Shown here: piece after piece, positions 1 to 64,000 of the stretch
Layout: each line of letters opens with the position of its first letter
Numbering within the stretch: position 1 is the first letter of the stretch
Source of the DNA: Williamsia faeni
GTDB taxonomy: Bacteria; Actinomycetota; Actinomycetes; Mycobacteriales; Mycobacteriaceae
Assembly: GCA_003202005.1 (NCBI GenBank)
Contig: QJJF01000006.1
Span: 1 to 64,000 of the forward strand
DNA: 64,000 bases
Reading direction: 5' to 3'
The notes under the pieces: model-generated
Told to the model about the DNA's origin: nothing
What the model saw: the letters and a program-made list of their open reading frames with translations, nothing else
Databases searched by the model: none
Translations under genes and position numbers: made by a program

Positions 1-500
1 CAGCCCAGAACCGGGAAGATCTGCAACTGGATGGCGAAAAAGTAGATGAGGATCGGTCCGGCGATGAACGCCGGCACCGACAAGAACACCGCCGAGAGGG
101 CGTTGATACCGCGGTCCAGAGCCGAACCGGGCCGGACCGCCGAAAGTACCCCCATCACGATCGCAACAACGAGGGCAATGGTCAGTCCCAGCGCTGCGAG
201 TTCCAACGTGACCGGCAAACGCTCACCAATGGCCTCGGTCACCGGCTGATTGGTCAACGGTGACGTGCCGAGGTCACCGGTGACAGCGTTCTTGAGCCAG
301 TCCAGATACTGGGACCAGACAGGTTGATCCAAGCCCAACTCGGCGTCCATCTCGGCGATGGCCTCCGGAGTGGCGTTCTCACCAAGGATGACCTCCGACG
401 CCGATCCGGGAGCCAAGCTCAGCAGGGCCACGACCGCCATGGTCACCAACAGCACCACCGCAATGCTGCGTCCCAGACGTGTTGCGATTGTCTGAAGCAT
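1..500 (-). CDS. ABC transporter permease, DppB/OppB type (3' end outside window)
   Basis: Inner-membrane permease subunit of a dipeptide/oligopeptide/nickel-type ABC importer. Read on the minus strand from the ATG at 500, the product starts MLQTIATRLGRS, followed by a hydrophobic first membrane segment, then a periplasmic stretch with LGLDQPVWSQYLDWLKN and GDLGTS, which are hallmark features of the DppB N-terminal region. Further membrane segments (TLELAALGLTIALVVAIVMG and FLSVPAFIAGPILIYF) follow. A GAAGG ribosome-binding site lies about 10 nt before the ATG. The frame runs off the left edge after about 166 codons, so the EAA loop region and C-terminus are not visible. The substrate cannot be told from this part. 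Confidence 0.88.
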   Translation of the reverse strand, partial: MLQTIATRLGRSIAVVLLVTMAVVALLSLAPGSASEVILGENATPEAIAEMDAELGLDQPVWSQYLDWLKNAVTGDLGTSPLTNQPVTEAIGERLPVTLELAALGLTIALVVAIVMGVLSAVRPGSALDRGINALSAVFLSVPAFIAGPILIYFFAIQLQIFPVLG

Positions 501-837
501 CAACAGCCAGCCTTCGTCCGGCGCGCTGCGCTGGTCCGATTCGTCGAAACCATCTGTCTCACAGTCCCTTTCTCGTCCAGAACATGCGCGGGTTGGCGGG
601 GGTTCGACGCCCCGACAGCCGCTACACGGGGCCGGCTCGCATCACCAACGTTTCCGATTCTTTCCGGACACGTAGGGTCGGAATTAGAGTCCATACATTG
701 GTAGAACATGACTCTCGTCGAAGACAGTGCCACGTACTCGCCATTTATGCAACCAAGATCACTATTTAGGCAGGTTGTGGTGCGCGCCATAAGGGCTGGA
801 TGGCGGGTCGCACCGTGCCCTAGCGTCAGTGGCATAG
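501..837. other. Intergenic, no gene recognised; probable promoter region of the permease operon
   Basis: About 340 bp upstream of the permease start. Open frames exist on both strands but their translations are low-complexity, Arg/Thr-rich and match nothing recognisable. The stretch 650-780 is relatively AT-rich and is the most likely place for the permease promoter, but no clear -10/-35 pair stands out. Confidence 0.4.
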
Positions 838-1062
838 CGGATCACCGGCAGCATCAGCGATGCCGACGACGCCGTTCAGGAATCCTGGCTGAGCCTCGAC
901 GCAGCCGACAGCGACTCGATCGACCTCAGTGCCTCGCCGACAACGGTGACCGGCCGAATCTGCCTCGACCGCCTCAAATCAGCGGCCGTCAATCGCGAAA
1001 GCAAGGTGGGCCAACGGCTTCCGGAACCAATCGTGACGCCGATAGCCCCGGCTTCGCAGTAG
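838..1062 (+). pseudogene. Decayed ECF sigma-70 factor (SigJ/ECF41-like) fragment
   Basis: A 74-codon open stretch, closed by TAG at both ends and lacking an ATG, translates to a recognisable piece of an ECF sigma factor. It has the region-2 motif ISDADDAVQESWLSLD (compare SxxDAEDAVQExWLRL in intact SigJ-type factors), then a degraded version of the GWLTT segment (SPTTVTGRICLDRLKS) and the linker VGQRLPEPIV. The usual N-terminal portion, helix-turn-helix region 4 and SnoaL-like C-terminal domain are absent on both sides. The family assignment rests on motif recall. It is not expected to give a functional protein. Confidence 0.7.
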
Positions 1063-1085
1063 GAGGCGATACGGGCGCCCGAGGC

Positions 1086-1442
1086 TCAGAGAACCTTCTT
1101 CACAACGCTCGACTTCAGCTGCATCTGTCCGAAACCCGGCACCTTCGCATCGATGTCGTGATCGCCCACACCATCGGTGATCAGCCGAATACCGCGCACC
1201 TTGGTGCCGATCTTGACGACCCCACCACCGGCACCTTTGACCTTCAGGCTCTTGACGATGGTCACGGTGTCGCCATCGGCGAGGACGTTCCCGACTGAAT
1301 CGGTGACGACCTGCCCGGACTCAGCATCGTCGCCGGCACCGGGCGCCCACTCGTGACCACACATCGGACAGACCAGTAACGCGCCGGACTCATATGCGAA
1401 CTCACTCGCACACGCCGGACACGGAGGTACAACGTCAGACAT
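1086..1442 (-). CDS. phnA: PhnA/YjdM family zinc-ribbon protein
   Basis: A 118-residue protein of the PhnA (YjdM) family. The N-terminus carries a zinc ribbon with Cys8, Cys11, Cys25 and Cys28 (CPAC...CPMC), and the rest is the compact beta-rich PhnA domain with VLADGDTVTIVKSLKVKG and GTKVRGIRL. Despite its old name ('alkylphosphonate uptake protein') the family has no established phosphonate role, and the cellular function is unknown. The ATG overlaps the stop of the upstream ychF by 8 nt, so the two are translationally coupled. The length is normal for the family. Confidence 0.9.
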   Translation of the reverse strand: MSDVVPPCPACASEFAYESGALLVCPMCGHEWAPGAGDDAESGQVVTDSVGNVLADGDTVTIVKSLKVKGAGGGVVKIGTKVRGIRLITDGVGDHDIDAKVPGFGQMQLKSSVVKKVL

Positions 1443-2514
1443 TGAAGCGGAATTCCACCACGTCGCCGTCGGCCATGACGTAGTCCTTGCCTTCCATCCG
1501 CACCTTGCCCGCGGCTTTGGCGGCAGCCATCGATCCGGCGGCGTCGAGGTCGGCGAAGGACACGATTTCTGCCTTGATGAAGCCCTTCTGGAAATCGGTG
1601 TGAATGACGCCGGCAGCCTGAGGCGCGGTGTCTCCCTTGTGAATTGTCCAGGCGCGGGACTCTTTTGGTCCGGCGGTCAGGTAGGTCTGCAGACCCAGTG
1701 TGTGGAATCCGGCACGTGCCAGTGAATGGAGTCCGGGCTCGTCCTGGCCGATCGAGTCGAGCAATTCCTGCGCGTCCTCGGGCTCGAGTTCGAGCAGTTC
1801 GCTCTCCACCTTGGCGTCGAGGAACACCGCATCCGCCGGTGCCACAGTCGCTTTGAGCTGCGCGATGCGCTCCGGATCGGTCAGCACCGACTCGTCGGCG
1901 TTGAACACGTAGAGGAACGGCTTCGTGGTCATCAGATGCAGTTCACGAACCTTCGCGAAGTCCAGCGAATCCTTCTGCGAGAACAGAGTCTTGCCCTCGT
2001 TGAGAACCTTCTGCGCTTCCAGGGCCGCGTTGAGGACCTCGACGAGTTCTTTGTTCTTGCGCGATTCCTTCTCGAGCCGCGGCAGTGCCTTCTCCAGCGT
2101 CTGCATGTCGGCGAGGATGAGCTCGGTCTCGATCACCTCGATGTCGGACACCGGGTCGACACGACCGTCGACGTGCACCACGTCGTCGTCGGAAAACACC
2201 CGGACCACCTGACAGATGGCGTCGGCCTCACGAATGTTGGCCAGGAACTGGTTGCCCATCCCTTCGCCCTCGGACGCGCCCTTGACGATGCCGGCGATAT
2301 CGACAAACGACACGGTCGCGGGAAGGATCTTCTCACTGGAGAAGATCTCGGCCAACCGGCCCAACCGCGCATCGGGCAGCTCAACCACACCGACGTTGGG
2401 TTCGATGGTGGCGAACGGGTAGTTCGCAGCCAGAACATCGTTGTTGGTCAGCGCGTTGAACAGGGTGGATTTGCCGACGTTGGGCAATCCGACGATTCCG
2501 AGGGTAAGGCTCAC
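1435..2514 (-). CDS. ychF: Redox-responsive P-loop ATPase YchF
   Basis: YchF/OLA1-family P-loop protein of 359 residues, the standard length. The P-loop GLPNVGKST is at residues 9-17, followed by the YPFATIEPN switch segment and the [17 protein letters not shown]3 region. The C-terminus is the TGS domain ([12 protein letters not shown]...[10 protein letters not shown]). Family members bind the ribosome, hydrolyse ATP in preference to GTP and influence translation and the oxidative-stress response. The start is GTG with no strong ribosome-binding site. The gene is first in a two-gene unit with phnA, and a divergent promoter region with the DUF3052 gene lies upstream. Confidence 0.95.
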
Positions 2515-2571
2515 GAGCAGTCAGTCTAGTTTGCCGTCGCAACACCTCTGCGGGCCGTACGATCAGCGGCT

Positions 2572-2970
2572 ATGACCGCGGGTTACTCGGGTTCATCTCA
2601 GGCCCGCAAACTCGGCCTCAAAGACGGTCTCCAGGTGCTCGTCCTGGGTCGGCCCGACGGCTGGGACTTCGACGATCCACCCCCGATTCACCTGGTCTCG
2701 TCCCGCGCCGAGACTGCCGACATCGTGGTGGCCTTTCACTCCGCGCCAGCCGAGTTCCTCGAACAGATCGACGAACTCGGCACCATCGTCTTCCCCGCCG
2801 GGATGATCTGGATCCTCTGGCCACGCAAATCAGCCGGCCACCTGAGCGACATGAACGAAAACCTCATCCGTGACGCCGCACTGGAACGCGGTCTCGTCGA
2901 CGTCAAGGTCGCAGCTGTCGACAACGATTGGTCCGGCCTCAAACTGGTGTGGCGCAAAGAGTTGCGCTAG
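2572..2970 (+). CDS. DUF3052 family protein
   Basis: A 132-residue actinobacterial protein of the DUF3052 family. Typical features are an N-terminal GYSGSSQARKLGLKDG segment, a central AGMIWILWPRKSAG motif and the C-terminal DVKVAAVDNDWSGLKLVWR segment. The function is unknown. A -10-like TACGAT at 2558-2563 lies only 8 nt before the ATG and there is no ribosome-binding site, so the mRNA is probably leaderless. The stop codon overlaps the stop of the convergent AI-2E exporter gene (shared CTAG at 2967-2970). Confidence 0.85.
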   Translation: MTAGYSGSSQARKLGLKDGLQVLVLGRPDGWDFDDPPPIHLVSSRAETADIVVAFHSAPAEFLEQIDELGTIVFPAGMIWILWPRKSAGHLSDMNENLIRDAALERGLVDVKVAAVDNDWSGLKLVWRKELR

Positions 2971-4190
2971 GTGGCTTGCGGCTCTGTGCCACCGTCATCC
3001 GGGACGATCACGTTGTCGTCTTCGTCGTCTGCGACGTCGGTCTCGCCCGCCCGGAGTGCGATCTGTTCGTTCAGATAACGCAGCACCACGGCCACCACCG
3101 CGGCCACCGGGACCGCAAGGAATGCACCGACGATGCCGAAGAGCGTACTGCCGGCGGTCACCGACAACAGCACGATCGCGGCATGCAGATTCATCGACTT
3201 CGACTGCAACCACGGCTGCAGCACGTTGCCCTCGAGCTGCTGCACCAACAGAATGATGCCGAGCACGATCAAGGCGGTCCACGGACCGTTGCCGACCAGT
3301 GCCACCAGCACCGCGAGGGCGCCGGCGACAAACGCGCCGACGATCGGGATGAAGCCACCGAAGAACGTGATGATCGCCAGCGCGTAGGCCAGTGGCACAC
3401 CGAGGATGACGAGGCCGGCGCCGATGAGTACCGCGTCGATGGCACTCACGACGGCTTGCGTCCGGATGAAGCCGCTCAGCGTCGCCCAGATGCGGGAGAG
3501 CACCTCCGCGATGTGCTCCGATGCAGGTGCACCGCTGGTCCGGCGTAGCCACGGGAGGAACCTCGGTCCGTCCTTTAGGAAGAAGAAGGTCAGAAACAAC
3601 ACCGTGAACAGCGTGATCAGTACCGACGTCGTTTTGGTGACACCGGAGAAGACGCCTGAGGCGATAGTGGTGCTGGAATCCTGAATCCGGCCGGTGATCG
3701 CATCGACCGCTGTGTTCAGCTGTTCATCACTGACCCGGAACGGTGGCCCCTGCAACCACTCTTCGATCTCCTCGATGCCGTCGATGGCCTGCGACGCCAG
3801 GTCGCCGGACTGATCAACGATCGACGGTGCGATGGCGGCCATGATGCCCACGACCACCCCGATCGCGAGCAGCAACACCAGGGCCGATGCGGCCGCCGGA
3901 CCGATGCCCTTCTTCCGAAGCCAGCGGACCGGTGGCCAGAGAACCGTGCAGACGATGACCGCGAGAACCACAGGCAGCAAGACCACCCAGGCCTTGCCGA
4001 CGATCCAGGACAGCACCCACGCGCCGCCGGCGATCAGGATCAAACGCAGGCTGTGTTTTGCCAGCCACTCGCCACCCTCCCCGATGACCTTGCCGCGAGT
4101 CTTCTTCGGCGGGGGCTGCACACCGGACACAACGTCCTTCCCGTCCGCGGTCCTCTTCTTGGCCGGTTCCCCGGCCGATGATGTCGCCAT
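2967..4190 (-). CDS. AI-2E family transporter (PerM-like membrane protein)
   Basis: A 407-residue polytopic membrane protein of the AI-2E transporter/PerM superfamily. A charged Lys-rich N-terminal tail precedes paired hydrophobic segments (LILIAGGAWVLSWIVG; WVVLLPVVLAVIVCTVLWPPV; AAASALVLLLAIGVVVGI), a soluble loop (about residues 140-190), and the C-terminal helical block with the conserved FFGGFIPIVGAF and LQPWLQSKSMNLH motifs. The acidic tail ends DEDDNVIVPDDGGTEPQAT. The frame continues upstream, but the added residues are Cys/Arg-rich and non-homologous, so the ATG at 4190 is chosen. Substrates of this family in actinobacteria are undefined; PerM-like members have been linked to cell-envelope and division homeostasis. 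Confidence 0.9.
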   Translation of the reverse strand: MATSSAGEPAKKRTADGKDVVSGVQPPPKKTRGKVIGEGGEWLAKHSLRLILIAGGAWVLSWIVGKAWVVLLPVVLAVIVCTVLWPPVRWLRKKGIGPAAASALVLLLAIGVVVGIMAAIAPSIVDQSGDLASQAIDGIEEIEEWLQGPPFRVSDEQLNTAVDAITGRIQDSSTTIASGVFSGVTKTTSVLITLFTVLFLTFFFLKDGPRFLPWLRRTSGAPASEHIAEVLSRIWATLSGFIRTQAVVSAIDAVLIGAGLVILGVPLAYALAIITFFGGFIPIVGAFVAGALAVLVALVGNGPWTALIVLGIILLVQQLEGNVLQPWLQSKSMNLHAAIVLLSVTAGSTLFGIVGAFLAVPVAAVVAVVLRYLNEQIALRAGETDVADDEDDNVIVPDDGGTEPQAT

Positions 4191-5385
4191 GCGTCGATCG
4201 TCACATGCCCGCGGTCCCGATGACGCGTCGACCTGCCGCGCCAGAACAAGATGTCCGCCACACTTTGTACGGTGGCCGCACAAGGAGGCAGTCGCACGGC
4301 AACAGCTATTGGCTGCGCGATGGCACGTCCAACAAGCCGGCCGCGACGGCAAGGCGTCCGACTGCGACATCCTCGACTACGGGGTCCAGGATTCGGGACC
4401 CGATGGTGCGCCGTGGGCGCTGCGGATCCGGGGCGCCGTTGTGCCCGACGAAAACCTCGCCGTGGCATGGACCATTCGCGGCGCACCTCATTACTACCGC
4501 CGCTCCGACCTCACTGAGATCGCTGTCGCGGTATGCCCGTTGTCCTCGGCGGATGCGGGCAAGCGAATCTTCGACGCGAACAAGCAGTTCAAAGAGTCCG
4601 GTGTGGATTCGTTGGTGGCGATGTCCGAACTCTCCACCGCAATGCGCACAATCGTTGACCGTCCCACCCCAAAAGGTGAAATGTCACGTCAACTGACCGA
4701 CGTCCTGCCCGATCATTTTCTGCGGTTCTGCAAGCCCTGCAACGCCATTCATCCCTACGAGAATTCGTTTCGCATCGCCGCACTGCAGGCCGGACTCGAA
4801 CTGCGGGCAGGAACCAGCCCGCCGATCGTGCAACGAATCAAAGGGTTGCAGCCCAACAACTTCCGACGCCTCGGCACCGATGCGACCGCACGGTTCGATG
4901 TGATCCGCAACCATCTCCGCTTCTACGGAGCAGCGACCCCCAAGCAGGTCGCATCGTTCCTCGACGCCCCCGTTCAGGATGTGAAGGCGCATTGGCCCTC
5001 GGACGTCACACCGGTGACCGTCGAAGGCGAGACGAGATCGGCGCTCACCGAGTACGTGGATCTGCTCACCGATCCTCCGAAACCCACAGGTGTATTTCTT
5101 CTCGGCCCCTACGATCCGCTCCTGCAGACCCTCGACCGCGACCTACTGATTCCGGATGCCCGGATTCGTAAAACCATCTGGCCGGCACTCGGTCGGCCCG
5201 GAGTCATATTCTCGAATGCCGAACCGATCGGCACCTGGCGCCCGGCCAAGGCGGGAAAGAAGCTCAACATCAACATTGAGTTGTGGACCCGGCAGACCGC
5301 CGCCGTCTCCGGCGCGATCAAAGAGCAGGCGCAGCAGCTCGCGGAGTTCCGCGGCGTGACCCTCAGCGAGGTCAGGTCCGAGTAG
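4189..5385 (+). CDS. Winged-helix DNA-binding protein (HTH_42 / AlkZ-like)
   Basis: Member of the HTH_42 winged-helix family that includes the AlkZ and YcaQ DNA glycosylases. Recognisable pieces are LDYGVQDSGPDGAPWALRIRGA, the TKR-like middle with HLRFYGAATPKQVASFLD (winged helix) and the C-terminal LLGPYDPLLQTLDRDLL...WPALGRPGVIF...GTWRP block. The QXQ/QXD catalytic motif of true AlkZ enzymes is not evident, so glycosylase activity is not claimed. The start is uncertain. The in-frame ATG at 4189 overlaps the divergent exporter's ATG, while a TTG at 4309 would give a protein closer to the family start. It is convergent with the small gene at 5391. Confidence 0.8.
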   Translation: MRRSSHARGPDDASTCRARTRCPPHFVRWPHKEAVARQQLLAARWHVQQAGRDGKASDCDILDYGVQDSGPDGAPWALRIRGAVVPDENLAVAWTIRGAPHYYRRSDLTEIAVAVCPLSSADAGKRIFDANKQFKESGVDSLVAMSELSTAMRTIVDRPTPKGEMSRQLTDVLPDHFLRFCKPCNAIHPYENSFRIAALQAGLELRAGTSPPIVQRIKGLQPNNFRRLGTDATARFDVIRNHLRFYGAATPKQVASFLDAPVQDVKAHWPSDVTPVTVEGETRSALTEYVDLLTDPPKPTGVFLLGPYDPLLQTLDRDLLIPDARIRKTIWPALGRPGVIFSNAEPIGTWRPAKAGKKLNINIELWTRQTAAVSGAIKEQAQQLAEFRGVTLSEVRSE

Positions 5386-5390
5386 AGGCC

Positions 5391-5633
5391 TCAGGCGCGG
5401 CGGCGTTGCAGCCAGCGACGCCTTTCACCGACGGCATCATCGCCGCGCGAGTGTGCTTCCCCGGCCAGATCTGACACCTCGTCGGCGGCAGCCGGTTGCT
5501 GGGCCAGACCCTTTTCTGCTTCGATCGCCGACCGCACCGACTGCTCGCCATAGAGACCCATCATGATCTCCACACCCCAGCCGGGGAATTGCGACAACGG
5601 CGCTTCTTTGCGTCCCCATCGTGTTACGTACAT
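5391..5633 (-). CDS. Small hypothetical protein, 80 aa
   Basis: An 80-residue protein of unknown function, MYVTRWGRKEAPLSQFPGWG at the start and a very Arg-rich C-terminus. No signal peptide or membrane segment is visible. A GAGGG ribosome-binding site sits 7 nt before the ATG, which supports translation. A DosR-like dyad at 5698-5711 lies about 65 bp upstream, so the gene may respond to hypoxia or nitric oxide, but this is inference. I do not recognise a family. Confidence 0.6.
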   Translation of the reverse strand: MYVTRWGRKEAPLSQFPGWGVEIMMGLYGEQSVRSAIEAEKGLAQQPAAADEVSDLAGEAHSRGDDAVGERRRWLQRRRA

Positions 5634-5697
5634 GTGACCACCCTCGCACGACCACCCCCGCTTTGTCCCCGTTTTCCTGCGGAAAGAGCCTAAATAC

Positions 5698-5711
5698 GGG
5701 ACGTAAGTCCC
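5698..5711. promoter_or_regulatory. DosR/DevR-like box
   Basis: The sequence GGGACGTAAGTCCC is a perfect 5+5 inverted repeat with a 4-nt AT-rich centre. It matches the core of the mycobacterial DosR box (GGGACT-TW-AGTCCC type spacing), and its flanks TAC and AAT also fit loosely. It lies between the divergent 80-aa gene (start 5633) and alkA (start 5843). No dosR gene is visible in the window. Confidence 0.45.
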
Positions 5712-5740
5712 AATCCGCGCGAATACCTTAGTGTGACGTC

Positions 5741-5769
5741 GGACACAGCATATTTTGGGGTCTGTGTCC
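5741..5769. promoter_or_regulatory. Inverted repeat upstream of alkA
   Basis: GGACACAG (5741-5748) and CTGTGTCC (5762-5769) form a perfect 8-bp inverted repeat with a 13-nt AT-containing spacer, 74 bp before the alkA start. Its position suggests an operator or activator site for alkA-ogt, possibly for the Ada-type activator itself. Not tested. Confidence 0.4.
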
Positions 5770-5842
5770 AGTATCCAGACAGTCGTATTGTGGCGTCCGA
5801 TTTCCGCTAGTCCCCGGCCGCGAAGACTGGGACAGTGGTCTC

Positions 5843-7360
5843 ATGTCCACCGCCACCGCGCCGAATCCGGGTCAGCTCGACTTCGATGCCTGCTTTCGGG
5901 CCCTGCAGGCCAGGGATGAGAGATTCGACGGCCAATTCTTTGTGGCCGTCCGGACCACTGGCATCTACTGCCGACCGTCGTGTCCGGCCATCACACCCAA
6001 GCCGCGGAACGTCTCGTTTGTCCTGACCGCAGCCGCCGCCCAGCAACAGGGCTACCGCGCCTGCCGGCGTTGCCTGCCCGACGCGGTACCGGGGTCACCG
6101 CGATGGAATGTCAATTCGGATCTGGCATCCCGCGCGATGCGCCTGATCGAGGACGGCCTGGTCGACCGCACCGGCGTGACCGGTCTCGCCGACCATCTGG
6201 GCTACTCCCCCCGCCAGTTGGGCCGGGTGCTGGGCGAACAGATCGGCGCCGGCCCACTCGCCCTGGCCCGCGCCTATCGCGCCACCACCGCCCGGATGTT
6301 GATCCAGTGCACAACGATGTCGATGTCGGATGTGGCGTTCGCCGCCGGATTCGCCAGCATCCGCCAGTTCAACGACACCATCCGAGAGGTCTTCGCCCAG
6401 ACGCCCACCCAGCTCAGAGCAAAGGGCGCACCCCGGCAAGCTGCCGCTATCGGCGCTGCCGTCACGCTCAAGCTTGCTGTTCGACAACCCTTCTCTCCGC
6501 CCTGGTTGCACTGGTTCCTGTCCGCACACGCGGTACCCGGCGTCGAGAGCTGGGACGGTCAGTTCTACCGGCGGTCGATGCCACTGCCCCATGGACCGGG
6601 AGTCGTGACGCTGGAGATCAAACCCGATCATGTCCGAGCGGACCTCCATCTGCATGACATGCGGGATCTGGGGGTGGCGGTTCACCGGATCCGGCAACTC
6701 CTCGACCTCGACGCCGATGTCGCGGCGGCCAACGATTCACTCAGCACCGATCACGCACTGGCACCACTGCTGGACCGCATGCCCGGGATCCGCGTCCCCG
6801 GCAGCATCGATCCGACGGAGTTGCTGATCCGCACCATGATCGGCCAGCAGATCTCGCTGCCGGCTGCCCGCACCCACGCCGGCAAACTCGTCGCCGCACT
6901 CGGGGAGCCGCTGGAGAACCCACTGGGCGACATCACCCACCTGTTCCCCACCGCCGCGGCGATCGCCTCCCGCGGATCCGAAGTACTGACCGGCCCCGCC
7001 GCACGGACGCAATCCGTCGTCGACGTGGCCCGCGAGATCGCCGATGGCCGCCTGGTGATGCATGCCGGGATGCCAGCCGCCGATCTGCGCACAGAATTGC
7101 TGGCTCAACGCGGGGTCGGCGCCTGGACCGCCGACTATGTGTCGATGCGCCTGCTCAACAATCCAGACGTCCTGCTGCACACCGACCTGGTGGTGCGCCG
7201 GTCGGCAGCCGGACTCGGCATCGACATCACCAACACGCAGCATTGGTCACCGTGGCGCTCTTACGTGTCAATGCATCTGTGGCACAACATCATCGCCCGC
7301 GACTCCCCGCTACTGTCCACCGGCTCAACACCCGATTCACCACGAAAGCAGGTCTCATGA
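5843..7360 (+). CDS. alkA: Ada-type activator fused to AlkA 3-methyladenine DNA glycosylase
   Basis: A 505-residue fusion seen in actinobacteria: methyl-sensing transcription activator plus DNA glycosylase. Domains: Ada zinc/methyl-acceptor domain (about residues 12-85) with Cys43, Cys47, Cys74 and Cys77 (GIYCRPSCP...CRRCLP); AraC-type helix-turn-helix (about 95-195, DVAFAAGFASIRQFNDTI); AlkA N-terminal domain (about 205-290); and the HhH-GPD glycosylase (about 300-495) with GVGAWTADYVSMR and a catalytic Asp in LLHTDLVVRR. It repairs alkylated bases and probably activates its own operon after phosphotriester methylation. Its stop overlaps the ogt start by 4 nt (ATGA). Confidence 0.93.
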   Translation: MSTATAPNPGQLDFDACFRALQARDERFDGQFFVAVRTTGIYCRPSCPAITPKPRNVSFVLTAAAAQQQGYRACRRCLPDAVPGSPRWNVNSDLASRAMRLIEDGLVDRTGVTGLADHLGYSPRQLGRVLGEQIGAGPLALARAYRATTARMLIQCTTMSMSDVAFAAGFASIRQFNDTIREVFAQTPTQLRAKGAPRQAAAIGAAVTLKLAVRQPFSPPWLHWFLSAHAVPGVESWDGQFYRRSMPLPHGPGVVTLEIKPDHVRADLHLHDMRDLGVAVHRIRQLLDLDADVAAANDSLSTDHALAPLLDRMPGIRVPGSIDPTELLIRTMIGQQISLPAARTHAGKLVAALGEPLENPLGDITHLFPTAAAIASRGSEVLTGPAARTQSVVDVAREIADGRLVMHAGMPAADLRTELLAQRGVGAWTADYVSMRLLNNPDVLLHTDLVVRRSAAGLGIDITNTQHWSPWRSYVSMHLWHNIIARDSPLLSTGSTPDSPRKQVS

Positions 7361-7875
7361 GCACCGCAGCCTGGTCCACCATCTCAACACCAACCGGCCC
7401 GTTCACGATGATCATCAACGATGACGGAGAGGTCCTCGCGTCGGGCTGGTCCGACGACCCCGACTATCTCAATGCCCTGATACACAAGGCGATCCGTCCG
7501 TTGACGCTCGTGTACAAACCAGACCTGGGTTCGGTGACCGCCGCCGCCGAGAACTACCACCAGGGTGACCTCACGGCCATCGACAACATCGCCGTCCGAC
7601 AACGTTCGGGCGAGTTCCTCGAACACGCCTGGGACGTGCTGCGCACGGTGCCGGCCGGATCGCCGGTCAGCTACACCGAATATGCCGAGCTCAGTGGACG
7701 TCCTTCTGCAATCCGCGGCGCCGCGAGCGCGTGCGCCCGCAACGCCGCAGCCCTGTTCGTTCCATGCCATCGAGTCCTGCGTTCCGACCGGTCACTCGGG
7801 GGCTTCCGATACGGGCTCGACATCAAGGCATGGCTGTTGGCACACGAGGAACCCAGCGCACCAACGCACCACTGA
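7357..7875 (+). CDS. ogt: Methylated-DNA--protein-cysteine S-methyltransferase (Ogt)
   Basis: A 172-residue suicide repair protein that removes methyl groups from O6-methylguanine. The active-site motif FVPCHRVLRSD places the acceptor Cys at residue 137; PVSYTEYAELSGRPSAIRGAASACARN is the DNA-binding helix-turn-helix with the Arg finger, and LGGFRYGLDIKAWLLAHE closes the fold. The start is the ATG at 7357, overlapping the alkA stop as ATGA, which makes a coupled alkylation-repair operon. The frame is open further upstream, but that part lies inside alkA. Confidence 0.94.
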   Translation: MSTAAWSTISTPTGPFTMIINDDGEVLASGWSDDPDYLNALIHKAIRPLTLVYKPDLGSVTAAAENYHQGDLTAIDNIAVRQRSGEFLEHAWDVLRTVPAGSPVSYTEYAELSGRPSAIRGAASACARNAAALFVPCHRVLRSDRSLGGFRYGLDIKAWLLAHEEPSAPTHH

Positions 7876-8004
7876 GTGGATGTCAGACCGCGTTGATAGG
7901 CTGGCGGGTTTGACTCTCCAAATCTGGTGAAAATGATTGCAGCACAATAGAAATAGTCCTCTAGAACACTTGTGCGAACGAGGATTCGCGGGTACCTTGG
8001 AGTC

Positions 8005-9291
8005 ATGGACTTCGGGGGAATGTTCGCCAGACTTTCAGATCTGGCAGGGGATGCGGCTTTGGTTGCCGGCGATGACACTGAGGTGTCGTCGCGTACGGTG
8101 GCGGTTATTCGAATCAATCATGTTGTGGAACAACTACTTTTCCGACTGGTCGGCGAACTCGAGGTACGTGGAGTCGCCAAGAGGTCGGGGGAAGGTTCAA
8201 CAGCACGGTTGTTGCAGCAGGCAGGGATGGCGCCGGCGGTAGCACATCGATATGTGCGGGTAGGCAAGTCGCTCAAGGACATTCCATCGGTCGCCTCGTA
8301 CGGGCTGGACGGAACTCTCTCGGGCGAGCACATCGACTCGATAGTGAAGGGCCTTAGCCATATTGAGCGACGCAACCCAGAGCTGCCCGATTCAGATCGG
8401 ACTGATTGTGTGCGTGGCCTGCTGGCCGAAGCGTTGACCACCAGTCCGTCGGCGGTAGCGGCTCGGGCACGGCATCTGGCGATCGTGTTGTCGCCACCGG
8501 ATAAGGAGATCCCCGACGCCGAGAATCACGAGCTCAATGAGTTCTCGTTCGGGACCGGTGACGACGGGCGCAGTCACGGCACGTTGGACCTGGACAACCT
8601 GCTGGGCGAGAAACTGCGGGTGGCGCTCGATCCGTTGTCCAAGCCAGTACCCGAACCAGACGGTTCACCCGACAGTCGCACGAGTGCTCAAGTGCGGGCG
8701 GATGCGCTGGAGCAACTGTTGGATTCCTACCTCGATCAAGAAGACCGGCCGACCCGCGGCGGCGCGAAACCCCACGTCAACCTGACGGTGTCACCCGAAC
8801 ATCTACAGGCACTTCAACTGCGTGGGTTGGGTGGTGTGAAGCCGCCGGCGTTGGCAGCCTCGTTTGAATGGACCGGCCCGGCCTCCGCATCGACCGCGCA
8901 GATGGTGGCCTGCGATTCGGTCATCACGAAAATCTTGGTCGACAACAACATGGTCCCGCTCGATGTCGGTCGTGACTATCGGACCGTCACACCCGCGATC
9001 CGGAAGGCCTTGATCGCCCGGGACCGGGGATGTGCGTACCCAGGGTGCGGTTGCCCAGCAGGGAGGACGGACGCCCACCACATCGTGCAGTGGAGTCAAG
9101 GCGGGGTCACCAGCCTGACCAACACCGTTCTCCTGTGCCGGCGCCACCACCGGTACATCCATCACCTGCGCTGGGAAGTCTTCATCGGTACCGACGGGCA
9201 CCCCTGGTTCATCAACCCTGACGACGCCACCAAAACGCATCTGCGGTCCCATGCCCGCAGGACCATGACGTCCGACCTCGCCGCCGCGTAA
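8005..9291 (+). CDS. DUF222/HNH endonuclease domain protein (13E12-repeat family)
   Basis: A 428-residue member of the DUF222 plus HNH family that is multicopy in mycobacteria, Gordonia and Rhodococcus (the '13E12 repeat' proteins). The N-terminal helical DUF222 region carries AARARHLAIVLSPP and SAQVRADALEQLLD. The C-terminal HNH nuclease motif is DRGCAYPGCGCPAGRTDAHHIVQWSQGG...NTVLLCRRHHRYIHH, with Cys pairs for zinc. The role is unproven; the wide copy-number variation suggests a selfish or defence-related nuclease. ATG 8005 is preferred; an in-frame GTG at 7972 would add 11 residues. Confidence 0.88.
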   Translation: MDFGGMFARLSDLAGDAALVAGDDTEVSSRTVAVIRINHVVEQLLFRLVGELEVRGVAKRSGEGSTARLLQQAGMAPAVAHRYVRVGKSLKDIPSVASYGLDGTLSGEHIDSIVKGLSHIERRNPELPDSDRTDCVRGLLAEALTTSPSAVAARARHLAIVLSPPDKEIPDAENHELNEFSFGTGDDGRSHGTLDLDNLLGEKLRVALDPLSKPVPEPDGSPDSRTSAQVRADALEQLLDSYLDQEDRPTRGGAKPHVNLTVSPEHLQALQLRGLGGVKPPALAASFEWTGPASASTAQMVACDSVITKILVDNNMVPLDVGRDYRTVTPAIRKALIARDRGCAYPGCGCPAGRTDAHHIVQWSQGGVTSLTNTVLLCRRHHRYIHHLRWEVFIGTDGHPWFINPDDATKTHLRSHARRTMTSDLAAA

Positions 9292-9420
9292 CCAGGCGAA
9301 GCCGGAACCGCAAGACCAGAAACCCTACGACGACATATTCCGAGAACCCCAAGCAACACAGCAACCGCTGTGTACTGCACGACCTTTGAGAACTTCATAG
9401 TGAAACGCGGGTCGGGCCAT

Positions 9421-9440
9421 GACCCGGCCCGGGCCGGGTC
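9421..9440. repeat. Perfect 20-bp GC palindrome
   Basis: GACCCGGCCCGGGCCGGGTC is self-complementary over 20 bp. It lies 130 bp after the DUF222/HNH stop and 109 bp before rmuC. It lacks a T-tract on either side, so it may be an intergenic cruciform/terminator-like hairpin or a protein-binding site. Confidence 0.55.
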
Positions 9441-9548
9441 AAGCTGCGCATCAGTGCAGCGGACGCACGGTCCGGCCGGGTTCGTGGTTCCGAGACACTC
9501 CAACGGCGATCATCGGTGATGTCAGACCTCTGGTGCACCATCATCACC

Positions 9549-10700
9549 ATGAGTATCACCGCAGTCGTACTGCTGATCGTCGGTCTGGCGGTCGGGTTCG
9601 CCCTGGGTTGGCTGGTGCACGCGAACAAGTCCGGGACCGAAGTGGCTGTTGCGCGCGCCGAAGCCGACGCTGCGCATGCCAACCACGACGTCTTGGTCCG
9701 GTCGTTGTCGGCCGCCAGTGAGGATGCTGCGCGCCGGCAATCGGGCGCCATCGGACAACAGGTCTCGCACATCGTGGGCCCTCTGCGCGAAACGCTCGAT
9801 TCGCTGGCCGGCGAATTGCGGCGCACTGAGCGCAACCGGATTGCGGCCTACGCGGGACTGTCCGAGCAGGTCAGTGGCATGCGCGAGACCTCAGAACACC
9901 TGGGATATCAAGCGCAGCAGTTGGCTGGTGCCATGCGTTCGCCGCAGGCTCGCGGGCGATGGGGCGAGCTCCATCTCGAGCGGGTGATCGAGGCGGCGGG
10001 CCTGCAGCGGCACTGCGACTTCACCACCCAGGTCAGCGGAACGACCGGTGACTCCACGCGAGTCCGGCCGGATCTGGTGGTGCACCTCGCGGGCGGCCGA
10101 GATGTGGTGATCGACGCGAAGGTCCCGTTGTCCGCCTATCTCGAGGCCTCCGACAGCACCGACCCCGCCGTCCGCACGACGGCCTACCGCGCACACGCCA
10201 AGGCGCTGCGCACCCATGTCCAGCAACTCTCGTCCAAGTCGTATTGGGAAGCGCTGAACAGCTCACCCGAGTTCGTGGTCCTCTTTGTCCCGGGCGAGGC
10301 GATCCTGGAAATGGCGTGCCGCGCAGATCCCGAACTGATTGATTACGGGTTCAGCAACAACGTGGTGATCGCCACCCCGACCAATCTTGTGGCGCTGCTC
10401 CGCACGATTGCACTCGGCTGGCGGCACGAGGCGCTGACCCGCGACGCACAACAGATTCATCAGCTCGGCAAGGAGCTTTACCAGCGCATCGGCATGGTGA
10501 CCAGGCACTTGGACAAGCTCGGTGGATCGCTCGGCAAAGCAGTCGAATCCTATAACAGCGCCATCGGCACCATCGATGCGCGAGTGACGGTCACCGCGCG
10601 CAAACTGTCCGATCTCGACGCCTTCGCCGACCTCGACGACCTCGAGCCGCCGGTACCCATCGACGCCCAGCCCCGACGTACCGGAATCAGTCTCACTTGA
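9549..10700 (+). CDS. rmuC: DNA recombination protein RmuC family
   Basis: A 383-residue RmuC-family protein. An N-terminal membrane anchor (ITAVVLLIVGLAVGFALGWLV) is followed by an Ala-rich coiled-coil region and the RmuC core with RGRWGELHLERVIEAAGL, VRPDLVVHLAGGRDVVIDAKVPLSAYLEA and VVLFVPGEAILEMA...ATPTNLVALLRTIALGW. RmuC proteins limit inversions at short inverted repeats and have a PD-(D/E)XK-like fold. The ATG at 9549 puts the membrane segment at the very N-terminus; GTG/ATG codons at 9516/9519 are alternatives. Confidence 0.9.
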   Translation: MSITAVVLLIVGLAVGFALGWLVHANKSGTEVAVARAEADAAHANHDVLVRSLSAASEDAARRQSGAIGQQVSHIVGPLRETLDSLAGELRRTERNRIAAYAGLSEQVSGMRETSEHLGYQAQQLAGAMRSPQARGRWGELHLERVIEAAGLQRHCDFTTQVSGTTGDSTRVRPDLVVHLAGGRDVVIDAKVPLSAYLEASDSTDPAVRTTAYRAHAKALRTHVQQLSSKSYWEALNSSPEFVVLFVPGEAILEMACRADPELIDYGFSNNVVIATPTNLVALLRTIALGWRHEALTRDAQQIHQLGKELYQRIGMVTRHLDKLGGSLGKAVESYNSAIGTIDARVTVTARKLSDLDAFADLDDLEPPVPIDAQPRRTGISLT

Positions 10701-10849
10701 GCCGATCGATTGCGGATTCAGTCGAGTAGATGGCTCAAAACTGAGCAACTTGGATGCTGAACCTCGAGACTCCTAGTGAACTTCAAGCCCACTCCAAGCG
10801 GCACAGGACAACCTGATTCCAGTCGCCCTTCACCCCTGGAGTCATTCAC

Positions 10850-11395
10850 ATGTATGTCAGCCACGATCGTCGGTCCGATGTCACCGCCGCCACCGCCTGC
10901 CCGGGCAGCGTTGTTGTCGGAGGATGGCTCCTCACGATGGCCGCCGTCGCGGCATTTGCATTCACCACGGGCGACACCTTGCGGGACAACGACGACGCGG
11001 TCCTGGTGAGCCAAGCGGTTGCCTCCTATGAACAGAGCCTGTCGGCCACCGGTTCGGCGCCGGAGGCACGCCCAACCTCGACGCACGTCGTCAAGACCGG
11101 CGTAAACAGCACCACTGCGCCGACCCCCGGGACGAGAACGGCCGCGGCTCCCGGTGGTACCTGCACTACTCCCCAGGTGACCTCCACCACCGGCACCGTG
11201 CGGCGGGTCAGCACACGAGAACTCGCCTCACGATCGACCCGCACCCACAGCGGTGCAAGCATCTCCCGGATCTCAGCTTCCGCCTGCCGTGTCGGTGCCT
11301 CGGCGAAGCTGAACACCGCCGGGGTGTCCTCTCCCGCCGCCGTCCGGTCTGCGGGTGCCGCACGTCCCGCTCAGACTGCGCCGGCGACGAACTGA
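10850..11395 (+). CDS. Hypothetical membrane-anchored Ser/Thr/Ala-rich protein
   Basis: A 181-residue open frame with normal high-GC third positions in its first two thirds. One hydrophobic segment (about residues 24-41, VVVGGWLLTMAAVAAFAF) is followed by a polar Thr/Ser/Ala-rich extracellular-type region. No family is recognised. No good ribosome-binding site is visible, and an opposing 96-codon frame covers 11026-11316, so the strand is not certain. Treat as a low-confidence gene. Confidence 0.4.
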   Translation: MYVSHDRRSDVTAATACPGSVVVGGWLLTMAAVAAFAFTTGDTLRDNDDAVLVSQAVASYEQSLSATGSAPEARPTSTHVVKTGVNSTTAPTPGTRTAAAPGGTCTTPQVTSTTGTVRRVSTRELASRSTRTHSGASISRISASACRVGASAKLNTAGVSSPAAVRSAGAARPAQTAPATN

Positions 11396-11451
11396 ACCGC
11401 GTCGGCACGCGCGTTCAATGAATTCTTAGGGTTTACCGGTACGGTCAGTAT

Positions 11452-12375
11452 GTGATTTCTGGCTCGCGCTCGCGTTCGGGGGTACCCCTCGATGAGCAAT
11501 CCGCAGTTCCTACCGCACCAGGTGTGCCCTGGTGGGGTGCTGTGCTGTTGGCAGTCGGCCTGACCTCGGTCGGAGCAGTGATCGTGGTCGCGGGCGACGC
11601 CACCGCACTCGGTACGTCGTTCAAAACGTTCTATGTGGTCGGCTGCATAGCCGCGGTGCTGGCTGTCCGGCGTCGCGCTTTGTTCACCGCCGTTGCGCAG
11701 CCACCCCTGGTCCTTTTCGGTGTGGCGGTCATCACGCTCTACTTCTTGGTTTCCGGCACCGATTCGGGGCTGAAGAAACTGATCTTCAACGTGGCCCTGC
11801 CGGTGGCGAAACTGTTCCCGTTGATGGGATGGACATTCCTCATCGTTCTGGCCATCGCTGCCGCACGGATTTGGCTGACGCATCCCAAGAACGCCGGCAA
11901 GGCTGTCGAGACCGGCGACCGCAAGACGTCCGCGTCGCCGAAGAAGGCAGCCGGCAAATCTGCGTCACGCACGGCGGACAAGGCACGCCCGGCTGGTAGC
12001 AAAGCCCGCACCGACAAGACCCGCGCCGGAGCGGCCAAGCCGGCTCGACCGCAGCCTCGCGCAGCGGTCGACAACGATGTTCCGGCACCCACTGCAGCGA
12101 CCATGCCCCGCATTGCGCAGACTCCCCGGCCGCCGGTCCGCACCACTGACCCGCGCCCCCGGGCAGCCGAACCCCGCGCAACCGAGCGCGGCGATGATCT
12201 CGCGGTTCCGCCCCGACGCCGACGTGCGGCCCCGGATGTACCGCCCGAGGCACGCCCGCGTCGCGCAGCGACCTACGACGACCAGCCTCCGCCGCCCGGC
12301 GCCCGCGCATATCGCGCCCCGAATGATTTCATCTACGCGCCACCACCCCGGATGCGCGACCGCGACCTGCACTGA
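11452..12375 (+). CDS. DUF6542 domain membrane protein
   Basis: A 307-residue protein resembling the DUF6542 proteins that sit near ychF and ispH in mycobacteria and gordoniae. It has SAVPTAPGVPWWGAVLLAVG followed by four predicted membrane segments to about residue 145, then a long basic, Ala/Pro/Arg-rich disordered tail (residues 150-307). The tail may bind nucleic acid or cell-wall components; no function is established. The GTG at 11452 has no ribosome-binding site, which is consistent with a leaderless mRNA. Confidence 0.75.
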   Translation: MISGSRSRSGVPLDEQSAVPTAPGVPWWGAVLLAVGLTSVGAVIVVAGDATALGTSFKTFYVVGCIAAVLAVRRRALFTAVAQPPLVLFGVAVITLYFLVSGTDSGLKKLIFNVALPVAKLFPLMGWTFLIVLAIAAARIWLTHPKNAGKAVETGDRKTSASPKKAAGKSASRTADKARPAGSKARTDKTRAGAAKPARPQPRAAVDNDVPAPTAATMPRIAQTPRPPVRTTDPRPRAAEPRATERGDDLAVPPRRRRAAPDVPPEARPRRAATYDDQPPPPGARAYRAPNDFIYAPPPRMRDRDLH

Positions 12376-12406
12376 CTCGTCGCCTCCACGCCCGAATCCC
12401 GCCAGG

Positions 12407-13174
12407 TCACCCGATGAGTTCCAGGGTGTTCCGCGCCGCGCGGCCCAACTCGGCGCCATACCCCGGCCCGTGTCCGGCAGCGTGTACCGCCAGCGGATGC
12501 AATTGGTGCAAAGCGACCCGATCAGGCCAACGGTCGACGAGCGGGTACACCTCCTGATACCCCTCGATGACCACGTCGAGAGCAGGACACCCGAACAGCG
12601 CGAGCATCGCCAGATCGGTCTCACGATGACCGCCATGTGCCGCCGGATCGATCATCACCACGCCGTCGGGCGTCCACACCACGTTGCCGTTCCAGAGGTC
12701 GCCGTGGATACGGGCCGGCGACTGTCCGTCGTCGAACACACCGGACGCGATCAGTTCGCACACCTTGCGGGTATCCGACTCGTCGGCACCGGTCAGGTTT
12801 CCGGCGGCCACCGCATCATCGACAAACGCCAGGACGCGTTGCCGGGCGTAGAACTCACCCCAGCGCTCGGTGGGAGTCGATGGCATCGGGCGGTTCCCGA
12901 TGAACATCTGGCCGGTGAATCCCGCCGGACCATCGCCGAACCGGTCGGCGCCCGAACCGTGCATCCGGGCCAGTGCAGCGCCGAATTCCCGGGCATCCTG
13001 CCGCGTTGGTGCGGCGGTTGTCAGCCGGCGCAGCGTGATGTGGTCGGCACCGACATCGAGCACCTCGACAACCGGTGCGCCGGCTTCGGCGAGCCAGCGC
13101 AGACCCGCGGCCTCGGCAGCAAAGAAGTCACGATGGGCACCGGTTCGACTTTTGTGGAATTCACCTGAGCTCAC
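12407..13174 (-). CDS. Fructosamine kinase family protein
   Basis: A 255-residue member of the fructosamine-3-kinase/ketosamine-kinase family (protein-kinase-like fold) that phosphorylates sugar adducts on amines to help deglycation. Motifs: the nucleotide-binding start [30 protein letters not shown], the catalytic loop [37 protein letters not shown] (HGDLWNGN and DPA equivalents of HxDxxxxN and DxG), and FxxGYxxVYPL near the end. The start is GTG at 13174. An in-frame upstream extension overlaps nadE and is not family-like. The gene is divergent from nadE, with 45 bp between starts. Confidence 0.92.
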
Positions 13175-13219
13175 CGTTCCAGCGTGCCGGACCGGTCCCT
13201 GTCCCACTACCATTTGGGA

Positions 13220-14044
<825 letters not shown>

Positions 14045-14991
14045 CATCCGAATCTGTCGCGGCGGCAGACGCTTCGAGGCTCCGGGCGCTGACCCGGGCC
14101 AGATGATCGAACTGGTTGTTCGCGATCCGCATCACGATCTCGTACGGCAGCGCGAACTTTCGGGACATCCAGTAACCGAACCGGATGTCGAATGATGTGT
14201 AGACCATGAACTTGTTCTTGCGAACACCTTTGAGAATGGCGTCTGCCGCCTTCTCGGGGGTCACCGCGACCTTGTGGAACCGGCCGACCTGACGCGCGAT
14301 GACCGGGTTGTCCCGATCGATCCCGGCGATGTCGACGGTGTGTACCAGCGGGGTGTCCACTCCACCGGGACAGACCAGCGAAACGCCGATCTTGTGGCGC
14401 CGCAAGTCCATCCGCAGCACCTCGGATACCCCGCGGATTCCGAACTTGCTGGCGCTGTACGCAGCGTGCCACGGGAGGGCCAGCAACCCCGCCGCCGATG
14501 ACACGTTGACCAGGTGGCCACCACGGCCCCGCCGCACGATCTGCGGCACAAAACATTCGATGATGTGGATGGGCCCCATCAGATTGACGTCGACCATCTG
14601 CTTCCACTGCCGATGCTCGAGGTTTTCCACAGTGCCCCAGACGGATACACCCGCGATGTTCATCACGACATCCATCACGCCGACCTCGGCGTCGACCTGC
14701 TGGGCGAATCTCTTGACCCACTCGTAGTCCGAGACGTCGCCGGCGCGGTGGAACACCACGGTGCCGTCGGCCTTGCGGACCTCGGCGACGGTCTCGTCGA
14801 GGTTCTGCCCGTTGATATCGGTGAGCACCAGGGCCGCACCCGCCCGCGCCGACGCCAGCGCGGTGGCCTTTCCGATCCCGCTACCGGCGCCGGTGATCAG
14901 CACCCGCTTCCCCTGGAGGTTTTTCACGGGAGGCTTCATCACCAGTAGGTCTTTGACACTCATGACTCGACCCTACGGGTCACACTCGTAC

Positions 14992-16224
14992 TCAGACAGG
15001 TAGTTTGCCGCCAAAGATCTCGTAGAGCACCGAGAGCATCGAATCCAGGATCTGCGACGCCGCGTCGTTGCCCTGCGTTTCCAACAGTCCCGTGATCGCG
15101 TCCGAATCGTCCGCTTCGATCAGTGAGCTGACCAGCGGCAGCAGCGACTGCAGACCGGACAGATCGATTCCCTCAGTCGCAGTGTTGGATTCAGGCACCG
15201 TCGACGGGGCCGGCGTTCCCTTCTCCTTACCGAGTGGCAGGCTCGGCAGACCCAGGCCCGGATCAACCGGTTTGGCGGGCGTGGTGGTCTTGGCAGTCGA
15301 GGTGGCCGGTGCCGGTGTGCTCGGTGCCGAAGTCTTGGCCGTCGATGCGCCCGGTGCCGGCGTCGTGGGTGCCGGAGTTGCAGTTGTCGATTGCGGTGCC
15401 ACCGCCTGCGGTGTGGCCTTCGGTTGGGCCGGCGCCCCGGTCAAGAGGAACCGGAGCACGCCGTCGACCAGACCGACGGCGTACTTGAGCTGACCATCGG
15501 CACCGGTGAGGGCCGCGGCGTCGGTGGGATTGGACAAGTTGCCCAACTCGACGAACACGTTGGGCACCTTGGTGAGGTTGGCCGCGGCGATATCCGTCCT
15601 GGTCTGCAGACCGTCCTGCGCTCCGGCGTAGTTCGCGGGTACCAGCCCCGCGTCCTTGAATGCGTCACGCATCAGGCCGGCGGCGGTGCGGCCGGGTCCG
15701 GACTGCACCTGCTGCACGGTGGCATCGGGAACCGGGAGCTGAGGAACGATGATGTGGAAACCGCTCTTGCTCTCATCTGTTCCCAGCGAGGTCGAATCGG
15801 CGTGGACGTTGACCGCGATATCGGCGTTCGAGGCGTTGGCGGCGTTGATCCGCTCGTCGATGCATCCGCCCCACCCGGTGTCGTCCTGGCGGCTGAGCAC
15901 CACCTTGGCGCCCTGGCTTTCCAGACCGGCCTTCACCAGCTGGGTGATGTCCCAGTTGACCTTGTGTTCGGCCACCCCGCTCGGGCTGGTGGCGCCTGTG
16001 GTCTGGCACGCCTTGGTGCCGCCTCGGCCGTCGGGCACGGGCTTGTTCAGGTCGTGCCCCGCTGACGAACCCTGATGTCCGGGGTCGATGAAGATCGTTT
16101 TTCCGGCGAGCGCATTGCCCTGCGCCGGAGCGGGTTCGGCTGACGCCGTCATGGGCATCGCGATCAGTGAAGCGGCGAGCGCCAAGGTGGTGAGCCCGGC
16201 GACGCGCATGTTCTTCTTGGTCAC
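14992..16224 (-). CDS. Secreted N-acetylmuramoyl-L-alanine amidase (Amidase_3, Ami1-like)
   Basis: Exported peptidoglycan amidase of 410 residues. The signal peptide (VTKKNMRVAGLTTLALAASL, cleavage near ASAEPAPA) is followed by an Amidase_3 domain with zinc ligands His in IDPGHQGSS, Glu in GVAEHKVN and His in NVHADS, and a catalytic Glu in VFVELGNLSNPTD. It resembles M. tuberculosis Rv3717/Ami1, which cleaves the stem peptide from MurNAc. Unlike that protein it carries a roughly 130-residue Pro/Thr/Ala-rich linker and C-terminal helical tail after the domain. The GTG at 16224 has a good AAAGGA site 6 nt upstream. Confidence 0.92.
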   Translation of the reverse strand: MTKKNMRVAGLTTLALAASLIAMPMTASAEPAPAQGNALAGKTIFIDPGHQGSSAGHDLNKPVPDGRGGTKACQTTGATSPSGVAEHKVNWDITQLVKAGLESQGAKVVLSRQDDTGWGGCIDERINAANASNADIAVNVHADSTSLGTDESKSGFHIIVPQLPVPDATVQQVQSGPGRTAAGLMRDAFKDAGLVPANYAGAQDGLQTRTDIAAANLTKVPNVFVELGNLSNPTDAAALTGADGQLKYAVGLVDGVLRFLLTGAPAQPKATPQAVAPQSTTATPAPTTPAPGASTAKTSAPSTPAPATSTAKTTTPAKPVDPGLGLPSLPLGKEKGTPAPSTVPESNTATEGIDLSGLQSLLPLVSSLIEADDSDAITGLLETQGNDAASQILDSMLSVLYEIFGGKLPV

Positions 16225-16467
16225 GGTGTTCCTTTCGCGTGCGCCGGAATCGGCCGGCGCGGCCTTGGGACCGTTCGGTGGATGCTGTGGCCGGCCAGGA
16301 CTCGACTCGGACGCCACTGACGCACCATCAGTCACAAAATTCACTTCCGTAACAGTGAAGCAGTCCTTGAGACTTTTGGGAAATCAGTATCCAGCACCTC
16401 GAAAACCGTTGTCAGGTCGTGACCGAGGCGATGCTCAATCGTTCGGTCACAGCCGATGACGGCACCG

Positions 16468-17085
16468 TTATCGCCCGGTACCCTGCGCGGGCGCAGACAG
16501 CGGGCTGTTTGAGTCCGTGGCTCGGAATCCGTCGATCGCGAGGGCGGCGAACCGGCGGGCGGCCGCGGTTCGGCCGTTTATCTTCGCTGTTGCCAGTCCA
16601 CGACCGGCGAGCAGGACGAGGACAAAATCGTCGACGACAAAATCGGCGCGAAGCGCGCCGGCATCCTTGGCCCGACGGGCGATACCGGACAGTTCGTGCA
16701 ACATCTGGCTGCGATGCGCCGCGAAGTCGATCGCCCCCGGCTGGGCCGACATGAACGCATCCGTGAACCCCTGGTTCTGAGCGTTGAGGACAGCGAGGCG
16801 CTCGATCACGGTGCAAAATGCCCGCCACGGATCGGGATCATCCACCGCGTCGCGAACGATGCCGCGGCAAGCACCGAGCTCGTCCATGAAAGCTTCGACC
16901 AGGAGCGCGTGCTTGGTCGGAAATCGCCGGTAGAGCGTCGCCGGACCGACCTCGGCGTACCGCGCGATCTGACGCATCGTGACATCGAGTCCATCACGGG
17001 CGAACAACTCGCGCGCTGCGGCGAGCACGCGGTCCCGGTTCTCTTGCGCATCTGCGCGAAGCACCTGAGGCAATGTCTCGTCCAT
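16468..17085 (-). CDS. TetR family transcriptional regulator
   Basis: A 205-residue TetR repressor. The N-terminal helix-turn-helix is plain (RVLAAARELFARDGLDVTMRQIARYAEVGPATLYRRFPTKHALLVEAF), and the C-terminal ligand-binding half is helical with GFTDAFMSAQPGAIDF. It is divergent from the quinone-oxidoreductase-like gene at 17186, and an 18-bp palindrome lies between them, so it very likely represses both. The frame stays open far upstream, but that part is antisense to the neighbour; the ATG at 17085 is the family-like start. Confidence 0.92.
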   Translation of the reverse strand: MDETLPQVLRADAQENRDRVLAAARELFARDGLDVTMRQIARYAEVGPATLYRRFPTKHALLVEAFMDELGACRGIVRDAVDDPDPWRAFCTVIERLAVLNAQNQGFTDAFMSAQPGAIDFAAHRSQMLHELSGIARRAKDAGALRADFVVDDFVLVLLAGRGLATAKINGRTAAARRFAALAIDGFRATDSNSPLSAPAQGTGR

Positions 17086-17103
17086 CTCTCTCACTTTAGC
17101 GAT

Positions 17104-17121
17104 GTGGACGCCGGCGTCCAC
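17104..17121. promoter_or_regulatory. Probable TetR operator
   Basis: GTGGACGCCGGCGTCCAC is a perfect 18-bp palindrome located 19 bp from the tetR start and 65 bp from the divergent dehydrogenase start. Size, symmetry and placement are typical of a TetR-family operator controlling both genes. Confidence 0.7.
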
Positions 17122-17185
17122 TAACTTCGATCCGGGGAGGGCCTCCCCCAACAACTTTCGCGGTATCGGCTTAGGAGCACACCCC

Positions 17186-18148
17186 ATGCGCGCAGTGACC
17201 ATTCGAACCTTCGGCGACCCAGACGGTATGGAGATCGTCGATCTGCCTGAACCCTCCCCGGCCCCCGGTGAGGTGGTGATCCGCACCGACGCGATCGGGG
17301 TAGGCGGTGTCGACGTCGTGATCCGGCGAGGCATGCTCGGTGGATCCGGCTTCGACGCAGGCATGATCCCCGGCAGCGAGGTCGCGGGCACCGTGACCGC
17401 AGTCGGCGACGGTGTCGACTCGTCGTGGATCGGTCGGCGTGTCTGGGCGTTCACGGGCACCACCGGTGGATACGTCGAGCAGGCAGTGGCCGCTGTGGAC
17501 GACATCGTGCCGCTGCCGTCCGACCTCTCCTCGGTGGACGCCGTCACCCTCGGAAGTGCCGGGCCCGTTGCGCATTTCGGTCTCCGGCGCGCACAGCTCG
17601 TCACCGGCGAGACCGTGCTGGTGCGCGGGGCGGCGGGCAGCATCGGCATCGCGGCCGTGGAACTCGCGGCCCGGGCCGGCGCTGCCACGGTGGCGGTCAC
17701 CACGTCGTCCACCGAACGCGGAGAACGGCTCCGCTCGTTCGGGGCCACCCATGTGCTGGATCGAGCCGGCAACGGCGATGAGGCCGCGCCCACCGAATTC
17801 GACGTGATCCTCGACATCGTCGGCGGGCCGGCGTTGCCGTCTTTCATCGGACGACTCACCCCGAACGGCAGGATGATCGCCGTGGGTGTTGTCGGCGGGT
17901 ATCCGCCGGCGGACTTCGGAACTGCGATCCTCGGCGCGTTCCGCAAGTCGATCTCATTCGGCACCCTGAGTCTCGACACGGTGCCACGAGACGAGCTCAC
18001 CCGGGTCCGCGCGGAAATGTTCGACGCGGCCGTTCGCGGCGATCTCCACGCCGTGGTCCACGACGTCCTGCCCTTGGGTTTCGCCGCCGATGCACATCGG
18101 CGGATGGATTCCGGCGAGGTGTTCGGCCGGATCGTGCTGGTGCCGTGA
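17186..18148 (+). CDS. Zinc-free MDR family NADPH:quinone oxidoreductase-like
   Basis: A 320-residue medium-chain dehydrogenase/reductase. It shows the GroES-like N-terminus (MRAVTIRTFGDPDGMEIVDLPEP), GSEVAGTVTAVGDGV, and the nucleotide-binding VRGAAGSIGIAAVELAARAGA motif; it lacks the zinc-binding Cys/His set, as in quinone oxidoreductases. It probably reduces quinones or enones using NADPH. An AGGAG site sits 8 nt before ATG 17186. Control by the divergent TetR suggests induction by an electrophile or aromatic compound. It is convergent with the cobW-like gene, with 9 bp between stops. Confidence 0.9.
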   Translation: MRAVTIRTFGDPDGMEIVDLPEPSPAPGEVVIRTDAIGVGGVDVVIRRGMLGGSGFDAGMIPGSEVAGTVTAVGDGVDSSWIGRRVWAFTGTTGGYVEQAVAAVDDIVPLPSDLSSVDAVTLGSAGPVAHFGLRRAQLVTGETVLVRGAAGSIGIAAVELAARAGAATVAVTTSSTERGERLRSFGATHVLDRAGNGDEAAPTEFDVILDIVGGPALPSFIGRLTPNGRMIAVGVVGGYPPADFGTAILGAFRKSISFGTLSLDTVPRDELTRVRAEMFDAAVRGDLHAVVHDVLPLGFAADAHRRMDSGEVFGRIVLVP

Positions 18149-18157
18149 GCCGCGGCC

Positions 18158-19189
18158 CTAGCGCTGGTAGCGGGTGATGCTCAACATCGACTGCTCATCG
18201 GCGTCACTGTCCGCCCGGCATCCGGCGAGTACCGAAAGCACTTGCGCCTCATCGATTCCCGCGCCGATGGTCACGAGCTCGGTGCGCCGCGGCTCCCCCG
18301 GTTCCCACCGCTGCACGTGCACGCTGACGTAGTTGCCAACAGTGTGGACGAGGTACTTGCTTCGATGACCTGCGACATCGAAATGCACAAAACCCTTGAT
18401 GCGGAAGACGCCCGTCGGTGGCTGCTCGAGGAACGCCGCCAGTGACCGCGGCTCAATCGGACCGGACTCGGTGAAGGTGACCGCCTGATAGTCGTGGTGC
18501 AGGTGCCCGCAGTGGTCGTCGGCTCCGTCTTCCGCAAGTGACTCGAGCAACAGCTCGTCCAGACCCAGCTGACGCGGACCGTCGTCGGGTTCGGTGCGAG
18601 GCGTCAGGTCGGTCAGCAACCCCAGATCGACCACAGAGTCGCGGGTTTCGATGATCGGGGCCGTCGGATTGTTGCCGCGAGCCACCTTCCGTGCGGCGTC
18701 GAGCACGTCGGCGTCAGCGAGATCGACCTTGTTGAGCACGATCAGGTCGGCGAGCGCCAGGTGCTGATCGAGCCGAGAGTGCTGCGCGCGGGTATCGGCG
18801 TGATGCGCGGCGTCCACCAGGTACACCAATCCGCCGTATTCGACCCGTGAATTGTTGCTGCCCACCACCATTCGGATCAGATTGCGCGGTTCCGCCAATC
18901 CACTGGCCTCGACGACGATGAGGTCGAGGCCCGCACGCGGCGCCGTCAGCGCCTCGAATGTGGCATCGAGTCCGTCGTCGTCGACGGTGCAGCACATGCA
19001 GCCGTTGCCCAACGCGACCGCGCCGTCCACCTGTCCGGCCACCAGCATCGCATCGATGTTCACCGACCCGAAGTCGTTGACCACCACGCCGATTCGCAAT
19101 CCGGACCGGGTGCGCAGCAGGTTGTTGAGCAATGTTGTCTTGCCGGCACCGAGAAATCCGGCGACCAGCAGAACCGGTATCCGCCTCAC
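18158..19189 (-). CDS. CobW/COG0523 family GTP-dependent metallochaperone
   Basis: A 343-residue G3E-family GTPase. Walker A GFLGAGKTT is at residues 11-19, followed by VVNDFGSVNID, the metal-binding CxCC motif in NGCMCCTVDDD, VVEASGLAEP and the guanine motif LNKVDL. The C-terminal CobW_C domain contains GVFRIKGFVHFD. An acidic/His-rich stretch (DDHCGHLHHDY) may bind metal. Members deliver zinc or other metals to client enzymes. The GTG start follows GAGGA by 5 nt; the gene lies 7 bp after trhO, so the two are co-transcribed. Confidence 0.92.
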   Translation of the reverse strand: MRRIPVLLVAGFLGAGKTTLLNNLLRTRSGLRIGVVVNDFGSVNIDAMLVAGQVDGAVALGNGCMCCTVDDDGLDATFEALTAPRAGLDLIVVEASGLAEPRNLIRMVVGSNNSRVEYGGLVYLVDAAHHADTRAQHSRLDQHLALADLIVLNKVDLADADVLDAARKVARGNNPTAPIIETRDSVVDLGLLTDLTPRTEPDDGPRQLGLDELLLESLAEDGADDHCGHLHHDYQAVTFTESGPIEPRSLAAFLEQPPTGVFRIKGFVHFDVAGHRSKYLVHTVGNYVSVHVQRWEPGEPRRTELVTIGAGIDEAQVLSVLAGCRADSDADEQSMLSITRYQR

Positions 19190-19196
19190 GCGTTCC

Positions 19197-20054
19197 TCAT
19201 ACCTTCGCGGGGGCCAGACACTGCTCGCAGACCACCACCAGTTCGCGGCCGCCGGGATCAGGATAGTTCGCGACGTTCTTGGTCTCGCCGCCACAGCGGG
19301 TGCAGGCCCCGATGACCTTCGTGTGGTCGGAGAAGTCCAGGCTCATCCGCTTGTCGAACACATATAGCGAGCCGTCCCACAGACCGTCGTCGCCGTACTT
19401 CTCGCCATATCGGACGATGCCACCGTCGAGTTGGTACACCTCGTTGAAGCCGCGGTTGCGCATCAGGACCGACAGCACTTCACAGCGCACGCCGCCGGTG
19501 CAGTAGGTGACAACCGGCTTGTCCTTGAGGTGGTCGTAGTCGCCGCGTTCGATCAGGTCGATGAAATCGCGCGTGGTCTCGGTCGGCGGGACCACGGCAT
19601 CGCGGAACCGGCCGATCTCTGCTTCGAGGTGGTTGCGACCGTCGAAGAAGACAACGTCGTCGCCCCGCTCGTCGACGAGCTGGTGCACTGCCTCGGGGCT
19701 CAGGTGAGTGCCGCCGCCGACAACGCCGGACTCGTCGACCTGCAGTTCGCCGGGCCTGCCGAAAGTGACGATCTCGGGCCGGACCTTCACGCTCAGGCGA
19801 GGGAAGTCGTCGCCGAGCCCGTCGGACCACTTGATGTCGGCGTTCTTGAACGCCGCATACGCCCGCGTACCCCGTACATACTTCTTGACGGCATGGATAT
19901 CGCCGCCGACCGTGCTGTTGATCCCATGCTCGGAGATGATGATCCGGCCCGTTACTCCGGCTGCTTCACATAGTGTGTGCTGCCAAAGCCGAATGGCCTC
20001 GGGGTCGGCGATCGGCGTGAAGACGTAAAAAAGCACAATCTTGGGTGTCGACAC
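19197..20054 (-). CDS. trhO: tRNA uridine(34) hydroxylase TrhO (YceA), rhodanese family
   Basis: A 285-residue TrhO, which makes 5-hydroxyuridine at the wobble position of tRNAs using O2. The N-terminal UPF0176 acylphosphatase-like domain has [14 protein letters not shown]. The rhodanese domain carries [16 protein letters not shown] and the active-site loop [12 protein letters not shown]. The C-terminus binds zinc through CTRCGGE and CEQCLAP. Length and all motifs are normal. It is the first gene of the trhO-cobW unit and divergent from the lipoprotein gene, with only 18 bp between starts. Confidence 0.94.
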
Positions 20055-20072
20055 AGAGGTAAGGGTACTGAC

Positions 20073-20777
20073 ATGGGGAAATCAGTGGTCGGGATGGTGC
20101 TGCTGTGCACCGCGGCGATCGTCGCGCTCGGGGGATGTTTTGCCGAGGACGGACCGAGTACCAAGGAACTTCCGCCGACCGACGAGTTGTCCACCGAGCA
20201 GTCGGTGACCACAACCACCACGAGCCGCACCACGACCACCGCGGCCCGGGCCGGCGCCCAGACGATCGCAGAGGCGATCAGCATCGCACCGCGGGTCAAC
20301 AACACCGACTACCACGAAGCGGCCCCCGCCGAGGGCAAGCCGGTCGAGGACACATCCCAGTTCCACTTCAGCACCGCCGACGGCGAGGTGCACTGTTCCA
20401 CCGTGGATCGCGACACCGCCACCCTCGCGTGTGATGTGGCCGGCGAGGTCGCCGCGCCCGCACCCGGCTCGACGCCCCCGGGGTGCACGTGGCAGGGCAG
20501 CTACGTGGTCCTTACCGAGACGTCCACCCAGGGCACCTGCACCGACACGCCGTGGGTCTGGGTCCGGAGCGAGCCGCTGTTGTCCGGCTCGGCGATCTCG
20601 ATCGGGAATTTCCAGTGCCTGGCCGTCCCCACCGGCGTGTATTGCCTGAACACCAGGTCAGACAACGGCTTTGCCGTGCGCGACGGTGCCTATCGGGTGA
20701 TCTCGGGCGCCGACCCGGTACCTGCGGCACTGACCGAGATCCCGGCACCGGGCGAACAGACGACAACAACCAGTTGA
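20073..20777 (+). CDS. Putative lipoprotein, unknown function
   Basis: A 234-residue lipoprotein: a type II signal peptide ([22 protein letters not shown]) with lipobox LGGC and lipidated Cys22, then a Thr-rich linker ([13 protein letters not shown]) and a C-terminal domain with six or more Cys likely forming disulfides ([41 protein letters not shown]). Domains of this kind are common in secreted actinobacterial proteins. AAGGG lies 7 nt before the ATG. No function is assigned. Confidence 0.85.
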
Positions 20778-20856
20778 CCGCCGAAACGGCGATAGACTGC
20801 ATCGCATCGCAGGTGGCCCGGCCGGAAACCGCTTGATGTCCGTGAAAGGTGTGGTC

Positions 20857-21360
20857 ATGTCCTATCCCCCGCCGTACGACCCGAACAACGATCCGCTGCG
20901 CAAGCGCGACAACAGCTCCGGCGCACAAGGCAGTACCCCGACACCTGGTGACGAATACCAACAGCCCGGATATCAGGCACCGGGCTACCAGCAGCCGTAC
21001 GCACAGCCCGGTTATCAGCAACCGGGCTACCAGGACCCGGCCTACGGATATCAGCAACCCGGTTACCCGGCCGCCGGCGCCTATGGGTATCCCGCCGCCA
21101 AGCAGACGAACACCAACGCGATCATCGCGCTGGTCTGTGGCATCGCCACTTTTGTGATCTGCGGGCTCGCCGTCATCCCGGCCATCATCTTCGGCAACAA
21201 GGCCATCGACGAGATCAACGCGTCGGGCGGTACCCAGGACGGCCGCGGGATGGCTCAGGCCGGGCGCATCCTGGGATGGGTGGGGGTCGTGTTGTGGGCC
21301 ATCGGCATCACCCTGTTCGTGATCCTCCTGATCGCGGCCGGCACATCGTCGTCCACCTGA
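20857..21360 (+). CDS. DUF4190 domain membrane protein with GYQQP repeats
   Basis: A 167-residue protein. The N-terminal half is a Pro/Gln/Tyr-rich disordered region with about six GYQQP/GYQ-type repeats. The C-terminal half has two membrane segments (AIIALVCGIATFVICGLAVIPAIIFG and ILGWVGVVLWAIGITLFVILLI) flanking the DUF4190 motif GNKAIDEI...GRGMAQAGRILGWVG. It is a cell-envelope protein of unknown role. ATG 20857 follows GAAAGGTG; the upstream ATG at 20836 is less well placed. Confidence 0.87.
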   Translation: MSYPPPYDPNNDPLRKRDNSSGAQGSTPTPGDEYQQPGYQAPGYQQPYAQPGYQQPGYQDPAYGYQQPGYPAAGAYGYPAAKQTNTNAIIALVCGIATFVICGLAVIPAIIFGNKAIDEINASGGTQDGRGMAQAGRILGWVGVVLWAIGITLFVILLIAAGTSSST

Positions 21361-21366
21361 CCTGAC

Positions 21367-21459
21367 TCAGTTCAGCAGCAGCACACCGCACGACTCGATG
21401 AACGAGATCGCCGGCACCATCCCGATCCACACGAATACCGCTGCCGTTGCCAATGCCAC
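21367..21459 (-). pseudogene. Truncated membrane-protein remnant
   Basis: A 30-codon frame with GTG start encodes MALATAAVFVWIGMVPAISFIESCG and then stops. This matches the first helix of a widespread actinobacterial family that begins ...WLGMVVAISFIEAPLKFRAPG. Here the conserved continuation is gone and the DUF4190 gene lies beyond it. It is probably a gene cut off by rearrangement, downstream of the Lon-domain gene on the same strand. Confidence 0.45.
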
Positions 21460-21488
21460 GTCGTTGACCTCGTTCTGCTTTGCGTCGG

Positions 21489-22124
21489 CTAATCGGCCGG
21501 CAGACCGGAGAACTCGATGACCGCGATGAGGTCGTCGATGGCCTGACACAGCTCGATGATCCGCTCGACGGTGCCGGGCGCCGACAGGATCTTCAACCGG
21601 TCCGCCGGCCCCAGACCCAGCCGGACCGCGGTGTCGTAGACCTTGGCATCGATGGGCCCGTCGCTCTCCAACGGCTCGATCAGCCGGTCTTCGACAACAA
21701 TTCCGCGCACACGGGACAGCACCGACGACAGGCCGGTGAGTCGTTCCCGGATAGGTGCCAGATCTGCGGGGTACGCGATCGGGTCGGTGCTCGGCCACAG
21801 GGTGATGTCTGCCATCGGATATGGGTTGTCGGGCAGCCATGACCGCACCCTGAATCGGTCCGTTCCCACGCACGTGAGGTGGTAGCGGCCATCGGGGCGC
21901 TCAGTAGATGTCTCGATGTGGGCCAGCGTCCCGACATCGACGCGTTCATCGCCACCGCCGACCTCACTGCCACGCGAGATCAACACCACGCCAAAGCTGT
22001 TCGTTCCGTCGACGGCCGTGCAGTCGGCCACCATCTGCCGGTATCGGGGTTCGAATACCTGCAGACTCAGCGTCTCGCCGGGCAGCAACGTCATGCCCAA
22101 CGGGAACATCGGGTGTGCGGTCAT
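21489..22124 (-). CDS. Lon-protease N-terminal (LON substrate-binding) domain protein
   Basis: A 211-residue stand-alone LON domain protein. Typical motifs are MFPLGMTLLPGETLSLQVFEPRYRQMVADC, FGVVLISRGSEVGGGD, VGTLAHIE and a helical C-terminal half. There is no AAA or protease domain. The family (PUA-like fold) is conserved in actinobacteria, with a presumed but unproven protein- or peptide-binding role. Confidence 0.9.
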   Translation of the reverse strand: MTAHPMFPLGMTLLPGETLSLQVFEPRYRQMVADCTAVDGTNSFGVVLISRGSEVGGGDERVDVGTLAHIETSTERPDGRYHLTCVGTDRFRVRSWLPDNPYPMADITLWPSTDPIAYPADLAPIRERLTGLSSVLSRVRGIVVEDRLIEPLESDGPIDAKVYDTAVRLGLGPADRLKILSAPGTVERIIELCQAIDDLIAVIEFSGLPAD

Positions 22125-22187
22125 CTGTCAAGCATGCCTGCCGAACTCCGCTCGGGACAGTCGGAACGGCCGATCAGATCGAGCCCG

Positions 22188-23048
22188 TCACGTCAGTCCC
22201 CGGCGCAGCACCCGATCTGTGCCCGCGGCGCGGATCGCCGACACCCGCTGCAGCACCCGCGCATACCGCGGCATCACCTCCGCCGGCCGGTGACGGACCG
22301 CGTGGGTGATCCACGATGCCGCGTCGTCCGCAGTCAGTGCGGGCAGTCGGTTGTACTCGGCGGTCGGCGCGATCATCGGTGTGCGGATGAGCGGGAAGTA
22401 GATCGTGGTGACCGCGATCCCGTCGCCGGAAAGTTCTGTTCCGATACTGCGGCCGACGATGCTCAGCGCGGCCTTTGACCCCGCGTACGCCGAGAACTTC
22501 GGCATCGATCCGGCCGGCACACCCCACGTCGAGATGTTGATGATGTGCCCGCTGCCACGCGATTTCATGCCGGGAAGGAATCCCAGCATCAGGCCCACCG
22601 GACCGAAGTAGTTCACCGCCATGGTGCGGCGGTAATCGTGCAGCCGGTCCACCGAGTCCATCGCCGTGCGCCGGATGGACCGGCCGGCGTTGTTGATCAA
22701 CACATCTGGTGTTCCGTGGTCGGCGAGGATCGCATCCACGAGCCGCCGCACATCGTCTTCGTCGGCGAGATCGGCGGGATGGCAGTGCGCGACACCGCCC
22801 GCGGCGACGATGCGATCGCGAACAACGGTCAACCCCTCGGTGCCGCGCGCAACCAGGATGAGTTCGGCACCCTCGCGGCCGAGTGCCAGAGCCGCAGCCT
22901 CACCGACCCCCGACGACGCGCCGGTGATGACGATCCTGCGACCACGTATCCGGGCCGGTGTACCCGCGGCGAACGTGTCATCGAGCGAGTACGGACGGGC
23001 GAGACCGAATCGCGCCAGGAGTGCGCCGAGGCGCCGGGCTGTCCTCAT
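22188..23048 (-). CDS. Short-chain dehydrogenase/reductase
   Basis: A 286-residue SDR with an N-terminal helical extension (ARRLGALLARFGLARPYSL) before the Rossmann motif TGASSGVG. Other motifs are VLINNAGRSI, NISTWGVPAG and catalytic YAGSK. The ARPYSLDDTF extension and FGPVGLMLGFLPGM are seen in actinobacterial SDRs near lipid metabolism genes, but no substrate is assigned. It is separated from the Lon-domain gene by 63 bp on the same strand. Confidence 0.88.
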   Translation of the reverse strand: MRTARRLGALLARFGLARPYSLDDTFAAGTPARIRGRRIVITGASSGVGEAAALALGREGAELILVARGTEGLTVVRDRIVAAGGVAHCHPADLADEDDVRRLVDAILADHGTPDVLINNAGRSIRRTAMDSVDRLHDYRRTMAVNYFGPVGLMLGFLPGMKSRGSGHIINISTWGVPAGSMPKFSAYAGSKAALSIVGRSIGTELSGDGIAVTTIYFPLIRTPMIAPTAEYNRLPALTADDAASWITHAVRHRPAEVMPRYARVLQRVSAIRAAGTDRVLRRGLT

Positions 23049-23100
23049 GACTGCCCACCCTTACACACCCGTCGTGCATCGGGCAGACCTTCGGCCCCGG

Positions 23101-23664
23101 TCAGGATTTGTCGGCGGCGAACTCACGCACGATGGCCTCGTTGAAGGCCGGGAGATCATGGGGATTGCGACTGGTGATCAGCACGTTGGTGCCGGAGGTA
23201 CAGACCACCACTTCACGGTCGACCCATTGGCCACCCGCATTGCTGACGTCGGTACGCACGCTCGGATACGAGGTCAGGGTGCGCCCTTTCAGAACCCCGG
23301 CCTCCACCAGCGTCCAGGGCGCATGACAGATCGCTGCCACCGGCTTGCCCTCGGTGAAGAACGACGCGATGAACTTCACCGCATCACCGTCGGTCCGCAA
23401 GTTGTCAGGGTTCGCGACACCGCCCGGCAGCACCAATGCATCGAATTCGGCGGACGGAACCTCCGAAACGACGGCGTCGACCGGAAAGGTGTCGCCCTTG
23501 TCGAGGTGGTTGTACGCCTGGATCTCACCGGCGTCCGTCGACACCAGACGTGGTGTCCCACCGGCATTGTGGACCGCTTGCCAGGGCTCGGTCAGCTCCA
23601 CCTGTTCGGCGCCCTCGGGTGCCACCAGAAACGCGATTCGTAGTCCGTCGAGTTCATGTGCCAT
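23101..23664 (-). CDS. DJ-1/PfpI family protein (YhbO-like)
   Basis: A 187-residue PfpI-type class I glutamine amidotransferase-like protein. The nucleophile Cys is in AAICHAPWTLVEAG, with the elbow Glu in FLVAPEGAEQVELTEPW; DALVLPGGVANPD and SYPSVRTDVSNAGGQWVDREVV complete the family pattern. Members are reported as deglycases, glyoxalases or stress chaperones. Confidence 0.92.
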   Translation of the reverse strand: MAHELDGLRIAFLVAPEGAEQVELTEPWQAVHNAGGTPRLVSTDAGEIQAYNHLDKGDTFPVDAVVSEVPSAEFDALVLPGGVANPDNLRTDGDAVKFIASFFTEGKPVAAICHAPWTLVEAGVLKGRTLTSYPSVRTDVSNAGGQWVDREVVVCTSGTNVLITSRNPHDLPAFNEAIVREFAADKS

Positions 23665-23704
23665 GGTCTTTCGGTACCCGCGTCGGCGCGGTCACAAACA
23701 ACCC

Positions 23705-24796
23705 TCAGCGCACGACTGCCGGTGCCGAAGCGGGCCGCACCAGCCCGCGCGGACGAACGATGCCGAGTTCGAGATGTGTGATCACGCCCGGCGGCGCATC
23801 GCAGACATCGGGGATGGCATTGGCGCCGATATACCCCGTCCACGGCAACGCGCCGTTGCCGTCTTGGTCGTTGCTGCGGATACCGCGAGACAGGCTCAGG
23901 TCCAGACCCGGATCGCCCTCGATGACCACGCGGTAGCTGGAGTCGTCGCCACAATCGAATCGGGGCTCGATGTCGTCACCCATGGTCCAGAAGCCGTGGA
24001 ATGTGATCAGTGGTGCGCCGTCGGCCCACGCGGTCCATTCGTAGTGCTGCCCGGCGACGGTGCCGGCCTCGACGACACCACCGGGATAGGCGATGTCCTT
24101 GGTGGCGGTCGCCAACTCCAGTGTGGTGGTGATGTCGGTGATCGTGGCGCCAAGGGTTTGCGCGATCATTTCCATCGACTGCGCGTAGATGTGGTGGGTG
24201 TCCGGCGATCGGCTCGGGTTGGCGAGAACATCGTCGGGTGCGCGCCCGAATCCCAGGGCGGGAATGTAATTGGATGGATGGGCGAAGAAGTTGACGGTCT
24301 CGTAGACGTGGATCCGCTCGATCCGGCTCATCAGGCGAATCAGGGTGAGCGGCAAGAGATCGCTGGCGTAACCCGGATGCAGTCCGGACCCATGAAATGA
24401 GGTGCCGCCGGCCTGGCATGCCGCCTCGATCGTGTCGAGGTACTCCCCCGTGCGCTCTGTCCGGAAGAACGGGCCCATCGGGGTGACCACGTTCTTGCCC
24501 GACCGCAGCAACCGGCAGACCGTGTCGAGGTCCGGCAGCGTTCCGCGGGGCGCGAAGTGCACGCAGTCGGCGTCCAGCGCGATGATGGCGTCGATGTCGT
24601 CCGTGGCGATCACACCGGTGTCCGGCAGGTCCGCGAGCCCACCGGCATCCTTCCCGACCTTGTCAGGGTTGGTGACCAGGACGCCAACCAGGTCGAAAGC
24701 CGGATTTTCCACGAAGTACCGAATCGCCTGACGACCGACTTTTCCGGTGGCCCACTGGATCACTCGGTAGGTGGATTCTGCATGCGACGTCGCCAT
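23705..24796 (-). CDS. NAD(P)H-dependent amine dehydrogenase family protein
   Basis: A 363-residue dehydrogenase with a dihydrodipicolinate-reductase-like Rossmann N-terminus (YRVIQWATGKVGRQAIRYF, VLVTNPDKVGKDAG) and the C-terminal domain shared with 2,4-diaminopentanoate dehydrogenase (SGLHPGYASDLLPLTL, VYETVNFFAHPSNY, AGTVAGQHYEW). These are common in mycobacteria and Gordonia, with unknown substrates. ATG 24796 follows AGGAG by 4 nt; the ATG at 24823 is the alternative. Confidence 0.88.
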   Translation of the reverse strand: MATSHAESTYRVIQWATGKVGRQAIRYFVENPAFDLVGVLVTNPDKVGKDAGGLADLPDTGVIATDDIDAIIALDADCVHFAPRGTLPDLDTVCRLLRSGKNVVTPMGPFFRTERTGEYLDTIEAACQAGGTSFHGSGLHPGYASDLLPLTLIRLMSRIERIHVYETVNFFAHPSNYIPALGFGRAPDDVLANPSRSPDTHHIYAQSMEMIAQTLGATITDITTTLELATATKDIAYPGGVVEAGTVAGQHYEWTAWADGAPLITFHGFWTMGDDIEPRFDCGDDSSYRVVIEGDPGLDLSLSRGIRSNDQDGNGALPWTGYIGANAIPDVCDAPPGVITHLELGIVRPRGLVRPASAPAVVR

Positions 24797-24942
24797 CGGG
24801 CTCCTCGGTGTGTGTTGGATCACTCAACGTAGCACGCGAAAGAGTCCCCTTCTCGAAATCGAGAATCATGTTCCGGGAAGTTTCAAAACCCCACGCCAGC
24901 GCAACACTGGACGTGACCGCCGTCACAGTTCTACCGTGGGGT

Positions 24943-25107
24943 ATGGCTACCAAGACATATCTGAAGCAGGTTGTTCACCACTGCCCCGCCTGCGGTCAGC
25001 ACATGGAGGTGGAGGTCCACGAATTCCGCACATTTGGAGGCGATATCCACAAGACCAAGTCCGAGCCGACGTGCACGAACCCCAAGTGCTCGTCACATAA
25101 CAACTGA
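24943..25107 (+). CDS. Small zinc-ribbon-like protein, 54 aa
   Basis: A 54-residue protein with two Cys pairs (HHCPACGQ and PTCTNPKCSSH), predicted to bind one zinc ion. Between them is a short beta-type stretch (MEVEVHEFRTFGGDIHKT). No family name is known to me. The start ATG is preceded by GTGGGGT. It lies upstream of a strong bidirectional terminator, in line with a real expressed gene. Confidence 0.6.
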   Translation: MATKTYLKQVVHHCPACGQHMEVEVHEFRTFGGDIHKTKSEPTCTNPKCSSHNN

Positions 25108-25125
25108 CCCACCAAGCCCAACCCC

Positions 25126-25157
25126 CGAACGACCGGACCGTCGCGTCCGGTCGTTCG
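25126..25157. terminator. Bidirectional hairpin terminator
   Basis: CGAACGACCGGAC (25126-25138) pairs perfectly with GTCCGGTCGTTCG (25145-25157) around a 6-nt loop. It lies between the stops of the convergent zinc-ribbon gene (25107) and SDR gene (25164). No T-tract is present, as is usual in high-GC actinobacteria. Confidence 0.75.
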
Positions 25158-25163
25158 CTGTCG

Positions 25164-25931
25164 TCAGCGCGGAGCCATGCGGATCGAACCGTCGACGCGA
25201 ATGGTCTCGCCGTTGACATATCCGTTCTGTAGCAACGTGAGCGCCATGCCCGCGTAATCGTCGGGACGGCCGAGCCGCTTGGGAAACGGGACGTCGGCGG
25301 CAAGACCCTCTCGGATGTCGTCGCGCAGACGGGCCAGCATCGGCGTGTCGAACACGCCCGGCGCGATGGTGTTCACCCGGATACCCACGCTCGCGAGGTC
25401 CCGCGCGGCCACGAGGGTCATGCCGTGAACGGCCGCCTTGGAGGCGGTGTACGACGTCTGCCCGATCTGCCCGTCGAAGGCCGCAACCGAGGCGGTCAGC
25501 ACTATTGCGCCGCGCTCGCTGTCGATCGGTTCGTTGCGCGCGATGCGAGATGCCGCCAGTCGCAGAACGTTGTACGTGCCGATGAGGTTCACCTCGAGGA
25601 CATCTCGAAAACTCTGCAGCGGGGCAGGGTTCTTGTCGCGGTCGAGAATCCGCATCCGGTCGCCACCCCGGCCCGCGCAATGTACGACACCCCGCAAGGG
25701 TCCGTGAGACTCGGCGGTGTCGAGCGCTTCGATGAGCGACGCCTCGTCGGTGATGTCGCTGGGAACAAACAGTGCCGCATCTCCGAGGTTCTTCGCGGTC
25801 GCCTCACCATCCGAGGCCGGAAGATCGGTGATCACCACCCGGCCGCCACCGGCGACGATGGCCGCAGCAGTCGCGGCACCGAGTCCCGAGGCTCCGCCGG
25901 TGACGAGGAATGTGTTGTCTTTCAGTTGCAT
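25164..25931 (-). CDS. Short-chain dehydrogenase (3-hydroxyacyl-CoA dehydrogenase-like)
   Basis: A 255-residue SDR with TGGASGLG, VITDLP, VHCAGRG, NLIGTYNVLRLAA, the catalytic Ser in VLTASVAAFDGQIGQTSYTASK and IRVNTIAPGVFDTPML. The wording of these motifs is that of type II 3-hydroxyacyl-CoA dehydrogenases (HSD10-like) of actinobacteria. It is divergent from benA across 171 bp holding an inverted repeat, so it may be co-regulated with benzoate use, but no direct role in the pathway is needed. ATG 25931 is the family-like start. Confidence 0.88.
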   Translation of the reverse strand: MQLKDNTFLVTGGASGLGAATAAAIVAGGGRVVITDLPASDGEATAKNLGDAALFVPSDITDEASLIEALDTAESHGPLRGVVHCAGRGGDRMRILDRDKNPAPLQSFRDVLEVNLIGTYNVLRLAASRIARNEPIDSERGAIVLTASVAAFDGQIGQTSYTASKAAVHGMTLVAARDLASVGIRVNTIAPGVFDTPMLARLRDDIREGLAADVPFPKRLGRPDDYAGMALTLLQNGYVNGETIRVDGSIRMAPR

Positions 25932-26026
25932 TGGTGGACAGACTTTCTGTTGTCGGGATTCAGCGCCATCGCGCGGTGCCAGTCGATTCACAGAATGGTC
26001 GCATTGGACCCCACCCCCTAGGCCAG

Positions 26027-26046
26027 CACTAGGCATTTGCCTAGTG
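26027..26046. promoter_or_regulatory. Inverted repeat in the SDR/benA divergent promoter
   Basis: CACTAGGCA (26027-26035) and TGCCTAGTG (26038-26046) form a perfect 9-bp inverted repeat with a TT centre, 56 bp before the benA start. A second, looser dyad CCACTA/TAGTGG spans 26056-26077. These are the best candidates for sites bound by the LAL-type regulator encoded at 30715. Confidence 0.6.
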
Positions 26047-26102
26047 TGATTCAGGCCACTAGATGTGACGGTAGTGGAAGCAACTCACATCTGGAGGTAC
26101 TG

Positions 26103-27488
26103 ATGAGCGCACCGACAACCGGCGATCGCAACCACGTGGCAGAGGTCCTTGCCGACGCGGTCATCGACGACCGTGAGGCCGGGATCTACCGGACCAATCG
26201 CCGGATCTTCACCGACGAGGACATCTTCGAACTCGAGATGAAACACATCTTCGAGGGCAACTGGATCTATCTGGCCCACGAGAGCCAGCTGCCGAACCCC
26301 GGTGACTACTTCACGACCAACATCGGCCGCCAGCCCGTTGTCATCACGCGGGACAAGCAGGGTGAGTTGCACCTTCTGGTAAATGCCTGCGCACATCGCG
26401 GAGCCATGATCTGCCGTCGGAAGACCGACAACCGGACAACGCTGACCTGCCCGTTCCACGGGTGGACGTTCCGCAACGACGGAACCCTGCTCAAGGTGAA
26501 GGATCCCGATGGCGCCGGCTATCCGGAGTCGTTCAACGTCAATGGTTCTCACAACATGACCAAGGTCGCCCGGTTCGACAGCTACCGGGGGTTCCTGTTC
26601 GGCAGCCTGAACGACGACGTGCTGCCGCTACGCGAGCACCTGGGCGACACCACCACCGTCATCGACATGCTCGTCGATCAGTCCCCCGAGGGCCTGGAGG
26701 TCCTGAGGGGTTCCTCGACGTACACCTACGACGGGAATTGGAAGGTGCAGGCCGAGAACGGGGCCGACGGCTACCACGTCACCGCAACCCACTGGAACTA
26801 CGCGGCGACCACATCTCGTCGCAGCACCGGCGAGTCGAAGAACGACACGAAAGCACTCGACGCCGGCAGCTGGGGCAAGACCGGTGGCGGCTACTGGTCA
26901 TATCCGAACGGTCACCTGTGCCTTTGGACCTGGGCCGGGAATCCGCAGGACCGACCGCTCTGGGACAAACTCGACACGCTCAAGGAAGAGTTTGGAGATG
27001 CCAAGGGAGAGTTCATGGTCAAGGGTTCACGCAACCTCTGCCTCTACCCGAACGTGTACCTGATGGACCAATTCTCCACGCAGATCCGCCACTTCCGTCC
27101 GATCGCACCGGACAAGACGGAAGTGACCATCTACTGCATCGCACCCAGGGGTGAAAGCAATGAGGCTCGCGCACACCGGATCCGGCAATACGAGGACTTC
27201 TTCAACGCGTCCGGGATGGCGACCCCCGACGACCTGGAAGAGTTCCGGTCCTGCCAGCTGACGTTCCGGGCCCAGGCCGCCCCATGGAACGACATGAGTC
27301 GCGGCGCCGAGCACTGGAAGGACGGTCCCGATGAGGTGGCCACGTCTTTGGGGATGGACAACGTCATCTCGTCCGGTGTGAAGAACGAGGACGAGGGCCT
27401 CTACCCGGTCCAGCACGGCTATTGGCTCGACACCATGCGGGCTGCAGTGGCGTCGGACGACGAGATAGAGACGGGAGCACGCTCATGA
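26103..27488 (+). CDS. benA: Benzoate 1,2-dioxygenase large (alpha) subunit
   Basis: Catalytic subunit of benzoate 1,2-dioxygenase, 461 residues. It hydroxylates benzoate to the cis-1,2-diol using O2 and electrons from BenC. The Rieske [2Fe-2S] ligands are Cys96, His98, Cys116 and His119 (CAHRG...CPFHGW). The mononuclear iron region [16 protein letters not shown] supplies His225 and His230, with bridging Asp222. Length and motifs match BenA/XylX. GGAGG lies 5-6 nt before the ATG. The stop overlaps the benB start (ATGA). Confidence 0.96.
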
Positions 27489-28000
27489 CCACCACCGAGA
27501 CCGGCAGCGCGTTGATCACGCAGAACATGATCGAGCAGTTTCTCTATCGCGAAGCGCGGTACCTCGACGATCGCGAGTTCGAGAAGTGGCTCGAATGCTA
27601 TGCCGATGACGTCGTCTACTGGATGCCGTCCTGGGACGACAACGACAAACTGGTCGAAGATCCCCAGCGCGACATCTCCCTGATCTACTACGGCAACAAG
27701 GGCGGACTCGAGGACCGGGTTTTCCGGATCCGCACCGAACGATCTTCTGCCACATCCCTTCCCGAACCCCGCACGAGCCACAACATCAGCAATGTCGAGG
27801 TGATCGAGCGACGCGGTGATCTCGTCGACGTTCGCTTCAACTGGCACACGATGTACTTCCGGTACAAGACCGTCGACCCGTACTACGGAACATCGTTCTA
27901 CACCATCGATTTCACCGGGGGACAACCGCTGATCCGCCGAAAGACCGTGGTGCTGAAGAACGACTACATCCACCACGTCGTCGACGTCTACCACTTCTGA
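27485..28000 (+). CDS. benB: Benzoate 1,2-dioxygenase small (beta) subunit
   Basis: Structural beta subunit of the dioxygenase, 171 residues, with the family pattern [32 protein letters not shown] and [36 protein letters not shown] at the C-terminus. It forms the alpha3beta3 hexamer with BenA. It starts within the benA stop (ATGA) and is followed 10 nt later by the benC-benD gene. Confidence 0.96.
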
Positions 28001-28010
28001 GGGAACTGAC

Positions 28011-30650
28011 ATGACCACCACACAGGAGGCGCCCAGCGGTACCACCGGCCATCAGGTCGCGCTGGCGTTCGAGGACGGCGTCACCCGCTTCATCACCTGC
28101 CGGGAAGATCAGACGGTGGCTGACGCGTCGTACCGGCAGCGCATCAACATTCCGCTGGACTGTCGCGACGGCGCCTGCGGTACGTGCAAGGCATTCTGTG
28201 AATCCGGTGAGTTCGACGGTGGCACATACATTTCCGATGCCCTCTCCGACGACGAGGCGGCGGCCGGATACACCTTGCCGTGCAGCATGAAGCCACGATC
28301 GGACCTGGTCCTCCAGATCGCTGCCACCTCCGCGATCGCCAAGACCGAGGCGGCCACGTTCGAGTCCACACTCGTCGAGCTGGACCGGATCTCGCCGACC
28401 ACGGTGCGATTCGGCGTCGAGGTGGCCAATCGTTCATCGCTTGCATTCCTGCCCGGGCAATACGTCAACATCTCGGTTCCCGGCACCGACGTCACCCGCA
28501 GCTATTCGTTCAGCAACAATCCGGACGACGAGCGGCTCAGCTTCCTGGTCAAGCTCAGTCCCGGCGGCGCGATGTCGGACTACCTCACCGACCGGGCCCG
28601 GGTCGGCGACACACTCACCTTCACCGGACCGCATGGCTCGTTCTTTCTCCGTGAGAGCGACCGGCCGATCCTGATGCTTGCCGGCGGGACCGGACTGGCG
28701 CCGATCCTGTCGATGCTGCGCAAGCTCGCCACCGACGGCAGCAGCCGACGAGCCCACCTGATCTACGGGGTGAGCGCTGACGACGACCTCGTGGAGACGT
28801 CGGTTCTCGATGAACTCTCGGGCGCTCTAGAAGGATTCACATGGGATCACTGTGTCTCCGATCCGTCGAGTGCCGCGAAGAACAAGGGCTACGTGATGAG
28901 CCTGATCGCGCCACAGCATCTGAACGACGGCGATGTGGCGATGTATCTCTGCGGTCCGCCGCCGATGGTGGAGGCGGCACGCACCCACGTCCGGGACGCG
29001 GGTATCTCACCTACCGGCTTCTACTACGAGAAGTTTGCCCTCGCTGCATCCGCCGGAACGCCTACAACTCCCGAAACAGCTTCTCCTGCAAAACAGTCAG
29101 CCGACGACGAGGAGATCATCCTGGCACCGGACGCGCGCTCCGTTGCCGCGCAGACGATGTTGCCGGCGGCCCGGATCGAACCGTGGACGAGGCCGGTGAC
29201 TGTCACCGACGAGGGCGATACGCCACGGCGAATCGCCGGTCAGGACATGTTCCCCGTGGACAAGACCGTCGAACCGGCCACCGCACCGCTTCGGGTGGTC
29301 GCCCCGGACATGGACGCACCGACGCCCCCGGCACAGGAGGCGCCTGCCGCGACGAGCACCGTCACTGTCGGCACCGGCGGTTACCAGATCGGTGAGGATC
29401 ATCCGGCCGTCCACGAATCCGATGCGATATTCGAGGCCCGCTCGGCACTCGAACTCGGTGCACTCGAAGTGACGTTGGGGCGCTTGAACACTCAACAGCT
29501 GGCCGGCTACCGCCTGCTCGCCGAGTCCACGGTTCCGTACGTATCGGGCGAGCATTTCGTCGATGCGGCCGAGTACACCGAGACCAACGCGGCATTCCAC
29601 GACTACCTGTTCACCCTCACCGGCAACGAGCATCTGCTGCAGGCCTACAAGGCCCTGGGCGTCAAAGGCCGGATGACCGAGGTACTGCGCAACGCGACGT
29701 GGTGCCACCCGCTGTGCGCGCAGGACCACCTCGACATCGTTGCCGCCTTCGAGGCCGGTGACCGCGATACTGCTCGATCGCTGATCATCGCGCATGCCGA
29801 CAGGTCCAAGCAGACGATGCGCCGGGCCATGGCCGACAACCTCGCCGCCCACGCTCCGCGCTTTGTCACACCTGGCCGGTTCACCGGACAGGTCGTGGTG
29901 GTCACCGGTGCCGCACAGGGCATCGGCGAACAGACCGCACGCCGCATCAGCGCCGAGGGTGGCCTGCTCGTTCTGGTCGACCGGTCCGAACTCGTCAAGG
30001 AACTCGCCGACGAACTGACCGCCGGCGGCGCCAACGCCATTGCCGTGACCGCGGATCTGGAGCACTGGGAGGGCGCCGAGTCCGTTGTCCGACAGACACT
30101 GTCGGCGTTCGGCCAGGTGGATGTCCTGATCAACAACGTCGGCGGCGCGATCAATTTCAAGCCGTTCATCGAGTTCACCGATGCCGAAATCCGCTCCGAG
30201 CTCGACCGCTCACTGCTGACCACGCTCTACACCTGCCGGGCCGCCCTGCCGGCGATGGTGAACCGAGGTCGCGGCGTGATCGTCAACGTGTCGTCCGCTG
30301 CGACGCGCGGCATCCATCGCATCCCCTACTCCGCGGCCAAGGGCGGGATCAACGCGATCACGGCCTCGCTCGCGATGGAGTACGCCGATGCCGGTGTCCG
30401 CGTCGTGGCCACCGCACCTGGTGGCACCGAGGCCCCGCCGCGACGCATCTCGCGTGGCACACCGGAGCCGGTGGATGAGACCCAACGCGCATGGCTGCAG
30501 GCCCATGTGGACCAGACGATCTCATCGTCGCTGATGAAGAGGTACGGCACGCTCGATGAACAGGCCGCCGCCATCTGTTTCCTGGCATCGGACGAAGCGT
30601 CGTACATCACCGGAACAGTCCTCCCCGTCGCCGGCGGCGACTGCGGATGA
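28011..30650 (+). CDS. benCD: BenC reductase - FCD-like domain - BenD diol dehydrogenase fusion
   Basis: One uninterrupted 879-codon gene combines functions normally encoded by benC and benD. Residues 14-105: plant-type [2Fe-2S] ferredoxin with Cys51, Cys56, Cys59 and Cys91. Residues 115-345: FAD/NAD reductase with RSYSFSN, GGTGLAPILSML and YLCGPPPMV. Residues 350-470: Pro/Ala-rich linker. Residues 471-612: all-helical FCD-like domain (ARSALELGALEVTLGRL, ETNAAFHDYLFTLTGN). As I recall, this domain also forms the C-terminus of longer actinobacterial BenC proteins. Residues 622-879: complete BenD short-chain dehydrogenase (TGAAQGIG 632-639, NNVGGA, Tyr773, Lys777), which oxidises the cis-diol to catechol with NAD+. 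No stop, frameshift or internal ribosome-binding site separates the parts. The polypeptide would both consume and regenerate NADH. Confidence 0.93.
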   Translation: MTTTQEAPSGTTGHQVALAFEDGVTRFITCREDQTVADASYRQRINIPLDCRDGACGTCKAFCESGEFDGGTYISDALSDDEAAAGYTLPCSMKPRSDLVLQIAATSAIAKTEAATFESTLVELDRISPTTVRFGVEVANRSSLAFLPGQYVNISVPGTDVTRSYSFSNNPDDERLSFLVKLSPGGAMSDYLTDRARVGDTLTFTGPHGSFFLRESDRPILMLAGGTGLAPILSMLRKLATDGSSRRAHLIYGVSADDDLVETSVLDELSGALEGFTWDHCVSDPSSAAKNKGYVMSLIAPQHLNDGDVAMYLCGPPPMVEAARTHVRDAGISPTGFYYEKFALAASAGTPTTPETASPAKQSADDEEIILAPDARSVAAQTMLPAARIEPWTRPVTVTDEGDTPRRIAGQDMFPVDKTVEPATAPLRVVAPDMDAPTPPAQEAPAATSTVTVGTGGYQIGEDHPAVHESDAIFEARSALELGALEVTLGRLNTQQLAGYRLLAESTVPYVSGEHFVDAAEYTETNAAFHDYLFTLTGNEHLLQAYKALGVKGRMTEVLRNATWCHPLCAQDHLDIVAAFEAGDRDTARSLIIAHADRSKQTMRRAMADNLAAHAPRFVTPGRFTGQVVVVTGAAQGIGEQTARRISAEGGLLVLVDRSELVKELADELTAGGANAIAVTADLEHWEGAESVVRQTLSAFGQVDVLINNVGGAINFKPFIEFTDAEIRSELDRSLLTTLYTCRAALPAMVNRGRGVIVNVSSAATRGIHRIPYSAAKGGINAITASLAMEYADAGVRVVATAPGGTEAPPRRISRGTPEPVDETQRAWLQAHVDQTISSSLMKRYGTLDEQAAAICFLASDEASYITGTVLPVAGGDCG

Positions 30651-30714
30651 TTCGGGAGGGTCCGCATCCGGCAAACACGCCGGACGACGGACGACCCGGC
30701 AATAGAATGGACCG

Positions 30715-33372
30715 ATGAGGTCCGCGACGGTGTGTGTCGGGCGCGACCGTGAACTCGGTGCGCTTGCTGCGCAGCTCGCCGCGACCGCAACTGACGGCGC
30801 GTTGATCGTCGCGGTGCGCGGAGACAACGGCATCGGGAAGTCGACGTTGGTGCAGGCCCTTGCCGACCGACACAGCGGCCCGGTGTGGTCGGCGACCACC
30901 GCACCATGGGAGACCTCGAGTCCTGGTGCGGTGTTGCACCAACTCTTCCAGCAGGACCTGTCCGGCAACCCGCTGGATGTCGCCACACAGATCGTCGACC
31001 ATGTCACTGCCGCAACAGCTTCCACCAATCAAGGCCTTGTCATCATCGACGACGCCGAACAATCCGACGAGCTGTCTCTGCAGGCGCTGACCACCGCGGT
31101 TCGGCATCATTGCGGCGTTCCGATGTTGGTGGTGCTGACCTTCACCGACCCGACCGCATCGGCGGTAGATCTCGCATCCGACATCATCGTGCTCTGCGGC
31201 CTCGACTCCGCCGCGATAGGTGAACTCGCCCGCAGCCGAGGGGTGGTGGTCCACCCGGCGATGGTGCCGGCACTGGCCGTCCACACCGGCGGCAACCCGC
31301 GATATGTCGCGGCACTGCTCGACGAGGTCCCCGCGCACGTCTGGACCCACCCGGGCGCAGCGCTCCCCGCACCGTCACCAGTGGTGTCGCGCGTGCGGAA
31401 GCAACTCGACGACTGTGGTCCACAGGGACGGTCGCTGGTCGAGGCATTGGCTATCCTGGGTGAGCGCGGTTCCTTCACCGAAGCTGCGGCACTTGCTGAT
31501 TCGAAGACACCGCTGATCGCCATCGACGAAGGCAAGGCCGCCGGACTTCTGATCGATGCACCCGAGCCGTCGCGTTCCCACACCGCCGTGATCCGCGATC
31601 GGATCACCCGGGTCGCGGTCCTCGACATCATGGGTGCCGCCGCAGCGGGACGTGCCCATCTGCGGGCCGCCGACGTTGTCGACGACCCGGTACGCAGCCT
31701 GATCCACCGCGTGAGCGCCACCGCCACGCCCGATCGAGCGCTGGCCGATGCCACTGATGCCCTGGCGCGCGAACGTGGTAACGCCGGCGCCTGGGCCGAA
31801 GCGGCCGGACTGTTCCGAGAGGCCTTTCGTCTCTCGACCGACCGGTCGCTGCGCGAGGACAGGCTGATCCGAACCGCGGATGCCCTGGTGGCCGCGGGAG
31901 ATATCGCCGCCGCACTGGCGCTGGTCCCAGACCTCGAGGCGTTGACCGAGACGGCACTGCGCGATGCGGTGCTCGCCTATCTCGCGATCGTTCGTGGCCG
32001 CGCCGCAGAAGCGGAGATCCGCATGAATCGGGCGTGGGACATCGTCGACAGCGCCACTGACCCGGCGTCGGCAGCGCTCATCGCACAGCGCCACGTCCTG
32101 CATTCACTGAGCCGTTGCGGTGGCGTCGAGGTGGTCGAATGGGCAGACCGGGCACTGTCTTTGGCGCAACCCGACTCCCCCGCAGCCATCGAGGCCGAAG
32201 CCATCCGGGGCCTGGGCCTGGCTTCCTCCGGCCGGCCAGATCTGGCCGACGACGCCTACCGCAACCTGGAGCAACGCGTCCACCCCGGCGTCCAGGCACA
32301 ACGCGTCAGCCTCGGTCGGGGCTGGCTGCAACTCGCCAACGACGACGTGGACGGCGCCCGCACCAATCTCGAAACTGCTGTCGCCACCGCACATATGGGT
32401 GGTTCGGCCCGAATCTCGATGTGGGCCTACGGATGGCTGGCGAGGTTGCAATTTCTCACCGGCGACTGGGATCAGGCGCTGCACACGGTCGCCGATGGGC
32501 GTCAGTTGGCCGAATCGAGTGGAATCGTTCTGGCCACACCACTATTGGAATGGACAGCCGCTCAAGTCCACGTGCTACGTGGATCCTGGGATCTTGCCGG
32601 CGACGCCCTGCGCGCCGCGGAGGCGGTCACGCAGGACTACGAGATCATGCGCGCCCCGGCACTGATCGCACGCGCACAGATCGCCGAGGCCAACGCCGAC
32701 TACGGCGCCGTGATCCGGGCACTGGACCCGGTCCGTGCGATGTCCCCGGGAACGGCACTGGCGCAGCCGGGTTTCTGGCCCTGGGCCGACGTGCTCGCCA
32801 ACGCACTGGTGGTCGACGGACAACTCGCGACCGCGGAATCCTTCTTGGACTCACAGGAAGAACTGGCCCGGCAAGCCGGTCACCGATCCACACAGGCCCG
32901 CCTCGGCTATGCCCGCGGGCGGCTCCTCGGCGCGACCGGTGATCTCCACGGGGCCCGGCGCGCCTTCGAGAACTCATTGACCTTGCTCGACGGCCTGCCG
33001 TTGCGATACGACCTGGCCCGCATCAACTTCGCGTACGGCCAGACCTTGCGCCGGGCCGGCAAACGCCGGTCAGCCGACCCGGTGCTGGCCGCGGCCCGCG
33101 ACATCTACGCGTCACTAGGCGCGACAACGTACGTCGAGCGCTGCGACCGAGAGCTACGGGCCGGCGGCGTCAACGCGACGCTCTCCCGTAGTGACGTCGA
33201 ACTGACACCTCAGGAAGAAGCCGTCACCCGACTGGTCGCCCAAGGACTTTCGAACAAAGAAGTCGCCGCGGAACTCTACGTCTCACCCAAAACAGTGCAG
33301 TACCACCTCACCCGCATCTACTCGAAACTCGGTGTCCGGTCCCGCGTCGACCTGGCAAATCGGTACCACTAG
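30715..33372 (+). CDS. benR: LAL-type LuxR regulator with AAA ATPase domain (candidate BenR)
   Basis: An 885-residue large ATP-binding regulator of the LuxR family. The N-terminal AAA domain has Walker A GDNGIGKST and Walker B LVIIDDAEQ; the middle is a long TPR-like helical region; the C-terminal LuxR helix-turn-helix reads LTPQEEAVTRLVAQGLSNKEVAAELYVSPKTVQYHLTRIYSKLGVRSRVDLA. A LuxR-type BenR activates ben genes in Corynebacterium, and the placement directly after benCD supports the same role. TAGAAT at 30703-30708 sits 7 nt before the ATG with no ribosome-binding site, so the mRNA is probably leaderless with its own promoter. Confidence 0.85.
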   Translation: MRSATVCVGRDRELGALAAQLAATATDGALIVAVRGDNGIGKSTLVQALADRHSGPVWSATTAPWETSSPGAVLHQLFQQDLSGNPLDVATQIVDHVTAATASTNQGLVIIDDAEQSDELSLQALTTAVRHHCGVPMLVVLTFTDPTASAVDLASDIIVLCGLDSAAIGELARSRGVVVHPAMVPALAVHTGGNPRYVAALLDEVPAHVWTHPGAALPAPSPVVSRVRKQLDDCGPQGRSLVEALAILGERGSFTEAAALADSKTPLIAIDEGKAAGLLIDAPEPSRSHTAVIRDRITRVAVLDIMGAAAAGRAHLRAADVVDDPVRSLIHRVSATATPDRALADATDALARERGNAGAWAEAAGLFREAFRLSTDRSLREDRLIRTADALVAAGDIAAALALVPDLEALTETALRDAVLAYLAIVRGRAAEAEIRMNRAWDIVDSATDPASAALIAQRHVLHSLSRCGGVEVVEWADRALSLAQPDSPAAIEAEAIRGLGLASSGRPDLADDAYRNLEQRVHPGVQAQRVSLGRGWLQLANDDVDGARTNLETAVATAHMGGSARISMWAYGWLARLQFLTGDWDQALHTVADGRQLAESSGIVLATPLLEWTAAQVHVLRGSWDLAGDALRAAEAVTQDYEIMRAPALIARAQIAEANADYGAVIRALDPVRAMSPGTALAQPGFWPWADVLANALVVDGQLATAESFLDSQEELARQAGHRSTQARLGYARGRLLGATGDLHGARRAFENSLTLLDGLPLRYDLARINFAYGQTLRRAGKRRSADPVLAAARDIYASLGATTYVERCDRELRAGGVNATLSRSDVELTPQEEAVTRLVAQGLSNKEVAAELYVSPKTVQYHLTRIYSKLGVRSRVDLANRYH

Positions 33373-33400
33373 CCGCTGGCAGCGGCACCACCCGCGCGAA

Positions 33401-33517
33401 CCGCCGAGCGTGCCGATCCAACCGCCGACCGTGCCGAAATCACCGCCGACAGTGCCGAAAATCCTGGTGCGCAATAACTTTCGGCACGCTCAACGGCAAC
33501 GACGGCACGCTCGGCGG
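33401..33517. repeat. GTGCCG-type intergenic repeat array, copy 1
   Basis: Three direct 21-nt units beginning CCGCCGA(G/C)(C/A)GTGCCGA (33401, 33422, 33443) are followed by reverse-oriented units TTTCGGCACGCTCAACGG (33479-33496) and GGCACGCTCGGCGG (33504-33517), so the array can fold on itself. It lies between the convergent stops of the LuxR gene and the IclR gene and may also terminate transcription. A related array is at 42298-42414. Confidence 0.7.
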
Positions 33518-33558
33518 TGGTGCTGTGACGGTGTCACTTGGTCTCAATCGGCTCCCCT

Positions 33559-34347
33559 TCAGCGGGGCCGGTTGCCCAGATCTGCGCTGAGTTCAGCCGC
33601 GACCTCGACCAGGAAGTCGGCAGTCTGCGCCGCAAAGGATTCCGGGGTTGAGCGCGCCGATGACGTCGAGCAGGCCAGCGCGCCGACCACGGTTCCGGCC
33701 GCATCACGCACCGGCGCCGCCAGTGAGATCAACCCGACCTCAAGTTCCTGTTCGGTCAACGCGTATCCACGCGTCCGGACGGTTTCGAGTTCACGTTCGA
33801 GGTCGGCACCCGATGCCACCGTCGACTCCGTCAAGCGATGACCGAAGTCGGTCTGCTCGATCAGCGATTGCACCGCGGTGGGCGATGCCCAGGCCAGCAA
33901 CACCCGGCCCATCGACGTGGCATACGCCGGGATCCGGGTTCCCACCGACACATTGATGCTCATGATCCGACGCACCGGGACACGCGCCGCATAGACCACG
34001 TCCGGGCCGTCGAGTACACCCAACGACGCCGACTCATGCGTTGTCTCCGCGATGCGCAGCAGGTGCGGCATCGCGGTGTCGGCCAGCGAATGCGATGCGG
34101 TGTAATGCTGCCCGATGCTCAACACGCGCGGGGTGAGCGACCACTTTCCGCCGGAGCCGGTGACATAACCGAGCCGCTGCAGGGTCAGCAGGATTCTGCG
34201 CACCACAGGGCGCGAAAGATCGGTGGCAGTGGCCAATTCGGCCAGCGTCGGATTCGGTCGATCGGCATCGAAAGCCAGGAGCACCGCGAATCCGCGCTCG
34301 ATGCTCTGGATGTAGTCGCGGTCTCTGTCTTCACCGACCTCGGACAC
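33559..34347 (-). CDS. IclR family regulator (PcaR/CatR-type), paralogue 2
   Basis: A 262-residue IclR regulator: N-terminal winged helix (DYIQSIERGFAVLLAFDADRPNPTLAELATATDLSRPVVRRILLTLQRLGYV) and C-terminal effector domain (YAARVPVRRIMSINVSVGTRIPAYATSMGRVLLA). The latter is nearly the same in the second IclR gene at 35642, and is typical of PcaR/PcaU/PobR/CatR proteins that sense beta-ketoadipate-pathway intermediates. It is the last gene of the minus-strand pca group, 60 bp after pcaF. No catR lies next to catABC, so this could be the CatR counterpart (inference). GTG 34347 has a GAAGGGGG site. Confidence 0.87.
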   Translation of the reverse strand: MSEVGEDRDRDYIQSIERGFAVLLAFDADRPNPTLAELATATDLSRPVVRRILLTLQRLGYVTGSGGKWSLTPRVLSIGQHYTASHSLADTAMPHLLRIAETTHESASLGVLDGPDVVYAARVPVRRIMSINVSVGTRIPAYATSMGRVLLAWASPTAVQSLIEQTDFGHRLTESTVASGADLERELETVRTRGYALTEQELEVGLISLAAPVRDAAGTVVGALACSTSSARSTPESFAAQTADFLVEVAAELSADLGNRPR

Positions 34348-34377
34348 CACCGCCCCCTTCTGTTGTCGCGGGATCCA

Positions 34378-34392
34378 CCGTACGCAGTACGG
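34378..34392. promoter_or_regulatory. Small GTAC dyad upstream of the second iclR gene
   Basis: CCGTACGCAGTACGG is a 6-bp inverted repeat with a 3-nt centre, 31 bp upstream of the IclR start. It resembles half-sites of the TGTAC-N7-GTACA operators at pca and cat but with a shorter spacer. It could be an autoregulatory site. Confidence 0.35.
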
Positions 34393-34407
34393 ACAGCACT
34401 CGGGCGC

Positions 34408-35619
34408 TCAGGTGGTGCGTTCGAACACCGCCGCCAGCCCCTGACCGCCACCGATGCACATCGTCTCCAGTCCGTAGCGGCCCTCGCGACGATCGAGTTC
34501 ACGCAGCAAGGTCGCGAGGATCCGAGCACCGGTGGCCCCGACCGGATGTCCGAGCGAGATCCCCGATCCGTGTGGATTGAGCCGCTCGTCGCCGGCATCG
34601 AGTTGCCAGGCCTGCAATACCGCCAGCACCTGGGCGGCAAACGCCTCATTCAGCTCGATCAGGTTCATGTCGTCCATCGTCAGTCCGAGTCGGCCGAGCA
34701 CCTTCGCGACGGCGCCCACCGGACCAAAGCCCATCCGCGAGGGCTCCAGTCCGCTGACACCCCAACCCGCCAGGCGGGCTAGCGGACGTAGTCCCAGTTC
34801 TGCCGCGCGCTCGGGTGTGGTCACGATGCACGCCGCGGCCCCATCGTTCTGACCGCTGGCGTTACCTGCCGTCACGGTCGATTCGGGGTCGACCTTTATG
34901 CGGATCGGGCGCAGAGCGGTCAGCGATTCCATCGAGGTGTCGGCGCGTGGATGCTCGTCGGTGTCGATCACCACAGCCGGACCACGACGCTGCGGCACGC
35001 TCACCGGGACGATCTCCTCGGCGAACAGTCCACTGGTTTGTGCCGCAACAGCTTTCCGATGCGATTCGACCGCGAGTGCATCCTGGTCGGCACGGCTGAT
35101 CCCGAACTCCGCTCGTAGATTCTCGGCGGTCTCGATCATCCCGCCCGGCACCGGGAACTTGATGCCGCCGGCGGTGACCCGCGCGCGGGCCAGTCGGTCG
35201 GACAACTCGACACCGGATCCCTTGACACCCCACCTGATCGAATCCGTATAGAACTCGGCCTGACTCATCGATTCGGCACCACCGGCGATCACCAGATCAC
35301 TGGCGCCCGTGGCGACCTGCATGCACGCCTGCAACACCGCCTGCAGGCCCGATCCGCACCGACGGTCGACCTGCATACCCGGCGCCCCGATGCCCAATCC
35401 GGCATCGAGCGCGGCAACCCGGCCGATCGCGGGCGCTTCGCCATTTGGCGTGCCCTGACCGAGGATCACGTCGTCGACCTGATCCGGGAAGATGCCCGTC
35501 CGATTCATGAGCTCCGCGATGACGGTTGCCGCAAGTGACTGTGGTGCAATGTCTTTGAACTGTCCACCGAAGCGGCCCACCGGGGTACGCAGGGGTTCGC
35601 AGATGACGGCGTCGGGCAT
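34408..35619 (-). CDS. pcaF: Beta-ketoadipyl-CoA thiolase
   Basis: A 403-residue thiolase that splits 3-oxoadipyl-CoA with CoA into succinyl-CoA and acetyl-CoA. The acyl-acceptor Cys88 is in DRRCGSG, the catalytic His is in GHPVGATGARI and the second Cys is in CIGGGQGLA; NEAFAAQ is present. Sequence alone does not separate PcaF from other thiolases, but the position between pca regulators and near pcaD and pcaIJ makes the assignment secure. It lies 22 bp after the first iclR gene, in the same transcription unit. Confidence 0.9.
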   Translation of the reverse strand: MPDAVICEPLRTPVGRFGGQFKDIAPQSLAATVIAELMNRTGIFPDQVDDVILGQGTPNGEAPAIGRVAALDAGLGIGAPGMQVDRRCGSGLQAVLQACMQVATGASDLVIAGGAESMSQAEFYTDSIRWGVKGSGVELSDRLARARVTAGGIKFPVPGGMIETAENLRAEFGISRADQDALAVESHRKAVAAQTSGLFAEEIVPVSVPQRRGPAVVIDTDEHPRADTSMESLTALRPIRIKVDPESTVTAGNASGQNDGAAACIVTTPERAAELGLRPLARLAGWGVSGLEPSRMGFGPVGAVAKVLGRLGLTMDDMNLIELNEAFAAQVLAVLQAWQLDAGDERLNPHGSGISLGHPVGATGARILATLLRELDRREGRYGLETMCIGGGQGLAAVFERTT

Positions 35620-35641
35620 GATGGTCCTCCTGGTTGGTCGA

Positions 35642-36421
35642 TCAGAGCGCAGATGAGGCGCGGGTCAGGTCAGCGGTCATCGCCGACGCGGCTTTCAGCA
35701 ATTCGGGCAGTAGATCGCCGCGCACGGCATCAAGGCTGTACCGCGCCGACTGGGTGGATATGTTGACCGCAGCGATCACCGAGCCGTCCCGCCCGTGCAC
35801 CGGGGCGGCCAGCGAGCGCAGACCCAATTCGAGTTCCTCCTCGACGATGCAATATCCGTCGCGCCGGGTCCGCTCGATGGCGTCACGCAGCTCAGCGGTC
35901 GTGAGCTTAGTGTGTTCGGTCAATGCCACGGGTGACACCCTCTCGAGGTGCTCGTCGAGGTCCGCCGGCGCCAGATCGGCGAGCAGAACCCGTCCCATCG
36001 ACGTTGCGTATGCCGGGAATCGGGTGCCGATCGTGATGGACACCGCCATGATCCGGCTCACCGGAACACGTGCGACGTAGACGATGTCGTCGCCGTCGAG
36101 GATCGAGACCGACGCCGATTCGTGCACCCTCGCGGTCAGGGCTTCGAGATGCGGACCCGCGATCTCCGGCAGCGACAGGCTCGACAGGTAGCTGTAGCCG
36201 AGGTCCAGAACCCGCGGGGTGAGCCAGAAGACCGTCCCGTCGGATCGGACGTATCCGAGGTCGGCAAGGGTGAGCAGGAATCGCCGGGCCGCCGGCCGGG
36301 ACAACCCGGTGGACGACGCGATCTCACTGACACTCTGCCGTGGATGTTCGGCGTCGAACGCACGGATCACCGCCAGCCCACGGGCGAGGGACTGGACGTG
36401 GTCACCGGAGCCGGCCGTCAT
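35642..36421 (-). CDS. pcaR: IclR family regulator PcaR
   Basis: A 259-residue IclR regulator with the N-terminal helix-turn-helix (VQSLARGLAVIRAFDAEHPRQSVSEIASSTGLSRPAARRFLLTLADLGYV) and the effector domain (YVARVPVSRIMAVSITIGTRFPAYATSMGRVLLA). It is placed inside the pca unit with its ATG overlapping the pcaD stop (ATGA), as expected for PcaR. The likely effector is beta-ketoadipate or a nearby intermediate, and the likely targets are the paired TGTAC operators at 37209-37244. Confidence 0.88.
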   Translation of the reverse strand: MTAGSGDHVQSLARGLAVIRAFDAEHPRQSVSEIASSTGLSRPAARRFLLTLADLGYVRSDGTVFWLTPRVLDLGYSYLSSLSLPEIAGPHLEALTARVHESASVSILDGDDIVYVARVPVSRIMAVSITIGTRFPAYATSMGRVLLADLAPADLDEHLERVSPVALTEHTKLTTAELRDAIERTRRDGYCIVEEELELGLRSLAAPVHGRDGSVIAAVNISTQSARYSLDAVRGDLLPELLKAASAMTADLTRASSAL

Positions 36422-37191
36422 GAGCGCAGGATGTGATCGCGTAGGAGCGCGGACACCGCGGTGGGTTGCTCTTGATTCACCAGATGTGCTCCCGGGTCGA
36501 GGATTTCGAGACTAGAGCCCGCGATCCCGTCGACCAGGACCTGCAGTGTGGCTGGCGGGGTCGACGGATCCTGGGCTCCGGCGATCGCCAGCGTGGGGGC
36601 ACCGATCGCGGCGAGGTCGTCGCGTGAATCCCAGTGCGCCAGCGCATCACAACACGCCGCGTAACCCTCGTCGTCGGTGCCCGTGACCATGTCGAGGGCC
36701 GCGTGCACCAGCAAGGTGTCGCTGCCGGCGAGATCCATGGTGAACCAGCGTGCGACAACCGCATTGGCGATGGCCGCGGTCCCCTGCGCCCGCACCGTTG
36801 CCGCCCGATCGAACCAGCCGTCGGGCTCACCGAACTTGGCGGCGGTGCACAGCAACGCCAGAGTGGTGACGCGAGCGGGATACGAGATCGCGAGTTGTTG
36901 CGCCACCGCACCACCGAGCGAGAGACCCACAACGTGAAATGTGCTGACACCCAATGAGTCCAGGGTCGCAATCACGTCGTCGGCCAATTCGGCGACGCTG
37001 TACGGACCCGGGGGCGTCGGCGATTCTCCGTGTCCACGCAGATCCATCGCAATGACACGGAATCCGTCATCCGCCAAGGCCTGACGCTGCGGATCCCACA
37101 TCGCGCTGGTCGAACCGAGAGATCCGAGGAGCACAACAGTCTGCGCGGAGTCGTCGGTACCGCTCACCACATGGCCTAGCTGGACGGACAT
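36418..37191 (-). CDS. pcaD: 3-oxoadipate enol-lactonase
   Basis: A 257-residue alpha/beta hydrolase that opens 3-oxoadipate enol-lactone to 3-oxoadipate. Motifs: VVLLGSLGSTSAMWDPQ (oxyanion region), MDLRGHGESPTPPGPY, nucleophile elbow GLSLGGAVAQQL, Asp in GAQDPSTPP and His in LDPGAHLVNQEQP. These are typical PcaD features. There is no fused decarboxylase PcaC domain. The ATG at 37191 follows AAGGG by 5 nt. It is the first gene of the minus-strand unit and divergent from pcaI. Confidence 0.93.
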   Translation of the reverse strand: MSVQLGHVVSGTDDSAQTVVLLGSLGSTSAMWDPQRQALADDGFRVIAMDLRGHGESPTPPGPYSVAELADDVIATLDSLGVSTFHVVGLSLGGAVAQQLAISYPARVTTLALLCTAAKFGEPDGWFDRAATVRAQGTAAIANAVVARWFTMDLAGSDTLLVHAALDMVTGTDDEGYAACCDALAHWDSRDDLAAIGAPTLAIAGAQDPSTPPATLQVLVDGIAGSSLEILDPGAHLVNQEQPTAVSALLRDHILRS

Positions 37192-37208
37192 CGTCACCCT
37201 TTCGCCGC

Positions 37209-37244
37209 TGTACGCTGATCGTACACTTGTACTATATGCGTACG
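37209..37244. promoter_or_regulatory. Paired TGTAC-N7-GTACA operators, pcaD/pcaI gap
   Basis: Two 17-bp sites 19 bp apart: TGTACGCTGATCGTACA (37209-37225, arms of six perfect base pairs) and TGTACTATATGCGTACG (37228-37244). They fill most of the 70-bp divergent gap and overlap the likely -10 region, so binding of the IclR regulator should affect both transcripts. The same pair pattern recurs upstream of catA. Confidence 0.7.
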
Positions 37245-37261
37245 GACGCTACGGTGTCCAC

Positions 37262-38011
37262 ATGCTCGACAAAGTCATCAGCACCGCATCCCAGGCCGTC
37301 AGCGACATCCCTGACGGCGCATCGCTCGCCGTCGGCGGCTTCGGACTCGTCGGCGTCCCCGAAGTTCTCATCAAAGCGCTGCTCGAACAGGGCGCCACCG
37401 ACCTCGAGACGGTGAGCAACAACTGCGGCACCAACGGTTTCGGCCTGGGCCTCCTGCTCAACGAACACCGCATCCGGCGGACGATCTCGTCCTATGTCGG
37501 ATCCAACGAGGAGTTCGCGCGGCAATACCTGTCCGGCGAACTCGAGGTCGAACTGACGCCGCAAGGCACCCTCGCCGAACGTCTCCGCGCCGGCGGTGCC
37601 GGCATCTCCGCGTTCTTCACCCCCGCCGGCGTCGGTACCCCGGTCGCCGAAGGTGGGCTGCCGTTGCGCTACGACGGTGCGGGCGGTGTGCTGCTGGCCA
37701 GCCCCCCGAAGGAAACGCGCGAGTTCGACGGCCAGACTTACGTCCTCGAGCGCGGCATCGTCACTGACTACGCGCTGGTGCACGCTTGGAAGGGCGACCG
37801 GCACGGCAACCTCGTCTTCCGCCGCAGCGCACGCAATTTCAATCCGCCGGCCGCGACCGCCGGGCGTATCACCATCGCCCAGGTCGAAGAGCTCGTCGAG
37901 CCCGGCGACATCGATCCCGACCAGGTGCACATCCCGGGCATCCACGTCCAACGTGTGGTTCACGTCGGGAAGGTCGAGGTCGGCATCGAGAACAGGACGG
38001 TACGACCATGA
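37262..38011 (+). CDS. pcaI: 3-oxoadipate:succinyl-CoA transferase subunit A
   Basis: A 249-residue alpha subunit of the CoA-transferase that activates 3-oxoadipate. Typical motifs are [94 protein letters not shown] and [17 protein letters not shown]. No ribosome-binding site precedes the ATG and an operator ends 18 bp upstream, so the message may be leaderless or very short at the 5' end. It overlaps pcaJ by 4 nt. Confidence 0.94.
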
Positions 38012-38655
38012 GCTGGACACGCGAACAGATGGCCGCACGGGTGGCCGCCGAACTCGAGCACGGCCAGTACGTCAACCTCGGCATCGGCATGCCGACGCTC
38101 GTCCCTAGCTTTCTCCCGCCGGAGATTTCCGTCGAATTACACTCGGAGAACGGTGTTCTCGGCGTCGGACCGTACCCGACGGAGGACGAAGTCGACCCGG
38201 AACTGATCAACGCCGGCAAGGAGACGATCACCGTCAACCCCGGCGCGTCCTACTTCGACTCGGCCGCATCATTCGGGATGATCCGCGGCGGTCACGTCGA
38301 TGTCGCGGTCCTGGGCGCGATGCAGGTCAGTGCCGGCGGCGATCTCGCGAACTGGATGGTCCCCGGCCAGATGGTGAAAGGCATGGGCGGCGCGATGGAT
38401 CTGGTCCACGGAGCCCGCAAAGTCATCGTGATGATGGATCACGTCACCCGCAAAGGTGCCCCGAAAATCCTCGACACCTGCGAGCTACCCCTGACCGGAA
38501 AAGCCTGCGTCCAAAGGATCATCACCGATCTCGCGGTTCTCGACATCACACCCGAAGGTGTGCGCCTGGTCGAACTCGCACCCGACGTGACCCTCGACGA
38601 TGTCCGGGCCAAAACCGCCACCACCATCCTCATCGACACCCCGATCCCCGCCTGA
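38008..38655 (+). CDS. pcaJ: 3-oxoadipate:succinyl-CoA transferase subunit B
   Basis: A 215-residue beta subunit; the catalytic Glu is in [13 protein letters not shown]. Other family motifs are [73 protein letters not shown] and [23 protein letters not shown]. It begins in the pcaI stop codon (ATGA). The gene ends 12 bp before palindromic element 1, which could act as its terminator. Confidence 0.94.
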
Positions 38656-38667
38656 TCCTTTAGCCCA

Positions 38668-38736
38668 CAAACCCACCAAATCTGGTCAAATCCATGAGCC
38701 TCAAACCCGTGGGTTTGACCAGATTTGGTGGGTTTG
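38668..38736. repeat. Palindromic element 1 (69 nt), right of pcaJ
   Basis: A perfect 23-bp inverted repeat (38668-38690 with 38714-38736; arm starts CAAACCCACCAAATCTGG) encloses a 23-nt centre. The centre itself contains CAAACCC and GGGTTTG. It lies 12 bp after pcaJ and 5 bp from the DUF559 gene's stop. A second copy with the same arm and spacer lengths is at 39768-39836; the centre of this copy matches the other copy best when reversed (17 of 23). Confidence 0.85.
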
Positions 38737-38741
38737 CGTCG

Positions 38742-39674
38742 CTAGATGACCTCGGCCCGCGCGAGCGCCTTGCGGATCCGGGCGCGTAAGACCGCCGGCT
38801 TCCTGAAGTCGTCCCACACCCAGCGCACCACGGTCACTCCCTCATCACGAAGTCGGTCTTCCCTCAGTTTTTCTCGGATCACCACGTCGGTGACGGATTC
38901 ACCTGGGCGTCTGTGCTTCTGGTACTTGACCTTCCCGTCGAACTCACCGACGACTTTGCCTTCCCAGTCGAAGTCGACGCGGGCAATCAGCTCGCCGTTT
39001 TCGTCGCGATACTCCGTCTGCAAGTCTGGGACCGGTATATCGCACCACTCGATCATGAGGGCGCGGCTGAGGGATTCACCGACCGATTCAGAATTCGTAT
39101 CGGCGACGTCGAGTGCTCGCCTCAGTGTCGCAATGCCCTTGGTTGTCGCGAATCGCTTCGTGATTGACCTGAGTTCCTCGCGGGTGACACCGAGACGCAG
39201 TGCGTGATCGAGAACCACTACCGCTTGGACGAAGGACCCCTGCCGCGCGATGTCGCACGCGGTCAGTGCCAGTTTGGTCAGCAACACCCCATCGATGACG
39301 GTGACATCATCGGCGCTCAATGCGTATTCGTGCAAATGGACCTCGCGTCCGCGGCGGCCACCGCCGGTCACATAGAAGTGGACTCGACGTTGGTCAGGAG
39401 CGAGTTGGTTCAAACCGTGCAGCACTGCGGCCGAGGAGTGGCTGATCACCCGATGTTTGGTCCGGCCGGCGACAGCGACAACGAGTTCGCGGTACTTCTC
39501 GTCGAAATCGGGGTCGCGCGTGGTCTCGTCGGGCTCGACCGGACGATAGACACCGCGGGTGACGCGAACCACCGTCCCGTGTCTTTTGGCACCGCGGAGT
39601 TGGGAATCGTCACCACCACCATGCAGATGTCTTGCCCGGCGGATCAGGCCGTCTTCGTCAGGTGTGAGGTCCAT
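38742..39674 (-). CDS. DUF559-type endonuclease-domain protein
   Basis: A 310-residue protein. The N-terminal region (residues 1-100) resembles the AbiEi-antitoxin-like/transcriptional part seen in such proteins (GTVVRVTRGVYRP...VISHSSAAVLHGL). The C-terminal DUF559-like part carries a PD-(D/E)XK pattern: RVDFDWEGKVVGEFDGKVKY, then REKLREDRLRDEGVTVVRWVWDDF. Such proteins are abundant in mycobacteria and rhodococci and their role is unknown. It sits between the pca and cat operons, tightly bracketed by two palindromic elements, which suggests a mobile or self-maintaining cassette. No good ribosome-binding site is seen; the ATG at 39674 is the best start. Confidence 0.82.
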   Translation of the reverse strand: MDLTPDEDGLIRRARHLHGGGDDSQLRGAKRHGTVVRVTRGVYRPVEPDETTRDPDFDEKYRELVVAVAGRTKHRVISHSSAAVLHGLNQLAPDQRRVHFYVTGGGRRGREVHLHEYALSADDVTVIDGVLLTKLALTACDIARQGSFVQAVVVLDHALRLGVTREELRSITKRFATTKGIATLRRALDVADTNSESVGESLSRALMIEWCDIPVPDLQTEYRDENGELIARVDFDWEGKVVGEFDGKVKYQKHRRPGESVTDVVIREKLREDRLRDEGVTVVRWVWDDFRKPAVLRARIRKALARAEVI

Positions 39675-39767
39675 GCACAGATCATCGGTGGCCGAACCTG
39701 GTTTCAGGTCTGCAGCAAGTGCAGTTCGCCGAACCCTGTTGATGCACTATCGGACTGTGGACAGCAA

Positions 39768-39836
39768 CAAACCCACCAGATCTGATCAAAACCAAGGGTT
39801 TGCGACTCGTGGGTTTGACCAGATCTGGTGGGTTTG
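39768..39836. repeat. Palindromic element 2 (69 nt), next to catC
   Basis: Arms 39768-39790 and 39814-39836 (starting CAAACCCACCAGATCTG) pair over 23 bp with one mismatch around a 23-nt centre. The element is homologous to 38668-38736. It is 13 bp beyond the catC stop and 93 bp upstream of the DUF559 gene start, so it may end cat transcription and also mark the boundary of the DUF559 cassette. Confidence 0.85.
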
Positions 39837-39849
39837 TGGACGGCGGCGA

Positions 39850-40131
39850 CTACTTGATCGACGACGGGTGCTTTGCCAGTGGCATGATGTCGATGGTCAT
39901 GTAGGGGAACAGTGGCAGGTTCCACAGCAGATCGTGGAGTTCGTCGGGCGACTCGACGTCAAAGATGCTGACGTTGCTGTATTTTCCGGCGATCCGCCAG
40001 ATGTGGACCCACTTGCCCTGCCGCTGCAGATCTTGCGAGTATGCCTTCTCTTTGGCGAGCGTCTGTGTGCGAAGCCCCGGATCAAGGTCGAGGGGGATGT
40101 CGACGTCCATCCGCACATGGAAAAGTGCCAT
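39850..40131 (-). CDS. catC: Muconolactone delta-isomerase
   Basis: A 93-residue CatC that converts muconolactone to 3-oxoadipate enol-lactone; the active form is a decamer in known cases. The sequence MALFHVRMDVDIPLDLDPG, EKAYSQDLQRQGKWVHIWRIAGKYSNVSIFDVESPDELHDLLWNLPLFPYM matches the family end to end. ATG 40131 is chosen because the upstream in-frame ATG at 40164 adds a non-conserved extension overlapping catB. It is the last gene of catABC. Confidence 0.94.
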   Translation of the reverse strand: MALFHVRMDVDIPLDLDPGLRTQTLAKEKAYSQDLQRQGKWVHIWRIAGKYSNVSIFDVESPDELHDLLWNLPLFPYMTIDIMPLAKHPSSIK

Positions 40132-40160
40132 TGCAGTGTTGCCTTTCAGATCGCCGGTGG

Positions 40161-41282
40161 TCAATCCCGGGTCAGTTTGTCGACCATGTCCATATCGAGT
40201 TCGACACCGAGCCCCGGACCTTCGGGCAACTGGACCTTCCCGTCTCCGTATCGCAGGGGTTCGGAGAGGATATCCACCGCAAACAGCAGCGGCCCGAACA
40301 GTTCGGTCCCGAAATTGATGCCCGGCTCACTACACGCGAAGTGGATCGATGCCGCCGTGCCGATCGGGCCTTCGATCGAGGTCGCTCCGTGGCAGGCGAT
40401 ACCGGCAGCCTTTGCGATGGCGGCGATTTCACGGCTCTTCGAGAGACCACCACATTTGGTGGTTTTGATTGCGATGACGTCGGCGGCACCTTGCCGGACC
40501 ACCTCGAGGGCGTCGTGGGGTGTGCTGACACTCTCGTCGGCCATGATCGGCACCGGCAGCAGATGATTCAGCTCGGCGAGGACATCGATCTGCTCCCCCG
40601 GCGTCGGCTGTTCGATGAGTTCGACTCCGCCGTCGGCCAGTCGCGGCAGATACTTCAACGCGGTGAACCGATCCCAGCGAGCGTTGACATCGACACGCAC
40701 GCCCGCACGTCCGTCCAACCCGTCGACGATGGCGAGGATCCGCCGGGTGTCGACCTCGGGTTCGAGGGCACCCATCTTCAGTTTGAAACTGAAATGCATA
40801 CGGCTGTCGAGCTTTTCCGTGGCCTCTTCGAGAATCTCGGCGACCGGTGCGGCGCCGAGCGCCCAGGTCACGTCGACACTGTTCCGGAACGCCCCGCCCA
40901 GCAGTGTGTGCACCGGGACATTCAGGCACCTCGCCCAGGCATCGTGCAGCGCGATCTCGACCGACGCCTTCGCAAACCGTGCATTCGCCACCACCCGCTC
41001 GATGTCGAGCATGATCTTGGTGAGGTCATCCACGGTGCGGCCCAACAGAATCGGGGTGATGTATCGGTCGACGATGACCTTCATGGTCTCGACCGATTCA
41101 CCGCCCCACCACGGACCGCCGGGCACCACACCTTCACCGTGACCGACCACTCCACCGTCGGTCTTGATCGATACCAGCAGGATCGGCTGGGCATCCATCG
41201 ATGTGGTCGCGAACTTGTGAGCACGGACCAGGGGTACGTCGATGATTCGGGTCTCGACATCGACGATCTTCAGATCGGGCAC
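40161..41282 (-). CDS. catB: Muconate cycloisomerase
   Basis: A 373-residue enolase-superfamily enzyme that converts cis,cis-muconate to muconolactone. The catalytic Lys pair lies in SFKLKMG; metal ligands fall in RVDVNARWD, ELIEQPTPG and MADESVSTP, and the second base Lys is in DVIAIKTTKCGGL. The length is normal. It follows catA by 6 bp and precedes catC. Confidence 0.95.
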   Translation of the reverse strand: MPDLKIVDVETRIIDVPLVRAHKFATTSMDAQPILLVSIKTDGGVVGHGEGVVPGGPWWGGESVETMKVIVDRYITPILLGRTVDDLTKIMLDIERVVANARFAKASVEIALHDAWARCLNVPVHTLLGGAFRNSVDVTWALGAAPVAEILEEATEKLDSRMHFSFKLKMGALEPEVDTRRILAIVDGLDGRAGVRVDVNARWDRFTALKYLPRLADGGVELIEQPTPGEQIDVLAELNHLLPVPIMADESVSTPHDALEVVRQGAADVIAIKTTKCGGLSKSREIAAIAKAAGIACHGATSIEGPIGTAASIHFACSEPGINFGTELFGPLLFAVDILSEPLRYGDGKVQLPEGPGLGVELDMDMVDKLTRD

Positions 41283-41288
41283 GAGCGT

Positions 41289-42208
<920 letters not shown>

Positions 42209-42297
42209 CATACTGTGCGGCCAGTCACACCCGCTTGTCAAGTACCAGTCAGGCCAAAATCGAGCTACATCCCAACCCCGACCCCCGCCCCGACCCC

Positions 42298-42414
42298 CGC
42301 CGAGCGTGCCGAAATCACCGTCGAGCGTGCCAAAGCCGTTGCAGCATTATCATTTTCGGCACGCTCGGCGGTAACGAAGGCACGCTCGGCGGTCGGATTG
42401 GCACGGTCGACGGA
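42298..42414. repeat. GTGCCG-type intergenic repeat array, copy 2
   Basis: CCGCCGAGCGTGCCGAAA (42298-42315) pairs perfectly with TTTCGGCACGCTCGGCGG (42355-42372). Degenerate units GTCGAGCGTGCCAAA (42321), GGCACGCTCGGCGG (from 42380) and GGCACGGTCGACGG (from 42401) continue a 20-21-nt rhythm. It is related to the array at 33401-33517 and lies between catA and a DUF3616 gene remnant. Confidence 0.7.
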
Positions 42415-42447
42415 GGCAGAGGCCCGCATCCCACGCGGGAGTGCGCG

Positions 42448-42697
42448 ACAGGGGGTCCGCGATCTTACCTATGACGAGCGGACCGGAGAATTCCTGATCC
42501 TGCTGGGGCGCACGATCAGTCGAGACGACGAACCGTTTCAGCTGTGCACCTGGAACGGCCGTGATGACCACGTCCAATTGCTTGATGTCGTCTTTCATCG
42601 ATCCATGAAGCCGGAGTGCATCACGACATTCTCGAGTGGCGGCGAAAACAAGATCCTCATAGTCGACGACGACGGTGGGTATGCGGTACTCGGTTGA
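42448..42697 (+). pseudogene. DUF3616 C-terminal remnant
   Basis: The last about 80 codons of the frame ending at 42697 read GVRDLTYDERTGEFLILLGRT...PFQLCTWNG...LLDVVFHRSMKPECITTFSSGGENKILIVDDDGGYAVL. This is the C-terminal end of a DUF3616 beta-propeller protein as I recall the family. Upstream the frame runs into the repeat array and the cat promoter, with no homologous sequence. It is probably a 5'-truncated pseudogene. Confidence 0.6.
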
Positions 42698-42702
42698 CCC
42701 GA

Positions 42703-44361
42703 TCAGGTGAAGAACAGTTTGAAGTCGCCGGTCTCCTGATGGACCCTCGGTTTGCCTGACGGGGTGGTGTCGGTCCCGAACCTCGTACTCAGACCGGTCC
42801 GTTTGCTGACCAGGTTGAAGTAGCCGCTGAAGGTGAACTTGTCCGGAGAATCGAGGGGAACCACCGAAAACTCTTCAGCACTCTCGCTGTTGTTCGCCGG
42901 ACCTGTGTAGAGCAGTTTGTTTCCTTGGCTGGACACAATCGAGCTCGCATGGAGGAAGCGGCTGAAAGCCTTACTGGTCACCGACTTTCCGGCTCCGAGA
43001 TCGTCGAAGCACCACAGATCCGAATCGTCCACAACAGTCGGACGGGGGCGATGGACGACCTCGAAATTGACCGGATCCGGTACATCTTTCGGAATCCCCT
43101 CGGTATTGCTGGCATGCAGACAATCATTGGTGGTGTCGTCGCGAATGTAGGCCCCGTCGGCGTCGGGCAGTCCGGCGCACAGATAGCCGGCCGATCCGGC
43201 CAATCGCAATTGCTTCCGCACCGACCCCAGCTCAGCTGGCACGTTGGGCACACCCAGTCCGGTCAGCAGCGCCTCCATCTTCAGAATCATCGGAGTCAAC
43301 ACGGTCTCCTGCGCAGCCCGACCGAACACCGTTTCCCGATAGGTACTGATTTGATCGAGCAAGTGCGCCCGGCGTGCTGAGTCGTTGCGCACGAGCTTCG
43401 CGATCAGTCCAGTGGTGTCGAGCTTGAAATGTCGGGTGGCCTGGAGAGTCTGGTCGAGGCCCCAGGGAATCATCTTGAAATTGACGTTGTCCACACCTGG
43501 TGCTGCCACGGCGGTCGTGTCGTTGTAGACGTAGGTGTTGTTGGTGTTTCTGGAGTAGCCGTCCCAGTGCTTCAGAAAGAATTCCATCGCGTTGAGTCGA
43601 ATGAACTGATCCAGATCGAATACCTCGCTCGCCCCGGCCAATCCATGTTCGTCGATATGGTCGATGGCGAACCGCAGATCGGCCTTGTCGTCGAACTCAG
43701 AAAGCGACTCCACCCCGATGAACTTGAACCGTCCGCTGACGAAATCGTCGTTGTGTTCGAGTTCGTACAGGTTCCCTTTCGTGTTGCCGTTGAAGTTGCG
43801 CTCGATATAACGCGGCATGATCGGTTCGGCGTTGACGAAGACGCCCGGGCTGTTGACGCCGGCGAACCCTTGACCGATTGGTGTGCCGTTCACGAAGACC
43901 CGGGCGAAGTTGCAGCGCGAGTACGGCAAGCCGGCCATCTCAAACAGTTTGTAACCCAGTGGCTGTCGAATGTAGGACGGATCCTGGATGGAATTGTTCA
44001 TCGTCAGATAGCGTGACCCCATCAGCTGCGCGGCCACTGCAGTATTGGCCTTCCGAAATTTTCCGAAATCAATGTGAAGGCATGGTTTTTCGCTGCTGAT
44101 CGAGCCGCAGAACGACTTCTTCTTGATGCCGACCTCGGTGAAGGTGGTCCGCGCAGGGAACTTGGTTCCGACTATCTCGACCGACGTTGCCTTTCGCCAC
44201 GTGTACCGGGCGCCGTCGGTCCAGTCGAAGTTGCACCTCCCACCTTTCGGCTGTTCAGTGCGCACCGCTTCCCAGTCGGATTTCGGCATCGAGATATTGA
44301 TCGTCAGCACGTTGTCGAGTGCGTAAAGGGAATCGAGGGCTTTTTGCTCCTGCTGGCTCAT
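42703..44361 (-). CDS. CotH kinase family protein
   Basis: A 552-residue CotH-like atypical kinase. The N-terminal part has TINISMPKSDWEAVR and the CotH core has YIRQPLGYKLFEMAGLPYSRCNFARVFVNGTPIGQG, KGNLYELEHNDDF, QFIRLNAMEFFLKHWDGYSRNTNNTYVYND and NVNFKMIPWGLDQTL. A roughly 120-residue C-terminal beta-rich region follows. CotH proteins phosphorylate spore-coat proteins in Bacillus; the actinobacterial substrates are unknown. No signal peptide is evident. AGAGGT precedes the ATG. The gene is isolated by a 16-bp palindrome upstream. Confidence 0.8.
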   Translation of the reverse strand: MSQQEQKALDSLYALDNVLTINISMPKSDWEAVRTEQPKGGRCNFDWTDGARYTWRKATSVEIVGTKFPARTTFTEVGIKKKSFCGSISSEKPCLHIDFGKFRKANTAVAAQLMGSRYLTMNNSIQDPSYIRQPLGYKLFEMAGLPYSRCNFARVFVNGTPIGQGFAGVNSPGVFVNAEPIMPRYIERNFNGNTKGNLYELEHNDDFVSGRFKFIGVESLSEFDDKADLRFAIDHIDEHGLAGASEVFDLDQFIRLNAMEFFLKHWDGYSRNTNNTYVYNDTTAVAAPGVDNVNFKMIPWGLDQTLQATRHFKLDTTGLIAKLVRNDSARRAHLLDQISTYRETVFGRAAQETVLTPMILKMEALLTGLGVPNVPAELGSVRKQLRLAGSAGYLCAGLPDADGAYIRDDTTNDCLHASNTEGIPKDVPDPVNFEVVHRPRPTVVDDSDLWCFDDLGAGKSVTSKAFSRFLHASSIVSSQGNKLLYTGPANNSESAEEFSVVPLDSPDKFTFSGYFNLVSKRTGLSTRFGTDTTPSGKPRVHQETGDFKLFFT

Positions 44362-44490
44362 CGTCAGACCTCTGTGCGTCGGTGCAAGCTCCTGCTGACG
44401 GCAATCGGAGATCCGTAGCCGCAGCTTCGGCCTGCACGTGCGACGCTGTCGACTGGATCCGACGCTAATCGAGTGACAGCAGCACGTCGT

Positions 44491-44506
44491 GAGTAGTCGA
44501 CTACTC
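44491..44506. promoter_or_regulatory. Perfect 16-bp palindrome between SRPBCC and cotH genes
   Basis: GAGTAGTCGACTACTC is fully self-complementary. It lies 130 bp before the CotH gene start and 21 bp after the SRPBCC gene stop on the same strand. It could be an operator for the cotH gene or a small terminator for the upstream unit. Confidence 0.45.
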
Positions 44507-44526
44507 GATCGGCGACGTCGGCTACT

Positions 44527-44949
44527 TCAATTCGAACGAGTCGCGGACTCGACTTTATCTCGCAGCGACTCGAGCCCGGCGCGATATGACGAGGCGATTG
44601 CTTCAACCAGGCGGCCGGCGGTGTTCGGTCGGGCGGCTTCGAATTCGCCCGACCACACGACCCGAGAACCCTCACCGGCACCCTCCACCTGAATCCTGGA
44701 TTGGTAGTCCACCATCCCGAACTGGTTCCCTTCGACCGCGTATACGTAATACCGATCTTCATCGGAGTGCTCGACGATCAACTCGGTCACTTCTCCCCCG
44801 CCCACCATCGTGCAGCGTCGCGATCCGTTCGATTCGGACGACGAGTCGATGCCGGGATGCCATTGCGCGAGTGAAGCCGGAGAACCCATGACCGACCACA
44901 CCGACGCCGGCGGCGCCGCAATCGCAATCTCTTCGCGAACTCTGGTCAT
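44527..44949 (-). CDS. SRPBCC (START-like) family protein
   Basis: A 140-residue helix-grip protein of the polyketide cyclase/SRPBCC type: IAIAAPPASVWSVMGSPASLAQWHPGI at the start, GGGEVTELIVEHSDEDRYYVYAVEG in the middle and a long C-terminal helix (RLVEAIASSYRAGLESLRDKV). It binds hydrophobic ligands by family analogy. It lies 12 bp downstream of the LLM oxidoreductase gene, so they are likely co-transcribed. Confidence 0.88.
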   Translation of the reverse strand: MTRVREEIAIAAPPASVWSVMGSPASLAQWHPGIDSSSESNGSRRCTMVGGGEVTELIVEHSDEDRYYVYAVEGNQFGMVDYQSRIQVEGAGEGSRVVWSGEFEAARPNTAGRLVEAIASSYRAGLESLRDKVESATRSN

Positions 44950-44961
44950 CTACGTTCCTCG

Positions 44962-45960
44962 CTAACTGGCTGGAGTAGTGCGGGCTGCGGCGGCAAACGC
45001 ACGGAGTTCCCTGGCCACGTCCGGCCCACTTGGGTTGTACATCACTTCGCGGTAACCGGCGTCCGCGAGCTCCTCGAACTTGCTCCGCACCGCGGCGTGG
45101 TCCCCGACGATCTCGTTGCCGAGCGGGCCACTCGAGTCGGGAAATTGCAGCAGCGGTCGGTCGCGCTCGGTGAGGTGGGTGGCGTGACCGTCGAAGGTCA
45201 ACAGATGCTGCTCGCCTTCGCGCGCCCGCGATTCCAGGGCCATGCGCCAGGCCTTACCACCGGGCAGCCGGTCGACGGCGGCGGCTCCACCGTAGGCGTA
45301 GGCGCCGTGCCACTGCACGACGCGCCATGGGCCGACCGCCTCCAGCACCCGAGGTGATCGTGGATCCTCACCGGGTTCGAGCACTGTCCCGGACACCATC
45401 GTCGCAGTGGGTAGCGTCGGGTGAACCGGTCCGATGGTTCCATCGGCGACCTCGGCTGCCCGCCGCATTCCCCGTGGACCCAGGACACTGAGCCAGATGG
45501 GTACCTCGACCGGTCGCTGCGCCGCCAACCCGGGCCAATGCAGCATCTTGACCGCCTTGCCCCGCAGCTGCACCGTTTCCCCGGCGAGCAGCCCGCGCAC
45601 CGCGGCGACGTGCTCGAAGAGATCGTCATGCGACACCGGCGGACGACCGACCGTCAAGCGCGCGGTGTAGCCGGTCCCGAAACCCGCGCGGAAGCGGCCA
45701 CCGGAGAGTCGTGCGATCGTAGCGATTGCCGAAGCCTCCGCGACCGGCGAGCGTTCCCCCGGTATCAGCACGGCTGTCCCAAGACCGATCCGCGTGGTTC
45801 GGGTGGCGGCCAACGCGAGGTGGACGAACGGGTCCTCCCACAACGATGCGGAGCCGAAGATCCACACCCGTCGATACCCGAGCTGCTCAGCGAGCACAGC
45901 GAGATCCGCGAAATCTGGTCCCGGGGGCAATCCACAGGACAACTCGAAGTCGGTGCTCAC
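44962..45960 (-). CDS. LLM-class (luciferase-like) flavin-dependent oxidoreductase
   Basis: A 332-residue F420- or FMN-dependent oxidoreductase with a bacterial-luciferase-like TIM barrel: LAVLAEQLGYRRVWIFGSASLWEDPFVHLALAATRTTRIGLGTAVL, RFRAGFGTGYTARL and VPIWLSVLGPRGMRRAAEVADGTI. In actinobacteria many such proteins use F420. GTG 45960 is chosen because an AAAGGA site lies 5 nt upstream. It is upstream of the SRPBCC gene; the GMC oxidase gene precedes it by 125 bp. Confidence 0.9.
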   Translation of the reverse strand: MSTDFELSCGLPPGPDFADLAVLAEQLGYRRVWIFGSASLWEDPFVHLALAATRTTRIGLGTAVLIPGERSPVAEASAIATIARLSGGRFRAGFGTGYTARLTVGRPPVSHDDLFEHVAAVRGLLAGETVQLRGKAVKMLHWPGLAAQRPVEVPIWLSVLGPRGMRRAAEVADGTIGPVHPTLPTATMVSGTVLEPGEDPRSPRVLEAVGPWRVVQWHGAYAYGGAAAVDRLPGGKAWRMALESRAREGEQHLLTFDGHATHLTERDRPLLQFPDSSGPLGNEIVGDHAAVRSKFEELADAGYREVMYNPSGPDVARELRAFAAAARTTPAS

Positions 45961-46085
45961 CAAAATCCTTTCCACCGGGTCGACCACGGCAGTCGCTCGA
46001 CGCCGAAGGTCAACCTACCGGCGATACGCACCCGGCGGTGCGCGAATCGCCATCCTGAACCGCGAAAAGCCTTGGAAGAAAGGCA

Positions 46086-47681
46086 TTACCGATCCACGAG
46101 GATCATCTCCGCTGCCCGCCAGGCCATCGCCATGATCGGTCCATTGAGATTTCCCGCGACCATCGCCGGCAGGATCGACACGTCGACGACGCGCAAGCCC
46201 GTGACCCCCCGTACACGCAGCCGGCAACCGAGCACGTCGACGTCGTCCGGTCCCATCGCGCACGCACCCGATGCGTGGAATCCGGTTCCGCCGTAGAGAA
46301 GCCCGGCGCGAAGCACACTGTCGTCGTCCTCCACCGCGCGGCCGGGCTCGATCTCCGAATGGAGCCACTTGGCGATCGGCGACTGCTCGACGATCTCGCG
46401 CATCCGCCGGAACACCGCCACGGAGACCCGACGGTCGTGTTCGGTGTCGAGGTAATTGGCCTCGACGCGGGGCGGTATCGAAGGGTCGGACGAGCATATC
46501 CGAACCGATCCCTCACTTGTCGGTCGCAGAGGGAATCCGATCATGCTCAGTCCCGGGCGGGCTTCGGCGCCGGGTTTGACCATGCCGACACCTGCGGAGA
46601 ACGCGGACATCAGTAGCTGTGCATCGGGCCGTTCGGCCATGGGATCCGCACGCAGAAAGGCAAGTATGTCGTACATGGGCTTTGCGATCAGGCCCTTGTG
46701 GGTGACGAGGTAGCGTGCGCCGGTGACGGCTTGCCGCATCGGCGTGGACAGCATTTTGTTGTACCCCTTGTTCTCCCGCAATCGCATCTGAAGCGGAAAA
46801 CATCGGTGTTCGCGCAGGCCCTCGCCGACACGCGGGCTGTCAACACGAACATCAACTCCGGCACCGGACAAGACATCTCGCGGCCCGATCCCCGACAGTT
46901 GCAGAATCTGCGGCGTCTGCAGACTGCCCGCAGACAAGATGACCTCGCGCGCAGCGTGCAACTCTTCTTCCCCGGATTTGGAGCTGGTGCTCACACCGGC
47001 CGCACGATCTCCGTCGAAAAGTACCTTGGTGACCGTCGTCTCGGTTCGCACCTCGAGGTTCGGCCGGACGAGCGCGGGGCGCAGGAATGCCTTCGCCGCA
47101 CTGACGCGTACCCCCTTTCTGATCGTCGCCGGTGCGTAACCGACGCGTTCGGTATCCGAAGAATTGACGTCATCAACGCGGGTAACGCCAAGAGTGGCAG
47201 TCGAATCCAGCAACGCCTCGGAGACCGCCTCACGCGTCTCGGTCACCGAAACGGCCAACGGGCCACCAGCACCGCGCATCTCGGAGGCGCCGAGCGAATG
47301 GTCTTCGATGGCCTTGAAGATGGGCAGCATCTCGTCCCAACCCCAGCCCGGGTTGCCGCACGCGACCAGGTGATCGTAGTCGGCCTGCGAGCCTCGGTTG
47401 TAGATCATCCCGTTGATGGAGCTCGAGCCGCCAAGGACCTTTCCCCGTGCCCAACGCTCGTTCTGATGCAGAGGTCCAAACGGCTCCACGTCGTACTGCC
47501 AGGTGTAGCGGGGGTTTTCGAGGAGAAATCCGCTGCCCATCGGCATCGCGATAAGTGGGTTGCGATCGCTGCCACCCGCTTCGAGCAACACGACATGGTT
47601 GGTTCCATCGGCACTGAGGCGATCGGCAAGCACACAGCCCGCAGAGCCCGCGCCCACGATGATGTAGTCGATTTGCGCCAT
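46086..47681 (-). CDS. GMC family FAD-dependent oxidoreductase
   Basis: A 531-residue glucose-methanol-choline oxidoreductase. FAD-binding IIVGAGSAGCVLADRLS is at the N-terminus, with the GMC signature RGKVLGGSSSINGMIYNRG and the second signature GSLQTPQILQLSGIGP. The C-terminal catalytic His is in YGGTGFHASGACAMG and NGPIMAMAWRAAE closes the FAD fold. It resembles choline or alcohol dehydrogenases; the substrate is not assigned. It may form one unit with the LLM and SRPBCC genes downstream. Confidence 0.92.
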   Translation of the reverse strand: MAQIDYIIVGAGSAGCVLADRLSADGTNHVVLLEAGGSDRNPLIAMPMGSGFLLENPRYTWQYDVEPFGPLHQNERWARGKVLGGSSSINGMIYNRGSQADYDHLVACGNPGWGWDEMLPIFKAIEDHSLGASEMRGAGGPLAVSVTETREAVSEALLDSTATLGVTRVDDVNSSDTERVGYAPATIRKGVRVSAAKAFLRPALVRPNLEVRTETTVTKVLFDGDRAAGVSTSSKSGEEELHAAREVILSAGSLQTPQILQLSGIGPRDVLSGAGVDVRVDSPRVGEGLREHRCFPLQMRLRENKGYNKMLSTPMRQAVTGARYLVTHKGLIAKPMYDILAFLRADPMAERPDAQLLMSAFSAGVGMVKPGAEARPGLSMIGFPLRPTSEGSVRICSSDPSIPPRVEANYLDTEHDRRVSVAVFRRMREIVEQSPIAKWLHSEIEPGRAVEDDDSVLRAGLLYGGTGFHASGACAMGPDDVDVLGCRLRVRGVTGLRVVDVSILPAMVAGNLNGPIMAMAWRAAEMILVDR

Positions 47682-47768
47682 CTGAACCGCCCCGATCTCA
47701 CATGTTCGTCATCGGCGTCATTGTGGCATCCGGCAGCGACCGGCACGTACCTTCTCGACATCTGGGCA

Positions 47769-48560
47769 CTACCGCGTTCTTGGTCGATGAACTGTCCAGC
47801 TGATCGGGGCCACCGTATCGGACATGTAGCTACAGCAACTCCCCGTCCGGACGGTCTTCTTCAGGTGCGTCCCCAACACCTCGTCGTGCTCGGTGAGGCG
47901 GTCGAGTGCGTACTGCAGCGATCTGGTGACGCTGGTCCGTGCCCGCTCGGCCGCGCCTCCTGTTTCCCGTAGCCGCCCACCGAGTGCGACGGCACCGTTC
48001 AGCTCTTCGAGCAGAAACTCGCGGTCGCGCCGCGCGAGTTCAGCGGGGCGAGGTCGTTGTTGGCCTTCGCTTCGGCGATGTCCTGGTCGGCCTCGTCGAG
48101 TCGACGCCCGTGAATGCCTCCATACGCGCGGCCGTGACACCAATGCTCCATGACATCGGTTCATTCGCGGGCCCGGTCGTAGGCGAGCAATCCCTGGGCG
48201 GCGCAGACCAGTTCGCAGTAGAGCATGCCCGTGGTGAAGTGGTCGACGGGCGCCGGACATCAGCCGAAGCGCAGCGTCGTCGAGCGCGGCGAAGGCCTTG
48301 CTCCACATCGCCGTCGGCGATGAGCAATCGTGCGGTCGCGACCTGTCCGAGCATGACCGCCGGCGGGTCGGCGCGTGCCACCCAGCCGCGGACCGGTGCC
48401 ATCAGATCGCTGTCGACCAGAAGATCGAGCGCGACATTCGCCGCTGCCCAGGCCGCGGCCGGGTGGTCGCTTGCTACCCGGTGCGGTCGTAGAGCGATTC
48501 CCACTCCGCGACAGCAACTTCGAACTCACGATCGCGAGAACCTCCGGACCCTGCTAGTCG
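47769..48560 (-). pseudogene. Decayed large regulator gene (TPR/ATP-binding type), multiple frameshifts
   Basis: Coherent protein pieces appear in different minus-strand frames in order. They are EVAVAEWESLYDRTG then a stop; SDHPAAAWAAANVALDLLVDSDLMAPVRGWVARADPPAVMLGQVATARLLIADGD; MLYCELVCAAQGLLAYDRARE then a stop; MEHWCHGRVYGGIHGR; and a C-terminal piece RARTSVTRSLQYALDRLTEHDEVLGTHLKKTVRTGSCCSYMSD. The first parts look like the TPR-type helical region of LuxR-like regulators, and the last like the C-terminal wHTH-like end of large ATPase proteins. Frameshifts and stops rule out a single product. Confidence 0.6.
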
Positions 48561-48910
48561 CGGGCGAGCGGACTATAGAAGACCAGGCCGTTGCCCTTGT
48601 TGTCGTAGACAACGGCGCGGCGTTCGTGCGCGTCGTCGTATGGGCCCTTGACGATGCCACCACCACTGGCCTCAACGGCTCGTGCCGCGGCGTCGACATC
48701 GGCGGTCTTGATACCGACGACAACCTGGCCGTGGATCGGATGATCCACAGCGGTCGCCAGCGCCAGCGTGATCGAGCCGCCGTCGAGGGCCGCGAAGTGG
48801 GCGCCGTCGCGAAACTTCAGTGCCATCCCGAGTGTCTCGCTGTAGAACTTGATCGATTCCTCGAGGTTGTCGGTCGACAGGACGATCATCCGCACGTCGT
48901 GCTCACTCAC
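48554..48910 (-). CDS. VOC family (glyoxalase-like) protein
   Basis: A 118-residue single VOC domain: MIVLSTDNLEESIKFYSETLGMALKFRDGAHFAALDGGSITLAL and the mirrored second half VVVGIKTADVDAAARAVEASGGGIVKGPYDDAHERRAVVYDNKGNGLVFYSP. It probably binds a divalent metal, but the reaction is unknown. GTG 48910 has a strong AAGGAGG site 6 nt upstream; the open frame further upstream is not conserved-looking. Confidence 0.88.
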   Translation of the reverse strand: MSEHDVRMIVLSTDNLEESIKFYSETLGMALKFRDGAHFAALDGGSITLALATAVDHPIHGQVVVGIKTADVDAAARAVEASGGGIVKGPYDDAHERRAVVYDNKGNGLVFYSPLARD

Positions 48911-49100
48911 CGGGGGCCTCCTTGATCGGATCGCCACCAGACGCGGCGACGAATGGGTGGAACTAAGTCTTTCGCACCTCCGCCGTCGGGTTCGGATATT
49001 CGTCGAACCAAACGAATAGGGCGACCCGGTAAATGTCATCTGGATGCCATGCAGCCAAAGCCACGCATGGTGCGTCTGCTATCCGCGATACTGCACAGTG

Positions 49101-50069
49101 ATGATGACGAAACGAACCTGCCTTGCCTCCATTTCAATCGTCATGCTCGCAGTCGCGGGTTTGCTGGTCGCGGTCCCCGGGAACAGCGGCGCCGCACCGC
49201 CCGCCTGGCGATACACGATGGTGGCGTTCAGCAACGCCAGCGACCGCGCTATGGATGTATACGAGTCGGGGGACGCCACTGCATTCCAGCCGCTCTCATT
49301 GTCGGCTTTTCGGCCACCGTCAGGGCGCGTGCGTGACCCGAGCATCTTCCGGAACGCAGACGGTTTGTATTACGTCACCTACACAACGGCCGACGGCGCG
49401 AATATCGGCTTCGCGCGCAGCAGCGACCGCATCAACTGGACGTTCCTGGAGTCCTATCCGGTTCCATTTTGCTGCGCCTTGATGCCGGGCACCGGTGCCG
49501 GTACCGGTCCTGCGAGCCCGCCGGGTTCCTCGGGGTCGGCCGGGTTCAAGGACGGACCGTCGCTGTCGCCATTCGTCACCAAAGCCTGGGCACCCGAATG
49601 GTTCGTGGACGGCGGCCGCGTCAACGTCATCCTGTCGCTGTCGACCGGTGGAGGATTCGTGCCGTATCTGATGACGGCACTGGAACCATCGCTGCGGTTG
49701 TGGAGCCCGCCTGTTCCGCTCGCCGGGATCGGCGCGGACCACATCGACACCACCGTGGTCAAGATTGGATCGACCTATCATGCGTTCACCAAGAATGAGA
49801 CGAAGAAGGTCGTCGAGCACGCGGTCGCGCCATCGGTGACTGGACCCTATTCATTCGTGCCGTCCGGAAATTGGGGCTCGCTGCTGGAGGGCCCAGCCCT
49901 GGTTCAGTTGCCAGATGGTGCGTGGCGGATATATCTCGACGCCTACACCCGGGGAAAGTATCTCTATTCCGACAGCACCGATGGGCTGCGCACCTGGTCT
50001 CCCGCGCAAGAGCTTCCAAGCCTTTCCGGGACGGTGCGCCATGTCGGTGTGATGAGAGAGCCGGCATAG
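49101..50069 (+). CDS. Secreted GH43-like glycosidase
   Basis: A 322-residue exported protein. The signal peptide ([22 protein letters not shown], cleavage near NSGAAPP) precedes a five-bladed-propeller glycosidase-like domain with the expected acidic positions: Asp in [27 protein letters not shown] and Glu in [22 protein letters not shown]. These match the GH43 pattern, although the middle Asp (pKa modulator, ADHIDTT) is tentative. The target is probably an arabinose- or xylose-containing polymer; no sugar-use genes lie nearby. ATG 49101 or 49104; the ribosome-binding site is weak. Confidence 0.78.
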
Positions 50070-50092
50070 GCGACACAGGATGGAGGATCACC

Positions 50093-50395
50093 ATGGGTGC
50101 TAGCGAGGCCACCACGAACCCCATGCCGCTGGATAAGCAGTTCACTGCTCGTATTCAGAAAAGCCCGAACAAGGGTGGTTGGACCTACGTCGTGATGCCC
50201 GGATCGGCCGAATACTTCGGCACCCGAGGCCTGGTCAAGGTGCGCGGAACCGTCGACGGACACCCGTTCCGAACATCGTTCATGGCACTCGGCGACGGGA
50301 CGCACAAACTCCCGATCAAAAAGGATCTGCTTCGGATCCTGGGCAAGGCCGTCGGCGACAACGTCACGATCCATTTGAACGAGCGCATCACCTGA
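50093..50395 (+). CDS. DUF1905 domain protein
   Basis: A 100-residue protein with the DUF1905 pattern: [79 protein letters not shown]. The fold is a small beta-barrel; no function is known. GGAGG lies 6 nt before the ATG. A strong terminator follows at 50436. Confidence 0.88.
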
Positions 50396-50435
50396 CTGCC
50401 CTCGGGACTGACTCGGCCACTCCTGGCCACATAAC

Positions 50436-50474
50436 AAAAGAGCAGGTCAGACATTCGTCTGACCTGCTCTTTTT
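50436..50474. terminator. Strong bidirectional rho-independent terminator
   Basis: A 17-bp perfect stem (50436-50452 with 50457-50473) closes a 4-nt loop, with AAAA on the left and TTTTT on the right. It therefore ends both the DUF1905 transcript (plus strand) and the tRNA-Ala transcript (minus strand). It is unusually U-rich for this genome. Confidence 0.92.
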
Positions 50475-50477
50475 CGG

Positions 50478-50550
50478 TGGAGCTAAGGGGATTCGAACCC
50501 CTGACCCCCACACTGCCAGTGTGGTGCGCTACCAGCTGCGCCATAGCCCC
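50478..50550 (-). tRNA. tRNA-Ala (anticodon GGC)
   Basis: A 73-nt cloverleaf read on the minus strand: acceptor GGGGCTA pairs with TAGCTCC, the D-arm contains AGCTGGTAGCGC, the anticodon stem-loop CCACA-CTGGCAG-TGTGG gives GGC, and the T-arm is GGGGTTCGAATCCCC. Only CC of the terminal CCA appears to be encoded, so the A must be added. It decodes GCC/GCU alanine codons. Confidence 0.95.
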
Positions 50551-50672
50551 GTATTCGGTTTTCACAAGCTTCGCGGCTAATTTCTCCGCTCTGCTTGCTC
50601 GACCGAAATTACACCATCAGCGTCAGCGCGACCAAATCCGCTCGTCGGTGGGACCCGGTAGGGCCCCGACCA

Positions 50673-51419
50673 TCAGCTCTGGTCGGGTGCGATGAGCGCG
50701 GCAACCCACTCGGGTCCGCTGGTCACCTCGACCTGCTTGCCGTCTTCGAGCACGCTGGGCGTTCCTACCTGTCCACCGAGAGCTTTGGACAGCTCTGCCT
50801 GTGACTGCTCCGCGAGTTGCTGCGCAGCCGCCACCTCAGCGCCATCAGCGATGCACTGCTGTGTCGCCTCACTGGCGCCGACATCCTTGGCGAAGGCCGC
50901 CAAGGCCTGGTTGTCGTGGTCGACGTCACCCTCCGCGGGCTGTTCTTTGAAAAGGAGCGAGTGGTACGCCATCTGGATGGTCTGGTCTTCGGTGGTGGCC
51001 ACACACTTCATCGCGCCGGCGGCCCGTGAACTGTAATCACCCGAACCCGAGCGCTTGTCCAGGAAATTCAGCATGTGATAGCGGATCTGGAGCTGGCCGC
51101 TATTCGCCGCATCGGTCAGCGCAGCTCCCGAGGTCTCCTCGAGGTTGCGGCAGGCCGGACACTGGAAGTCCTCGAACATGTCGATGGTGGTGGGCGCCGA
51201 AGCGCTACCTGCGGTGAACACAGCGGTGGTGGCCAGAACATTGGTGTCCGCAGTTCCCTTGTCACTGTTGCTGTTCCAAACGATTCCACCGATCACCACA
51301 GCGGCGAGGACAACCACGGCCAGTCCGGCAAGGACGTACGTCGTCACGCTCGACTGTGCGCGGGGCTGATACTTGCCGCCAGGCGCCTTTGATACCGGCT
51401 GTTTCTTCTTGTTGCTCAC
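50673..51419 (-). CDS. Membrane-anchored DsbA-like thioredoxin-fold protein
   Basis: A 248-residue protein: cytoplasmic Lys-rich N-terminus, one membrane anchor (TTYVLAGLAVVVLAAVVIGGIVW, about residues 26-48) and an extracytoplasmic DsbA-like domain with the active-site FEDFQCPACRNLEE (CPAC) and the cis-Pro loop VGTPSVLEDGKQV. It probably oxidises or isomerises disulfides in exported proteins, like mycobacterial DsbA-type proteins. GTG 51419 has GAGGA upstream. It is divergent from the VIT1-like gene. Confidence 0.92.
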   Translation of the reverse strand: MSNKKKQPVSKAPGGKYQPRAQSSVTTYVLAGLAVVVLAAVVIGGIVWNSNSDKGTADTNVLATTAVFTAGSASAPTTIDMFEDFQCPACRNLEETSGAALTDAANSGQLQIRYHMLNFLDKRSGSGDYSSRAAGAMKCVATTEDQTIQMAYHSLLFKEQPAEGDVDHDNQALAAFAKDVGASEATQQCIADGAEVAAAQQLAEQSQAELSKALGGQVGTPSVLEDGKQVEVTSGPEWVAALIAPDQS

Positions 51420-51552
51420 TGTGTCCTCACCGAAACCAATTCACACCGATTGAGACCTCGTGCGACCTACACGCGTCGCAACAAGGGTAACGAGGCACGC
51501 CTGAGAACAATCTGAGCGGAAGCGCACCGGGGCTGCGGGATACCATCGCGAG

Positions 51553-52302
51553 GTGTCGCAGCGCATACCGTCGGATGAACCACCACATCCGCCCCGATCC
51601 GGCAGCAACGAGGCCAGTCACACCCACGCCGACGTCTCCGGCGGACGCCTGCGTGCTGCAACATTCGGCGCGATGGACGGACTGGTCACCAACATCAGCC
51701 TGGTCGCCGGTGTCGGCGCAGCAGGGGCCTCCGGCGACACGATCATCCTCAGCGGCATGTCAGGCCTGGTGGCCGGCGCATTCTCGATGGCACTGGGCGA
51801 GTACACGTCCGTGACCACACAGAACGAGCAGGTCGACGCCGAGGTCGTGGTCGAACGGCGCGAATTGACCAGGCACCCCGACGCAGAACTCCACGAATTG
51901 ATCGAGACTTTTGTCGAGATGGGGATGTGCGAGGAAACAGCGACCGCCGCCGCCACCGAAATCCACCGTGACACCGACCGCGCCGTGAATCTGCACCTGA
52001 CCCACGAACTCGGGGTCGACCCCCAGGATCAGCCGTCGCCGATGGTCGCGGCCCTCTCCTCGTTCGCGATGTTCGCGGTCGGCGCGGTGATTCCGCTGAT
52101 CACCTACCTACTCGGATTCGAGTCGCTACCCGCCGCCCTCGTGGTCGGCGGGCTGGGACTGCTCCTGGCCGGCGGCGCTGCCGCACAGTTCACCGACCAG
52201 CCGATCTGGAAAGGCGCGCTCCGGCAACTCGCCTTCGGCGTGATCGCCGCCGGTGCGACCTATCTCGTCGGCTACCTGATCGGGGTCCCGGCGTCGGGGT
52301 GA
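51553..52302 (+). CDS. VIT1/CCC1 family transporter
   Basis: A 249-residue membrane protein of the VIT1/CCC1 iron/manganese transporter family. The motif GRLRAATFGAMDGLVTNISLVAGV forms the first helix; SGMSGLVAGAFSMALGEYTSVTTQNEQ is the second, followed by a soluble acidic loop (EVVVERRELTRHPDAELHEL) and three C-terminal helices. It is predicted to export or store ferrous iron or manganese. The GTG start has no ribosome-binding site and a TACCAT -10-like hexamer lies 6 nt upstream, which points to a leaderless message. Confidence 0.92.
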   Translation: MSQRIPSDEPPHPPRSGSNEASHTHADVSGGRLRAATFGAMDGLVTNISLVAGVGAAGASGDTIILSGMSGLVAGAFSMALGEYTSVTTQNEQVDAEVVVERRELTRHPDAELHELIETFVEMGMCEETATAAATEIHRDTDRAVNLHLTHELGVDPQDQPSPMVAALSSFAMFAVGAVIPLITYLLGFESLPAALVVGGLGLLLAGGAAAQFTDQPIWKGALRQLAFGVIAAGATYLVGYLIGVPASG

Positions 52303-52317
52303 CGTGCGGTCACCGGG

Positions 52318-53958
52318 TCAACCGAGAACACCGTCGACGAGTTCTTGCGCCTGCGCCTGCACCTGCGCCAAATGCTCTGGCCCGTTGAATGATTCGGCGT
52401 AGATCTTGTAGACGTCCTCGGTACCCGACGGCCGGGCGGCGAACCAGGCGTTTTCGGTGGTGACCTTCAATCCACCGATCTTGGCCCCGTTGCCGGGCGC
52501 CTCGGTCAGGATCGCGGTGATCGTCTCACCGGCGAGTTCGGTGGCAGTGACCTGATCCGCCGACAACTTTGCCAGTACGGCCTTCTGTTCGCGTCCCGCC
52601 GGCGCATCGATACGGGCGTACGAGGGCGAACCACCATGCTGCTGTGCAAGTTCCGCGTAGCGCTGTGACGGCGTCTTTTCGGTCACCGCCAGGATTTCCG
52701 AGGCCAGCAGAGCCAAGATGATGCCGTCTTTGTCGGTGGTCCAGACGGTTCCATCGGTCCGCAAGAAGGACGCGCCCGCGCTCTCCTCACCACCGAAACC
52801 GACCGAGCCGTCGAGCAATCCGGGCACGAACCATTTGAATCCGACCGGCACCTCGATCAGCGTCCGGCCGATGCCGGCAACCACCCGGTCGATCATCGAC
52901 GACGACACCAGCGTCTTGCCCACCGCCGCACTCGGCGACCACCCGTCCCGGTGTGTGAACAGGTAGTCGATGGCCACTGCCAGAAAGTGATTCGGATTCA
53001 TCAGGCCGCCATCGGGTGTCACGATGCCGTGCCGGTCGGCGTCGGCGTCGTTGCCGGTGGCGATGTCGTACTCATCGCGGGCCCCGATCAGCGACGCCAT
53101 GGCATTCGGCGAACTGCAGTCCATCCGGATCTTGCCGTCGGTATCGAGGGTCATGAACGAAAATGCCGGATCCACAGTCGGATTGACCACGGTCAGGTTC
53201 CGCAGCGTATAACGCTCACCGATCTCGCCCCAGTACCCGACCGAGGCGCCCCCGAGGGGATCGGCGCCGATGCGGATACCTGCCGACCGGATCGCCTCCA
53301 TGTTGACCACCGACGCCAGATCATCGACGTATCCGGCCCCGTAGTCGTAGGTCCCGTAGTACTCGGATTTCTGCGCACTCTCGAAGGCGATCCGCTTCAC
53401 ACCCGACAGCCCACCGCGGAGGAGTTCGTTGGCGCGGGCGGCGACCAGCGACGTGATGTCGGTATCAGCGGGACCGCCGTTGGGTGGGTTGTATTTGAAG
53501 CCGCCGTCGCGGGGCGGATTGTGCGACGGGGTGACAACGATACCGTCGGCCTTCGCGCCACTGCCCTTGTTGTGGGTCAAGATCGCGTGACTCAAGGCCG
53601 GAGTCGGGGTGAATCGGTCCTTGTTGTCGACCAGGACACGGACGTCGTTCGCGACGAGCACCTCGATCGCGGTCTGCCATGCGGGCAGCGAGAGTGCGTG
53701 GGTGTCGCGGGCGATGAACAGCGGTCCGGTGATACCCGCACCGGCCCGGTATTCGACGATGGCCTGCGTGGTCGCCACGATGTGATCTTCGTTGAATGCG
53801 TTGTCCAGGCTCGAACCACGATGTCCAGAAGTACCGAAAACGACTTGCTGCGAAGGATTTTCGGGATCAGGTTTGCCGGAGTAGTAAGCATCGATCACAG
53901 CCGACACATCGATCAGATCTTCCGGCAATGCCACGGTTCCCGCACGCGGATGAGCCAC
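52318..53958 (-). CDS. pgm: Phosphoglucomutase (alpha-D-glucose phosphate-specific)
   Basis: A 546-residue Pgm, the length of the E. coli enzyme, interconverting glucose-1-phosphate and glucose-6-phosphate. The phosphoserine motif is [13 protein letters not shown], the Mg2+ loop is [10 protein letters not shown], the sugar-recognition loop is GFGGEESAG and the phosphate-binding end is [23 protein letters not shown] is at the N-terminus. GTG 53958 follows a GGAAG site by 5 nt; the longer open frame overlaps the divergent gene and is not family-like. Confidence 0.96.
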
Positions 53959-54152
53959 TGGTTCTTCCTTCCGGTTGTGCTGCAGCAGTCCGGCGAACCG
54001 GCGGCTGCGTCCTGGCGACTTCGACTGGACGCCCTGAATTCTGCCACCGATCGCCATTGCTGGTCGGGCGAGCGGGATACACTCGGCCGTAGAAATGCCG
54101 CGCTCCACAACCAGGGACGGCAAAACCTCGGTTGGGGGACGGAGGGAACATC

Positions 54153-55358
54153 ATGCGTGTTCGAAAACTGCTCTGCCGGCGATTCCTCGGAGGTGTTGCC
54201 GCCGTTGCTCTCACCACCGCCACGGTCGTCGGATTCACTGCGGTCCCGGCCGGTGCCGCACCCTTCATGCCCGCACCCAACAGCGATCCGTTCTATGCCG
54301 CGCCCGGAGACCTGGGCTCGGCGGCCAATGGCCAGGTCCTCAAGGTGCAGAACCTGGCCAGCCCGTTTCCCGGATCCACCGCCCAGAAGATCCAGTTCCG
54401 CAGCACCAACTCTGCCGGTGACCCGATCGCCGCGGTGACCACCGTCCTGGTCCCCGACGGTGGTGGCCGCCACGACCTGCTGTCCTACCAGCCGTTCACC
54501 AACTCGCTCGGTCTGCAGTGCGCGCCGTCGCACCAGCTGTTCTCCGGCGGCCTGCAAGAGCAACAGTTGATCGGACTGGCCCTCGCCCGCGGTGTAGCGG
54601 TCAACGTGCCCGATCATCTCGGCCCCACCAGCGCGTACGGCGCCGCGAGGCTCGGAGGCACCATCACGCTCGACTCCATCCGCGCGGTGCAGTCCAGCCC
54701 GGGCTTCCGGGTCGGCTACACCCCCACCGTTCTGGCCGGATACTCCGGTGGCGCGATGGCCAGCGCCTACGCTGCGGTGCTCGCACCGAGCTATGCCCCC
54801 GAGCTGAATCTCGTCGGGCTCTCCGCCGGCGGAACCCCCGTCAACCTCGAGGCCATCGCCCGCACCCTCGGCAACACCGGCAACCCGCTGTTCGGACTGG
54901 GCTTCGCCGCATCGGTCGGGCTGGAACGCGAATACCCGACCGAACTGGCACTGTCCGATCAGTTGAACGCCCGGGGTGTCGCATTGGCCAATCAGATCCG
55001 CAACGACTGCACGCAACAGATCATCGACGCCGGGGCCAACCTCAGGACGTCCGACGTCGTCACCGGCGGGCATCTGTCGGAAGATCCGGCCAGTACCGCC
55101 GCCCTCAACCGGAACAGCGTGCAGATGTACCCGGGCGCCCCGCAGATCCCGGTGCTGCTCTACCAAGGTGCCGACGACCAGCTGACACCCACCTCGCGTG
55201 TGCTCGCCACCGCAGCCAACTGGTGCAGGCAGGGCACCCGGGTCCAGACGATCATCCTGCCGGGCGACCACGGCTCCACCATCGCAACGGGCGTGCCGTT
55301 CGCGTTGGCGTACATCAACGACCGACTCTCGGGCGCGCCCGCACCGAGCACGTGCTGA
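54153..55358 (+). CDS. Secreted lipase (LIP family)
   Basis: A 401-residue exported alpha/beta hydrolase of the secretory-lipase (LIP) family. The signal peptide (MRVRKLLCRRFLGGVAAVAL to about GAA|PFMP) precedes the nucleophile elbow AGYSGGAMAS, an Asp in LLYQGADDQLTP and a His in LPGDHGSTIATG. Homologues hydrolyse triacylglycerols. GGAGGG lies 6 nt before the ATG. Its last codons overlap the next hydrolase gene by 7 nt. Confidence 0.92.
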   Translation: MRVRKLLCRRFLGGVAAVALTTATVVGFTAVPAGAAPFMPAPNSDPFYAAPGDLGSAANGQVLKVQNLASPFPGSTAQKIQFRSTNSAGDPIAAVTTVLVPDGGGRHDLLSYQPFTNSLGLQCAPSHQLFSGGLQEQQLIGLALARGVAVNVPDHLGPTSAYGAARLGGTITLDSIRAVQSSPGFRVGYTPTVLAGYSGGAMASAYAAVLAPSYAPELNLVGLSAGGTPVNLEAIARTLGNTGNPLFGLGFAASVGLEREYPTELALSDQLNARGVALANQIRNDCTQQIIDAGANLRTSDVVTGGHLSEDPASTAALNRNSVQMYPGAPQIPVLLYQGADDQLTPTSRVLATAANWCRQGTRVQTIILPGDHGSTIATGVPFALAYINDRLSGAPAPSTC

Positions 55359-55936
55359 TCGGCCGCACGGCACCGACCGCATCCGTCCTCGTGCTACCCG
55401 GCGGAACCGACCTGTCGTACAAGCCGTTCAGTCGGACCCAACCGGCAGCGCTGCGTATGTACCCGTTCACGTTGTCACTCGCGGCGTTACCCGGAGTGGT
55501 TGTGCGCCAGGCCCAGTACCGGGTCTACGGCTGGAACGGAGAGCAGAACAGCCCGATGCCCTGCGCGCAGGCCGCTCTCACCGAACTCCTCGAGGCCCAC
55601 CCCGACGTCCCGGTGATCGTGATCGGACACTCCATGGGGGGACGGGTCGCCGCCCAGTTGGCTGCGGACAAACGGGTCGCCGGGGTCCTCGCCCTCGCCC
55701 CCTGGTGGCAGCACGCAGACTGGCGCCACATCAACGACGACGCCAGGGTCCTCGCCCTTCACGGCACCGCCGACACCCGCACCTACGCCAGGCGCACCGC
55801 CAAGGGCATCAGAGAACTCCGTGAGCAAGGCGTCGATGCCGAGTTCGTCGCCATCGAGGGTGGTGGGCACGCACTGCTCGACCACCTGTGGACGTGGCAA
55901 TCAACCGCCGTTCGATTCGTCCGCAGTTTTCGCTGA
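55352..55936 (+). CDS. Small alpha/beta hydrolase
   Basis: A 194-residue alpha/beta hydrolase of the dienelactone-hydrolase-like group: VLVLPGGTDLSYKPFS, nucleophile elbow VIVIGHSMGGRVAAQLA, Asp in ALHGTADTRT and His in IEGGGHALLDH. There is no signal peptide, unlike its upstream neighbour. GTG 55352 lies inside the lipase stop region, so translation is coupled. The substrate is unknown. Confidence 0.85.
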   Translation: MLIGRTAPTASVLVLPGGTDLSYKPFSRTQPAALRMYPFTLSLAALPGVVVRQAQYRVYGWNGEQNSPMPCAQAALTELLEAHPDVPVIVIGHSMGGRVAAQLAADKRVAGVLALAPWWQHADWRHINDDARVLALHGTADTRTYARRTAKGIRELREQGVDAEFVAIEGGGHALLDHLWTWQSTAVRFVRSFR

Positions 55937-55950
55937 GTTCGCGGCCGAAC

Positions 55951-56796
55951 TCAACCCACCCAATCGAAGACGTCCGGGTGGGGGCTCCGGCGACCGGCTT
56001 CACCCTTGTCGAGCGCGTCGATCGCGCTCATCGCGTCGTTGTCGAGTTCGAAGTCGAAGATCGCGAAGTTCTCTTGCACGCGTTTCGGGGTCACCGACTT
56101 CGGGAAGATGACGTCACCGCGCTGGATGTGCCAGCGCAACACCACCTGGGCCGGCGACTTGCCGACCCGCGCGGCGATCCCGGCGATCGCTGGTTCACCG
56201 AGAACGTCGCCTTGCGCAATCGGGGACCACGCCTGCGTCACGATGCCGTGATCGCTGTTGTACTTCCGTAGCGAATTGTTGGCGAAGTACGGGTGGATCT
56301 CGACCTGGTTCACAGCGGGTACCAGGGACGTCTCGGCGGCCAGCCGTTCGAGATGATCCTCGGTGAAGTTGGACACGCCGACCGCGCTCGCTCGACCGTC
56401 TTTCGCGAAGTCGATCAGGGTCTGCCATGTCGACACGAAGTCGCCGCCATACCGGGTCGGCAACGGCCAGTGGATGAGGAACAGGTCGATGTGGTCAAGC
56501 CCGAGATCCGACAGCGTCGTGGCGAACGCGTCACGGGCCGCATCGGGCTCGTGGAACGTGTTGTTCAGCTTGCTGGTCACGAATATTTCGTCGCGCGGGA
56601 CACCCGACTCACGGATACCTTCGCCGACCTCTTTTTCATTGCCGTACATCTGCGCCGTGTCGAAGTGTCGGTAACCGACCTCAAGGGCGGACCGCACAGC
56701 GGCCGCCGTGTCTGCGGGATTGATCTGGAAGACACCGAACCCGAGTTGCGGGATGGTGTTTCCGTTGTTGAGCGTGATGTTCGGAACTTGAGTCAT
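55951..56796 (-). CDS. Aldo/keto reductase
   Basis: A 281-residue AKR of the prostaglandin-synthase/2,5-diketogluconate-reductase type. Catalytic tetrad: Asp and Tyr in GYRHFDTAQMYGNE, Lys in FVTSKLNN and His in LFLIHWPLP. AVGVSNFTEDHLERL and FPKSVTPKRVQENF (NADPH binding) are present. It reduces small aldehydes or ketones. ATG 56796 is preferred over the in-frame codon at 56811. It is convergent with the small alpha/beta hydrolase. Confidence 0.93.
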   Translation of the reverse strand: MTQVPNITLNNGNTIPQLGFGVFQINPADTAAAVRSALEVGYRHFDTAQMYGNEKEVGEGIRESGVPRDEIFVTSKLNNTFHEPDAARDAFATTLSDLGLDHIDLFLIHWPLPTRYGGDFVSTWQTLIDFAKDGRASAVGVSNFTEDHLERLAAETSLVPAVNQVEIHPYFANNSLRKYNSDHGIVTQAWSPIAQGDVLGEPAIAGIAARVGKSPAQVVLRWHIQRGDVIFPKSVTPKRVQENFAIFDFELDNDAMSAIDALDKGEAGRRSPHPDVFDWVG

Positions 56797-56833
56797 CGTT
56801 GTCCATTCCACTGTTCGATTCGAGCCCCGAACA

Positions 56834-56871
56834 CAAAAACGGGGAGAGAACCTTTTTGGGTTCTCTCCCCG
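56834..56871 (-). terminator. Rho-independent terminator of ssrA
   Basis: A 13-bp stem (56840-56852 with 56859-56871) around a 6-nt loop, followed on the minus strand by a TTTTT run (56835-56839 complement). It lies just after the tmRNA 3' end. Confidence 0.9.
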
Positions 56872-56887
56872 CTTCTGCGATAGACGG

Positions 56888-57252
56888 TGGAGCTGCCGGG
56901 AATTGAACCCGGGTCCTTCGCCGTGTCAGTAGGGCTTCTCCGTGTGCAGTTCGCTAAGTCTCTACTCGGATCTCTCGGTCACGCAAACAAGCCGAGATGA
57001 CGATCCCAGTCGCTGTTGGATGTCCCACCGCGGTCCGCGACCGACCGCAGTGGTGAGCTTCCTGAATGATGCCGGTACCCGGGGCGGAAGCACACCCGGG
57101 CCGACAGACCAGCCTTCGCTTAGGCAGCGAGGGCGTAGTCGCGCTGATTTTTGTCGGCGCTTAATTGGTTGCTACGACGCTTACGGTGGTCTCTAGCCTG
57201 CACCGACACGCTTCCCCTACCTCAACAAACCAAGTCGAAACCGTTCAGCCCC
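56888..57252 (-). ncRNA. ssrA: tmRNA
   Basis: Transfer-messenger RNA, about 365 nt, read on the minus strand. The 5' end GGGGCTGAACGGTTTCGAC pairs with the 3' end CAGCTCC, and a T-arm (GGGTTCAATTCCC) precedes the 3' end. The tag-coding stretch (about 57123-57158) encodes ADKNQRDYALAA followed by TAA, close to mycobacterial tags. CCA is not fully encoded. It rescues stalled ribosomes with SmpB, whose gene is 6.2 kb away. Confidence 0.96.
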
Positions 57253-57376
57253 GTTTGGGTGACACTGTGGCAGGTGCCCGCCACTGGATGCGGCGGACAA
57301 ATCATTGTAACAAGGTTGCCGCCCTTGTCATTCCCTTTACCGGCGGGGCGCGGCGAGCCACCGGGTCACGGACAAC

Positions 57377-57424
57377 GACAAGGGCCTCACCCTCGCCGGC
57401 TGCGGCGAAGATGAGGCCCTTGTC
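57377..57424. terminator. Hairpin between the cutinase gene and ssrA
   Basis: GACAAGGGCCTCA (57377-57389) pairs perfectly with TGAGGCCCTTGTC (57412-57424). The 22-nt loop contains a further CGCC/GGCG stem. It lies 38 bp beyond the cutinase-like gene stop and probably ends that transcript before ssrA. The remaining 57253-57376 should hold the ssrA promoter. Confidence 0.75.
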
Positions 57425-57461
57425 CGAGTTCATCGAGAAGAACCTCGATGGATCCCTACTT

Positions 57462-59171
57462 TCAGTTGATGACCGGAGCACTACCGAACTGCGACAGCGC
57501 GTCGCCGATCTGGACCAGCCCAGCGGTCCCCTGCTGGGTCGCGTTGACCAGGTCGCCAACATTCCCGACGGTGTCAGCCACCTGTTCGACGGTGTCGATG
57601 ACCGGCTGAATCGGCTCGAGAGCCTGCTCAACCTGAGCAACCGTTTGATCAACGGCCTCGAACACCTGCTCCACCGCTGCCGCACCCTGATCGATCACCT
57701 CGGTCACATCAGCAACCTGGGTCTCGACCTGCGTCCCCGCAGCGGCGTTGTTGGCCACGTCGGTGAGTGCGTCGACAACGGTCGGCAACTGCCGGACAAC
57801 CGTCGCGCTCGCATCGGCGACGGCAACCCCGGTTGTCACATCGTTCGCCAGCGGGTCAGAAACCGACGATGTCACAACTTCCGGTTCCGCAACCGCTTCG
57901 ACACTTCCCGACTGCGCGGTGCTGTCGGCGGACTCCCGGAGCCACGAACTCACGTAATTCGTGCCGGTGCGTCCCGTCTGGTCACGATTGGTGAAGTAGC
58001 TTCCATGCGACTGCCACGGGTACCAATACTCCGGGTACGCCGCCATGGTGAGCACCCCGACGTTGTTACCGATACCGAGAACCAGCTCCTGCTGCACTTT
58101 CGCTTCCCAGGCGTTCGGGAACTCCAGCGCAAATGTCGCCACACCGTATCCGGACTGCAGCAAGAGCAGCGGATCCGTGTAGTCCGGCACCTTGTAGTTC
58201 GGATCGGTCGTCGTTGCGACCACATCGCCCAGCGTCTCCGACGACAGCATCCAATGCGGCGTCGTCACCACGTGAAGTCCGGTCAGTAACGCCGACCGCA
58301 GAGCAACCGTTCCGACATCCGTCGCGATCTGCTCCGGATCGGTCGTGTCGATGTGGACCTGTTCGGCCACATTGGCACCAATCCGAACCACCTGCGCGTT
58401 TTCGGGAATCGCGCATGCGAAGTCACCGGTCATGCACAGCGACACAACGCGCCCGGTCAACGCACCGAATTGGGCATCATCTCCCGATCCGATTCCGCCA
58501 CCGAGAGCCGCGTCCGAGCTCGCCGCCAAGGTCCGCGCACCGTTCAGTGGTGCCGCCAACCCCGGCGCACCGAGTACGAGGTCCGCACCCACGGTCCGGT
58601 TGGGGTCGGAGATCAAATAGACACCGCGCACCTGAGATGCCGGCACCGGCCCGTGGCCCGAGCCGATGTCCACCGCCACGCGATTGGCGATGTCCGCCCC
58701 CTGGCTGTAACCGACGATCGCAATTTCGGTGTCAGATCCACATTCCTGTTGAATCTGGGCGATCTGAGCTTCCGTCGCCGCCACACCCGCATCTACCGAC
58801 TGCGCGTACGGCGTGCCTGCCGAGGTGTAGCCGAAGTCTGCCGGATACGCCACATAGGTCGTCTGCATCGACCCGGCAGGCGCACCCTGCTCGGCATCCG
58901 CGATCACCGGAGCGAGAATGCCGCTCTGATCGTGAGGATTCCGATTCACGCTCGAATCAAGCGTTCCCGGGACCGCCACCACGTGGAGGTCTGGGCAATC
59001 GCTGATCGTTTGTGCCGACACGTTCGACTGAATGAGTGCGGGCACCACACCCAATGTCATGGTCGCCGCAACAGAAGCGAACACCATCGCCACTGCGGGG
59101 CGCCATCGACGGCGCCGTCGATCCATCAGGACCGCTGCACCACCCCCGGCCCTAGAACTTTTTCGGGTCAT
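57462..59171 (-). CDS. Cutinase-family secreted protein with long C-terminal tail
   Basis: A 569-residue exported protein. A basic leader and membrane-type signal (WRPAVAMVFASVAATMTLGVVPAL, about residues 23-46) precede a cutinase-like alpha/beta hydrolase: CPDLHVVAVPGTLDS, nucleophile elbow IVGYSQGAD (154-158), Asp in CMTGDFAC and a likely His in the following segment. Residues 290-410 are not typical of short cutinases (HWMLSSETLGD, YPWQSHGSYFTNRDQTGRTG). Residues 415-569 are a low-complexity acidic tail rich in Val/Ala/Gln/Glu with coiled-coil character. ATG 59171 follows AGGAG by 10 nt. Confidence 0.85.
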   Translation of the reverse strand: MTRKSSRAGGGAAVLMDRRRRRWRPAVAMVFASVAATMTLGVVPALIQSNVSAQTISDCPDLHVVAVPGTLDSSVNRNPHDQSGILAPVIADAEQGAPAGSMQTTYVAYPADFGYTSAGTPYAQSVDAGVAATEAQIAQIQQECGSDTEIAIVGYSQGADIANRVAVDIGSGHGPVPASQVRGVYLISDPNRTVGADLVLGAPGLAAPLNGARTLAASSDAALGGGIGSGDDAQFGALTGRVVSLCMTGDFACAIPENAQVVRIGANVAEQVHIDTTDPEQIATDVGTVALRSALLTGLHVVTTPHWMLSSETLGDVVATTTDPNYKVPDYTDPLLLLQSGYGVATFALEFPNAWEAKVQQELVLGIGNNVGVLTMAAYPEYWYPWQSHGSYFTNRDQTGRTGTNYVSSWLRESADSTAQSGSVEAVAEPEVVTSSVSDPLANDVTTGVAVADASATVVRQLPTVVDALTDVANNAAAGTQVETQVADVTEVIDQGAAAVEQVFEAVDQTVAQVEQALEPIQPVIDTVEQVADTVGNVGDLVNATQQGTAGLVQIGDALSQFGSAPVIN

Positions 59172-59468
59172 TGTTCGAATGCTCCTGTTGAGGCTCACGT
59201 CCATGTGGACAGTGCGCTTGGGACTTGTCAGTTGCCCCCAACTCGGTGATGACCGGACCCACGGCCAGATCCCGACTTGGCTAGCAGACTGAATCCTTTA
59301 TGTGAAACCGCCGTGGGACTCCTGTGGAAACTCTCCGGACCCGTTATGTACAGTTCAAGGCACATGAATCCCTGTCCGGTCCGGATCCTGAGCAGAAGAC
59401 ACGTTCCCGGACGACCGCAGGGAATCATGTGACCTACATCTCTTTCGGTTGTGCAAGTAGTTGGTTTC
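59172..59468. other. Divergent intergenic region, no gene seen
   Basis: About 300 bp between the cutinase-like gene and the STAND/WD40 gene. It is locally less GC-rich than its surroundings. Open frames here are short and without recognisable products. It must contain the cutinase promoter; no clear operator palindrome was found. Confidence 0.4.
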
Positions 59469-59496
59469 TTGAACAGTCGTTTAGCTCTTCTATAGA
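59469..59496 (+). promoter_or_regulatory. Possible promoter of the STAND/WD40 gene
   Basis: TTGAAC (59469-59474) and TATAGA (59491-59496) are separated by 16 nt, a good fit to a sigma-70-type promoter. They sit 15 bp before the TTG start codon, so the transcript would have almost no leader. Confidence 0.5.
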
Positions 59497-59510
59497 TCGG
59501 CAGTAACGGG

Positions 59511-62500
59511 TTGGACGACGCAACACAGAGCACGCCCACCCGCGATGCTCGCCTGGAGTTCGCTGCACGCTTCCGATTGCTGCACGAGACCGCCGGATCA
59601 CCGGCGCTCAAATCACTCGCGTCCCGCGCCTCGATGTCACTGCTCACCGGCGACTCCCCGCGCGCCGGTTCCGTGTCGCCCCAACGGCTCTCTGATTGGC
59701 GAACCGGACGCAATGTCCCCGCCAAGTTCGAAGGGCTCGCGGCCACACTCCGCGTCCTGATCGCCGCGGCCCGTCGACGTCGTCCGGAACCGCCGGCCCG
59801 CGGCCTGTACTCCATGGTCGAATGGCAGAACCTGTGGAATCAGGCATTGACCTCGCCGGCCATCGCGGAAAAGGGCAGCCAGACGCGTCCGAAACCGGCC
59901 GCCAAACCCGACTCCGAGCGCCTGAACGTCTGCCCGTTTCCCGGACTCACTCCCCTGTCGGACGGCGATGCCGACTTCTACTTCGGCAGAGCCAAGGCGA
60001 TCTCGACACTCGTCGAGCGATTCACCGGCAATCTCGGTTCCCGGCGGCTGACGTTTGTGGTCGGGGCCTCGGGTTCGGGCAAGTCTTCGCTCCTGCAGGC
60101 CGGCTTCGCCGTCGCGATCGGCGCCGCCTACACCGTGGTGACCATGACTCCGGGTTCGCGCCCCACCCAGGCGCTCACCGAAGCACTCGGTTCCACGAGC
60201 GCCGGCAATCCACGGGTGCTCGTCGTCGACCAGTTCGAGGAGATCTTCACCACCTGCGACGACGTCGAGCGCGCGATGTTCATCTCCATGCTGACCGAGC
60301 TCTGCGATGAACTCGGTGCGCCGGACGGCTTCGCGGGCGTGGTTGTCGCGGTGCGTTCGGACTTCTACCAGCAGTGCGTCGAACTGCCGACTCTCACCGA
60401 GTCCCTGGTGCACAACCAGATGGTGTTGAGCCGGATGTCTCGAGCCGCGCTGACCTCGGCCATCGTCGGTCCGGCCACCGCGGTTGGACTGTCGGTCGCC
60501 GACGGTCTGGTCGATGTCATCTTGTCCGACCTCGGTGTGACATCCCGGCGCCCGACGGCGGTCCCGTCGGATCCGGGTGTGCTCCCCCTGCTGGCCCATG
60601 CGCTGAACCGCACCTGGGAAGCCCGGACCGGCAATACCCTCACGATCGCCGGATACCGGGAAACCGGCGGGGTCCACGGCGCGATCATGCTCAGTGCCGA
60701 AGACCGCTGGTCACAGTTCACCGACACACAACGCGACGTCGCCCGTGACCTGCTGCTGCACATGATCCACATCGGAGAGGATGGACGCGGAACCCGGCGC
60801 CACGTTCCGACCCTCGAGCTGCGCAACCGCCATCCCGAGGCTCCGGCGATTCTCGACGCCCTCGGGCAGGCACGCATCGTCAGCCACGACGAACACGGGA
60901 CCACCCTCGCCCACGAAGCCGTCATCGAGGCGTGGCCGCGCTTGTCGCAGTGGCTCGACGACGACCGCGAAGACGTCCTCCGCAGGCAACGTGTGGATGC
61001 GGACGCCCGCGAATGGCGAGCCCACGACCACGAGCGATCACTGCTTTACAGCGGCGCCCGACTGGCCGCAGCCAGAGACTGGCAGAAGAACTCTCGCAGT
61101 CCCGTCTCGCCGACCACTGCCGAGTTCCTCAATACGGCACGCGCATTTCACCGCCGGGGCGCGCGAATCCGGCGTGGACTGGTCCTGCTCCTGGTGCTAC
61201 TGCTGCTGACAACGGCGACGGCGGCACTTGTCGCGGTGCGGCAGCAACGCGATGCCGACGCGGATCGCTCCGACGCCCAGTTCAACGCATTGCTGGCGCA
61301 GGCCGCCCTGTCGCAATCGGTCGATCCCACCGCGTCGGCTCGTCTGTCCCTGGCCGCCGCCGAACAACGCCCCGACGATCCACGCCCGAATGCCTTGCTG
61401 ATGGGAACCCAGACATCCGCGCTGGCAACCGTCGTCGACGGCCACGAGGGAGCCGTCTACGACGTCGCGATCAACAATCGCAATCTGGTCGCGACCGCAA
61501 GCTACGACCGCACCATCCGCCTGTGGAAGGAAAACGGCACCGGGCTACCCGCCGCGATGGGCCAACCGCTCTCCGGCCACCAGTCGTGGGTCACCAGCGT
61601 CGAGTACTCCACCGACGGCAACACCCTGTTCTCCGGCGACGGCAACGGCGCTGTTCAGGTCTGGGACGTCAGCGACCCGGTCAATTCCCACCTGCGCTCG
61701 GACACGCCCCTCACCGGCCACATCGGGGCCGTCTATCAGATTGCCGTGCGCCCCGAGGCAGACGGTGTGACCCGCTGGATCGCCACCGCCGGCGACGACC
61801 ACACCGCCCGTCTGTGGAATCTGGAGACCGGCGAGACACGGGTGCTGGCCGGACACACCGACGCGCTTCGGACCCTCGATTTCTCGCCCGACGGGAACAC
61901 CCTCGTCACCGGCAGCGACGACCGGACCGCGATCGTCTGGGACACCACCAACCCGTCGGCGCCGGAGCAGCTCGGAGCACCACTGACCGGCTACGACGCC
62001 ACCGTGCACGCCGTCAGTTTCAGCCCCGACGGATCCCTGCTGGCCACCGCCAGTGACGACCAGACCATTCGGATGTGGTCGATGGCCGATCGCGCGGCCC
62101 CCACACCCGTGGGTCCTCCCACCGAGGCCCACACCGCCGCGATCTGGTCGATGGAGTTCAACTACGACGGCTCACTGCTCGCGACGGCCAGCTGGGACGG
62201 AACCGCCAAGGTGTGGAGCCTGACAGACCCGGCCCGGCCCGTGCTCCTCGGTCAACCACTGACCGGCAGCAGTGGAGGCCTGACCACCGTCACGTTCGGA
62301 GGCGAGGGCGGCCGGTTGATCACCGGCGGCCAGGATGGGGCGATCCGGTTCTGGACCCTGCCCGCCGGAACGGTTCTCGGCCACACCGGAAGGGTCGCGC
62401 AGCCGGCCTTCAACGCATCCGGATCACGGATGGCGACGGGGTCACGCGACGGCACCGTGCGCCTGTGGGACACCACCGAGGGCAGCGGTCCACGCCCGAT

Positions 62501-63419
62501 CGCGCTCTTGGCCGATCCGGCCGGACCCCAGGAGATCGAGAACATCGCGCTGTCCGGCGATGGCCGCACCTTGGCATACGCAAGCCTCGGCACCGGCCAG
62601 GTGCGTCTGTGGGACGTCTCCGATCCGGCGGCCCCACGACCTCGCGGCAGCGTATTGAACACGCGTGCGCGGTACACCCACGAGCTTGCCTTCTCCCCCG
62701 ACTCCCGATCGCTGGTAACGGCTTTCGACGACCAGACCGTACAAATCTGGAACCTGGCCGATCCGGCGAAGGCCGTCCCGAGCGGGGCACCGCTCACCGG
62801 ACCGCAGGGCTGGATCAACGATGTGGCGTACTCGCCCGATGGCCGGTACCTGGCCGCGGCGAGTAGCGACAAGAATCTGCACCTGTGGGATCTGCAGAGG
62901 GGTGGACCGTTGTCGCAGGTATACCCAGGGCACAGCGGACCCATCAATTCTGTTGCGATCAGCCCTGATTCCAAATGGGCGGCAACCGGTAGCGACGACC
63001 AGACCATCCGGCTGTGGAAGTTGGACGCCCCCGAGTCGGTTACGGTCGAGTTGACCGGTCACGACTCGACTGTACGGTCGGTGAGCTTCGATCCGACCGG
63101 CACCATGCTCGCCTCGGGCAGCGACGACCAGACCGTACGGATGTGGGACCTGCGCAACATCACCAAGCCCACCGCGATCGGCCGGACGGTGACACCTCCG
63201 GGCACCGTCCGATGGAAGGTCGCGTTCAGCCCGGATGGCGAACACCTGGCCGGCGCCGGCGAGAACGGCGCACTGCGCTGGTGGACGCACCGGGTCACGG
63301 CCGACACCGCACTCTGCCAGGCCACGGCCGGCGGGATGACCGAGGACAAGTGGAAAGACCTGATGCCCGACATCCCCTACCGCGAGACCTGTTCGGAATT
63401 CGAGTCGGCGCCGGGCTGA
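59511..63419 (+). CDS. STAND NTPase (nSTAND1-type) with XRE-like N-terminus, TM segment and WD40 repeats
   Basis: A 1302-residue signalling NTPase. Residues 14-90: XRE-like helix-turn-helix (FRLLHETAGSPALKSLASRA...VSPQRLSDWRTGRNVP). Residues 141-500: nSTAND1-type NTPase with entry motif CPFPGLTPL...FYFGR, Walker A GASGSGKS (185-192), Walker B VLVVDQFEE (236-244), and the helical arm ending LAHEAVIEAWPRLSQWL. Residues 555-576: single membrane segment (RRGLVLLLVLLLLTTATAAL). Residues 642-1275: about 14 WD40 repeats (for example TASYDRTIRLW, ATGSDDQTIRLW). Such proteins act as ligand-triggered switches in development or in defence. TTG 59511 is the only plausible start. It lies next to smpB and a cutinase-like gene. 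Confidence 0.9.
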   Translation: MDDATQSTPTRDARLEFAARFRLLHETAGSPALKSLASRASMSLLTGDSPRAGSVSPQRLSDWRTGRNVPAKFEGLAATLRVLIAAARRRRPEPPARGLYSMVEWQNLWNQALTSPAIAEKGSQTRPKPAAKPDSERLNVCPFPGLTPLSDGDADFYFGRAKAISTLVERFTGNLGSRRLTFVVGASGSGKSSLLQAGFAVAIGAAYTVVTMTPGSRPTQALTEALGSTSAGNPRVLVVDQFEEIFTTCDDVERAMFISMLTELCDELGAPDGFAGVVVAVRSDFYQQCVELPTLTESLVHNQMVLSRMSRAALTSAIVGPATAVGLSVADGLVDVILSDLGVTSRRPTAVPSDPGVLPLLAHALNRTWEARTGNTLTIAGYRETGGVHGAIMLSAEDRWSQFTDTQRDVARDLLLHMIHIGEDGRGTRRHVPTLELRNRHPEAPAILDALGQARIVSHDEHGTTLAHEAVIEAWPRLSQWLDDDREDVLRRQRVDADAREWRAHDHERSLLYSGARLAAARDWQKNSRSPVSPTTAEFLNTARAFHRRGARIRRGLVLLLVLLLLTTATAALVAVRQQRDADADRSDAQFNALLAQAALSQSVDPTASARLSLAAAEQRPDDPRPNALLMGTQTSALATVVDGHEGAVYDVAINNRNLVATASYDRTIRLWKENGTGLPAAMGQPLSGHQSWVTSVEYSTDGNTLFSGDGNGAVQVWDVSDPVNSHLRSDTPLTGHIGAVYQIAVRPEADGVTRWIATAGDDHTARLWNLETGETRVLAGHTDALRTLDFSPDGNTLVTGSDDRTAIVWDTTNPSAPEQLGAPLTGYDATVHAVSFSPDGSLLATASDDQTIRMWSMADRAAPTPVGPPTEAHTAAIWSMEFNYDGSLLATASWDGTAKVWSLTDPARPVLLGQPLTGSSGGLTTVTFGGEGGRLITGGQDGAIRFWTLPAGTVLGHTGRVAQPAFNASGSRMATGSRDGTVRLWDTTEGSGPRPIALLADPAGPQEIENIALSGDGRTLAYASLGTGQVRLWDVSDPAAPRPRGSVLNTRARYTHELAFSPDSRSLVTAFDDQTVQIWNLADPAKAVPSGAPLTGPQGWINDVAYSPDGRYLAAASSDKNLHLWDLQRGGPLSQVYPGHSGPINSVAISPDSKWAATGSDDQTIRLWKLDAPESVTVELTGHDSTVRSVSFDPTGTMLASGSDDQTVRMWDLRNITKPTAIGRTVTPPGTVRWKVAFSPDGEHLAGAGENGALRWWTHRVTADTALCQATAGGMTEDKWKDLMPDIPYRETCSEFESAPG

Positions 63420-63455
63420 GAGTCTGTGTCGCGCTTGGCTTTCGACCGGCTCCGC

Positions 63456-63938
63456 TCAGCGGATGCCCTTCGCGCGACGACCCAGTTCCCGGGTGATCTC
63501 GCGATCGGCGTCCCGCTTGGCCAGATCATGACGTTTGTCGTGGGCCTGCTTACCGCGGGCCAGGGCCAGTTCGACCTTCACCTTGCCGTCGTTGAAATAC
63601 ATCGACAGCGGGACCAGGGTCAGATTGCCGTCGCGGATCTTGCCGACCAGGCCGTCGATCTCTTTGCGGTGCAAGAGCAGTTTGCGACTGCGCCGCGGCG
63701 CGTGGTTGGTCCACGATCCGTTGCCGTACTCCGGGATGTGCAGCCCGCGGAGCCACACTTCCCCGTTGTCGACGGTGGCGAAGGCGTCCGCGAGGGATGC
63801 CTTCCCGTCGCGCAGGCTCTTGACCTCGGTGCCCACCAGGGCGACGCCTGCTTCGTATGTGTCGAGGATGGCGTAGTTGTGCCGCGCCTTACGGTTCGTC
63901 GCAATTGCCTTGCGGCCCTTTTCCTTCATCCTCGTCAC
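63456..63938 (-). CDS. smpB: SsrA-binding protein SmpB
   Basis: A 160-residue SmpB, the partner of tmRNA in trans-translation. Motifs: [71 protein letters not shown] and the C-terminal basic tail [26 protein letters not shown], which enters the mRNA channel. GTG 63938 overlaps the upstream stop as GTGA; ATG 63929 is the alternative. Usually ssrA follows directly, but here two accessory genes intervene. Confidence 0.96.
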
Positions 63939-64000
63939 CTACTCTCGGTTTGCATCATCGGGTCTGAAGTCACATCGATATCGATGGCGTCATCGATGGC
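63935..64000 (-). CDS. C-terminal end of the gene upstream of smpB (partial)
   Basis: The minus-strand frame entering from the right edge reads [20 protein letters not shown] and ends in a TGA that overlaps the smpB start (GTGA). ftsX is the gene expected upstream of smpB in this group, but these 21 residues do not allow recognition. Only the operon-like coupling supports it. Confidence 0.5.

Follow-up and report, generated by a model that had tools for sequence, protein, structure and literature searches.

A benzoate dioxygenase reductase-FCD-diol dehydrogenase fusion widespread in actinobacteria and a possible role for its FCD domain as a metal-holding gate

Introduction

The fusion of the benzoate dioxygenase reductase (BenC) and the cis-diol dehydrogenase (BenD) in one protein has a precedent in Gordonia alkanivorans YC-RL2, whose benC and benD genes were described in 2019 as fused with an FCD domain (PMC6362181, consulted in part). 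In the portion consulted of a report on Rhodococcus ruber, benC is labelled reductase/dehydrogenase (PMC6498646), and the corresponding portion of PMC7276702 makes no mention of a fusion. FCD domains are otherwise the effector domains of GntR regulators. According to the sections seen of the study of one such regulator, Atu1419, its Zn ligands are Asn137, His141, His192 and His214 (PMC7797058). Control of an oxygenase reductase by a domain borrowed from a transcription factor also has a precedent: in HpaC from A. baumannii, a C-terminal MarR domain keeps the flavin reductase inhibited, and binding of the substrate lifts this inhibition (review PMC10816480, seen in part).

Here we describe a benC-FCD-benD fusion gene in a window of 64,000 nucleotides of Williamsia DNA, the whole stretch that was analyzed. 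A preliminary description of the locus knew of benC and benD only as separate genes, a view that the Gordonia case contradicts. Thus, the fusion architecture is already in print and not new, and the relatives described below, together with the part of PMC6362181 consulted, rule out that it is unique. Considered simply as a fusion, it is only modestly interesting, since one case has been published and the family is widespread. New here are an order of assembly in which the FCD domain most likely came first, with two probable losses, the invariance of residues at a predicted Zn site, the association of related FCD domains with other reductases, fusions to a cytochrome P450, and a conserved motif in the linker.

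Results

The fusion gene lies in a tight operon with benA and benB (Table 1). Its start is 10 bases after the benB stop and is preceded by GAGGGA; the start codon of benB shares bases with the benA stop (ATGA at 27485). Both upstream starts were read by eye from the DNA, that of benA as the ATG after GGAGG. A gene for an ATPase/LuxR-type regulator follows the fusion and possibly belongs to the ben operon. Further downstream, a PcaR/PcaU/PobR-type regulator of the beta-ketoadipate pathway (35645-36421, minus strand) adjoins a thiolase gene (34408-35619), which points to genes of central aromatic catabolism nearby.

Table 1. Positions of the fusion gene, its parts, its neighbors in the window and related P450 fusions.
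Feature	Position	Strand	Basis
benA, benzoate 1,2-dioxygenase large subunit	26103..27488	+	TIGR03229 805.6 bits, cut-off 780.95
benB, small subunit	27485..28000	+	TIGR03232 271.3 bits, cut-off 225.55
benC-FCD-benD fusion gene, 879 aa	28011..30650	+	open frame, ATG 28011, stop 30648-30650
BenC reductase part (residues 14-343): 2Fe-2S, FAD, NAD domains	28050..29039	+	NF040810, Pfam
Linker (residues 344-470), pLDDT mostly <50	29040..29420	+	AlphaFold2
Degenerate motif copy ARSVAAQTMLP (residues 375-385)	29133..29165	+	from translation; outside strict pattern
Linker motif RRIAGQDMFP (residues 406-415)	29226..29255	+	pattern search
FCD domain (residues 473-597), predicted Zn ligands N526, H530, H573, H595	29427..29801	+	PF07729
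BenD diol dehydrogenase part (residues 623-879), Y773-x3-K777	29877..30647	+	NF040811
ATPase/LuxR-type regulator downstream of fusion	30715..33372	+	AAA_16 + GerE (Pfam)
BenC-FCD-P450 loci, Paraburkholderia plasmids (L112, L113, L115-L117)	L112:4001-6787 (NZ_CP134198.1)		

All three parts of the protein scored above curated cut-offs: BenC against the NCBIfam equivalog NF040810 (479 bits, cut-off 430), the FCD domain against Pfam PF07729 (52.6 bits, cut-off 24.3) and BenD against NCBIfam NF040811 (408 bits, cut-off 380). The other Pfam domains recovered were Fer2, FAD_binding_6, NAD_binding_1 and adh_short. The cysteines of the 2Fe-2S cluster (51/56/59/91) are identical in all 35 aligned fusions, and so is the catalytic K777 of BenD, its partner Y773 being present in 34. 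These matches bear out the earlier account of a single frame of 879 codons with all the reductase motifs and a full-length BenD SDR. That account rightly assigned the middle domain to GntR regulators but called it 'FCD-like', which undersells a true member of PF07729. No other BenD in the whole genome exceeds the NF040811 cut-off. Some ATG codons just before the BenD part could in principle serve an internal start, and no clear ribosome site accompanies them by eye. A Pfam scan of the 879-aa protein (E 0.001) recovered no GntR winged helix (PF00392) and neither a Flavin_Reduct nor a MarR domain, which places the protein outside the HpaC family. The possibility that it is still a DNA-binding regulator was ruled out, as no helix-turn-helix was found in it.

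BenC and the FCD domain are joined by a linker that ranges from 88 to 197 aa in 35 fusions (34 triple fusions and the Pseudonocardia nigra protein described below) and from 36 to 54 aa in five proteins with BenC and FCD but no fused BenD. The preliminary description saw a Pro/Ala linker; its Pro/Ala content is real, but the linker is not a plain one and holds a conserved motif. The pattern R-x-x-[AMCVT]-G-Q occurs in 67 copies in the linkers of the 35 fusions, at least once in 32 and at least twice in 24 of them (the strict motif is absent from three), compared with none of the five unfused BenC-FCD proteins and a mean of 0.007 copies per protein in shuffled linkers. A longer pattern matched 47 BenC/BenD-related frames, which include second views of one gene at several loci, and no other among 3221 frames of at least 80 aa. 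The conserved short motif of the linker reads R-x-I-A-G-Q-x-x-F-P.

The same architecture was found in many relatives, as a search of related genomes proposed in the preliminary description was meant to establish: the order BenC-FCD-BenD in one frame is present in 34 distinct sequences including this one, once two second views (L053, L070) are removed from 36 entries. The fusion is, therefore, a widespread family shared by many actinobacteria. Three scans contributed. Their counts are not additive, because the genome sets overlap; L009 and L037, for example, represent one protein. A scan of genome contigs gave 26 loci, 20 of them with BenC-FCD-BenD in one frame, in Williamsia, Aldersonia, Saccharopolyspora, Gordonia, Mycobacterium, Nocardioides, Amycolatopsis, Antrihabitans, Pseudonocardia, Geodermatophilus and Granulicoccus. 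The rest were a BenC-BenD fusion without FCD (P. nigra), separate BenC and BenD genes without FCD (Onishia) and four Kocuria loci with BenC-FCD and BenD in other frames; at one of these four, L029, BenD is broken over several frames. Among 61 genomes (own and relatives), 13 matched at 1e-60, nine with one frame over both halves, two with BenC-FCD plus BenD and two with plain BenC plus BenD. Across the class, 17 of 394 genomes matched: 11 fused, two unfused (G399, G062) and four partial or distant; weak reductases (G274, G146, G420) and a BenD alone (G240) were not counted as ben fusions. By comparison, at least three of 369 genomes of the class of Onishia matched, all in the BenC part only (frames of 346, 348 and 444 aa), with two candidates scored per genome. 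A Tsukamurella plasmid also carries BenC-FCD-BenD, annotated only as BenC, and there too a helix-turn-helix regulator follows benC.

The main alignment (A1) comprised 40 proteins, after three BenC-FCD entries (L029, L032, L072) had been left out as near copies, for a broken neighbor gene or as a cut view. In a BenC tree of 46 rows with midpoint root, the 34 triple fusions group with P. nigra and G399 (36 rows, support 86/94, not starred), and the BenC-FCD rows and remaining plain BenC rows fall outside this group. The FCD-less P. nigra fusion is nested in Pseudonocardia (100/98) and G399 clusters with just G336 and G286 (99/97). The likeliest interpretation of these nested positions is that two lineages of the fused group lost the FCD domain. 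In G399 (L063), which has no FCD domain, the BenC and BenD frames are separate and abut at a stop, and the split BenC ends with one linker motif. The P. nigra fusion (L028:4965-7226) has a His at the catalytic Tyr of BenD. Outside the fused group, BenC-FCD with separate BenD (Kocuria, G030, G034, G062) is mixed with BenC without FCD (G022, G031, Onishia), as in the pairing of G034 with G031 (99/96), and this mixture indicates that the domain was gained or lost there too. The surviving forms and the tree suggest as the simplest reading, short of proof, that the FCD domain most likely joined BenC first and that BenD was added later.

Structure prediction, another check put forward for residues of this domain, gave a confident model of the FCD domain alone (AlphaFold2, pLDDT 95.2) with the predicted fold of a GntR effector domain, its best solved matches in Foldseek being the inducer domain of DhdR followed by Atu1419/VanR. 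Among solved structures, the FCD sequence by itself had no useful match, and profile searches gave weak to moderate matches. In the full-length model (AlphaFold2, pTM 0.46), which does not fix the arrangement of the domains, the final helix of the FCD domain (585-614) extends almost to BenD. With the help of the profile search, Atu1419 was aligned by eye to the fusion; in that alignment, N526, H530, H573 and H595 appear to match its Zn ligands and Arg477 its citrate-binding Arg86. At the level of residues, the protein also has the pattern of the metal-binding FCD subgroup (Asn/Asp-x3-His and two more His). The four putative ligands do not vary in 39 of 39 BenC FCD domains, and neither do Arg477 and Glu481. 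Invariance at the Zn-site positions argues that the site is under selection, and the domain is predicted to hold a metal, probably Zn. The same invariance of pocket residues ruled out that the FCD domain is a decayed remnant.

Related FCD domains are found on other reductases. A profile from six BenC FCD domains had one match outside BenC at 1e-8 in 41 genomes, a flavin reductase-GntR-FCD protein (L081, 7.4e-16). In the 394 genomes of the class, with up to 10 candidates scored per genome, at least four FCD domains outside BenC matched at 1e-11, three in flavin reductase-GntR-FCD proteins (L103, L104, L105) and the fourth (L106/L111) in a frame after and overlapping a flavin reductase frame. 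A luciferase-like monooxygenase gene adjoins three of the four fused flavin reductases (L081, L103-L105); the three scanned neighbors of the fourth encode an amidohydrolase, a hydrolase and a dehydrogenase-like protein. All four contain a GntR helix-turn-helix stretch (above the Pfam cut-off in three) and may, for this reason, bind DNA. The last His of the Zn site is a Tyr in all four of the flavin reductase FCD domains and the middle His is a Gln in two. A Zn gate cannot, therefore, be common to all reductase-linked FCD domains, which leaves the idea of gating in BenC unaffected.

Five Paraburkholderia plasmids encode a BenC-like reductase, an FCD domain and a cytochrome P450 in one frame of 929 aa. 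Only one of the five records has a gene annotated there (L112), and it is called BenC. The FCD domains of these proteins are 42-46% identical to that of the Williamsia fusion. When the FCD domain of one P450 fusion was searched at 1e-12 against the plasmid collection through which Paraburkholderia was sampled, all six records matched were reductase fusions (five P450 and one BenD). A literature search for a BenC-FCD-P450 protein found nothing. Within the genome of the fusion itself, the best FCD match among regulators was 1.1e-7, which lends no support to the FCD domain being a copy taken from one of the genome's own regulators. In an FCD tree, built from an alignment (A4) of 41 rows that omits L010 and L011 and with 12 of the rows dropped as near copies, the reductase-linked FCD domains stand weakly apart (65/92, long branches) from ten regulators, all from this one genome.

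Discussion

The conservation of the predicted Zn site and the repeated association of the FCD domain with reductases lead us to propose, with a confidence that falls just short of even, that the domain is a ligand-responsive, metal-holding gate on the NADH reductase BenC. In the fusion, BenC passes electrons from NADH to the BenAB oxygenase, and BenD oxidizes the resulting cis-diol and regenerates NADH. The FCD domain between them is the ligand-sensing domain of a GntR regulator minus the DNA-binding part. With a metal in place, probably Zn held by N526, H530, H573 and H595, it could bind a small carboxylic acid from benzoate breakdown; binding could change the rate at which BenC uses NADH or its access to BenAB. 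The likeness of Arg477 to the citrate-binding Arg86, together with the match of the Zn sites, makes a small acid the likely ligand. Benzoate is a candidate go signal, and the cis-diol could act as a brake or find a holding site in the domain. The cis-diol of benzoate is an alpha-hydroxy acid, and so is the inducer of DhdR, L2HG, which we take to be 2-hydroxyglutarate. The FCD domain lies a few residues from BenD, and BenC is tethered by a long flexible linker with conserved motifs, so that BenC may move back and forth between the core of the fusion and the oxygenase. Perhaps BenD joined later because the FCD domain senses or holds its substrate. The gating model has to contend with the fact that the domain is dispensable, as it is missing from P. 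nigra and G399 in the fused group and from BenC proteins elsewhere.

Other roles of the fusion were weighed against this proposal. BenC and BenD catalyze successive NADH-consuming and NADH-forming steps of an established pathway, and the fusion could, as suggested in the preliminary description, recycle NAD(H) locally and deliver to BenD the unstable cis-diol that the oxygenase makes; the FCD domain would then be a spacer. The only BenD of the genome above the cut-off being the fused one, and the occurrence of the fusion in 34 distinct sequences, are consistent with this role. However, NAD(H) is freely diffusible, and BenAB, the enzyme that makes the diol, does not belong to the fused chain. 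Furthermore, BenC-FCD proteins exist without a fused BenD, the same FCD domain is found on reductases without any BenD, and four metal-site residues unchanged in 39 of 39 sequences are not what one would expect of a spacer. We consider NAD(H) recycling unlikely as the role of the fusion, and it explains neither the FCD domain nor its invariance.

We regard as similarly unlikely that the FCD domain is only a dimerization scaffold tying BenC to a BenD oligomer. FCD regulators do form dimers, whose interfaces are described in the sections seen of PMC7797058, and the closeness of the last FCD helix to BenD in the predicted structure would fit such a scaffold. On the other hand, dimerization does not account for Zn-site residues and an Arg477 that never vary among the 39 domains, and P. 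nigra has a fusion without the domain, though its BenD has lost the catalytic Tyr.

The linker motifs raise the prospect that the fusion docks on BenAB or another partner in a multienzyme complex in which the FCD domain is secondary, an explanation to which we give little credence. It draws on the abundance of the motif in 32 of 35 fusions relative to shuffled linkers and the five BenC-FCD proteins, on the specificity of the longer pattern for BenC/BenD-related frames, and on the presence of the motif both in P. nigra, whose fusion has no FCD domain, and where the split BenC of G399 ends. Set against this, three fusions do without the strict motif and the sequences are related, so that the copies are not independent. 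That the motif docks specifically to BenAB is a guess.

Finally, no support was found for an artefact of sequencing or assembly, such as a frameshift or a lost stop, which the preliminary description proposed to exclude by resequencing. It is excluded in practice by the same single frame in 34 distinct sequences and the Tsukamurella plasmid record. Codon-position G+C (0.71/0.59/0.73) has a lower contrast in the linker than in the three domains, as expected from the Pro/Ala content of the linker.

If the FCD domain does gate the reductase, the control of an aromatic oxygenase would be exerted at the protein level, within one polypeptide and by a sensor taken from gene regulation. Such gating could curb the futile oxidation of NADH and the production of peroxide. 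The control proposed for BenC may extend to the P450 and flavin reductase proteins, and the occurrence of the same module in them would then mark it as a reusable control part. More tentatively than for BenC itself, we suggest a reductase-FCD module in which an effector domain, having left the GntR regulators, acts as a direct gate on the NADH reductases that serve oxygenases. The module would recur in BenC-FCD, BenC-FCD-BenD, BenC-FCD-P450 and flavin reductase-GntR-FCD proteins, so that NADH would be spent only with the right compound; in the triple fusions, the repeated linker motif would add docking to the oxygenase.

The closest described protein, that of G. alkanivorans YC-RL2, belongs to a benABCD operon that is followed, as here, by a LuxR-type regulator, but its FCD domain is called C-terminal, whereas in the Williamsia fusion the domain stands between the two enzymes (PMC6362181, in the part consulted). 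The same portion of that report gives the fusion a few sentences drawn from annotation, which do not take up relatives, a metal site, a linker motif or a mechanism. Our literature searches met no functional study of the BenC-FCD-BenD architecture. The Paraburkholderia proteins share the reductase type and the FCD domain in one frame and differ in their third part, a P450 instead of BenD. Like Atu1419/VanR, TM0439 and DhdR, the fusion has the FCD fold, and with Atu1419 it appears to share the Zn site of one Asn and three His; yet those proteins are DNA-binding regulators with a winged helix, of which the Pfam scan found none in the fusion. HpaC, of the 4-HPA hydroxylase, resembles the fusion in combining the NADH reductase of an aromatic oxygenase with the ligand domain of a transcription factor. 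The two differ in that domain (MarR versus FCD) and in their redox chemistry (free flavin versus 2Fe-2S/FAD), and HpaC has no attached dehydrogenase. In HpaC, substrate binding relieves the self-inhibition of the reductase; the architecture of the fusion suggests that the FCD domain could gate BenC in a comparable manner.
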